A DNA stretch of 34,218 nucleotides from positions 1 to 34,218 of the forward strand of contig JAPPDX010000036.1 in NCBI GenBank assembly GCA_028824415.1, given 5' to 3'. How positions within the stretch are numbered: the first letter of the stretch is position 1; every line of letters begins with the position of its first letter. Under the pieces are notes generated by a model. It did not search any database and was not told the DNA's origin. It saw only the letters and a list, made by a program, of their open reading frames with translations. Origin of the DNA: a bacterium. Its GTDB lineage: Bacteria; Actinomycetota; Acidimicrobiia; Acidimicrobiales; CATQHL01. Of the stretch, positions 1 to 34,218 are shown one piece after another. Made by a program: the position numbers and the translations under genes.

Positions 1-2
1 CC

Positions 3-284
3 AACGAAGCCCAACGCATGCTCCTCGCCGCCCGCGACGGCGGCTGCATCGGCTGCCCGGCCACCGTCGAGGAATCCGAGGGGCATCACATCAAGTTCTG
101 GAGGAACGGCGGCCTCACCCTTGTCCCGAACCTGGCTCTGTTGTGCCACACCTGCCACGACCTGGTTCATGAGCACGACTACGAGGTCTACACCCCACCC
201 GGTGGGCGACCCGAACTCCGACCACCCGAACACCTCCGCCGGGCGAACCCCCCGCCGCCTATCAATCCCATCCAACGAAACTGA
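3..284 (+). CDS. HNH endonuclease, C-terminal part (5' end outside window)
   Basis: The reading frame is open from base 3 at the left edge, so the start lies outside the window and only about 93 residues are visible. They form the HNH domain typical of the actinobacterial DUF222/13E12-repeat family: a CxxC pair (CIGC), a His-His (GHH) followed by the usual W-x-x-GG-x-T stretch, then NLALLCHTCHDLVHE with the second Cys pair and terminal His. In the family this is a beta-beta-alpha-metal nuclease fold bound to zinc. Such proteins are often multi-copy, and their biological role is poorly defined. After the domain there is a short proline-rich tail and a TGA stop. The internal ATG at 18 is not a plausible start because it would cut into the conserved domain lead-in. 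The family call is firm; the function of this copy is unknown. Confidence 0.8.
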   Translation, partial: NEAQRMLLAARDGGCIGCPATVEESEGHHIKFWRNGGLTLVPNLALLCHTCHDLVHEHDYEVYTPPGGRPELRPPEHLRRANPPPPINPIQRN

Positions 285-300
285 GCGGCGGCACCAGCCG

Positions 301-328
301 CATGGATTCCGGCCTCCGCCGGAATGAC
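301..328. repeat. 28-bp hairpin repeat, copy 1
   Basis: A perfect stem-loop has arms ATTCCGGC and GCCGGAAT around a CTCC loop (306-325), with flanks CATGG and GAC. It is base-for-base identical over 28 bp to the copy at 973-1000 and in the same orientation. Together they bracket the toxin-antitoxin pair. The sequence resembles REP-type dispersed palindromes. An ATG inside the palindrome (324) is in frame with the antitoxin but is very unlikely to be its start. Confidence 0.85.
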
Positions 329-361
329 CCAAGGCGGGCACCTCGGCGAGTCCAGCGGTCC

Positions 362-379
362 GTATACTGTTTGTATTAC
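362..379 (+). promoter_or_regulatory. Promoter and possible operator of toxin-antitoxin pair 1
   Basis: This A+T-rich island in GC-rich surroundings holds two possible -10 hexamers, TATACT (363-368) and TATTAC (374-379). The second ends 7 bases before the GTG at 387, which fits a leaderless mRNA. ATAC and GTAT (364-367 and 373-376) form an inverted repeat around a 5-base spacer. That is a candidate site for antitoxin autoregulation, which is usual for MazE-type proteins. Confidence 0.5.
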
Positions 380-386
380 AACTGTG

Positions 387-626
387 GTGCCGACACGATT
401 CAGTTCCCGGCAGATCGAGACCATCGACCGTCTCGTCTCTGCGGGCATCGGTGACACACGCTCGGCGGTGATCCGCCTGGCGGTCGAGCATCTCGCCGAG
501 TCGGTCGAGCGAGCCCGCGTCGGCAAGGCCATCGCCGATTCGTACCAGGCGCAGCCGCAAACAGTCGATGACGATGTCCAGGCGATGGCCAATGCGATCG
601 CCATGACCGAAGCCGAGCCGTGGTAG
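387..626 (+). CDS. Ribbon-helix-helix antitoxin (MazE-like)
   Basis: A small acidic protein of 79 residues. Its N-terminus (TRFSSRQIETIDRLV then TRSAVIRLAVEHL) has the beta-strand plus two-helix pattern of ribbon-helix-helix DNA-binding antitoxins. The C-terminal part is acidic and probably disordered, as expected for the segment that wraps the toxin. Start: GTG at 387, or the adjacent GTG at 384. It is chosen because the RHH fold begins directly after it and a TATTAC hexamer lies 7 bases upstream; an in-frame ATG at 324 lies inside a hairpin repeat. The stop codon overlaps the start of the MazF gene, so translation is probably coupled. Role by family knowledge: it neutralises the MazF toxin and represses its own operon. 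Confidence 0.75.
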   Translation: MPTRFSSRQIETIDRLVSAGIGDTRSAVIRLAVEHLAESVERARVGKAIADSYQAQPQTVDDDVQAMANAIAMTEAEPW

Positions 627-931
627 CCCAAGGCGAACTGTGGCTTATGGAGCCGCCCAACCAGAAGCGTCGCCCGGCGCTGGTCGTCTCACGTGACGAG
701 GCGATCCCCGTGCTCAACAACGTGGTCGTGGCGCCGGTGACGGGCACGATTCGCTCGATTCCGACCTGTGTGCCGGTCGGGCCGGACGAGGGGATCGACC
801 GCGACAGCGTCGCATCGTTCGACAATCTCGCCGCGGTGCCGAAATCGGTCCTCACGCTGCGGCTCGGACAACTGGACGGGGTGGGGCGCCGCCGGATGTG
901 CGATGCACTCCGGGCAATGGCCAACTGCTGA
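620..931 (+). CDS. mazF: MazF/PemK-family mRNA interferase toxin
   Basis: A 103-residue protein with the MazF layout: GELWLMEPPNQKRRPALVVSRDE (the G-[ED]-[IV]-W topology with the R-R-P-x-[LV]-V-[LV] strand), VVVAPVTGTIRSIPTCV (the central strand with conserved T-x-x-R), then ESVASFDNL-type residues (DSVASFDNLAAVPKSVL) leading to the final helix. In the family this is a ribosome-independent endoribonuclease that cleaves mRNA at short motifs and arrests growth. Start GTG 620 overlaps the antitoxin stop by seven bases. The pair has its own promoter and is bracketed by identical hairpin repeats, which suggests it arrived or moves as a unit. It is only distantly similar to the second MazF in this window (23169-23477). 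Confidence 0.85.
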   Translation: MVAQGELWLMEPPNQKRRPALVVSRDEAIPVLNNVVVAPVTGTIRSIPTCVPVGPDEGIDRDSVASFDNLAAVPKSVLTLRLGQLDGVGRRRMCDALRAMANC

Positions 932-972
932 GTCCCGTCTGCCGGCGCGGGAAACCGCCGGATCTCGTCGAA

Positions 973-1000
973 CATGGATTCCGGCCTCCGCCGGAATGAC
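973..1000. repeat. 28-bp hairpin repeat, copy 2
   Basis: Identical to the copy at 301-328 and in direct orientation, with an 8-bp perfect stem around CTCC. It lies 41 bases after the MazF stop and could also serve as its transcription terminator, although no T-run follows. Confidence 0.85.
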
Positions 1001-1079
1001 GTGGAGATGGCCTTCGGTGGGATGACTCGGGGGTGAGACTGCGGCGCTGAACCGGGGCGACCTCCTGATTTGCCAAATA

Positions 1080-1093
1080 CGAACAAGTGTTCG
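1080..1093. promoter_or_regulatory. LexA (SOS) box of imuA'-imuB, with overlapping leaderless promoter
   Basis: CGAACAAGTGTTCG is a perfect 6+2+6 palindrome. It matches the Gram-positive/actinobacterial LexA consensus CGAAC-N4-GTTCG at every fixed position. The -10-like GATACT (1093-1098) starts at the last base of the box and is followed by six bases and the ATG at 1105, so bound LexA would occlude the promoter. Induction of the mutasome by DNA damage is the expected result. Confidence 0.92.
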
Positions 1094-1104
1094 ATACTGT
1101 TCGG

Positions 1105-1992
1105 ATGGCTGATCCCGAGAACGTCCCCGGAACCACTCCGGGGAGCGCCCCGGTTGACGACGCGCCGGGCAGCGGGCGGGATCATCTGCGGCTGCTGGGG
1201 GATCGGGTCGCTCCTCTCACCGGTGCCCACGAGCGGACCCTGCCGGTGCTGTCTGCGCTGCGGGACCTGTTCCCCGGCGGGGCCCTGCAGAGAGGGTGGG
1301 TGATCACCACCGGCGGTGACGGCGCCACCTCGCTGGCCCTGGCCGTCGCCGCGGGCCCGTCGGCGGCCGGTTCGTGGACGGCGGTGGTGGGGGAGGAGGG
1401 TCTCGGTCTCGCCGCCGCTGCCGAGGCCGGGCTGGCGCTCGAACGGCTCCTGATGGTCGCCGCCCCCGAACCCCGTGTCGCCGTCGAGGCCACAGCGGCA
1501 CTGCTCGGTGCGGTGGACGTCGTGCTGGTCGGCTCGGAGGTCCGGCTCGGGGCGGCGGATCGTCGCCGGCTGGCGGCCAGGCTGCGAGAGCGGGGATCGG
1601 TGCTGATCGGTCTCGGTGATGGGGCCCTGAGTGGTAGGGCCCTGAGTGGTGGGGGTCTCAGTGGTGGGGGTCTCAGTGGTGGGACCCTGGCTGGCGCGGA
1701 CGTGCGCCTGCAGGTCGTCTCGTCCCGCTGGAGCGGTCTGGGGGACGGCTGGGGCCTGCTGCGCTCCCGCCACGTGTCGGTGCGGGCCGAGGGGCGTGGC
1801 GCGGCGAGCAGACCGCGCTCGGCGGATCTGCTGCTGCCCGGCCCCGACGGCGCGCCGGCCCTGGCGGAGCCCGCCGCGGATGGCCGCCCCGGCCGGCTGC
1901 CTGCAGGGGCCGAGCTTGCAGGGGCCGAGTCTGCCGGTGCCACGCTTGCCGTCACGGCGCTCGACACCGAGGTCGAAGCGGTTGTGGCGTGA
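1105..1992 (+). CDS. imuA': ImuA'-like RecA-fold mutasome protein
   Basis: A 295-residue protein of the actinobacterial ImuA' type. After a variable N-terminus comes a RecA-like core: LRDLFPGGALQRGWVITTGGDGATSLALAVAA, in which the Walker-A position reads TTGGDGATS and lacks the usual Lys. It is followed by WTAVVGEEGLGLAAAAEAGLALERLLMVAA and ALLGAVDVVLVGSEV. In mycobacteria ImuA' works with ImuB and DnaE2 in SOS-induced mutagenic translesion synthesis. Start: ATG 1105, six bases after a -10 hexamer under a perfect LexA box; an in-frame GTG inside the box is rejected. Two in-frame 15-bp minisatellites add glycine-rich and AGAEL-type repeats (1621-1695 and 1903-1947). The C-terminus ends EAVVA and its TGA overlaps a GTG that opens the tandem module array. 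Confidence 0.88.
   Translation: MADPENVPGTTPGSAPVDDAPGSGRDHLRLLGDRVAPLTGAHERTLPVLSALRDLFPGGALQRGWVITTGGDGATSLALAVAAGPSAAGSWTAVVGEEGLGLAAAAEAGLALERLLMVAAPEPRVAVEATAALLGAVDVVLVGSEVRLGAADRRRLAARLRERGSVLIGLGDGALSGRALSGGGLSGGGLSGGTLAGADVRLQVVSSRWSGLGDGWGLLRSRHVSVRAEGRGAASRPRSADLLLPGPDGAPALAEPAADGRPGRLPAGAELAGAESAGATLAVTALDTEVEAVVA
1621..1695 (+). repeat. 15-bp in-frame minisatellite in imuA' (5 units)
   Basis: Five contiguous 15-bp units, of which the third and fourth (GGGGGTCTCAGTGGT) are identical and the first two differ at one base. They encode GALSG, RALSG, GGLSG, GGLSG and GTLAG. The unit length keeps the frame, so copy-number change would lengthen or shorten a surface loop without breaking the gene. 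Confidence 0.92.
1903..1947 (+). repeat. 15-bp in-frame minisatellite near imuA' 3' end (3 units)
   Basis: Three 15-bp units (GCAGGGGCCGAGCTT, then one with two changed bases, then a diverged one) encode AGAEL, AGAES and AGATL just before the ImuA' C-terminus. Confidence 0.8.
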
Positions 1993-2096
1993 CCGCTCCG
2001 ATCTGCACGCTGGTGACCCGCTACGTGCCCGCCGGAGACGGCCCTCAAGGGGTCGATTCTCTAGAGGGCGGCGCCTTCGAGCGGGTTGTTGCGTGA
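1989..2096 (+). CDS. Short ORF, duplicated ImuB N-terminus, copy 1 (35 aa)
   Basis: GTG 1989 overlaps the imuA' stop (GTGA), and the 35-codon frame closes on a TGA that overlaps the next GTG. The peptide (MTAPICTLVTRY...FERVVA) aligns without gaps to the first 35 residues of ImuB. It probably has no function of its own. It may still be translated by termination-reinitiation and pass ribosomes from imuA' to imuB. Confidence 0.35.
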   Translation: MTAPICTLVTRYVPAGDGPQGVDSLEGGAFERVVA

Positions 2097-2185
2097 CCGC
2101 TCCGGTTCGCAGGCTGGTGGCCTGCTGCGCTCCTGCGAGGGCTGGCTCTCCGCTCGCCGGTGGCTTTGAGGCGGTTGTGGCGTGA
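2093..2185 (+). CDS. Short ORF, duplicated ImuB N-terminus, copy 2 (30 aa)
   Basis: GTG 2093 overlaps the stop of the preceding short ORF, and its own TGA (2183-2185) overlaps the imuB GTG at 2182. The peptide MTAPVRRLVACC...FEAVVA is a shortened relative of the ImuB start. Like copy 1 it is best seen as a relic of duplication that preserves translational coupling, not as a separate protein. Confidence 0.35.
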   Translation: MTAPVRRLVACCAPARAGSPLAGGFEAVVA

Positions 2186-3708
2186 CCGTTCCGGTTCGCA
2201 CGCTGGTGGCCCGCTGCGTTTCCATCGGGGACGATTCTCAAGGGGCCGGCTCCCTGGAGGGCGGTGCCTTTGAGCCGGCTGTGGCGTCCCTCGACGATGT
2301 CACCCCGCAGGTGGAGGTGTCGGTGCCTGGGACCTGCGCCTTTGCCTCCCGGGGTCCGTCTCGTTACTTCGGCGGCGACGGGGTCCTGGCCGAACTGGTC
2401 GTCGAGCGCATGTCGCAGGCTCTCGGGGGGCGTGCGGCGGTGCGGGTCGGCGTCGCCGACGGTCCCTTCACCGCGGCGGTGGCGGCGGAGCTGGCGGAAC
2501 GGGTGTGCATCGTCGAGCCGGGTGGCAGTGCTGCGTTCCTGGCGCCCCTGCCGGTGCGGCTGCTGGGCAACTCTCAACTCACCGACGTGTTGGTCCGCCT
2601 GGGTGTCCGCACTCTCGGTGACTTCGCGGCGCTGCCGGAGGCCGACGTGCTGGGGCGTTTCGGCACCGAGGGCCGGCGCGCCCAGTGCCTTGCCGCCGGG
2701 GCCGACGAGCGGCCCCTCGCCCTGCGGGAACCTCCCGGCGACTGGTCGGTGAGCGCCGAGTTCGAGCCGCCCGCCGAGGGTCTGGACCGGGTGGCCTTCT
2801 GCGCCCGCGCCCTGGCCGAGGAACTGCAGCAGCGCCTCGAGAAGGCCGGGATGTCGTGCCTGCGGGTCGCCGTCGAGGTCGAGACCAGCGACGGCGAGAG
2901 CTTCGTGCGGCTCTGGCGCCACGAGGGGGGACTGTCGGCCGGTGATATGGCCGACAGGGTGCGCTGGTTCCTCGACAGCTGCTCGGCAGGCTCCGGCGGC
3001 CGCTCGACCGGCTCCGACGGTCCTCCGCCCGGTTCCGGCGGCCGATCGACCGGCTCCGGCCACCCGGCTGGTTCTGGCGGCTCCCGGTCCGGCTCCGGCG
3101 GCACGGCCGGCTCCGGCGGCTCCCGGCCAAGCAGCGGGATTACCTGGCTGCGGCTCGCTGCTGACGAGTTGGCGCCGGTCCGGGGACGGCAGTTGGGGTT
3201 CTGGGGTGGCGAGGCCGAGGCGGATGAGCGCGCCGCCCGGGTTGCGGCCCGGCTCTGCGGGCGCTGGGGCGCCGATGCGGTCCAGGTGCCCACCCGGGGT
3301 GGCGGTCGGCAGGTCGATGAGCAGATCGCGCTGGTGCCGGTGGCCGCCGTCGACGTCCGTGACCGCCGGCTCGCCGGCGACGACCGTCCCTGGCCCGGCC
3401 GCCTGCCGGCCCCGTCGCCGGCGCGTCTCCTCCCAGTGCCTTGGCCCGCCGAAGTGCAGGACGCCTCGGGTACCACCGTGCGGGTAGACGGCCGGGGTTC
3501 GGTCTCGACGCCGCCGGCTCGGGTGACAGTCGGCGGCAGGTCCGCAGCGGTGGTGGCCTGGGCGGGGCCGTGGCCCACCGAGGAGCGCTGGTGGGACCGG
3601 GGGCGCCGGCGCCGCCGGGCTCGCCTCCAGTTGCTCACCGGCGACGGTCTGGGGTGCCTGGCGGTGCTGGAACGGGGCCGCTGGCAGCTGACGGCCTTGT
3701 GGGATTGA
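2182..3708 (+). CDS. imuB: ImuB-like Y-family polymerase homologue, N-terminally shortened
   Basis: A 508-residue mutasome adaptor. Family-typical blocks are AFEPAVASLDDVTPQVEVSVPG, RGPSRYFGG, VGVADGPFTAA, AFLAPLPVRLL, LVRLGVRTLGDFAALPEADVLGRFG, LQLGFWGG-like QLGFWGG, and the C-terminal WPGRLPAPSPA and GPWPTEERWWD. In mycobacteria ImuB is catalytically dead and links ImuA' and DnaE2 to the beta clamp. Oddities: only about 30 residues precede FEPAVA, whereas actinobacterial ImuB normally has about 80, including an ANRVxACS-(S/A)-A-R-x-x-GVRRG-type segment that is absent here. A glycine/serine-rich tract at residues 269-319 interrupts the protein before the QLGFWGG region. Start GTG 2182 is the third copy of the repeated module. 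GTG 1989 and GTG 2093 cannot be starts because they close out of frame. Confidence 0.85.
   Translation: MTVPVRTLVARCVSIGDDSQGAGSLEGGAFEPAVASLDDVTPQVEVSVPGTCAFASRGPSRYFGGDGVLAELVVERMSQALGGRAAVRVGVADGPFTAAVAAELAERVCIVEPGGSAAFLAPLPVRLLGNSQLTDVLVRLGVRTLGDFAALPEADVLGRFGTEGRRAQCLAAGADERPLALREPPGDWSVSAEFEPPAEGLDRVAFCARALAEELQQRLEKAGMSCLRVAVEVETSDGESFVRLWRHEGGLSAGDMADRVRWFLDSCSAGSGGRSTGSDGPPPGSGGRSTGSGHPAGSGGSRSGSGGTAGSGGSRPSSGITWLRLAADELAPVRGRQLGFWGGEAEADERAARVAARLCGRWGADAVQVPTRGGGRQVDEQIALVPVAAVDVRDRRLAGDDRPWPGRLPAPSPARLLPVPWPAEVQDASGTTVRVDGRGSVSTPPARVTVGGRSAAVVAWAGPWPTEERWWDRGRRRRRARLQLLTGDGLGCLAVLERGRWQLTALWD
2986..3138 (+). repeat. Gly/Ser-rich low-complexity tract in imuB
   Basis: It encodes about 51 residues (269-319) built from GSGG, STGS and GSGGSR-like words. 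Variants of GGCTCCGGCGGC recur at irregular spacing. It falls between the little-finger-like region and the C-terminal domain, probably as a flexible linker made by slippage or unequal exchange. Confidence 0.8.
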
Positions 3709-3721
3709 GATCGTTTGGGGT

Positions 3722-3905
3722 TGGGCTGATCCCGGGGGACTATGGGGCTGATCCCGGGGCTGTGCGATTGACCTTGGGGGGTGTGGGGCCGATCCTGCTG
3801 GCTGCCGGACTCGACACCGACACCAACCATGGGCAGCTGATCCTGCCGGGATTGACCCTGCGGTACTGACCCTACGGGACGGCTCTGCGGGGCCGATCCT
3901 GTGGG
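3722..3905. repeat. Degenerate repeats filling the imuB-dnaE2 spacer
   Basis: GGGCTGATCCCGGGG occurs exactly at 3723-3737 and 3745-3759 (22-bp period). Degenerate versions (GGGCCGATCCTG, GCTGATCCTGCCGGG, ATTGACCCTG, ACTGACCCTA, GGGCCGATCCTG) continue to about 3905. No protein-like reading frame or family is seen. The block separates imuB from the dnaE2 promoter. Confidence 0.65.
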
Positions 3906-3930
3906 ATCGGGCAGGCGCGACTGACGCATT

Positions 3931-3956
3931 GGTATACGAACATATATTCGTATACC
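3931..3956. promoter_or_regulatory. LexA box in a 26-bp palindrome, leaderless promoter of dnaE2
   Basis: A 26-bp inverted repeat has only one mismatched pair. Its core CGAACATATATTCG (3937-3950) fits the LexA consensus with one deviation. The palindrome arm itself supplies the -10 hexamer TATACC (3951-3956), which ends eight bases before the GTG at 3965. So dnaE2 has its own SOS promoter and does not depend on readthrough from imuB. Confidence 0.9.
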
Positions 3957-3964
3957 GTAGGGGA

Positions 3965-6900
3965 GTGGGCTGGAACAATCCCAACGTTCCGTGGAGCGAC
4001 ATCGAGCACCTCCTCTCGGACCGGCCTTTCTCGGACCGTGCGTCGGCGGGTCGCCCCGTCGACATCTGGGCGGGCGACGGGAACGACAGCCCGGCCTGGT
4101 CGCGCAAGCGCCGGGCGTACCGACCGCCGGCCGACCTGGTCAGCCGGCAGGAGCCGGTCCGCTATGCGGAGCTGCACTGCCACTCCAACTTCTCCTTCCT
4201 GGACGGTGCCTCCCATCCCGAGGAGCTGGCCACCGAGGCCACCCGGCTGGGGCTAGAGGCGCTGGCCATCTGCGATCACAACGGCTTCTACGGCGTGGTG
4301 CGCTTCGCCGAGGCGGCCGGGGCCCTCGGGCTCCCGACGATCTTCGGCGCCGAGCTCACCCTGACGCCGCAGGCGCCCCCCTCGCCGCAGCCCCGCCGGC
4401 GCCGGCGGAAGGATCCCGAGCGCACCGGGTCGCCCGACCCCGCTGGGACCCACCTGCTGGTGCTGGTCCGCGACCCCCGCGGCTACGCGCTGCTGGCACG
4501 GGCCATCAGCGAAGGCCAGCTGGCGGGACGCAAGGATGCGCCCCGGATCGACTACCGGCGCCTCGTCGAACTCGGCGGGGCCGGCACCGGTGACCACTGG
4601 CTGATCCTCACCGGCTGCCGCAAGGCGGCGGTGCCGCGGGCCCTGGCGGCAGGAGGCACACCCGCCGCCCGCCGGGCGCTGGACCGTCTCACCGCCGACT
4701 TCGGTGCTGCCAACGTGGCCGTCGAGCTGTGGGACCACGGGCTGCCGGGCGACTCGGTGCGCAACGAGGCCCTCGCCGGGTTGGCCGGCGACCGGGGCCT
4801 GGCGCTCGTCGCCACCGGCAACGTGCACCACCACTCGGTGGATCGGCAGCGGCTGGCCGCCGCGCTGGCCGCGGTGCGGGCGCGCCGCAGCCTGGACGAG
4901 GTCGACGGCTGGTTGCCGCCGGCCGGCCGCCACCTCCGCTCGGGCGCCGAGCAGGCGGCCCGTTTCGCCCGCTGGCCGGGGGTCGTCGAGCGGGCCGCCG
5001 GCCTGGGGCGCGAGTGCGCCTTCGATCTGCAACTGCTGGCCCCCGACCTGCCGCCCTACCCCTGCCCCGGCGGCCTCGACGAGGCGGGCTACCTGCGTCG
5101 CCTCGTCGCCACCGGCGGTGCCCACCGCTACGGGCCCCGCGGCGCCGAGCGGGTCGCCGGCGCCTGGGCGCAACTCGACCGGGAACTCGACATCATCGAG
5201 AGGCTGGGGTTCTGCGGCTACTTCCTGGTGGTGTGGGACATCGTGGAGTTCTGCCGCCGGGGTGGGATCCTCTGCCAGGGGCGCGGCTCGGCCGCCAACT
5301 CGGCGGTGTGTTACGCCCTCGGCATCACCAACGTGGACGCCGTCTCGCTGGACCTGCTGTTCGAGCGGTTCCTGTCCCCGGCGCGCGACGGACCCCCCGA
5401 CATCGACGTGGACATCGAGAGCGGGCGCCGCGAGGAGGTCATCCAGTACGTCTACGAGCGCTACGGGCGCCACCACTGCGCCCAGGTGGCCAACGTCATC
5501 ACCTACCGCTCCCGCTCGGCGGTGCGCGATGCGGCACGGGCGCTGGGCCACGAGGACTCGCTGTCCAAGCTGGTCGACCACCGGCGGGGTATCCAGCAGG
5601 AGGCGGCCGACCCGCACAGCCCCGTCCCTCACGAAGTGTTGGAGTTGGCCGCCGAGATCGAGGACTTCCCTCGCCACCTGGGGATCCACTCCGGGGGCAT
5701 GGTCATCTGCGACCGGCCCGTGATCGAGGTGTGCCCCGTGGAGTGGGCGCGCATGGAGGGCCGCAGCGTCCTGCAGTGGGACAAGGACGACTGCGCCGCG
5801 GTGGGGTTGGTGAAGTTCGACCTGCTGGGGCTCGGGATGCTGTCGGCGCTGCGGTACGCCATCGACCTCGTCGCCGCATCCGACGGCATCGAGATCGACC
5901 TGGCCGCCCTGCCCCAGGAACCCGAGGTCTACGAGATGCTCTGCGCCGCCGACACGGTGGGGGTGTTCCAGGTGGAGTCGCGCGCCCAGATGGCCACGCT
6001 GCCCCGGCTGAAGCCCCGCTGCTTCTACGACCTCGTCGTGGAGGTCGCCCTCATCCGCCCCGGCCCCATCCAGGGCGGCTCGGTGCATCCCTACATCCGG
6101 CGCCGCAACGGCACCGAGGAGGTCACCTACCCCCATCCGCTGCTGGAGCGGGCGCTGGCCAAGACCCTCGGTGTGCCGCTCTTCCAGGAGCAGCTCATGC
6201 AGATCGCCATCGACGCGGCCAACTTCAGCGCGGCTGAGGCCGACCGGCTCCGCCAGGCGGTGGGCTCCAAGCGCAGCCACCGGCGCCTGGCCCAGCTCAA
6301 GGAGCGGTTCTTCGAGGGCATGGCGGCCAACGGCATCGACGGCGAGGTCGGCGAGCAGATCTGGCGGAAGCTGGACGCCTTCGCCAACTACGGCTTCCCC
6401 GAGAGCCACGCCGTGTCGTTCTCGTATCTCGTCTACGCCTCGTCGTGGATCAAGTACCACTACCCGGCTGCGTTCTGCGCCGCCCTGCTGCGGGCCCAGC
6501 CGATGGGGTTCTGGTCGCCCCACACCCTGGTGGGCGATGCCCGCCGCCACGGGGTGGTGGTGCGCACGCCCGATCTCAACGCCTCGGCGGCGACCGCCGG
6601 CCTGGAGCGGGCGGAGGACTCCACCGGCGGCTGGGCGGTGCGGCTGGGGCTCGACTATGTGCGGGGGGTCGGCGAGGAGCAGGCCACCGAGATCGACGCC
6701 GGCCGGCCCTACCGCTCGGTGGAGGACCTGCGGCGGCGGGTGCCGTCGCTGTCGACGGCGGCGCTGGAGGCTCTCGCCACCTCCGGGGCCTTCGCCTGCT
6801 TCGACCTCGACCGGCGAGCCGCGCTGTGGACGGCAGGGGCGCTGGGCCTGGCCGGCGCCGACCGCTTGGCCGGCATCGTCGTCGGCGGGCGGGCGCCCCC

Positions 6901-7324
6901 GCTGCCGGCCATGTCGCCCGCCGAGGTGTCCCAGGCCGACCTCTGGGCCACCGGGGTGGCCCCCGACGGCCATCCCACCCGTTTCGTCCGGGCCGAACTC
7001 GCATCCCTCGGCGTCGTGACCGCGGCCGATCTGGCCGGCCGCGGCGACGGGGAGAAGGTGCTGGTGGGGGGAGTGGTGACGCACCGCCAGCGTCCCGCCA
7101 CCGCAGGCGGGGTGATCTTCCTGAGCCTCGAGGACGAGACCGGGCTGATCAACGTGGTGGTCTCGCCGGGCTGCTGGCAATACCACCGCAAGGTGGCGGC
7201 CGCCTCGCCCGCCCTGCTGGTGCGGGGACGGCTCGAGCACTCCGAGGGGGTGTTGAACGTCGTCGCCGAGAGGCTCGAGGCGCTCCCGGTCAGCCGGGCC
7301 CCGGCCTCCCGGGACTTCCGCTGA
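3965..7324 (+). CDS. dnaE2: Error-prone DNA polymerase DnaE2
   Basis: A C-family polymerase alpha subunit of 1119 residues, the usual DnaE2 length. The N-terminus MGWNNPNVPWSDIEHLLSDRP is the family hallmark. A PHP domain starts at residue 69 (HCHSNFSFLDG, 71-81). The palm has the DIDVD cluster (479-483) and a third acidic residue in VKFDLLGLGML (D619). The C-terminus carries an OB fold (about 1030-1108) and ends in SRDFR. In mycobacteria DnaE2 is the SOS-induced polymerase that extends across lesions together with ImuA' and ImuB and causes induced mutation. Start GTG 3965 is chosen from the N-terminal motif and its position after TATACC; a TTG at 3929 would lie inside the LexA palindrome. 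Unlike its two partners, the gene shows no tandem repeats. Confidence 0.97.
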   Translation: MGWNNPNVPWSDIEHLLSDRPFSDRASAGRPVDIWAGDGNDSPAWSRKRRAYRPPADLVSRQEPVRYAELHCHSNFSFLDGASHPEELATEATRLGLEALAICDHNGFYGVVRFAEAAGALGLPTIFGAELTLTPQAPPSPQPRRRRRKDPERTGSPDPAGTHLLVLVRDPRGYALLARAISEGQLAGRKDAPRIDYRRLVELGGAGTGDHWLILTGCRKAAVPRALAAGGTPAARRALDRLTADFGAANVAVELWDHGLPGDSVRNEALAGLAGDRGLALVATGNVHHHSVDRQRLAAALAAVRARRSLDEVDGWLPPAGRHLRSGAEQAARFARWPGVVERAAGLGRECAFDLQLLAPDLPPYPCPGGLDEAGYLRRLVATGGAHRYGPRGAERVAGAWAQLDRELDIIERLGFCGYFLVVWDIVEFCRRGGILCQGRGSAANSAVCYALGITNVDAVSLDLLFERFLSPARDGPPDIDVDIESGRREEVIQYVYERYGRHHCAQVANVITYRSRSAVRDAARALGHEDSLSKLVDHRRGIQQEAADPHSPVPHEVLELAAEIEDFPRHLGIHSGGMVICDRPVIEVCPVEWARMEGRSVLQWDKDDCAAVGLVKFDLLGLGMLSALRYAIDLVAASDGIEIDLAALPQEPEVYEMLCAADTVGVFQVESRAQMATLPRLKPRCFYDLVVEVALIRPGPIQGGSVHPYIRRRNGTEEVTYPHPLLERALAKTLGVPLFQEQLMQIAIDAANFSAAEADRLRQAVGSKRSHRRLAQLKERFFEGMAANGIDGEVGEQIWRKLDAFANYGFPESHAVSFSYLVYASSWIKYHYPAAFCAALLRAQPMGFWSPHTLVGDARRHGVVVRTPDLNASAATAGLERAEDSTGGWAVRLGLDYVRGVGEEQATEIDAGRPYRSVEDLRRRVPSLSTAALEALATSGAFACFDLDRRAALWTAGALGLAGADRLAGIVVGGRAPPLPAMSPAEVSQADLWATGVAPDGHPTRFVRAELASLGVVTAADLAGRGDGEKVLVGGVVTHRQRPATAGGVIFLSLEDETGLINVVVSPGCWQYHRKVAAASPALLVRGRLEHSEGVLNVVAERLEALPVSRAPASRDFR

Positions 7325-7362
7325 GCCCGGCGGCCCGGAACGCAGCGGCGGCCGGCGACCGG

Positions 7363-7368
7363 TAGCCT
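7363..7368 (+). promoter_or_regulatory. -10 hexamer, leaderless dapA promoter
   Basis: TAGCCT is followed by seven bases and the ATG at 7376, so the transcript would begin at or next to the start codon. No Shine-Dalgarno sequence is visible. Confidence 0.6.
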
Positions 7369-7375
7369 CGGCGCC

Positions 7376-8299
7376 ATGGCACACCCTGACCGCCCTTCGC
7401 CGCGCTTCGGCCGCGTCATCTGTGCCATGGTGACGCCTTTCGACGACGGTGGCGCCCTGGACCTCGACGGCGCCGCCGAGCTGGCTCGCTGGCTCGTGGA
7501 CTGCGGCAACGAGGGGCTGGTCGTGGCGGGCACAACCGGCGAGTCGCCGACCCTCAGCCACGACGAGCAGATCGACCTGATCGCGGCGGTCATCGACGCC
7601 GTCGACGTGCCGGTCCTGGCCGGGGCGGGCAGCAACGACACCGCCGCGGCCGTCGAGTTGACCGAGCGGGCCACCGCCGCCGGCGCCGCCGGCATCCTGT
7701 CGGTCGCCCCCTACTACAACCGCCCCCCGCAGGCTGGGCTGTACGACCACTTCCGCACCGTCATCGAAGCCACGCACCTGCCGGTCATCATCTACGACAT
7801 CCCGGTGCGCACCGGCCGCAAGGTCGACACCGCCACGCTGCTGTCGCTGGCGCACGACCTGGGGAACATGGCCGGCATCAAGGACGCCGCCGGCGACCCC
7901 GCAGAGACCGGTCGCCTCATCGCCGCGGCCCCGGAGGGTTTCGAGGTCTACAGCGGCGACGACGCTCTCACCCTGCCGCTGCTGGCGGTCGGCGCGGTCG
8001 GCGTGATCGGCGTGGCCACCCACTGGACCGCAGCCGAGCACATCGAGATGTTCGAAGCCTGGGAGCGCGGCGAGGTGGCTGCCGCCCGGGAGATCAACGC
8101 GGCGATGGGCCCGTCCTTCGACTACGAGACCGGGCTCGCCGCGCCCAACCCGATCCCCACCAAGGCGCTCCTGCGGGTCCTGGGCCGCCCGGCCGGGCGA
8201 TGCCGCCCCCCGATGGACGCCGAGCCGGCCGGCCTGGCCGACGAGGCCGGGGCCGTGCTGGCCACCACCCGCCTGGGTCGGGAACTCGGCTTTGGCTGA
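7376..8299 (+). CDS. dapA: 4-hydroxy-tetrahydrodipicolinate synthase
   Basis: A 307-residue TIM-barrel protein of the DapA/NAL family. It condenses pyruvate with aspartate semialdehyde in the lysine and meso-diaminopimelate pathway, supplying peptidoglycan precursors. Visible motifs: GTTGES (52-57) for the pyruvate carboxylate, catalytic Tyr140 followed by the DIPVRTG motif (R145), and Schiff-base Lys169 in AGIKDAAGD; the strand AGAGSNDT is also typical. A C-terminal extension of about 15 residues (MDAEPAGLADEAGAVLATTR) is not part of the core. The TGA stop overlaps the TTG start of the ribonuclease J gene, an arrangement common in actinobacteria. Confidence 0.93.
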   Translation: MAHPDRPSPRFGRVICAMVTPFDDGGALDLDGAAELARWLVDCGNEGLVVAGTTGESPTLSHDEQIDLIAAVIDAVDVPVLAGAGSNDTAAAVELTERATAAGAAGILSVAPYYNRPPQAGLYDHFRTVIEATHLPVIIYDIPVRTGRKVDTATLLSLAHDLGNMAGIKDAAGDPAETGRLIAAAPEGFEVYSGDDALTLPLLAVGAVGVIGVATHWTAAEHIEMFEAWERGEVAAAREINAAMGPSFDYETGLAAPNPIPTKALLRVLGRPAGRCRPPMDAEPAGLADEAGAVLATTRLGRELGFG

Positions 8300-9962
8300 A
8301 GAGGTACGGGTCACCTTCCTCGGCGGCCTCGGCGACATCGGCCGCAACTGTGCGGCCATCGAGACCACAGAAGCCCTGCTGCTGCTGGACTGCGGGCAGA
8401 TGTTCGCCGGCGAGGACCGTCCCGGCGTGGACTCGGTGCTGCCCGACCTCTCCTACGTGTTCGAGCGGTCCAAGAAGGTCGTGGGCTGCATCGCCACCCA
8501 CGGCCACGAGGACCACGTGGGGGCGCTGGCGCACCTGCTGGCCAGGGTTCCCTGCGACATCTACGGCACGCCGTTCACGCTCGGCCTGGCCCGCCGACGG
8601 ATCACCGAGTCCGGCTACGCCGACCGCGCCCAGCTGATCCCGGTGGCCGACGGCGAGACGGTCCACATCGGCCCGTTCGCGTGTGAGTTCGTACCGGTCA
8701 CCCACTCGGTGCCCGGCGGGGTCATCACGGCGATCGGCACGCCGCAGGGCGTGCTGCTGCACTCCTGTGACTTCAAGCTGGACTTCTTCCCCGTCGACGG
8801 GCGCCGCACCGACCTGGCCCGCATCGGCGCCATCTCCCAGGATCCGGGCGTGCGCCTGCTGCTCGCCGACTCCACCAACGCCGAGCAGCCCGGCAGCTCG
8901 CGCTCCGAGAGCGACATCGGCCCGGTGCTGTCGCGGGTCTTCGCCGCCAACGCCGGGCGGCGCATCGTGGCGGCCTGCTTCGCCAGCCACCTCCACCGGG
9001 TCCAGCAGATCATCGCCGCGGCGATCGCCGACGGCCGGCGCGTGGCCACGCTCGGGCTATCCATGAAGAAGAACGTGGCGCTCGGCCGGGAGTTGGGTCT
9101 GCTGCGGGCGCCCGACAGCGCGGTCGTGGACATCGCGGAGGTCGCCGGCATGGCGCCCGGCGAGCTGTGCGTGATCTCCACCGGGTCGCAGGCCGAGGAG
9201 CGCTCCTCGCTGGCGTCGGCCGCCGCCGGCGACAGCCGCTGGATCCAGATCGGTCCCGACGACACCGTGGTGCTGAGCTCCAACCCCATCCCGGGCAACG
9301 AGTTCCGGGTCAGCCGCATGATCAACGACCTCATCGGGCGCGGCGCCCGGGTGGTGCATTCCGGCGAGATCGAGATCCACACCTCCGGTCACGGCCGCCA
9401 GGACGAGCTGGCGGCGCTCCACCAGGCGGCGTCGCCGGAGTGGTTCGTGCCGGTGCACGGCGAGCTGCGCCACCTGCGGGCGCACGCCGCCCTGGCCCGG
9501 CGCCTCGGCATGGCCGCCGAGCGGGTGCTCGTGGCCCGCGACGGCGACCAGCTGGTGCTGGCAGACGCCGGCCTCCGCCTCGAGCCCGGCGTCTGCGCCG
9601 GCGACCACGTGCTCGTGCACGGGCCCTTCGCCGGGGAGGACCGGGGCGTGCTGCGCGAACGTCTGACCCTGGGCCAGCAGGGGGCCGTGGTGGCGACAGT
9701 GGTCGTCGACCTCGAGGCGGGCGCCGTCGTCGGCGAGCCGCAGGTCACCAGCCGGGGCTGGTTGGACGAGTCCGACGCCGACGCCCTCGAGATCGAGATG
9801 GAGAAGGAACTGGCCGCCGCGGTGACCGGCTTCATGGGCTCCGAGCCTGAGGCCAGCGTGGCCGACGTGCGCCGTGTGGTGCGCCGCACGGCGGGCACGC
9901 TCGTGGCCAACCGCTCTCAGCGCCGCCCGATGATCATCCCCGTGGTGGTGCCGGCGGGCTAA
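8292..9962 (+). CDS. rnj: Ribonuclease J
   Basis: A 556-residue metallo-beta-lactamase/beta-CASP ribonuclease. The N-terminus VRVTFLGGLGDIGRNCAAIE and motif HGHEDH (His70, His72, Asp74, His75) bind the two zinc ions. Further motifs are VTHSVPGG, LLLADSTNAEQPG, the beta-CASP part with FASHLHRVQQI, STGSQAEERSSL, IEIHTSGHG and PVHGELRHL. In the family it is a 5'-3' exonuclease and endonuclease for mRNA decay and rRNA maturation. The TTG start at 8292 overlaps the dapA stop by eight bases and preserves the family N-terminus. The C-terminal 100 residues are the RNase J-specific domain. Confidence 0.95.
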   Translation: MAEEVRVTFLGGLGDIGRNCAAIETTEALLLLDCGQMFAGEDRPGVDSVLPDLSYVFERSKKVVGCIATHGHEDHVGALAHLLARVPCDIYGTPFTLGLARRRITESGYADRAQLIPVADGETVHIGPFACEFVPVTHSVPGGVITAIGTPQGVLLHSCDFKLDFFPVDGRRTDLARIGAISQDPGVRLLLADSTNAEQPGSSRSESDIGPVLSRVFAANAGRRIVAACFASHLHRVQQIIAAAIADGRRVATLGLSMKKNVALGRELGLLRAPDSAVVDIAEVAGMAPGELCVISTGSQAEERSSLASAAAGDSRWIQIGPDDTVVLSSNPIPGNEFRVSRMINDLIGRGARVVHSGEIEIHTSGHGRQDELAALHQAASPEWFVPVHGELRHLRAHAALARRLGMAAERVLVARDGDQLVLADAGLRLEPGVCAGDHVLVHGPFAGEDRGVLRERLTLGQQGAVVATVVVDLEAGAVVGEPQVTSRGWLDESDADALEIEMEKELAAAVTGFMGSEPEASVADVRRVVRRTAGTLVANRSQRRPMIIPVVVPAG

Positions 9963-9966
9963 CAGC

Positions 9967-9994
9967 CCCCGACGAGACTCAGGACTCGTCGGGG
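9967..9994. terminator. Convergent hairpin terminator between rnj and the SDR gene
   Basis: The stem CCCCGACGAG pairs perfectly over 10 bp with CTCGTCGGGG around an 8-base loop. It starts four bases after the rnj stop. The SDR stop codon (9979-9981) lies in the loop and its last four codons form the right arm, so one hairpin can end both convergent transcripts. There is no U-run, as is common in high-GC actinobacteria. Confidence 0.75.
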
Positions 9995-10809
9995 TCGCGC
10001 TGGGCGGCGTTGAGGTTCCAGCGGCCCGTCGGGGTGAACTGCTCCTGGCCCAGGCGGGCAATCGAGGGCACGTGCTCGGCCAGCGCCAGCAGCGGTACGA
10101 CCCGCCCCGTCCAGGCGGTGGGCTGCTCGAGCATCCACAACGCCCCGTCGGCAGCGGTGTCCGTGTCGACCCACGTCGAGTGGTCGGCGTCGGGGGCGTT
10201 CAGAACGTATCCCTCCGAGGCCACCTGAACGTCGATCCGGTAGCAGTTCACCGCAATGTCCTCGGGTGCCAGCACCGACGCGGTGGTGACCGTCAGGTGC
10301 TCGAGGGCCGCCTTGGACATGCCGTAGGTCAGCATCGTGGGGAAGTAGCCGGTGGCGGTCACCGAGCCCACGTTGAGAATGCGGCCCCCGCCGGGCGCGG
10401 CGGCCAGGTAGGGCCGGGCCAGCCGGGTGGCCACGAGTGGCGCCCGCACGTTGATGCGCATGAGCACGTCGAATCGCTTCATCTCGATGTCGAGGTCGCC
10501 GCCGAAGCTCACCGCGGCGTTGTTGACCAGCATGTCCAACCGGCCGAAACGGTCCAGGGTCGAGGCCATGAGCCGCTCGATATCGTCGTCGCTGGTCAGG
10601 TCGCAGGGCACCGCCAGCCCCACCCCGCCGGCCTCGCTGACTGCCGCGGCGGTCTCATCCACGGTGCCCGGCAGGCGGAGGGGATTCGCCGCGCTGGCAC
10701 GCGCCGCGCAGACCACGTTGGCTCCGCGGCGTCCCAGGGCCAGCGCGATCGCGGCGCCGATGCCGCGGCTGGCACCGGTCACGATGACGGTCCTTCCGGC
10801 GAAGCTCAT
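9979..10809 (-). CDS. Short-chain dehydrogenase/reductase
   Basis: A 276-residue classical SDR. It has TGASRGIG (11-18) for NAD(P), NNAA (96-99), Ser149 in GSV, and the catalytic Tyr162-x-x-x-Lys166 (YGMSK). Residues after the first beta-alpha unit (AARASAANPLRLPGT) resemble subfamilies that bind NADP, but this is not certain. The C-terminal part extends beyond the Rossmann core by about 35 residues. The substrate cannot be named. The ATG at 10809 lies nine bases after the MFS gene stop, which suggests it is the last gene of the minus-strand operon arsC-ABC-ABC-MFS-SDR. Confidence 0.88.
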   Translation of the reverse strand: MSFAGRTVIVTGASRGIGAAIALALGRRGANVVCAARASAANPLRLPGTVDETAAAVSEAGGVGLAVPCDLTSDDDIERLMASTLDRFGRLDMLVNNAAVSFGGDLDIEMKRFDVLMRINVRAPLVATRLARPYLAAAPGGGRILNVGSVTATGYFPTMLTYGMSKAALEHLTVTTASVLAPEDIAVNCYRIDVQVASEGYVLNAPDADHSTWVDTDTAADGALWMLEQPTAWTGRVVPLLALAEHVPSIARLGQEQFTPTGRWNLNAAQRDPDES

Positions 10810-10818
10810 GGCGGCACG

Positions 10819-12030
10819 CTAACCGGCCCGTTGTGCCGCCGCCGCTCTGGTGGCCCACAGGACGCAGACCCCCGCCAGCGCGCCGTAGCCCAGGTATCCC
10901 AGAGAGAGCGGTGTCACCGTTCCCTCGCCGAAGCGGCTGGTGATCGAGGCCAGTAGCGCCCCCACACCCATCGAGACGGCACCGATCACCGCCGCGGCCG
11001 TGCCTGCGATCTCGCCCATGGGGGCCATCGCCAGGGTGTTGACCGCCGGGACGATCACCACGTGCAGGGAGTTCAGGATCGTCAGCAGGACCCACCACAG
11101 CCAGAACGGCGGGCTTCCGCCGGTCACCAGTGATGCGGCCGCGGCCCCCGCCCCGGAGAGCAGGTAGGCCACGAGGGCACCCCCGAGCACCGTCGCGGTG
11201 CCGAGTCTCCTGATCGTGCGCGCGCTGGCGAGCGCGGCCAGCGCCATGACCGCCGCGCCGGCGCCGAAGAGCAGGGCGAACTGACCGGCACGGTCGTAGA
11301 CGGCCTCGAACAGCAACTCCGAGGAGGCCAGGTAGGCGAGAAACGCACCCAGTGCGAATGTCAGCGCCAAGCCGTAGCCCAGAGTCGCCCGGTTGGAGAC
11401 CACGGCTCGAAACGCGCCGGTGACGCGGCGCCAGTCGAGCGGCAGCCGGTTATGGGGATCCAGAGTCTCGCCGAGACGGAAGACCCACAGCGTCAGTGCC
11501 GCGGCGGTGAGGACCGAGAAGCCGAACACCCAGCGCCAGGACCCGCTCAGCAGGAGCAACTCGCCGATACCCGGTCCGAGGACCGGCGCGATCAGGAACA
11601 CGGCCATGATCAAGGACAGTGCCCGGGCCATGCGGTCGCCCACGTAGATGTCCCGGGTGATGGCCAGCGCCATGGCGCGCGGCGAGGCGGCGCCGATGCC
11701 CCACAAGAAGCGGCTCACCAGCAGGAACTCCAGCGAGGGCGCCAGCGCGGCGCCCGCCGCACCCAGGGCGTACAGGGCCAGCCCGCCGTACAGGGCCGGT
11801 TTGCGGCCGAACCTGTCGGCGAGCGGTCCGAAGATCAACTGGGCGCACCCCAGACCCAGCAGGTACAGCGTGACCGTCCACGAGAGCGTGGTGGAGTCCG
11901 CTGCCAACCCGAAGGCGGCGCGGATCTCGCCCAGCGCCGGCAGCATGACGTCGATACCCAGGGCCGTGCTGGCCGTCAGGGCGGCCATGAGCGCGATGAA
12001 CTCACGCTCGCCCATGCGCTGAGCCCTCAT
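10819..12030 (-). CDS. MFS drug-resistance transporter (Bcr/CflA-like)
   Basis: About 403 residues with some twelve hydrophobic segments. The second-to-third loop carries the MFS signature FGPLADRFGRKPALYGG. Typical Bcr/CflA features are ALMAALTASTALGIDVMLPALGEI in helix 1, LGCAQLIFGPLADR, and FLWGIGAASPRAMALAITRDIY in place of the RFxQAxGAxxxxVxxRAIVRD stretch. In the family it is a proton-driven exporter of small drugs or metabolites in the cytoplasmic membrane. Start ATG 12030 is just eight bases beyond the stop of the upstream ABC ATPase; an alternative ATG at 12015 is five codons downstream. The ligand is unknown. Sharing a transcript with peptide-type ABC ATPases may be simple readthrough. 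Confidence 0.85.
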   Translation of the reverse strand: MRAQRMGEREFIALMAALTASTALGIDVMLPALGEIRAAFGLAADSTTLSWTVTLYLLGLGCAQLIFGPLADRFGRKPALYGGLALYALGAAGAALAPSLEFLLVSRFLWGIGAASPRAMALAITRDIYVGDRMARALSLIMAVFLIAPVLGPGIGELLLLSGSWRWVFGFSVLTAAALTLWVFRLGETLDPHNRLPLDWRRVTGAFRAVVSNRATLGYGLALTFALGAFLAYLASSELLFEAVYDRAGQFALLFGAGAAVMALAALASARTIRRLGTATVLGGALVAYLLSGAGAAAASLVTGGSPPFWLWWVLLTILNSLHVVIVPAVNTLAMAPMGEIAGTAAAVIGAVSMGVGALLASITSRFGEGTVTPLSLGYLGYGALAGVCVLWATRAAAAQRAG

Positions 12031-12038
12031 GCGGCCGG

Positions 12039-13070
12039 CTATTGCGCCGGGTCTCCCGTCAGGGGGAAGTGGCAGGCCACGAATCGCCCGCCGGAGACCT
12101 CGCTCAACTCGGGCACCTGTTCGGCGCACAGTTCGGTCGCCCTTGGGCAGCGGGTGCGGAAGCGGCAGCCGGAGGGAACGTCGAAGGGCGACGGCGGATC
12201 GCCGGCCAGCACGTCCTCCTCGGCACCGCCGCCCGGGTCGAGTTGGGGGATCGAGGCCAGGAGGGCGTCGGTGTAGGGATGGGCGGGGAGGTCGAAGATG
12301 GTGTCGGTCGGCCCGATCTCGCAGATCCGCCCCAGGTACATCACGCAGACGCGGTCGCTGATGCTCTTCACCACCGCCAGGTCGTGGGCGATGAACAGCA
12401 TCGTCAGCCCGTACTCCTCCTTCAAGTCCTCCAGGAGGTTCAGGATCTGGGCCTGGATCGACACGTCGAGGGCGGAAACCGGCTCGTCGCAGATCAGAAC
12501 ACGCGGGTCGAGCACCAGGGCCCGGGCGATGCAGAGCCGCTGGCACTGGCCGCCGGAGAACTCGTGCGGGCGGCGAGTGCCGACCTCGTCGAGGTCCATG
12601 CCGACGCTGCCCAAGACGGCGCGCACGCGATCGGTGGCGTCGGCCGCTGCGCCGGCGCCCTGTTGGTCCCGGGGAAGATGGTCGGGCCAGATGTCCAGCC
12701 CCTCCCGCACGATGTCGGCGACTCGCCGGCGGGGGTTCAGCGAGGCGATCGGATCCTGGAAGATCATCTGCAGACCTGTCCGGATCCGCCGCAGCTCCTC
12801 CCCCCCGAGCGTCGTGAGGTCCACACCGTCTAAAACGACCGTCCCCGACGCCGGCCGCGGCAGTTGCAGCACGGCGTGAGCGGTCGTGGACTTCCCGCAG
12901 CCCGACTCGCCGACCAGGCCCAGGGTCTCGCCCTCGGCGACGTCGAAGCTCACGCCGCTCACCGCGCGCACGGTCCGCCCGCGGCCCGCCGAGTACTCCA
13001 CGTGAAGGTCCGTGACCTGCAGCAGCACCTCGTCGGAGGGCCGCAAGTGGGAACTGCCGACTCCCGCCAT
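12039..13070 (-). CDS. Opp/Dpp-family peptide ABC transporter ATPase (OppF/DppF-like)
   Basis: A 343-residue ATP-binding subunit. Walker A is GESGCGKST (54-62), the Q-loop is IFQDPIASLNPRR, the signature is FSGGQCQR (171-178), Walker B is VLICDEP (191-197), and the switch His lies in FIAHDLAVV. The C-terminal oligopeptide-transporter extension has the cysteine cluster CRFRTRCPRA...C...CHF that binds an iron-sulfur cluster in studied homologues. ATG 13070 shares its A with the TGA of the upstream ATPase gene, so the two are translated together and probably form the heterodimeric ATPase of a peptide or nickel-type importer. No matching permeases or binding protein are in this window. OppF and DppF are not distinguishable from the sequence. 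Confidence 0.9.
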   Translation of the reverse strand: MAGVGSSHLRPSDEVLLQVTDLHVEYSAGRGRTVRAVSGVSFDVAEGETLGLVGESGCGKSTTAHAVLQLPRPASGTVVLDGVDLTTLGGEELRRIRTGLQMIFQDPIASLNPRRRVADIVREGLDIWPDHLPRDQQGAGAAADATDRVRAVLGSVGMDLDEVGTRRPHEFSGGQCQRLCIARALVLDPRVLICDEPVSALDVSIQAQILNLLEDLKEEYGLTMLFIAHDLAVVKSISDRVCVMYLGRICEIGPTDTIFDLPAHPYTDALLASIPQLDPGGGAEEDVLAGDPPSPFDVPSGCRFRTRCPRATELCAEQVPELSEVSGGRFVACHFPLTGDPAQ

Positions 13071-14164
13071 CAGGAGGGCATTCCTTCGCCGACGGCGGTG
13101 AGATCCCCCACCAGAGAGAGGCCCGCAGCGGTCCGCCCGGCGGCGCGATTGGCGGCCAGGGCACGCTCGCCCTCGGGCGTGCCGGCCGGGTAGAAGCAGG
13201 CATGACGATGTGCGGCGTGCTCGGAGCCGGACAGGGAGGGATTCTCGCTGAGGCAGCGCGGCTGCGCGTGCGCGCAGCGCGGCGCGAAGGCGCACCCGGG
13301 CGGCAGGGTGGCGAGGTCCGGTGGGCGCCCCTGGATGATCCGCAGCCGCGTGTGGCTGGGTTGGGCGACCTTCGGGATCGACTCGAACAGGGCCTTCGTG
13401 TAGGGGTGGCGCATCTTCGTGAACAGTTGCAGGGTCGGCGCCTTCTCCACGATCCGCCCGGCGTACATCACGATGACCTCGTCGGTCCGTCCCGCCACCA
13501 CGCTGAGGTCGTGGGTGATGAGGATCATCGCCATGCTGTGCTGGCGGCGCAGCCGGTCCAGAAGATCCAGGATCTGCTTCTGCACGGTCACGTCGAGCGC
13601 GGTCGTGGGTTCATCGGCGATCAGCAGTTTCGGTTCGCAGGCCAGGGCGATGGCGATCATGACCCGCTGTCGCATCCCGCCTGAGAGTTGGTGGGGGTAC
13701 TCCTGCAGCCGGCGGTCGGGGTCGGCGATCCCGACCTGCTCCAGAAGTTCCCGCGCTCGGTGCCCGGCGGCCTCACGGGACATCTTGCGGTGGTAGCGGA
13801 GCCCCTCGCCGATCTGCCGTCCGACCTGGATGACGGGATTCAACGACGTCATCGGGTTCTGGAAGACCATCGAGGCCTCCACGCCCCAAATGTGCCGGCT
13901 CTCGGTGCGCGGCAGGTTGCGGACGTCGCGCCCGTCGAGCAGCACGCGGCCGGTCGTCATCGACACCCCGGGCGGCAGCAGGTTCATGATCGAGCGCGCC
14001 GTGGCCGACTTGCCCGAGCCCGACTCACCCACGACGCCCAGCGTGCGGCCGCTGTGCAGCGTGAACGACACCCCGTCGACCGCCCGGAGTGCGCCCCGCT
14101 CAGTGGCGAACGACGTGCACAGATCCTCGACGACGAGTGTGGGGGTCTCGTTGGGGGCGTTCAC
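13070..14164 (-). CDS. Opp/Dpp-family peptide ABC transporter ATPase (OppD/DppD-like)
   Basis: A 364-residue ATPase. Walker A is GESGSGKS (46-53), the Q-loop is VFQNPMTSLNPV, the signature is LSGGMRQRV, Walker B is LLIADEPTTALDVTVQ, the switch region is LITHDLSVV, and the C-terminal CAFAPRCAHAQPRC cysteine motif is present. These place it as the D-type partner of the next gene. About 30 residues beyond the usual end (ERALAANRAAGRTAAGLSLVG...) are extra. Start GTG 14164 gives the usual N-terminus (TLVVEDLCTSF) and lies 14 bases after the stop of the ArsC gene. No transmembrane partners are encoded nearby, so the ATPases must serve permeases encoded elsewhere or be remnants of a larger operon. 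Confidence 0.9.
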   Translation of the reverse strand: MNAPNETPTLVVEDLCTSFATERGALRAVDGVSFTLHSGRTLGVVGESGSGKSATARSIMNLLPPGVSMTTGRVLLDGRDVRNLPRTESRHIWGVEASMVFQNPMTSLNPVIQVGRQIGEGLRYHRKMSREAAGHRARELLEQVGIADPDRRLQEYPHQLSGGMRQRVMIAIALACEPKLLIADEPTTALDVTVQKQILDLLDRLRRQHSMAMILITHDLSVVAGRTDEVIVMYAGRIVEKAPTLQLFTKMRHPYTKALFESIPKVAQPSHTRLRIIQGRPPDLATLPPGCAFAPRCAHAQPRCLSENPSLSGSEHAAHRHACFYPAGTPEGERALAANRAAGRTAAGLSLVGDLTAVGEGMPS

Positions 14165-14178
14165 CTGTGGGTCGGGAT

Positions 14179-14529
14179 TCAGAGCAGCTCGAGAACGGTC
14201 GTGGGGGGCCGGCTGATGATCGCCCGCTCGCCGCGCACCACGACGGGGCGCTGCATCAGCCGCGGGTGTGCGACCAGCAGGTCCACCACCTGGCCGGGGC
14301 TGGTGGCGTCCTCGTCGCTCAGCCCCAGGTCGCTGAAGTTCTTGTCGCGCCGCACCAGGTCGGACGGATCGTTCTCCAGGATCGCCAGCAGGGCCTCCAA
14401 GCCGGCGCGATCGAGAGGTTCCTTCAGGTATTGGACGACGTCGAACTCGACGCCCCGCTCCCGCAACAGGTCGAGAGTGGTGCGGGAACTGCCTCAACCT
14501 GGGTTGTGATACACGAGGAAGTCGGCCAT
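14179..14529 (-). CDS. arsC: ArsC-family reductase with TGA at the catalytic Cys codon; candidate selenoprotein
   Basis: Read through one in-frame TGA (14496-14494), this is a 116-residue protein of the glutaredoxin-dependent ArsC family, of normal length. It begins MADFLVYHNPG, then TGA, then GSSRTTLDLL. The TGA stands where homologues have the catalytic Cys of the HNPxC-x-x-SR motif. All other hallmarks are intact: YLKEPLDRAGLEAL, an Arg-containing DLVRRDKNF, and MQRPVVV plus AIISRPPTTVLELL with the two Arg that bind arsenate in E. coli ArsC. No frameshift or second stop is present. A hairpin starts five bases after the TGA. ATG 14529 follows TAAGGT by six bases (leaderless). I infer selenocysteine at position 12. 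Alternatives are a recent nonsense mutation or a sequencing error. Automatic gene finders would start at TTG 14466 and lose the active site. Confidence 0.8.
14458..14488 (-). other. Candidate SECIS hairpin after the arsC TGA
   Basis: In the mRNA, UUCCCGCA (14488-14481) pairs with UGCGGGAG (14465-14458) over eight pairs, one of them a terminal U-G. The stem begins five nucleotides after the UGA. The 15-base loop can add two inner pairs beyond a two-base bulge, which puts the apical loop about 17 nucleotides from the UGA, within the range reported for bacterial SECIS elements. The G usually found at the start of the apical loop is not evident. GC-rich coding sequence forms such stems by chance, so this is supportive only. 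Confidence 0.4.
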
Positions 14530-14535
14530 GGTCGA

Positions 14536-14541
14536 ACCTTA
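14536..14541 (-). promoter_or_regulatory. -10 hexamer, leaderless arsC promoter
   Basis: TAAGGT reads on the minus strand and is followed by six bases and the ATG at 14529. It sits in the 52-base gap after the SGNH hydrolase gene, so the arsC-ABC-MFS-SDR run has its own promoter. Confidence 0.55.
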
Positions 14542-14581
14542 GCTGACCACCCCGACTCCCTCGTCGACGGGTCGCCGCGCT

Positions 14582-16048
14582 TCAGCCGAGCCCCCAGGCG
14601 GGTCCGATCACCCCCCACACCCCCTCGGCGAGCCGATTCCCGCCGTCGATGGTCAGGTGGACGCCGTCCTCGCGCCGCAAGCGGATGTCGTCGATCTCGT
14701 CGACGTAGCCGCCTTCGGAGTCGCTGAAGAGCTGCCAGGTGTCGACGTAGGTGACCTGCGGGTACTCCGCGGCCAATTCCGCATAGACCGTGTTCAAGCG
14801 CTCGAGGCCGCCGGACAGGCGGGGTTCGCGAACCGGGGGCTGGCCGACCCAGACGGTCTGGGTCTCAGGCTGGCTGAGCAGCGTCATGATCCGGCTGACC
14901 CGTTCCCGGTACAGCTCAAGCCACTCGTCCCCGAAGCGGTCCAGGATCTCGCCCTCGTGCTCCACGTTCTGGAAGTCGTTGGCGCCGAAGAGCACCACGA
15001 TCACGTCGGGCCGGCTCTCGGTGAGTATCCCGGCGAGGTGGTGCGCCCAGTCGAAGAAGTCCGGGCGCGACAGCCCGGTCGCCGGTCGCGGGTCCAGGTC
15101 GATCCGGACGAGGGCGGCCGGCGTGATCCGCGCCAGCCCCTCGCCCAGGTCGCGGCTGATGGAGTCGCCGCCCACATACATCTGCAACGGCTGGTCGGCA
15201 TCGGGAGTCCGGGGCGCGTCGAACAGCGGCGGCTCCGGGGTCCCCCCGTCGGGTTCGGCGCTCGGATCGGACAGAACGAAACCGGGTGGACATTGTCCCG
15301 GCACGTCGACGGGCGAAGGAGTGCCTTCTGGTTCCGATCGACCCTCGTCCGGTCCCGGCTCTTCGGGAGGCTCGCTGCCGCCGTCGGTGGTCGTCGTCGG
15401 TGCGGTTGCATCCTCGGCAACGCAGTCCACCCCCTCGATCGGCGTGATGAACCCGTCGGGTGGCGGGCCCGCGTCCGGATCGACTTCTCCGGGTTCGTCT
15501 GGCTCCGAGGCGTCGGGCTCCGCGGCCTCGGGTGCCGAAGGTTCGGGCTCCGCGGCGTCGGGCGCGTCTTCCGGTTCGACGGGCGGGGGCTCCGGCTCAG
15601 CGGGCGAGGTCGCCGGTTCGGTCTCCGGGTCCTCGGCGAGCAGCGGAGGCTGCGGATCGGTCGTCCGCGCCGCGGAGGCCTGGGCACGGGCGATCAGGGC
15701 CTCGACGTCGTAGACCGCCTCCTCGCCGTCCAGCGCGGAGGCAAGGCGCTCGGCGGGTCGGTTCAGCGAGAGGCCGTGAGCCACGCGGTCGGCAACCTTG
15801 GCGGCGCCCAGCGCGACGTCGCGCTGTGTGCTCAGGGGCTGACGCTCGGCCAGGCCCACGAGAGCGCCCGACCCCAGCAGTGCCCCGAATCCGAGCGCCA
15901 CGACGGTGGCCACGACGATCTGGGGTGGGCGCAGCGGCGGGCGCCGATCGGATGGCGGGCCGTCGGACTCGAGCGGCTGGATGGGCGGCCAGGGGGGTTG
16001 CTCGGGGGCCGGCGGTGGCGGACGGTCGCGGGGAGGGTTGGAGGCCAT
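14582..16048 (-). CDS. Membrane-anchored SGNH/GDSL hydrolase with long acidic linker
   Basis: 488 residues in three parts. First is a proline-rich cytoplasmic N-terminus followed by one transmembrane segment (about 44-67). Next is a low-complexity linker of Pro, Glu, Asp and Ala (about 130-285), presumably spanning the wall. Last is an SGNH hydrolase domain with GGDS (nucleophile Ser296), GAND (355-358) and DGVH (Asp461, His464), i.e. a complete catalytic set. It resembles the DUF459-type hydrolases that accompany O-acyltransferases. The start ATG is three bases after the stop of the MBOAT gene, so the two are one operon. The inferred role is transfer or removal of acyl groups on an extracytoplasmic glycan, working with the MBOAT protein. 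The substrate is unknown. Confidence 0.85.
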   Translation of the reverse strand: MASNPPRDRPPPPAPEQPPWPPIQPLESDGPPSDRRPPLRPPQIVVATVVALGFGALLGSGALVGLAERQPLSTQRDVALGAAKVADRVAHGLSLNRPAERLASALDGEEAVYDVEALIARAQASAARTTDPQPPLLAEDPETEPATSPAEPEPPPVEPEDAPDAAEPEPSAPEAAEPDASEPDEPGEVDPDAGPPPDGFITPIEGVDCVAEDATAPTTTTDGGSEPPEEPGPDEGRSEPEGTPSPVDVPGQCPPGFVLSDPSAEPDGGTPEPPLFDAPRTPDADQPLQMYVGGDSISRDLGEGLARITPAALVRIDLDPRPATGLSRPDFFDWAHHLAGILTESRPDVIVVLFGANDFQNVEHEGEILDRFGDEWLELYRERVSRIMTLLSQPETQTVWVGQPPVREPRLSGGLERLNTVYAELAAEYPQVTYVDTWQLFSDSEGGYVDEIDDIRLRREDGVHLTIDGGNRLAEGVWGVIGPAWGLG

Positions 16049-16051
16049 GGC

Positions 16052-17440
16052 TCAGAACTGGAAGTAGATGAACGGCGCCACACCTTCGGGGCCGAACTGT
16101 TCGAGGACGACGAGCCAGAAGGCGAAGGCCAGCGCCGTCACGAGCACCGGCAGGTGGCTGGCCACCCGGAGTGTGGGCTCGGTGGCCGCCCGGGGCCAGA
16201 AGTGGGTCGCCAGGGCCACCACGATGAGCGTCACGGGGACCCAGGTGAGGCGGGTCGGTTCGGCGGTCCAGGCATTGAACAGGCGTCGCAGCACGCCCGC
16301 GGCGGCGCCCAGCGATTCGGCCCGGAACAGGATCCAGCCGAAACAGACGAAATGGAAGGTGACCAGCCGGGCGACGATCCGCGGCGGCCGCAGCCCCAGG
16401 CGCCGCTCCACGAGCAGACCGAGACCGTGGAGCAGCCCCCACAGTACGAACGGCCAGGCGGCGCCGTGCCAGAGTCCGCCGAGCAGCATCGTGAGGAGCA
16501 GGTTGCGGTCGCGGCGCAACTCGCCGCCCCGGTTCCCGCCCAGGGGGATGTACAGGTAGTCCCGGAGCCAGCGTGACAGCGACATGTGCCAGCGGCGCCA
16601 GAAGTCCTGGATCGAGTCCGCCCGGTAGGGCTGGTTGAAGTTCTCGGGCAGGCGGATGCCCAGCAGGAGGGCCACGCCGATGGCGATGTCGGTGTAGCCG
16701 CTGAAGTCGGCGTAGATCTGTACGGCGTAGGCGTAGACCCCCAGCAGCACCTCGAGTGACGAGAATCGCTCCGGGAAGGCGAACACGTCGTCCACCAGCG
16801 TCTCGGCGAGATAGGTCGCCACGACCACCTTCTTGAACAGGCCCGCGGCGATCAGGACCACCGCCCGGGTGAGGTCGCTCTGCCGCAACGACCTGGGCCG
16901 GTTCAACTGGGGGATCAACTCGTGGGCCCGCACGATCGGGCCTGCCACCAGCTGCGGGAAGAACGCCAGGTAGACGGCGAAGTCCAGGGGTTTGGCCGGC
17001 TCGGCGTCACCCCGGTAGACGTCGAGCACGTAGCTGATGGCCTGGAAGGTGAAGAACGAGATTCCCACCGGCAGGATGATGTTCAGCAGGGGCAGGTCGG
17101 CGGCGATCCCCAGGCCGACGAGCGCGCTCTCGGCGCTGTCGACGAAGAACCCGGCGTACTTGAAGAACCCCAGTGAGGCCAGGTTCGCCCCCACCGCCAG
17201 GCTCACCACCGCCCGTCGGCCGCCCGGACTCTGCAGGCGCGCCAGCCAGGTCGCCGCAATCTGGTTCAGCACCGTGGAGGCCACGATGAGCCCCACGAAG
17301 CGGGCGTCCCAGTACCCGTAGAAGAAGTAGCTGGCGGCCAGCATGAACAACTTCCACCAGCCACGCCGCCCCGGCATCAGCCAGCCCACGGTCAGCACCA
17401 CGATGAAGAAGAGTGCGAACGTGAAGGTGGGGAACAGCAT
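16052..17440 (-). CDS. MBOAT-family O-acyltransferase (AlgI/DltB-like)
   Basis: A 462-residue polytopic membrane protein. The N-terminus MLFPTFTFALFFIVV, SYFFYGYWD, and NIILPVGISFFTFQAISYVLDVYRG are standard for the alginate O-acetylase AlgI branch. The core motif DFWRRWHMSLSRWLRDYLYIPLGGNR (279-304) and the catalytic His325 in GGLWHGAAW are intact. Family members move an acyl group from a cytoplasmic donor through the membrane onto an exported polysaccharide or teichoic acid. The following SGNH hydrolase gene, only three bases away, is the usual partner that completes the transfer. No polysaccharide synthesis genes adjoin, so the acceptor is not known. Upstream lies a 146-base gap in which I see no convincing promoter or RNA gene. 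Confidence 0.92.
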   Translation of the reverse strand: MLFPTFTFALFFIVVLTVGWLMPGRRGWWKLFMLAASYFFYGYWDARFVGLIVASTVLNQIAATWLARLQSPGGRRAVVSLAVGANLASLGFFKYAGFFVDSAESALVGLGIAADLPLLNIILPVGISFFTFQAISYVLDVYRGDAEPAKPLDFAVYLAFFPQLVAGPIVRAHELIPQLNRPRSLRQSDLTRAVVLIAAGLFKKVVVATYLAETLVDDVFAFPERFSSLEVLLGVYAYAVQIYADFSGYTDIAIGVALLLGIRLPENFNQPYRADSIQDFWRRWHMSLSRWLRDYLYIPLGGNRGGELRRDRNLLLTMLLGGLWHGAAWPFVLWGLLHGLGLLVERRLGLRPPRIVARLVTFHFVCFGWILFRAESLGAAAGVLRRLFNAWTAEPTRLTWVPVTLIVVALATHFWPRAATEPTLRVASHLPVLVTALAFAFWLVVLEQFGPEGVAPFIYFQF

Positions 17441-17586
17441 GCGGGGTCGACTTCGTTACGGGTGAGCGGCGCCTCCGGCGGCGGTTCACACCACCGGATC
17501 GCAAGCTACTAGTGCCACTCCCGCGCGCCGCGGACTGATCGATCGTTTCGTTCGATGGCGGATGCGGCGCGATGCCGCGGTCGACT

Positions 17587-18522
17587 TCAGCAGAAGTTGG
17601 GGATGACCTCGGTCGCGATCCGGTGCAGGCGGTCGGGGGTCTCCTCCGCCGTCCAGTTGAAGTCGGGGATGATGATCTCGTCGACGCCGGCCGCGTCGTA
17701 CTCGGCGAGCGTCTCGGTGATCTGGGCCGCCGTCCCGACCAGCAGGGGGTGGGCGCGGGCGAGACCCTGGGCTCGTTCGGCCGGCGTGGCGGGCACGTCG
17801 CGCAGGCCCACCAGCAGGGCGGCCGAGCGCTGCACCGCGGCGGGGTCGCGGCCGATGGCCTCACAGGCGCGGTCCAGCACCGCCATCTTCTGGATCAGCT
17901 TCTCGGGGCCGCCCCAGGTGTTCCACTCGTCGGCGAAGCGGGCCGTGGTGGGGATGGTGCGCCGCTCACCGGCGCCGCCGATCATGAGCGGGAGGTGACC
18001 CACCGGCTTGGGGGCCAACGGTGCGCCGTCGAGCCGGTAGTACCGGCCGGCGAAATCGGTCCGCTTGTTGGCGAACATGCCGGTGATGATCTCGCACGCC
18101 TCCTCGAGGCGGTCGGCCCGCTCCCCGGCCGTGCCGTAGCGGATGCCGTAGCGGCGGTGCTCGTTCTCCTGCCAGGCGGCGCCGAGCCCCAGCACGAAGC
18201 GCCCGCCGGAGATCCGGTCGATCGTGGCGGCCATCTTGGCGGTGACCGCGGGGTGGCGGTAGGTGTTTCCCAACACGAGGTGGCCCAGGCGAACCCGGGG
18301 CACCGTGGCGGCGAGCGCGGCCATGAGCACCCAGGCTTCGTTGACCGAGTCCAGTTCGGGATCATCGTCGGGATAGCCGGTCTTCATGGGATAGCCCTCG
18401 GGGGGCGGCATGAAGTGGTCGGGTGCCCAGATGCCGTCCCAGCCGGCCGCCTCGGCCAAGCGGCAGACGTGCTGCATGTGTTCGAAGCTGTTGGAGGTGT
18501 CGAGCCAGAATCCGAAGCGCAT
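17587..18522 (-). CDS. Luciferase-like, probably F420-dependent oxidoreductase
   Basis: A 311-residue TIM-barrel protein of the bacterial luciferase-like monooxygenase superfamily. Features: MRFGFWLDTSNSFEHMQHVCRLAEAAGWDGIWAPDHF at the N-terminus, VRLGHLVLGNTYRHPAVTAKMAATIDRISGGRFVLGLGAAW (the classic cofactor-loop and GR-x-x-LGLGAGW block), and LPLMIGGAGERRTIPTTARFADEWNTWG. These are typical of the F420-dependent branch abundant in actinobacteria, where members oxidise or reduce diverse substrates. The substrate cannot be inferred. Start ATG 18522 gives the conserved N-terminus and lies six bases after CATAAT; an upstream in-frame start at 18546 would add eight residues unlike the family. 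Confidence 0.88.
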   Translation of the reverse strand: MRFGFWLDTSNSFEHMQHVCRLAEAAGWDGIWAPDHFMPPPEGYPMKTGYPDDDPELDSVNEAWVLMAALAATVPRVRLGHLVLGNTYRHPAVTAKMAATIDRISGGRFVLGLGAAWQENEHRRYGIRYGTAGERADRLEEACEIITGMFANKRTDFAGRYYRLDGAPLAPKPVGHLPLMIGGAGERRTIPTTARFADEWNTWGGPEKLIQKMAVLDRACEAIGRDPAAVQRSAALLVGLRDVPATPAERAQGLARAHPLLVGTAAQITETLAEYDAAGVDEIIIPDFNWTAEETPDRLHRIATEVIPNFC

Positions 18523-18528
18523 GGCTGC

Positions 18529-18534
18529 ATTATG
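18529..18534 (-). promoter_or_regulatory. -10 hexamer, leaderless promoter of the luciferase-like gene
   Basis: CATAAT, one base from the TATAAT consensus, is followed on the minus strand by GCAGCC and the ATG at 18522. It is divergent from the promoter of the NTF2-like gene. Confidence 0.6.
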
Positions 18535-18570
18535 GCCCGTGGTCACCGCGGCGGGCTCCGGCTGCCGGTC

Positions 18571-18576
18571 TAGGCT
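18571..18576 (+). promoter_or_regulatory. -10 hexamer, leaderless promoter of the NTF2-like gene
   Basis: TAGGCT lies eight bases before the GTG at 18585, with no Shine-Dalgarno sequence between. Confidence 0.5.
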
Positions 18577-18584
18577 TCAGATCC

Positions 18585-19070
18585 GTGGCAGATCTTCCCG
18601 CCGGCGGCGAACCCGGCGCCTCCCTCGATGCCGACGATCGCGCCGCGATCGCCGATCTGCTGTACGGCTATGCGTGGCATCTCGACCGCAACGAGCCGGA
18701 GCAGTTGGGGGAGATGTTCACCGAGGACGCCTCGCTGGACTACGGGCCGGAGTTCCCCACCATCTTCGGGCGCGCCGCGATCGTTGAGGCTGTGGCCCGC
18801 GGCCAGAGGGAGATCTTCGCCGGCTGCTCCCACCACATCTCCAACGTCCGCATCAGCCCCGACGGCCCGGATCGGGCCACCTGCACGTCCTACGTGTACT
18901 CCTGGACCAGTTACCGCAGCGGCGCTCCCGACGGCGACATGTGGGGGCAGTATCACTGCCGCTTCCGGCGCACGCCCGACGGCTGGCGGATCGCGGAGAT
19001 GGTGCTGCTCGTGGCGGGCATGAAGAACTTCCACCGGGGGTCGATGCACCCCATCGGCCGGCGGCCCTGA
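18585..19070 (+). CDS. NTF2/SnoaL-like fold protein
   Basis: 161 residues with the cone-shaped NTF2-like alpha+beta fold: DDRAAIADLLYGYAWHLDRNEPEQLGEMFTEDASLDYG is the standard opening helix pair and first strand of SnoaL_4-type proteins, followed by GRAAIVEAVARGQ, HHISNVRI, a long TCTSYVYSWTSY strand and GQYHCRFRRTPDGWRIAEMVL. Members include dehydratases, isomerases, ring-hydroxylating dioxygenase small subunits and many proteins of unknown function. The His-His pair after the third strand and the Asp near the start could be catalytic, but no reaction can be assigned. Start GTG 18585 fits a leaderless transcript. It is divergent from the luciferase-like gene, and the two may share a catabolic role. 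Confidence 0.75.
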   Translation: MADLPAGGEPGASLDADDRAAIADLLYGYAWHLDRNEPEQLGEMFTEDASLDYGPEFPTIFGRAAIVEAVARGQREIFAGCSHHISNVRISPDGPDRATCTSYVYSWTSYRSGAPDGDMWGQYHCRFRRTPDGWRIAEMVLLVAGMKNFHRGSMHPIGRRP

Positions 19071-19129
19071 CCTCCGGCACCGGATCGCCCTCCTCGGGCG
19101 TCGCAACCCGCACCGGAAGCGGCCCCGCC

Positions 19130-19135
19130 TAGGTT
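19130..19135 (+). promoter_or_regulatory. -10 hexamer, leaderless promoter of the NCS2-like fusion gene
   Basis: TAGGTT is followed by CCTGAG and the ATG at 19142. Confidence 0.55.
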
Positions 19136-19141
19136 CCTGAG

Positions 19142-20920
19142 ATGGCTCGAGGCGCGGCCCCCGTCGACGGGAGATACGAGCCACACGAACACCCGCCGCC
19201 GAGGCGGGCGCTGGCGACCGCCGCGCAACTGGCGCTGATGCTGGTCCCGCGGACGATCCTGCTGCCCGTCCTGGTGGTGGCGGTGGCGGGAGGGCGCAGC
19301 GCGCTCGAATCCCGCGTGGTGCTGGCCTCCATCGTCGTGTGCAGCCTGCTGATGCTCGCTATGACCGTCGGCTTCAGGCGGCTCAGGACCGAGAACCTCT
19401 ACGTCGTCGCCGTCGACCCGATCAGCGTGCCGTTCTGCATCCTGGCGCTGCGGGGCGGGGGAACGGCCACGCTGGCCGCATTGGTGGTTGTGACCGGGTT
19501 GTTCCAGGTCACCGTCGGCATGCGCCTGTCGCTTCTGCGGAGACTCATCACCCCGGCCGTGAGCAGCACGCTGGTCGTGCTCTCGGTCATGTCGTTGATC
19601 CCGGTGTTGGCGAGCACCGTCGGCGCGGGACCGGCGGGGCGGGCGGGGAGCGGGCGTCTCGGCACTCTCCTGTGCATGGTCATCGCCCTGGCGGTCATGA
19701 TCGGTGTGAACGCACGGGGCCGCGACGCCCTGAAGCTCTGGGCCGCACCGATCGGCTTGGTGGCGGGACTCATCGTGGCGATCGGCTTCGGGCTCTACGA
19801 CTTCGACAAGGTGCGGGAGGCCGCCTGGTTCGGGCTCCCCGAGGGTGGCTGGGCGTTGTTCGGCCCCCGGGGCGACACGGGCCCGTTCGGTGCCACGTTC
19901 TTCACGCTCCTCCCGTCGTTCCTGATCCTCGGCCTCGTCGTGCTCATCCGGACCCACGGAGCGTCGATCATCACGCAGTTCGTCTCGTGGCGCCGGCTCC
20001 TGTCGATCGACTTCCGCGAGGTGCAACGCGCCAACACCCGGCTCGGCTTGGGAACCATCGCCTCCGGGTTGGCAGGTTCGATCCCCGTCAGCGCCGCACC
20101 TATGGGCATCCGGTTCATCTCCCAGACGAAGTGCGCCTCCCGCCGGGTGGGGGCGATGGTCGCCGTGCCGTTCCTGGTCATCGCCATGGTGCCGAAGGTG
20201 TGGGCGGCGATCATCGCCATGCCCCGCGTACTCGTGGTCATCTACTTCGCGTTCATCCTGGCTCCACTCGTCTTCCGCATCGCCAAGTCGCAGCGGCAAT
20301 CCTTCGGGCAGGTGCGGAACATCGTTCTGATCGGCCTTCCCGTGCTGGCCGGGTTGCTCATCGAGATCGGCTTCGTGGACTTGGGGGAGAACGCCGTCGG
20401 GGACGCCGTGACGCGCCACGGGCTGCTTGCCGGGAGCCTGCTCCTGGTCATCCTGGCGCTGGCGTTCAATGCGGTGGAGTACCGCCGCACTCTGGAGACG
20501 AAGCTGAGCGTGACCAGTCTGGGGTTGATCAGGGACTTCATGCGCACCTTCGCCGCACGGAAGTCCTGGGACGAGGCAACCGGGGCACGGCTCGACGCCG
20601 TCGCGGAGGAGGCGCTGCTGGTCCTGACCGAGCGGATCGCAGGCTCCGGCGACGAGGACTACCGGCGCCTGCGCGTCACCGCCACCGCCCGCGGCTCCGC
20701 GGTGGAGCTGGAGTTCGCCAGCGGTCCCACCGAGGCGGAGAACCTCGAGGACCGGATCGCGCTCCTATCCGGACCCGAGTCCGACATGTCCGAGCTGGAG
20801 ATCGAGCGCGACATCTCGCTGCGGCTGCTCCGCCACTACGCCACATCGGTGCATCACCGGCAGTACCACGAGGCCGAGATCATCACCGCCGTGGTGGCCG
20901 TCGAGACCGGCGACGACTAG
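19142..20920 (+). CDS. NCS2-like permease fused to a degenerate HATPase-like domain
   Basis: 592 residues. Residues about 25-445 form a polytopic permease of the nucleobase/xanthine-uracil (NCS2, SLC23) type: VVAVDPISVPFCILALRGGGTATLAALVVVTGLFQ, RRLITPAVSSTLVVLSVMSL, and ANTRLGLGTIASGLAGSIPVSAAPMGIRFISQTKCASRRVGAMVA match the family's blocks, but the canonical NxG signature of characterised uracil or xanthine carriers is not clear. Residues about 453-588 are soluble and read like an RsbW/HATPase_c_2 fold: SLGLIRDFMRTFAARKSWDEATGARLDAVAEEALLVL, two strands, then a helix before EIITAVVAVE. The Asn of the N-box and the glycine-rich ATP lid are missing, so it may not bind ATP. It could be a regulatory module. 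The fusion boundary is solid; the function of the tail is inference. Confidence 0.72.
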   Translation: MARGAAPVDGRYEPHEHPPPRRALATAAQLALMLVPRTILLPVLVVAVAGGRSALESRVVLASIVVCSLLMLAMTVGFRRLRTENLYVVAVDPISVPFCILALRGGGTATLAALVVVTGLFQVTVGMRLSLLRRLITPAVSSTLVVLSVMSLIPVLASTVGAGPAGRAGSGRLGTLLCMVIALAVMIGVNARGRDALKLWAAPIGLVAGLIVAIGFGLYDFDKVREAAWFGLPEGGWALFGPRGDTGPFGATFFTLLPSFLILGLVVLIRTHGASIITQFVSWRRLLSIDFREVQRANTRLGLGTIASGLAGSIPVSAAPMGIRFISQTKCASRRVGAMVAVPFLVIAMVPKVWAAIIAMPRVLVVIYFAFILAPLVFRIAKSQRQSFGQVRNIVLIGLPVLAGLLIEIGFVDLGENAVGDAVTRHGLLAGSLLLVILALAFNAVEYRRTLETKLSVTSLGLIRDFMRTFAARKSWDEATGARLDAVAEEALLVLTERIAGSGDEDYRRLRVTATARGSAVELEFASGPTEAENLEDRIALLSGPESDMSELEIERDISLRLLRHYATSVHHRQYHEAEIITAVVAVETGDD

Positions 20921-20948
20921 CCGGTCGCGTGACCTCGGGCCCAGGCAC

Positions 20949-20954
20949 TACCGT
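20949..20954 (+). promoter_or_regulatory. -10 hexamer, leaderless promoter of the alkylsulfatase-like gene
   Basis: TACCGT is followed by CGGGCAC and the GTG at 20962. Confidence 0.5.
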
Positions 20955-20961
20955 CGGGCAC

Positions 20962-22275
20962 GTGACCGGCGCTGAGACGGCGGCGACCCGGGCGTTGAGG
21001 GAGCGCCGAGCCGCAGTCAAGCAGGCCTTCATCAGGCTGACCGACAGGGTGTACGTGGCCACCGGCTACGGCATGTCGACGTTCGCATTCGTCGTGGGCG
21101 ACACCGGCGTCGTGGCCGTGGACGCCGGGAGCGATCCCGGTCCGACGGCGCAGGCGCTCGGGGAACTCCGGCGGCACACCGACCTGCCGCTTCTCGGAGT
21201 CGTCTACACCCACGGCCACATCGACCACACCGACGGGGCGATGGCGTTCGTGGAGGAGAACCCCGACATCCAGATCTGGGCCATCAAGCCGTTCGGCACC
21301 GAGGGGCGCTGGTTGGCGCGAAACGGCGCAAAGATCGCCGCGTTGAGGGCGGCCTGGCATTTCGGATCCTTCCTCCCGGATGAGACGTTCACCAATGTCG
21401 GTACCCCCGACCCCGACAGCGCCAGGAGGGCCGGACTCGGTGCTGCTCCTGATCCGCGCATCCGTCCCCGGAGGAGATTCGTGGGATCGGCCACGATCCG
21501 GCTGGGTGGGGTCGCCCTGGAGGTGTCGCACAACCCGGGGGAGACCGACGATCAGATCATGGCGTGGTTCGCCGAGGAGCGGGTCGCCTTCGCGGCCGAC
21601 AACATCTACCCGTCCTGGCCCAACCTGTATGCGATCAGGGGGACGCGCTACCGCGACGTGCGCACCTGGTGCGAGTCGGTCGATCGCATCCGGGCGCTGC
21701 GGGCCGACCACCTGGTGCTCGGCCATGGACGGCCGCTCAGCGGCGCCGACAGGATCGATGAGACGCTGGGGGTGTACAGCCGGGCGTTGTGGCATGTCTA
21801 CAACGCCACTATCGAGGGCATGAACGCGGGCAGGACGCCCGATGAGTTGGCCCACGAAGTCACGCTGCCCGACGACCTGGCCGGCCACCCGTGGCTGCGG
21901 GAGTACTACGGCACCGTGGCCTGGTCGGTGCGGTCGATCTTCGCGGGCGTGTTGGGCTGGTTCGACGGCAACCCCACGAGCCTGAACCCGCTGCCCCCCG
22001 CCGACCGGGCACGGCGTATCGCCGAACTCTGCGGGGGTCCCGAGGTGCTGCTCACCGAGGCTTGTGGCGCGCTGGCCGAAGGGGAGGCACAGTGGGCCGC
22101 GGAACTGTGCGACATGCTCCTGGCACTGGACTTCCGGCGTTCGGACGCGGCGGCGCTGAAGGCGGACGCCCTGGACGATCTCGCCGAGAATCTGTTGACC
22201 TCGGCAGGCCGGAACTACCTGCGCACCGGCGCGCAGCGACTCCGCAAGTCCATCGACGCATCCGGGGCCGGCTAG
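20962..22275 (+). CDS. Alkylsulfatase-type metallo-beta-lactamase-fold hydrolase
   Basis: 437 residues. An N-terminal MBL domain has THGHIDHTDG (His84, His86, Asp88, His89), followed by EVSHNPGETDDQIMAWF, AADNIYPSWPNLYAIRG and LGHGRPL. Then comes the alkylsulfatase dimerisation domain: WFDGNPTSLNPLPPADRARRIAELCGG, AQWAAELCDMLLALDF, and a terminal RNYLRTGAQRLR block. This matches SdsA1/BDS1-type enzymes that hydrolyse primary or secondary alkyl sulfates, but without their C-terminal SCP2-like domain. It is therefore a short form whose substrate may differ. No secretion signal is seen, so it should be cytoplasmic. Start GTG 20962 is preceded by a TACCGT hexamer. It begins 42 bases after the permease gene on the same strand. 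Confidence 0.85.
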   Translation: MTGAETAATRALRERRAAVKQAFIRLTDRVYVATGYGMSTFAFVVGDTGVVAVDAGSDPGPTAQALGELRRHTDLPLLGVVYTHGHIDHTDGAMAFVEENPDIQIWAIKPFGTEGRWLARNGAKIAALRAAWHFGSFLPDETFTNVGTPDPDSARRAGLGAAPDPRIRPRRRFVGSATIRLGGVALEVSHNPGETDDQIMAWFAEERVAFAADNIYPSWPNLYAIRGTRYRDVRTWCESVDRIRALRADHLVLGHGRPLSGADRIDETLGVYSRALWHVYNATIEGMNAGRTPDELAHEVTLPDDLAGHPWLREYYGTVAWSVRSIFAGVLGWFDGNPTSLNPLPPADRARRIAELCGGPEVLLTEACGALAEGEAQWAAELCDMLLALDFRRSDAAALKADALDDLAENLLTSAGRNYLRTGAQRLRKSIDASGAG

Positions 22276-22309
22276 CGACGGCGCGCCGGGCCGAACGTCG
22301 GCGGCGGCG

Positions 22310-23167
22310 TCACACGGCGGCGGTGTACAGATCCGACGCCACGACGACGTCGCCCTCGAAGCCGCCCGCGCGCACGTCCGCGGCCAGGGCGGCCTCGTCG
22401 TCGTCGTCCCGCGGCGCCGGCATGAGGTGCGTGAGCACGACTCTCCGCACACCGGCACGCGCCGCCAGCGCGCCCACCGTCGGCGCCTCCGCGTGGTAGC
22501 CGGCGAGCCCTTCGACTCGGCGAGCTGAGAGCCCCTCCTCGAGGAGACGCCGGCTACTCAACACCTCGTGTACCAGGATGTCGGCTCCGGTGGCCAGGTT
22601 CTCGACGGCGTCGCAGGCCCGGGTGTCGCCCGAGACCACCACGACCCCGTCGGAAGTGGTGAACCGGTACGCCACCGCCGGGTGTATCTCGCCGTGGTCC
22701 ACGAGCACCGACTCCACGAGCACGCCATCGACAGTGGTGACCGCCGCCGGCTCCGGTCCCGCCTCGAAAGGGTGAACGGCCGGCTCGGGCCGGTCCGGGA
22801 AGCCGGCGAGATCGACGCGCGCCGCGATGTCCGGCTCCAGGTTGTCCAGCAGCGATTCGAGGTAGCCGACGGCCGGGCCATCCGGGCAGTGGATCGGCAG
22901 GGCTTCACAGGGGCGGACGCCGTTGCGGATCCAGCGCGTGAGCACCAGCTCGGGGATCCCCATGAGGTGGTCACTGTGGTGGTGGGTGATGACCAGGGCG
23001 CCCAGCCGTGTTATGTCCACGCCGGCCTCGGTGAGGCGGAACAGCGTCGCCGGGCCGGCATCGATCTGGATGAGCGTGCCGTCGTGGCGCAGCAGCGCGC
23101 CCGCCCCGGCGCGGCCGGGCGACGGCATGGGTATCCCGCTACCGGTGATGGTGATCGTCGTCGTCAA
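22310..23167 (-). CDS. RNase Z-like metallo-beta-lactamase-fold hydrolase
   Basis: 285 residues starting TITITGSGIPMPSPGRAGAGALL, the opening of the RNase Z/arylsulfatase-like MBL branch. It has HHHSDH (His62, His64, Asp66, His67), then IPELVLTRW, VVVVSGDTRACDAVENLATGADILVHEVL and YHAEAPTVGALAARAGVRRVVLTHLMP, which supply the remaining metal ligands. A true tRNA-processing RNase Z has an exosite arm that I do not recognise. Hydrolysis of a phosphodiester or other ester is therefore possible but not proven. The TTG start at 23167 lies one base after the MazF stop (TGACTTG), so it is probably co-transcribed and coupled with the toxin pair. It is convergent with the alkylsulfatase-like gene. Confidence 0.82.
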   Translation of the reverse strand: MTTTITITGSGIPMPSPGRAGAGALLRHDGTLIQIDAGPATLFRLTEAGVDITRLGALVITHHHSDHLMGIPELVLTRWIRNGVRPCEALPIHCPDGPAVGYLESLLDNLEPDIAARVDLAGFPDRPEPAVHPFEAGPEPAAVTTVDGVLVESVLVDHGEIHPAVAYRFTTSDGVVVVSGDTRACDAVENLATGADILVHEVLSSRRLLEEGLSARRVEGLAGYHAEAPTVGALAARAGVRRVVLTHLMPAPRDDDDEAALAADVRAGGFEGDVVVASDLYTAAV

Positions 23168-23168
23168 G

Positions 23169-23477
23169 TCAGCAGCCCAGCGCGTGGGTCACGGCACGGC
23201 ACACCTGACGCATCGCCGGCTCTCGCACTTCGCCGGCGCGCCGGGTGAGTGACGAGCGCCGCACGGTGTGCAGACCGTCGCAGTTCACGACGCAACCCTC
23301 GGTCAGGCCAGCATCGATCGCATCGACGGGTACTTCGACGGCAAGACCGCGGATCGTGGTGGTGATCTCCGCGACGGTCACCAGTTCGCGCACGTCGATC
23401 ACCTCCGACCGGGTGAGGACCAGCACCGGCCGGCGCTTACCGCCGACCTCGGACCACCACACGTCGCCGCGGGTCAC
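23169..23477 (-). CDS. mazF: MazF/PemK-family toxin, second pair
   Basis: 102 residues: RGDVWWSEVGGKRRPVLVLTRSEVIDV, LVTVAEITTTIRGLAVEVPVD, then EGCVVNCDGLHTVRRSSL. This is the standard MazF series: the GDVWW opening, the RRPVLVL strand, the TxxIRG strand and the CVVNCDGL strand. Start GTG 23477 overlaps the antitoxin stop by four bases, the usual antitoxin-first coupling. By family knowledge it is a sequence-specific mRNA interferase. It differs strongly from the toxin at 620-931, so the two pairs are not recent duplicates. A third gene, an RNase Z-like hydrolase, follows after a single base. Confidence 0.87.
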   Translation of the reverse strand: MTRGDVWWSEVGGKRRPVLVLTRSEVIDVRELVTVAEITTTIRGLAVEVPVDAIDAGLTEGCVVNCDGLHTVRRSSLTRRAGEVREPAMRQVCRAVTHALGC

Positions 23478-23683
23478 TGCGTTCCCCAGGCCTCGGCATC
23501 GTCCCAGAAGTCGTCTGGCTGTTCGGGGAAGCGCTGGTATGCGGCACGGTCGGCCATGGCCGTGGCGTGCCGCACAGCCTCTGCGACGCCGTCGCGGGCC
23601 GCTTTGGAGAGATTGATGCCGAGCCGGCGTGCCCGGCGGGCCAGCTCCTCGTCCAGGGTGAACGTGGTGCGTGTGGTCGCCAT
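23474..23683 (-). CDS. CcdA/MazE-type antitoxin, second pair
   Basis: 69 residues: MATTRTTFTLDEELARRARRLGINLSKAARDGVAEAVRHATAMAD is a ribbon-helix-helix DNA-binding domain, and the acidic tail (FPEQPDDFWDDAEAWG) is the usual toxin-wrapping segment. The ATG at 23683 sits six bases after TAGCAT in an A+T-rich operator region with three TATCA repeats. It should repress its own promoter and neutralise the adjacent MazF. Confidence 0.82.
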   Translation of the reverse strand: MATTRTTFTLDEELARRARRLGINLSKAARDGVAEAVRHATAMADRAAYQRFPEQPDDFWDDAEAWGTQ

Positions 23684-23710
23684 ATCAATATGCTATCACT
23701 TCTGATATCA
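23682..23710. promoter_or_regulatory. Promoter/operator of toxin-antitoxin pair 2
   Basis: On the plus strand TATCA ends at 23687, 23698 and 23710, spaced 11 and 12 bases, i.e. on one face of the helix; the last is within the palindrome TGATATCA (23703-23710). The minus-strand -10 hexamer TAGCAT (23695-23690) lies inside this array and six bases before the antitoxin ATG. This is a good candidate for cooperative binding by the RHH antitoxin. It also lies about 35 bases upstream of the divergent hydratase gene. Confidence 0.65.
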
Positions 23711-23744
23711 TCTCTCCGACGTCAGCAAGCCGGGAGAGGCGGGA

Positions 23745-24542
23745 GTGGACCGGTCATCGATTTCCGAAGCGGCGCGGCGGCTTCGTGTGGCCGCCGCGAC
23801 AGGACGCCAGTGTGCGCCCGTTCGCCACGTGCTCGGCGGCGACTCCGGCATCGAGGCCGCCTATGCCGTGCAGCAGGCCAACGTGGCTCTGGCCGTCGCC
23901 GGCGGGCGCCGGGTGAGCGGGCGCAAGATCGGCCTCACCTCCCAGGCCGTGCAGGAGCAGCTCGGGTTCGGTGAACCCGTGAGTGGGGTTCTCTTCGCCG
24001 ACACCTGCGTTCCCGACGGCCTCGATGTACCTGTCGGCCGGCTGGTACAACCCCGGGCCGAGGGGGAGATCGCCATGGTGCTCGGGGACGACCTTGACAA
24101 GGGGACTCACACCGTCGTCGACGTCATCGGTGCCGTCGCCTACGTGCTGCCGGCCCTGGAGATCGTCGACAGCCGCAACGCCGACTGGGACATCGACATC
24201 GTGGATATGGTCGCCGACAACGCCTGCAGCGGCCTGTACGTCGTGGGCAGCCGGCCGGTGCCGCTCACCGCCGTGGATGTGCGCGGCGTGAGCATGCGGA
24301 TCACCCTGAACGGCACGACCGCCTCGACCGGAACGGGCTCGGCCTGCCTCGGCAACCCGCTGCACGCCATGGTCTGGCTGGCCGACGCCATGTGCGAGCG
24401 GGGTGAACCGCTGCGAGCCGGTGAGCTGATCATGACCGGTTCCCTCGGCCCGATGGCCCCGCTGGGACCCGGTGACGAGATCCGGGCCGAACTCGACCCG
24501 ATCGGGACGGTCGGCACGAGGCTGGGAGTGTCGGACGATTGA
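23745..24542 (+). CDS. 2-keto-4-pentenoate hydratase / FAH-family protein
   Basis: 265 residues of the MhpD/fumarylacetoacetate hydrolase superfamily. Blocks: AYAVQQANVALAVAGGRRVSGRKIGLTSQAVQEQLGFGEPVSGVLFAD, then AEGEIAMVLGDDL (metal-binding Glu pair), ALEIVDSR (third acidic ligand), NACSGLYVVG, TGTGSACLGNPLHAMVWLAD and IMTGSLGPMAPLGPGDEIRAELDPIG. These are characteristic of 2-hydroxypenta-2,4-dienoate (2-keto-4-pentenoate) hydratases or closely related oxaloamidase-type decarboxylases in meta-cleavage pathways for aromatic compounds. No other meta-cleavage gene is nearby, so the pathway is not settled. Start GTG 23745 is preceded by a purine-rich GGGAGAGGCGGGA stretch that can act as a Shine-Dalgarno sequence, unlike most genes here. 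Confidence 0.87.
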   Translation: MDRSSISEAARRLRVAAATGRQCAPVRHVLGGDSGIEAAYAVQQANVALAVAGGRRVSGRKIGLTSQAVQEQLGFGEPVSGVLFADTCVPDGLDVPVGRLVQPRAEGEIAMVLGDDLDKGTHTVVDVIGAVAYVLPALEIVDSRNADWDIDIVDMVADNACSGLYVVGSRPVPLTAVDVRGVSMRITLNGTTASTGTGSACLGNPLHAMVWLADAMCERGEPLRAGELIMTGSLGPMAPLGPGDEIRAELDPIGTVGTRLGVSDD

Positions 24543-24547
24543 ACCGG

Positions 24548-24584
24548 GGAGGGGCCGGCGGTCGCGGCTGCTCGCTACCCCTCC
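24548..24584. terminator. Possible convergent terminator between hydratase and kinase genes
   Basis: GGAGGGG (24548-24554) can pair with CCCCTCC (24578-24584), seven base pairs, around a 23-base GC-rich loop. The right arm lies in the last codons and stop of the kinase gene. There is no T-run, so this is weak. Confidence 0.35.
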
Positions 24585-25930
24585 GCCAGAAGGCTCACGA
24601 AGCGCTCGTAGCGCTGTGCGGCGGGTGCCGCCCAGTGCGGGTCGGGCTCGACGGTTCGGGCGGTTGCGGCCCAGCGGGCGCCGTCGGCCAGGTCGGTCTC
24701 CAGCCCGGCCACCAGGCGGGCGGCGAAGGCGGTGCCGAGGGCAGCGCTCTCCGGAATCGCCCCGACGTGCACCGGCAGGTCACAGCAGTCGGCCAGGGCC
24801 TGCATCCACGGGCCCACGACGCTGCCGCCGCCGGTCGTCACGACGCGCCGGGGTGCGATCCCGGACACCTCGATGTGGCGGCGCACCACGAACCCCGTCG
24901 CCTCCAGGGCCGCCCGGAGGAGGTGCTCCCGGCGGTGGGTGGCCTCCAGGCCCCGCAGTGAGGCCGAGCGAGCCCTCCCGGCGGTGGGGGTGCGCTCGGG
25001 GTGAACCGACGGGATCCACACCGGCAGGTCCCCGGGGTCGACTCCCCCCAGCAGCGAGGCGAACTCCTCCTCGGACGGCAGGTCGCCCAGCATGGCCCGC
25101 ACCCTGTCCCAGAAGAGCCCCCCGGCGTTGCTCGGCCCGCCGACGCAGAACCGGTCCGCTGTGGTGTGAGGGATGGTCCAGAGGCCGTCGATCTCCAGCC
25201 AGGCGTCGGTCACGATCCAGCACAGCAGAGTGCTGCCCAGGGTGACGATGACGTCGCCCACCTCGGCGGGGCCGGCGACGGTCAACTCGGCGAGGCCGTC
25301 CACGACGCCGGCCCCCAGCGGGATGCCGTCCACCTCACCCGCCGGTTCCCAGCCCGCCACGAGCCGCGGCAACTGCTCGGGGGCGATCCCCAGCCGGGCG
25401 CAGTGATCGCCGTCCCAGCCGTCGCCGCCGAGCAGTGGCACCGCCGCCAGTGCGGTCGCCGTGTCCAGCGCGGCGATACCGCCGAGGGCGAAGTTGGCGA
25501 CGGTCTGGGCCGGCCAGAAGCCGGCGGCGCCGGGATGCCGGCCGGCCAGGTGCTTGAGGAAGCCGATGAACTCCTCGTTGCCCACCGGCGGCAGACCCGG
25601 CCGTGCCTTCCCCCGGGCGTCACCGTAGAGCAGGCCGGCGCCGAGCGGGACGCCGGCGCCGTCCACGGCGGTGAGCGAGGGCACCATGGCCGCCACGCAC
25701 AGCGCCTGTGGCACGCCGGCGTGGCGCACGTCCTCCCAGGCGGCCAGCGGGCCGTCCCGCCAGGCGGCCGCGGCGTCGTGCTGCAGCAGTCCCGGACCGG
25801 GGACCTGCAGTTCGTGGGGCCGCCTGGTTCGAGCCAGGATCCGCCCGTCGCCGTCGACGGCCACCGCCTTCGTCGCCGTGGTCCCGACGTCGATGCCGAC
25901 GGTGACCGGGATGGCGCCAGGTGGCGTCAT
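24575..25930 (-). CDS. FGGY-family carbohydrate kinase
   Basis: 451 residues of the actin/hexokinase-like FGGY family. The phosphate-1 loop is GIDVGTTATKAVAVD (12-26), followed by an AAMVPSLTAVDGAGVPLG strand, VIVTLGSTLLCW (phosphate-2/adenosine-adjacent motif) and the C-terminal TTGGGSVVGPWMQALADCCDLPVHV adenosine motif, with AALGTAFAARLVAG near the end. It transfers phosphate from ATP to a sugar or polyol; the family includes xylulokinase, gluconokinase and glycerol kinase. The specificity region does not let me choose among them. The ATG at 25930 is 25 bases after the lhr stop on the same strand, so it may be read from the lhr transcript. No sugar transporter or isomerase gene lies beside it. 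Confidence 0.85.
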   Translation of the reverse strand: MTPPGAIPVTVGIDVGTTATKAVAVDGDGRILARTRRPHELQVPGPGLLQHDAAAAWRDGPLAAWEDVRHAGVPQALCVAAMVPSLTAVDGAGVPLGAGLLYGDARGKARPGLPPVGNEEFIGFLKHLAGRHPGAAGFWPAQTVANFALGGIAALDTATALAAVPLLGGDGWDGDHCARLGIAPEQLPRLVAGWEPAGEVDGIPLGAGVVDGLAELTVAGPAEVGDVIVTLGSTLLCWIVTDAWLEIDGLWTIPHTTADRFCVGGPSNAGGLFWDRVRAMLGDLPSEEEFASLLGGVDPGDLPVWIPSVHPERTPTAGRARSASLRGLEATHRREHLLRAALEATGFVVRRHIEVSGIAPRRVVTTGGGSVVGPWMQALADCCDLPVHVGAIPESAALGTAFAARLVAGLETDLADGARWAATARTVEPDPHWAAPAAQRYERFVSLLAEG

Positions 25931-25955
25931 GGGTTACCTGTCGTCGGCGGCGGCC

Positions 25956-28900
25956 TCAGGCACACTGTGCGGCCTGCGGCTCCGCCGAGGGCAGCCCGTC
26001 GACGTAGCGCACCGTGCGCGTTGCCACAGCCGGGACCCGCGGTCCGGGCGTGACGATGCCGGTGAGGTTCAGCGGATCGGTCGCCGAGATCTCCACCTGC
26101 TCGCCGTTCCGCTCGCTGCGCTGCACCCTGCGCAGCTCGTCCACGGCGGCAGGCAGCGCGAACTGCTCGCCCGTGAACCCCGTGACGAAGCGTCCCCCGC
26201 GGACGACCCCCCGGGCCTCGAGACGGCGCAGTGCCCAGAGCACGTCGCGCCAGGGCACCGCCAGCGTCTCGGCCGCCCGGAGGTCGCGGAACACGACCCC
26301 CCAGCGGACCAGGAGCTGCTCGGCGGTCGCCTCGGCCAGTTCGTCGGGGTCGAAGGGGTCGTCAACAGCGGCGAGCAGCGACCAGCGCCCCACGGGCCCG
26401 GCCAGGCCCTGCGCGCCGCGGCGCAGCCCCCGTCGCGGCTGGAGGCGGGCACCGGGGGATCCCCGGCGCGGCCCTCCGAGCAGGGAGCGGAGCGCGCCGA
26501 AGCTGTCGGCGGTGAGCAGGCCGCGGGCCACACCGTCGGTCAGCCCCGACTCCACGTCGGTCGCCAGTCGCCCGCAGTCGGCGGTCAACTCGCCGGCGAA
26601 TCGGGGGCCGTGGCGCTCGAGCGACTCGATGATCTCCGCCAGCGCGCCCGCGGCGGGCGCCGTCGGCACCTCATCGCCGCGGGCCGCGGCCGTCAGCCAG
26701 TCGAAGTCGCCGCGCAGCCCGAGCGTGACCGGCGTGGCGCGCGAGGTGGCGGCGCCGGGACGTCCCTCGTCGCCGCGCCGCAGCCCCAGGCGGCCCCAGG
26801 CCAGCTCGCCGGACAGGCACAGGTCGTCGAGCCACACCGGCAGGTAGCCGTCGACGCGACCTGCCAGGAGTTGCCTCTCCCAGGCGCCGGCCGCCGCCTC
26901 GAAGCCCTGCAACTGTTCGATCACCCCGGCGAGCCCGGCGCGGCCCCGCACCTGCGTGCCGGGTGCCACGTGCTGCCAGCGGAACAGGAAGCGCATGAAA
27001 TCCTGCGCGGTGACCGGCTGGATGTCCCGGCGCCGGCGGCGCTGCGAGTAGACGTGGATCCGCGCCAGCAGGCGGCGGCTGCACCACTCACTCTCGGCGG
27101 TCTCGGTGGAGTCGGCGCGCCCCGGGCGGAACTGGCCGGACAGGGCGAATCCCTCCGCCTGCAGCGCCCCCAGAGCGATCCGGACGTCTCCGAGCTGCAG
27201 CGACGTGGCCTCTGCCAGCTCGGCGGCGGTCACCGGCCCCATGACCTCCAGATGACCGCGAACGGCCTCGATCGCCACGTCCGCGGGGTCGCCGATGTCG
27301 GTCGGTTCGTCGGAGCCGTTCGCCGCCGGGGCAGCGGTGCCCAGCAGGGCGGCCACGGCCGGGCGCAGCTCGGTGGTGCACCAGTAGCCGCCGGCGACAC
27401 TCGCCCGGCCGACCTCGGCGAGGCGCCGGTAGAGGTCCTCCCAGTCCGCTCGGGGCCGGCAGAGCACCATCTGTGAGAGCAGGTCGTGCAGCTCGTCGGG
27501 ATCCCGCACGTCGGGTGCCACCTCGGCGCACGTGCGTGCGATGGCATCGGGATGCAGGGCCCCGATCTCACTGAGGTCGACCGGCAGGCCGCGCGGCAGT
27601 CGCACGGCCCGCGTGCGCCGCTCCTCCAGCGGCGCCTCGTCCAGGAACGTGAAGGGTCGCCCGTTCAGGATCTCGTGCGCCAGGGGAGACGGCTCGGGGG
27701 TGTCGCGAAACTCCACGGCCACCTCGCCTGAGCGCATCGCATCCAGCAGCGCCGCCAGACCGTCGATGTCGGTGGCCTCGTGGAGGGCGTCGTGGAGCGT
27801 CTGGCGCACCAGCAGGTGGTCGGGGATCGGGATGGGCCCGGGGTTGTTGTCCCCGCATGCGGCCAGGCCCGGGAACACCGCCGCCATCACGTCGTCGGCC
27901 TCCATCCGCTGGATGGGAGGCGGGTTGCGCTTGCCTCCCTTGAAGCGGAGCACTGTGAGCGACCGGTTCAGGTTCCAGCGCCAGCGCACCCCGAACAGCG
28001 GCGACACCACAATGGCCTGCGTGAGGGTGTCGGTGACCGTCGCGGGGTTCAGCATCTGTGGTACGTCGCTGAGCGGGAAGCTGTGCTGGGGGCCGAGCGA
28101 CAGCACCACGGCGTCGTCGTTCGCCGCCGCCTGCAACTCGAAGTCGAACGTGCGGCAGAAGCGCTTGCGCAGCGCCAGACCCAAGCCGCGGTTCAGGCGC
28201 CCCCCGTACGGGCTGTGGATCACGAGTTGCATGCCGCCGGTCTCGTCGAAGAACCGCTCGATCACGAGGCGGTGCTGCGTGGGAAGCGAGCCGAGCGAGG
28301 CCCGTGCCGCGGCCAGGTACGACACGACGGTCCCGGCGGCGACGGAATCGACGCCGCAGCGTTCGGAGATGGCGTCCCGGGCGCCGTCGGGGTTCTCGGC
28401 GTCGAGGAACTCCTCCACCAACCCCCGCAGCTCGCTCACCTCGGTGCTCAACTCAGCGGTCCGCGAGGGTGCCTCGCCCAGCCAGAACGGCACCGTGGGC
28501 GGTGCGCCCTCGGCGTCGACCACGCGCACCACACCCGACTCGACGCGCCGGATGCGCCAGGAGTGCGAGCCCAGCAGGAAGACATCACCGGCCATCGACT
28601 CGATCGCCCAGTCCTCGTTGACGGTGCCCAGGAAGGTGTCGTCAGGATCCAGCAGCACCCGGTAGTCGGCCACGTCCGGGATCGCCCCACCGGAGGTCAG
28701 CGCGGCCAGGCGGGCGCCGCGGCGCCCGGCTGCCTCGCCCGCCGTCGAGTCCAGGTGCACGTAGTCGCCGCGTCGTCCCCGCCCCGTGACCACGCCGGCG
28801 TTGGTGAATCTCAATGTCTCGTCGAAGTCCTCCCGCGACAGGTCCGCGTAGGGCGCCGCCCGCCGCACCAACCCGAACAGGTCCTCGATCTTCCAGCGTT

Positions 28901-30227
28901 CGGCGGCGCACTCGGCGGTGACCTGCTGGGCGAGCACGTCGAGGGGGGCCACGGGCGGCGTCACGGCGTCGAGGTGGCCGGCCCGCACTCCGGCCAGCAG
29001 CGCGGCGCACTCGATGAGCTGGTCGCGGGTCGTGGGGAACAGCCGTCCCTTGGGCACCGCACCCACCGAGTGGCCCGAGCGGCCGACCCGTTGCAGGAAC
29101 GTGGCCATGCTGCGGGGGCTGCCGATCTGGCAGGCCAGGTCCACCGGGCCGATGTCGATGCCCAACTCCAGGGAGGCGGTGGCCACGAGGGCTCGCAGGT
29201 CGCCGGCGCGGAGTCGGGTCTCGACCCGCAGGCGCCGCTCCTTCGACAGCGAGCCGTGGTGGGAGGCCACGGCGCCGTCGCCGAGCCGCTCGGCGAGCAG
29301 GTGGGCGATCCGCTCGGCCTCGCGACGGGTGTTGACGAACACCAGCGTCGTGTTGTGGGCCTCGATCAGCTCGGCGATGCGGTCGAGGATCTCGGCGGTC
29401 TGCTCGGCGGGGGCGACGGCCTCCAACTCGCTGGGCGGCAGCTCCAGTGCCAAGTCCAACTCCCGCCGGTGGCCCACGTCGATCACCGCCGGCGGGTGGC
29501 GGTCTGCCGGGATGTGGCCGGCGCCCAGGAGCAACCGTTGGATGGTGCTGATCGGACGCTGGGTGGCCGACAGCCCGATCCGCAGCGGCCGCTGCTCGCA
29601 GACGTGCTCCAGCCGCTCCAGGCTGAGAGCCAGATGCGAGCCGCGCTTGTCCCGCGCCACGGCATGGATCTCGTCCACGATCACCCAGCGGGCGCTGCGC
29701 AGCATCTCCCGGCTGCGTGCCGCGGTCAGCAGGAGGTACAGCGACTCGGGCGTGGTGATCACGAAGTTCGGCGGGTTGCGCAGCATCGCGGCGCGCGCCG
29801 ATGCGGTGGTGTCGCCGGAGCGGACGCCGACGCGCAGCGGCGGCGCCTCGAAGCCCAACTCGCCGCCGATGCGCTCGATCTCGGCAAGCGGGCCGGTGAG
29901 GTTCTCGGCGATGTCGGTGGCCAGGGCTTTCAACGGCGAGACGTAGACCACCTGCGCCCGCCCGGCCACCTGCTCACCCCGCTCGTGCGCCTGCCAGAGG
30001 GCGTCGATGGCCACCAGGAACGCCGACAGGGTCTTGCCCGACCCGGTGGGCGCGCTCACCAGCGTGTCGGCCCCGGCCCCGATGGCGGGCCAGGCCCCCA
30101 CCTGCGCGGCGGTGGGTCCGCCGGGGAAGCGCCCATCGAACCAGGTCCGGACGGCCGGGTGGAAGCCGTCCAGCACGCCGGCGGGAGCGGCGTCCGACTC
30201 GAGGGTGGCGGTGTTGAGGGCGGTCAC
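25956..30227 (-). CDS. lhr: Large superfamily 2 helicase Lhr
   Basis: 1423 residues, close to the usual size of bacterial Lhr. The helicase core has APTGSGKT (59-66), SPLKALATDIAENL, TTPESLYLLL, the motif II DEIH (185-188), LSATQRPI (motif III), FVNTRREAERIAHLLAERL, ATASLELGIDIGPVDLACQIGSP and QRVGRSGH (motif VI). It is followed by the Lhr-specific winged-helix and beta-barrel region and a long C-terminal domain. Mycobacterial Lhr is a 3'-5' translocase that unwinds RNA-DNA hybrids and is linked to the DNA-damage response. The start is GTG 30227. A probable LexA box at 30266-30279 would place it in the SOS regulon together with the mutasome genes of this window. The protein looks intact. Confidence 0.95.
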   Translation of the reverse strand: MTALNTATLESDAAPAGVLDGFHPAVRTWFDGRFPGGPTAAQVGAWPAIGAGADTLVSAPTGSGKTLSAFLVAIDALWQAHERGEQVAGRAQVVYVSPLKALATDIAENLTGPLAEIERIGGELGFEAPPLRVGVRSGDTTASARAAMLRNPPNFVITTPESLYLLLTAARSREMLRSARWVIVDEIHAVARDKRGSHLALSLERLEHVCEQRPLRIGLSATQRPISTIQRLLLGAGHIPADRHPPAVIDVGHRRELDLALELPPSELEAVAPAEQTAEILDRIAELIEAHNTTLVFVNTRREAERIAHLLAERLGDGAVASHHGSLSKERRLRVETRLRAGDLRALVATASLELGIDIGPVDLACQIGSPRSMATFLQRVGRSGHSVGAVPKGRLFPTTRDQLIECAALLAGVRAGHLDAVTPPVAPLDVLAQQVTAECAAERWKIEDLFGLVRRAAPYADLSREDFDETLRFTNAGVVTGRGRRGDYVHLDSTAGEAAGRRGARLAALTSGGAIPDVADYRVLLDPDDTFLGTVNEDWAIESMAGDVFLLGSHSWRIRRVESGVVRVVDAEGAPPTVPFWLGEAPSRTAELSTEVSELRGLVEEFLDAENPDGARDAISERCGVDSVAAGTVVSYLAAARASLGSLPTQHRLVIERFFDETGGMQLVIHSPYGGRLNRGLGLALRKRFCRTFDFELQAAANDDAVVLSLGPQHSFPLSDVPQMLNPATVTDTLTQAIVVSPLFGVRWRWNLNRSLTVLRFKGGKRNPPPIQRMEADDVMAAVFPGLAACGDNNPGPIPIPDHLLVRQTLHDALHEATDIDGLAALLDAMRSGEVAVEFRDTPEPSPLAHEILNGRPFTFLDEAPLEERRTRAVRLPRGLPVDLSEIGALHPDAIARTCAEVAPDVRDPDELHDLLSQMVLCRPRADWEDLYRRLAEVGRASVAGGYWCTTELRPAVAALLGTAAPAANGSDEPTDIGDPADVAIEAVRGHLEVMGPVTAAELAEATSLQLGDVRIALGALQAEGFALSGQFRPGRADSTETAESEWCSRRLLARIHVYSQRRRRRDIQPVTAQDFMRFLFRWQHVAPGTQVRGRAGLAGVIEQLQGFEAAAGAWERQLLAGRVDGYLPVWLDDLCLSGELAWGRLGLRRGDEGRPGAATSRATPVTLGLRGDFDWLTAAARGDEVPTAPAAGALAEIIESLERHGPRFAGELTADCGRLATDVESGLTDGVARGLLTADSFGALRSLLGGPRRGSPGARLQPRRGLRRGAQGLAGPVGRWSLLAAVDDPFDPDELAEATAEQLLVRWGVVFRDLRAAETLAVPWRDVLWALRRLEARGVVRGGRFVTGFTGEQFALPAAVDELRRVQRSERNGEQVEISATDPLNLTGIVTPGPRVPAVATRTVRYVDGLPSAEPQAAQCA

Positions 30228-30265
30228 GGCGGGCCAGTGGCTCCTCGGAGCAATTCTCCAGGTTC

Positions 30266-30279
30266 AGAACGGTTGTTCG
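30266..30279. promoter_or_regulatory. Probable LexA box upstream of lhr
   Basis: On the minus strand CGAACAACCGTTCT has the CGAAC-N4-GTTC core; only the last G of the CGAAC-N4-GTTCG consensus is changed. It lies 39 bases from the lhr GTG and just after a possible -10 TAGCCT (30289-30284), where bound LexA would cover the transcription start. It is weaker than the two mutasome boxes. Confidence 0.6.
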
Positions 30280-30370
30280 GACGAGGCTAGCGCGTCGCGC
30301 TCGCCCGCAGGCGAACGATAGGCGCGCGTCCCGCTCATTGGTGGTGCCCGGCCCGGGCGATCCGCACTGG

Positions 30371-30376
30371 TACGGT
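30371..30376 (+). promoter_or_regulatory. -10 hexamer, leaderless promoter of livF
   Basis: TACGGT is followed by eight bases and the ATG at 30385. It is the first promoter of the Liv-type operon. Confidence 0.5.
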
Positions 30377-30384
30377 GCCCTGCG

Positions 30385-31129
<745 letters not shown>

Positions 31130-31137
<8 letters not shown>

Positions 31138-31963
31138 GACCGCTCCAGGGGAGACCCCGGCCGCCCTCGTGACGCCACAGCTGCGTGTCGACGGGGTGAG
31201 CCTCTCCTTCGGGGGGCTCCAAGCGCTCGATGACGTGTCGTTCAGTGTCCGCCCCGGCGAGCTCGTGGCGCTGATCGGCCCCAACGGGGCCGGCAAGACG
31301 TCGATGTTCAACTGCATCAGCGGCGTGTACCGGCCCGAGCGGGGGACGTTGCTCTTCGAGGAGGCCGACCTGGTCGGCATGCGACCCTCCCGGATCGCCG
31401 CCGCCGGCGTGGCGCGCACCTTCCAGAACCTGGCGCTTTTCGAGAATCTCGACGTCGTCGACAACCTCATGCTCGGCCGCCACACGCTCATGCGGACAGG
31501 CCTGCTGGCCGGCGCCGTCTGGCTCGGACGGGCGCGCCGCGAGGAGATCCGGCACCGCCGACGCTGCGCCGAGCTGGTGGACTTCCTGGGCCTCGGCGGC
31601 TACGTCGGGCGCCCGGTGGGGCTGCTGCCCTACGGCGTGCAGAAGCGCATCGAGATCGGGCGCGCCCTCGCCGCCGAGCCGCGCCTGCTGATGCTCGACG
31701 AGCCGGTGGCGGGCATGACCCGCGCCGAACGTGACGAGACCGGTGAGCTGCTGAGCGGCATCAGGGCTGAGATGGGCCTCACCATGCTGCTGGTGGAGCA
31801 CCACATGCACCTGGTGCTGGAGGTGGCGGACCGCGTCGTGGCGATGAACTTCGGTGCCGTCATTGCCTCTGGTGAACCCGAGGCGGTGTCGAACCATCCC
31901 GCGGTGGTCGAGGCCTACCTGGGCGCCGCCGGCGGTACCGGAGGGAACGGAGCCCCGAGCTGA
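31130..31963 (+). CDS. livG: Branched-chain amino acid-type ABC transporter ATPase LivG
   Basis: 277 residues: VSLSFGGLQALDDVSFSVRPGELVALIGPNGAGKTSMFNCISG (Walker A 50-58), ARTFQNLALFENLDVVDNLMLGRH as the LivG Q-loop block, an LPYGVQKRIEIGRAL signature where most members have YGQQR, Walker B LLMLDEPVAGM, and LLVEHHMHLVLEVADRV. A glycine-rich tail (AAGGTGGNG) follows. Start ATG 31130 lies inside the end of livF. Its last base is the A shared with the ATG of livH (TGATG), so the genes are tightly coupled. It forms the second ATPase of the importer. Confidence 0.93.
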
Positions 31964-32856
31964 TGGACAAGTTCCTGCAGCTGCTGCTCTCCGGAGTCGC
32001 TCTCGGCGGCATCTACGCCCTGGTGGCGCTGGGGTTCGTGGTGATCTACAAGTCCAGCGGTGCCTTCAACTTCGCGCAGGGAGGATTCGTCACGCTCGGC
32101 GCCTACATGGTCTACCAGTTCGGCACCGACTGGGGCCTGCCGTTCTGGCTGGCCCTGGTGCTGGTGATGATCGCCATGGCCGCCGTGGGGATGTTCCTCG
32201 AACGGCTGGTGATACGGCCCATGGTCGGCAAGCCCACCTTCACGGTCGTGCTGATCACCCTCGGTCTCCTGCTGGTGATCGAACAGGTGGTGCGTGCGGT
32301 CTGGACCCAGCCCGGGCTGGTGCTGAGCGTCCCCTGGGGCAACGGGCGCAGCCAGCTCGGCGAGGTCACGCTGCGCCACGCCGACCTGTGGACCATGGTC
32401 TCCGCGGCGGTGCTGCTGGCGGCGTTCTTCCTGTTCTTCCGCTATTCCCGCACCGGTTTGGGGATGCGCGCCACCGCTCTGGACCAGGAGGCGGCCGCGG
32501 CGCAGGGCATCTCAGTGGGGCGCTCGTTCGCCGTGTCGTGGGCCGTGGCCGCGGCGGTGGCGGTCGTGGCCGGCGTCATGCTGGTCAGCCGGGGCGGCGG
32601 GGCCCTCTCGCCGGCCATCGGCTTCGTCGCCCTCGCCGCCTTCCCCGCCATGATCCTGGGTGGGCTGGACTCCGCCGGCGGCGCCGTGCTCGGCGGTGTG
32701 CTGATCGGCCTGGCCGAGGTCATGTCCCAGGGCTACCTGGATGTCTCCTGGCTGGGGTCGAACGTCGAGGTGGTCGTCCCCTACGTGCTGATGGTGGTGG
32801 TGCTGCTGTGGCGTCCCGAGGGGCTGCTGGGCACCCGGCGGGTGGAGCGGGTGTGA
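31963..32856 (+). CDS. livH: Branched-chain amino acid-type ABC transporter permease LivH
   Basis: 297 residues and about eight hydrophobic segments. The N-terminus LQLLLSGVALGGIYALVALGFVVIYKSSGAFNFAQGGFVTLGAYM is the hallmark of LivH. The coupling region is TGLGMRATALDQEAAAAQGISVGRSFAVSW, and the C-terminus is the usual VMVVVLLWRPEGLLG. It forms half of the membrane channel with LivM. The ATG shares its A with the livG stop, and its stop overlaps the GTG of livM. Confidence 0.93.
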   Translation: MDKFLQLLLSGVALGGIYALVALGFVVIYKSSGAFNFAQGGFVTLGAYMVYQFGTDWGLPFWLALVLVMIAMAAVGMFLERLVIRPMVGKPTFTVVLITLGLLLVIEQVVRAVWTQPGLVLSVPWGNGRSQLGEVTLRHADLWTMVSAAVLLAAFFLFFRYSRTGLGMRATALDQEAAAAQGISVGRSFAVSWAVAAAVAVVAGVMLVSRGGGALSPAIGFVALAAFPAMILGGLDSAGGAVLGGVLIGLAEVMSQGYLDVSWLGSNVEVVVPYVLMVVVLLWRPEGLLGTRRVERV

Positions 32857-34016
32857 GCGGCGGACTCCTGCGTCGCTTCCTGCCGTCTGCGGATTCGGCG
32901 CGCCCCGCGCGCACATCCGCGGCAGCGGTCAACCGGCTGTTGCCGTCGGGCGGCGCCAAGATCATGGCCGCCTTGGGGGTGGCGGGCGTGGTGATCTGCC
33001 CGCTGGTGCTCGAGGACCCGTTCTGGATCACGGTGCTGGGCAACGCCGGCACTTTCGCGGTGGCCGCACTGGGGCTCAGCCTGCTGACGGGATTCTGCGG
33101 CCAGGTGTCGCTGGGCCACGCCGCGTTCCTGACCGTGGGCGGCTACCTGGTGGCCTTCTTCGGCGCCGGCTGGGGCTGGCCCCTGCCGGCGTGGCTGGCC
33201 ATGGCGGCGGCCACCGGCGCTGTCATCGGGGCGCTGGTGGGCCCGTTCGCGCTGCGGTTCAAGGGCAACTACCTGGTGGTGGTGACCCTCGCGCTGATCT
33301 TCGTCGTGACCCACGTCGCCCGCAACTGGGAGGGTTTCACCGGCGGCTTCGACGGGATCTCCACCAACAAGGCGCCGCTGGCCCTCGGCGGGCTGGACTT
33401 CGGCGACATGAGCGCCTTCGGCCACCGGCTCGATCGCCAGCAGGGCCTCTTCTACCTGTCGTGGATCCTTGTGGGGATCAGCGCCCTGGTGGTGCGGAAC
33501 CTGGTTCGCAGCCGCCCCGGCCGCGCCATGCAGGCCATCCGGGACCGGGACCTGGCCGCCGAGGTGATCGGGGTCAGCAACGCCCGCTACAAGATCGCCG
33601 CCTTCGCCATCTCCAGCGCCATGGCCTCGGTGGCCGGCGCGCTGTACGCGGTCGGCCTGCGCTTCATCACCCCCAATGAGCCGCTGGCGGAACTCTTCCT
33701 GTCGATCCGCTTCGTGGCAATCATCATCGTCGGGGGCATGGGAACCGTCTACGGGGCCGTCGTGGGTGCGCTGCTGCTGGGGCCGCTGCCGGAGTTGGTG
33801 AAGGAGTTCGTGAGCTATCTGGACGTGACCGTGCCAGGCCTCGGTCGCCCGCTGGTGTCCGACACCGTGGCGGCCGAGCCGCTGTTCAGCACGTCGTCGT
33901 TCAGCGAGGTGCTGTTCGGCCTGCTGCTGGTGCTGGCCCTGCTTTTCCAGCCCCAGGGCATTGCCGGGGTCGTGCGGTCACTGCGGATCCGCTGGACCAC
34001 CCGGGCTTCGCGCTGA
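32853..34016 (+). CDS. livM: Branched-chain amino acid-type ABC transporter permease LivM
   Basis: 387 residues. After an unusually long, charged N-terminus of about 40 residues come the LivM blocks: GLSLLTGFCGQVSLGHAAFLTVGGYLVA, LRFKGNYLVVVTLALIFVV, and the coupling loop RSRPGRAMQAIRDRDLAAEVIGVSNARYKIAAFAISSAMASVAGALYA, then FIIVGGMGTVYGAVVGALLLGPLPEL-like VAIIIVGGMGTVYGAV. A stretch of about 35 residues before the last helix (SYLDVTVPGLGRPLVSDTVAAEP...) is a loop extension seen in some actinobacterial members. GTG 32853 overlaps the livH stop (GTGTGA). Longer upstream frames read into livH and are rejected. Confidence 0.92.
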   Translation: MSGGLLRRFLPSADSARPARTSAAAVNRLLPSGGAKIMAALGVAGVVICPLVLEDPFWITVLGNAGTFAVAALGLSLLTGFCGQVSLGHAAFLTVGGYLVAFFGAGWGWPLPAWLAMAAATGAVIGALVGPFALRFKGNYLVVVTLALIFVVTHVARNWEGFTGGFDGISTNKAPLALGGLDFGDMSAFGHRLDRQQGLFYLSWILVGISALVVRNLVRSRPGRAMQAIRDRDLAAEVIGVSNARYKIAAFAISSAMASVAGALYAVGLRFITPNEPLAELFLSIRFVAIIIVGGMGTVYGAVVGALLLGPLPELVKEFVSYLDVTVPGLGRPLVSDTVAAEPLFSTSSFSEVLFGLLLVLALLFQPQGIAGVVRSLRIRWTTRASR

Positions 34017-34036
34017 GACCGCTTTCCGGCGCTGGA

Positions 34037-34042
34037 TAGGAT
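34037..34042 (+). promoter_or_regulatory. -10 hexamer of the binding-protein gene
   Basis: TAGGAT lies about 38 bases before the ATG at 34081. This gives a short leader that contains a strong AAGGAGG Shine-Dalgarno sequence (34070-34076), so the lipoprotein can be made in excess of the membrane components. Confidence 0.45.
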
Positions 34043-34080
34043 GGGCGGAGATTCCGGATCGGGTCGTTGAAGGAGGGGGC

Positions 34081-34218
34081 ATGAAGCAGGTTCGCACGGC
34101 ACGCAGGATCGGCTCGAGGGGGCGGTTGGTCTCGCGGTCCCGCTGGGTGGCACTGATTGCAATGGTCGCCCTGCTGGCCGCCGCGTGCGGTGGCGACGAC
34201 GGCGCCACCAGTGCGCCG
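34081..34218 (+). CDS. Lipoprotein, likely substrate-binding protein of the Liv-type transporter (3' end outside window)
   Basis: Only the first 46 codons are visible. They encode a lipoprotein signal peptide: a basic N-region (KQVRTARRIGSRGRLVSRSR), a hydrophobic core (WVALIAMVALLAAA) and Cys36 followed by GGDDG, the typical actinobacterial lipid-attachment site. AAGGAGG lies 4 bases before the ATG. Position directly after livM makes it the likely periplasm-side (membrane-tethered) binding protein of the importer, but no ligand-binding domain is in view. Confidence 0.7.
   Translation, partial: MKQVRTARRIGSRGRLVSRSRWVALIAMVALLAAACGGDDGATSAP

Follow-up and report, generated by a model that had tools for sequence, protein, structure and literature searches.

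The imuA'-imuB junction in the analyzed window (the whole 34,218-nt stretch, from genome G000) carries two extra short reading frames, and three 4-nt GTGA overlaps link imuA', the two frames (modules m1 and m2) and imuB into one chain, as read from the sequence and translations. The modules are most likely duplications of the junction itself, which are tolerated since termination-reinitiation still feeds imuB, probably at an attenuated level. The sequence-only reading of this DNA had described a four-step chain of imuA', two ORFs of 30–35 residues and imuB, with three copies of the ImuB start module lying head to tail, and our analysis confirmed both descriptions.

The identities of the flanking genes are secure (Table 1): NCBIfam identifies ImuA' and, together with Pfam, DnaE2, and ImuB is recognized by its Y-family profile matches and model fold. 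The imuA' family is entitled 'DnaE2-dependent mutagenesis accessory factor ImuA''; the gene could instead start at ATG 1105. Its stop codon, TGA 1990–1992, lies within the first GTGA. The m1 and m2 frames translate as VTAPICTLVTRYVPAGDGPQGVDSLEGGAFERVVA and VTAPVRRLVACCAPARAGSPLAGGFEAVVA, respectively, each followed by a stop codon. For imuB, GTG 2182 is the sole start that lies after the preceding in-frame stop and ahead of the conserved VRTLVARC motif, and junction 3 has the strongest Shine-Dalgarno-like pairing among the three starts (-7.7 kcal/mol). The repeat search recovered three direct-repeat copies with spacings of 104 and 89 bp and 73–78% identity to the first copy. Tandem Repeats Finder reported a period of 89 with 2.3 copies; its score of 211 is the top score in the window. 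Chance origin of the three-copy repeat is excluded. No Rfam element matched at positions 900–4200.

Table 1. Features of the imuA'-imuB-dnaE2 locus in the window
Feature	Coordinates	Strand	Description and basis
imuA'	1087..1992	+	301 codons from GTG 1087; NCBIfam NF058630, E 1.2e-32; translation
Junction 1, GTGA	1989..1992	+	imuA' stop / module 1 start; sequence
Module 1 (m1), 35-aa ORF	1989..2096	+	ImuB start region, end VVA-stop; module alignment
Junction 2, GTGA	2093..2096	+	m1 stop / module 2 start; sequence
Module 2 (m2), 30-aa ORF	2093..2185	+	5 codons shorter than m1
Junction 3, GTGA	2182..2185	+	m2 stop / imuB start; sequence
Third module copy (m3), imuB's own 5' end	2182..2289	+	36 codons
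imuB	2182..3708	+	508 aa, Y-family-like
QLGFWG, putative beta-clamp-binding motif	3190..3207	+	Position and likeness to M. smegmatis QLPLW
dnaE2, error-prone polymerase	3929..7324	+	NCBIfam PRK05672.1, 1413 bits; Pfam domains

Just upstream of the locus, positions 324–931 hold a probable toxin-antitoxin pair, composed of one 100-aa ORF and one PemK/MazF-family toxin (Pfam E 1.4e-11); the two frames overlap, with GTG 620 ahead of the stop at 624–626. The pair is flanked by the palindromic element ATGGATTCCGGCCTCCGCCGGAATGAC at 301–328 and 973–1000. This element has 59 copies in the genome with at most one mismatch, compared to 0 for the reversed control pattern, and is a REP-like dispersed repeat.

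The composition of the modules points to their origin. Both m1 and m2 open with the ImuB start (VTAPxxxLV) and follow ImuB as far as its residues FE-VVA; a stop then stands where ImuB has its next codon. The imuA' gene ends in EAVVA-stop, and m1 and m2 likewise close in VVA-TGA. Each module thus combines the head of ImuB with the tail of imuA', which is the arrangement expected from tandem duplication across the junction. In the proposed scheme, a segment spanning the 4-nt-overlap imuA'-imuB junction was duplicated in tandem, giving rise to the two extra modules; the copied piece would begin with the start codon of ImuB, extend to its codons 33–35 and there meet a duplicate of the final codons of imuA'. 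Every copy would then have a start in front and the imuA' stop behind, both within GTGA, so that the junctions copy themselves. Special microhomology was considered as a cause of the duplication; the imuA' end matches the ImuB recombination site at 13 of 18 positions, which does not exceed the best match in the background, and the idea was set aside.

The earlier reading had taken the frame shift at each step, with the overlap kept every time, as a sign of either very recent duplication or selection. The shift is arithmetic: a module of 36 or 31 codons, its stop included, loses 4 nt to the overlap, which gives the spacings of 104 and 89 bp, and a unit of whole codons minus 4 nt is always 2 mod 3. 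The spacings provide no independent sign of selection.

The duplication itself stood, whereas its proposed very recent date did not. The modules differ by 23% (m1-m3), 30% (m2-m3) and 32% (m1-m2), and the orthologous stretch in the sister species G006 is only 18% different from m3; the copies diverge more than the ortholog does, so the duplication is not recent. The same divergence excludes an assembly artefact. Although the G000 genome is in 138 contigs and 91% complete, a read-level or assembly error that created the modules has next to no probability, because the copies are so different and the same architecture lies within a 2.0-Mb contig of another genome, G129.

The module peptides look unconstrained, judging from their substitution patterns. 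The dN/dS of the modules is ∼0.5–0.7, with large error and few sites. For the imuB 5' stretch (m3 region), comparison of G000 and G006 gave dN 0.22 and dS 0.18 (dN/dS ∼1.25). In a neutral simulation (substitutions only, 15% divergence), 70% of runs remained without an internal stop, and 17% kept all starts and stops. Nor is the longest stretch of columns identical in all modules unusual (permutation p 0.23). Strong purifying selection on the peptides is therefore unsupported by dN/dS, simulation and permutation. It is very improbable that the modules encode functional small peptides, such as N-terminal ImuB fragments that bind partners: the frames are open despite their divergence and both keep the VTAPxxxLV start, but internal stops are rarely gained by chance at the G+C content of the locus, module content varies among lineages, and the peptides match no family. 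Selection to keep the chain, as proposed by the earlier reading, is possible for the single chain in the window, and is weakly suggested here, given the module bodies without clear constraint and the neutral runs that stay intact. Recurrence in other lineages is better evidence than this locus that overlap-keeping chains are retained.

The genus set comprises eight genomes and yielded seven ImuB contexts from six congeners besides G000, with G002 contributing two contigs; no ImuB was obtained from G005. G006, G003, G001 and the second G002 contig (L031) have a single direct -4 overlap. The ImuB N-terminus is full in all congeners except G006. The earlier reading had held that relatives with a direct overlap and full-length ImuB would speak against the chain; such relatives were found, and they show the extra modules to be derived, not unreal. 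G006 and G000 group together in the ImuB tree (support 94/99), and G006 possesses the same fingers-less ImuB N-terminus as G000, yet it has one direct overlap. G007 and G004 contain one extra ORF each (44 and 55 aa, respectively), built from the imuA' tail. The first G002 contig contains at least four extra ORFs (47, 47, 47 and 44 aa), with overlaps of 14, 14 and 14 nt, then 4 nt to imuB. On this contig (L033, positions 1–570), tandem 130-bp units lie at the contig edge, and their copy number is probably undercounted by the assembly. The differing imuA'-imuB loci on L031 and L033 represent either a true second copy or a mixed bin.

To place the chain in the order, we surveyed 124 imuA'-imuB loci in which both genes were readable. 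A tandem duplication whose length is not a multiple of three (non-3n) is present at the junction in five of them: G000, G007, G013, G083 and G129. G004, with degenerate copies, and G002, with a contig lacking imuA', are further cases outside the five. Of the 124 loci, 53 offer a start at -4 and 95 a start within -14 to +10. The architecture of the window recurs in G129, which belongs to another family: its imuA' is followed by VSAVRALVAHCGRGGTVRARLRVVS and a stop, an identical ORF and imuB, and every overlap is -4. The two 25-aa modules of G129 have a 74-bp unit and 99% identity, and its ImuB is full length. The modules match the end of imuA' (RLRVVS-stop) at their tail and the ImuB start (VSAVRALV) at their head, which makes the duplication directly visible. 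G083 contains four mini-ORFs (39, 13, 13 and 14 aa) with -4 at each step, whereas G013 contains one 26-aa module with overlaps of -4 and -1. Module content differs among lineages: it is the ImuB start in G000 and G129, the imuA' tail in G007, G004 and G013, and proline-rich repeats in G083. This kind of chain has arisen separately in several related bacteria.

The base units of 104/89, 131, 77, 38 and 74 bp all fall in the 2 mod 3 class, which preserves a -4 chain; for five of five independent events the chance is ∼0.004, although recombination in codon phase might favour this class as well. Codon-phased GC-rich microhomology, rather than selection, could favour in-frame fusion. The tandem repeat of G232 (L134) lies inside the imuA' reading frame and makes no relay; at positions 1485–1658 of this locus, 18-bp-type repeats (CDVPVD) extend the imuA' C-terminus in frame, a further sign that this tail can expand freely. 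L020 and L078 offer possible relay paths, but they have no tandem duplication and were not counted. None of ∼20 actinobacterial loci outside the order has a relay, a sample too small for a conclusion.

As controls, we analyzed 1.60 Mb of DNA from the same order, with gene calls made by a simple in-house rule. This DNA contains 668 co-directional gene pairs, 176 of which are close-spaced and 90 of which have an exact -4 or -1 overlap. Under the same rule it holds 29 tandem-repeat clusters; eight are non-3n, including three CRISPR arrays. In the first control set, the two non-3n duplications proved on inspection to be a copied gene end and a tRNA region; the second set contributed CRISPR arrays, repeats between genes and one repeat inside a gene. 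Read individually, no non-3n control repeat forms a stop-start chain. The junction windows hold five non-3n duplications in 48.5 kb, compared to five non-CRISPR ones in 1.60 Mb of control DNA (expected 0.15, P ∼6e-7). Stop-start chains are absent from all 668 control pairs, a clear excess at the junction (Fisher 9e-5), and from the 176 close-spaced ones, a moderate excess (0.011). Against the exact -4/-1 pairs (0 of 90), however, the difference falls short of significance (P 0.063), and a hotspot confined to imuA'-imuB is no more than a possibility.

The window ImuB is the only one in the G000 genome. Its best match among the pol IV models of NCBIfam has E 2.8e-16 (residues 88–239), and its AlphaFold model, of moderate confidence (mean pLDDT 73, pTM 0.40), matches DinB, Dpo4 and Rev1. 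Compared to a full-length ImuB with palm, fingers, thumb and little finger, it lacks the fingers segment of the Y-family fold: only 17 aa lie between RC and FE, versus 65 in the congener G001, and no match to a pol IV profile begins before profile position 88, versus 33–73 in the G001 protein. The putative clamp motif resembles the beta-clamp-binding motif QLPLW of M. smegmatis ImuB (PMC11791113); Gly339, Trp341 and Gly342 are invariant in ImuB alignment A1. The three genes lie together, with the clamp motif and the ImuB C-terminal region, as in an ImuA'-ImuB-DnaE2 mutasome. Since G006 has the same loss without modules, the loss of the fingers is most readily assigned to a separate event, earlier than the modules or alongside them.

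The missing fingers raise the question of whether the locus is turning into a pseudogene, with both repeats and fingers loss reflecting relaxed selection. The fast-evolving ImuB N-terminus and low-complexity inserts in imuA' and imuB agree with such decay. Nevertheless we consider it improbable: between G000 and G006 the whole imuB has dN 0.11 and dS 0.33 (dN/dS ∼0.34; 0.18 in the last 108 residues), imuA' has dN/dS ∼0.36, the clamp motif and C-terminal region are kept, and the dnaE2 domains are full-length by Pfam. Moreover, many ImuB proteins are reported to have lost structural elements, and reduced forms to be common (PMC12926913); the window ImuB is nothing new in kind. By eye, fingers-less N-termini also occur in ∼10 other families of the order (L024, L039, L060, L071, L073–L078, L141 and L164). 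As to the inserts, tandem 15-bp repeats at 1616–1689 (∼5 copies) add an LSGG-type stretch to imuA', and positions 2984–3128 hold a Gly-Ser-rich tandem repeat insert in imuB; the G006 ImuB is 47 aa shorter, largely here.

Overlaps of -4 couple translation by termination-reinitiation, with an efficiency that varies by pair (PMC6728339, PMC10666635, PMC12548453). Such a stop-start overlap (-4 or -1 for this type of pair) is found at all three GTGA junctions. We infer that a ribosome finishing imuA' would restart on m1, then on m2, then on imuB. ImuB output would survive, probably reduced by the product of the restart efficiencies, and the module peptides are most likely by-products. The Shine-Dalgarno-like sequence of imuB itself makes fresh initiation possible, which counts against the relay.

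The same scheme could be carried further, with the imuA'-imuB junction of the order being a recurrent attenuator of variable copy number, in which each step lowers ImuB and selection adds or removes modules to set the amount of ImuB per ImuA'. Recurrence in at least five lineages, old copies still open in G000, G007 and G004, and several copies in G002 and G083 argue for it, and scarce ImuB is plausible for a mutagenic clamp-binding hub. However, most relatives carry no module, and neutral retention after duplication fits the same facts, with module bodies lacking clear constraint. We therefore regard tuning as unlikely, though an interesting alternative; tolerated duplication is the most economical account.

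The nearest known kind of element is the mycobacterial interspersed repetitive unit (MIRU). Classical MIRUs are tens to ∼100 bp in size and can occur in tandem arrays. Like a MIRU, each window module is a small ORF with -4 overlaps to the upstream stop and the downstream start. MIRUs, short units in which a -4 overlap couples a small ORF to the gene beside it, are thought to be tolerated as coupling keeps expression (PMC12548453). Different from MIRUs, which are dispersed and apparently mobile, the window unit is local and built from the flanking genes. Searched against its own genome, module DNA matched only imuA'-imuB at a meaningful E (best match elsewhere, E 0.045); a dispersed repeat family was rejected, as the module is at no other place in the genome. 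By our comparison, the modules would act like a MIRU array but, judged by dispersal, are not one. Each junction has the same -4 geometry as ATGA/GTGA termination-reinitiation pairs (PMC6728339, PMC10666635); however, the known cases join real genes, whereas here serial extra steps lie between two genes. The modules also resemble short upstream ORFs that deliver ribosomes, in which a gene is coupled to a non-functional ORF ahead of it (PMC12548453; a synthetic design is given in PMC13255528), but they lie inside an operon, stem from junction duplication and form series of up to four or more.

Taken together, a tandem duplication over a 4-nt overlap yields a mini-gene already joined at both ends, so that a coupled junction can copy itself. 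Coupled junctions would tolerate duplications that would wreck genes elsewhere. The natural series of 0, 1, 2 and at least 4 restart steps before one gene offers a ready test of whether restart efficiencies multiply. As a conjecture, because ImuB is the hub of the error-prone polymerase complex, the number of steps could bear on the inducible mutation rate.
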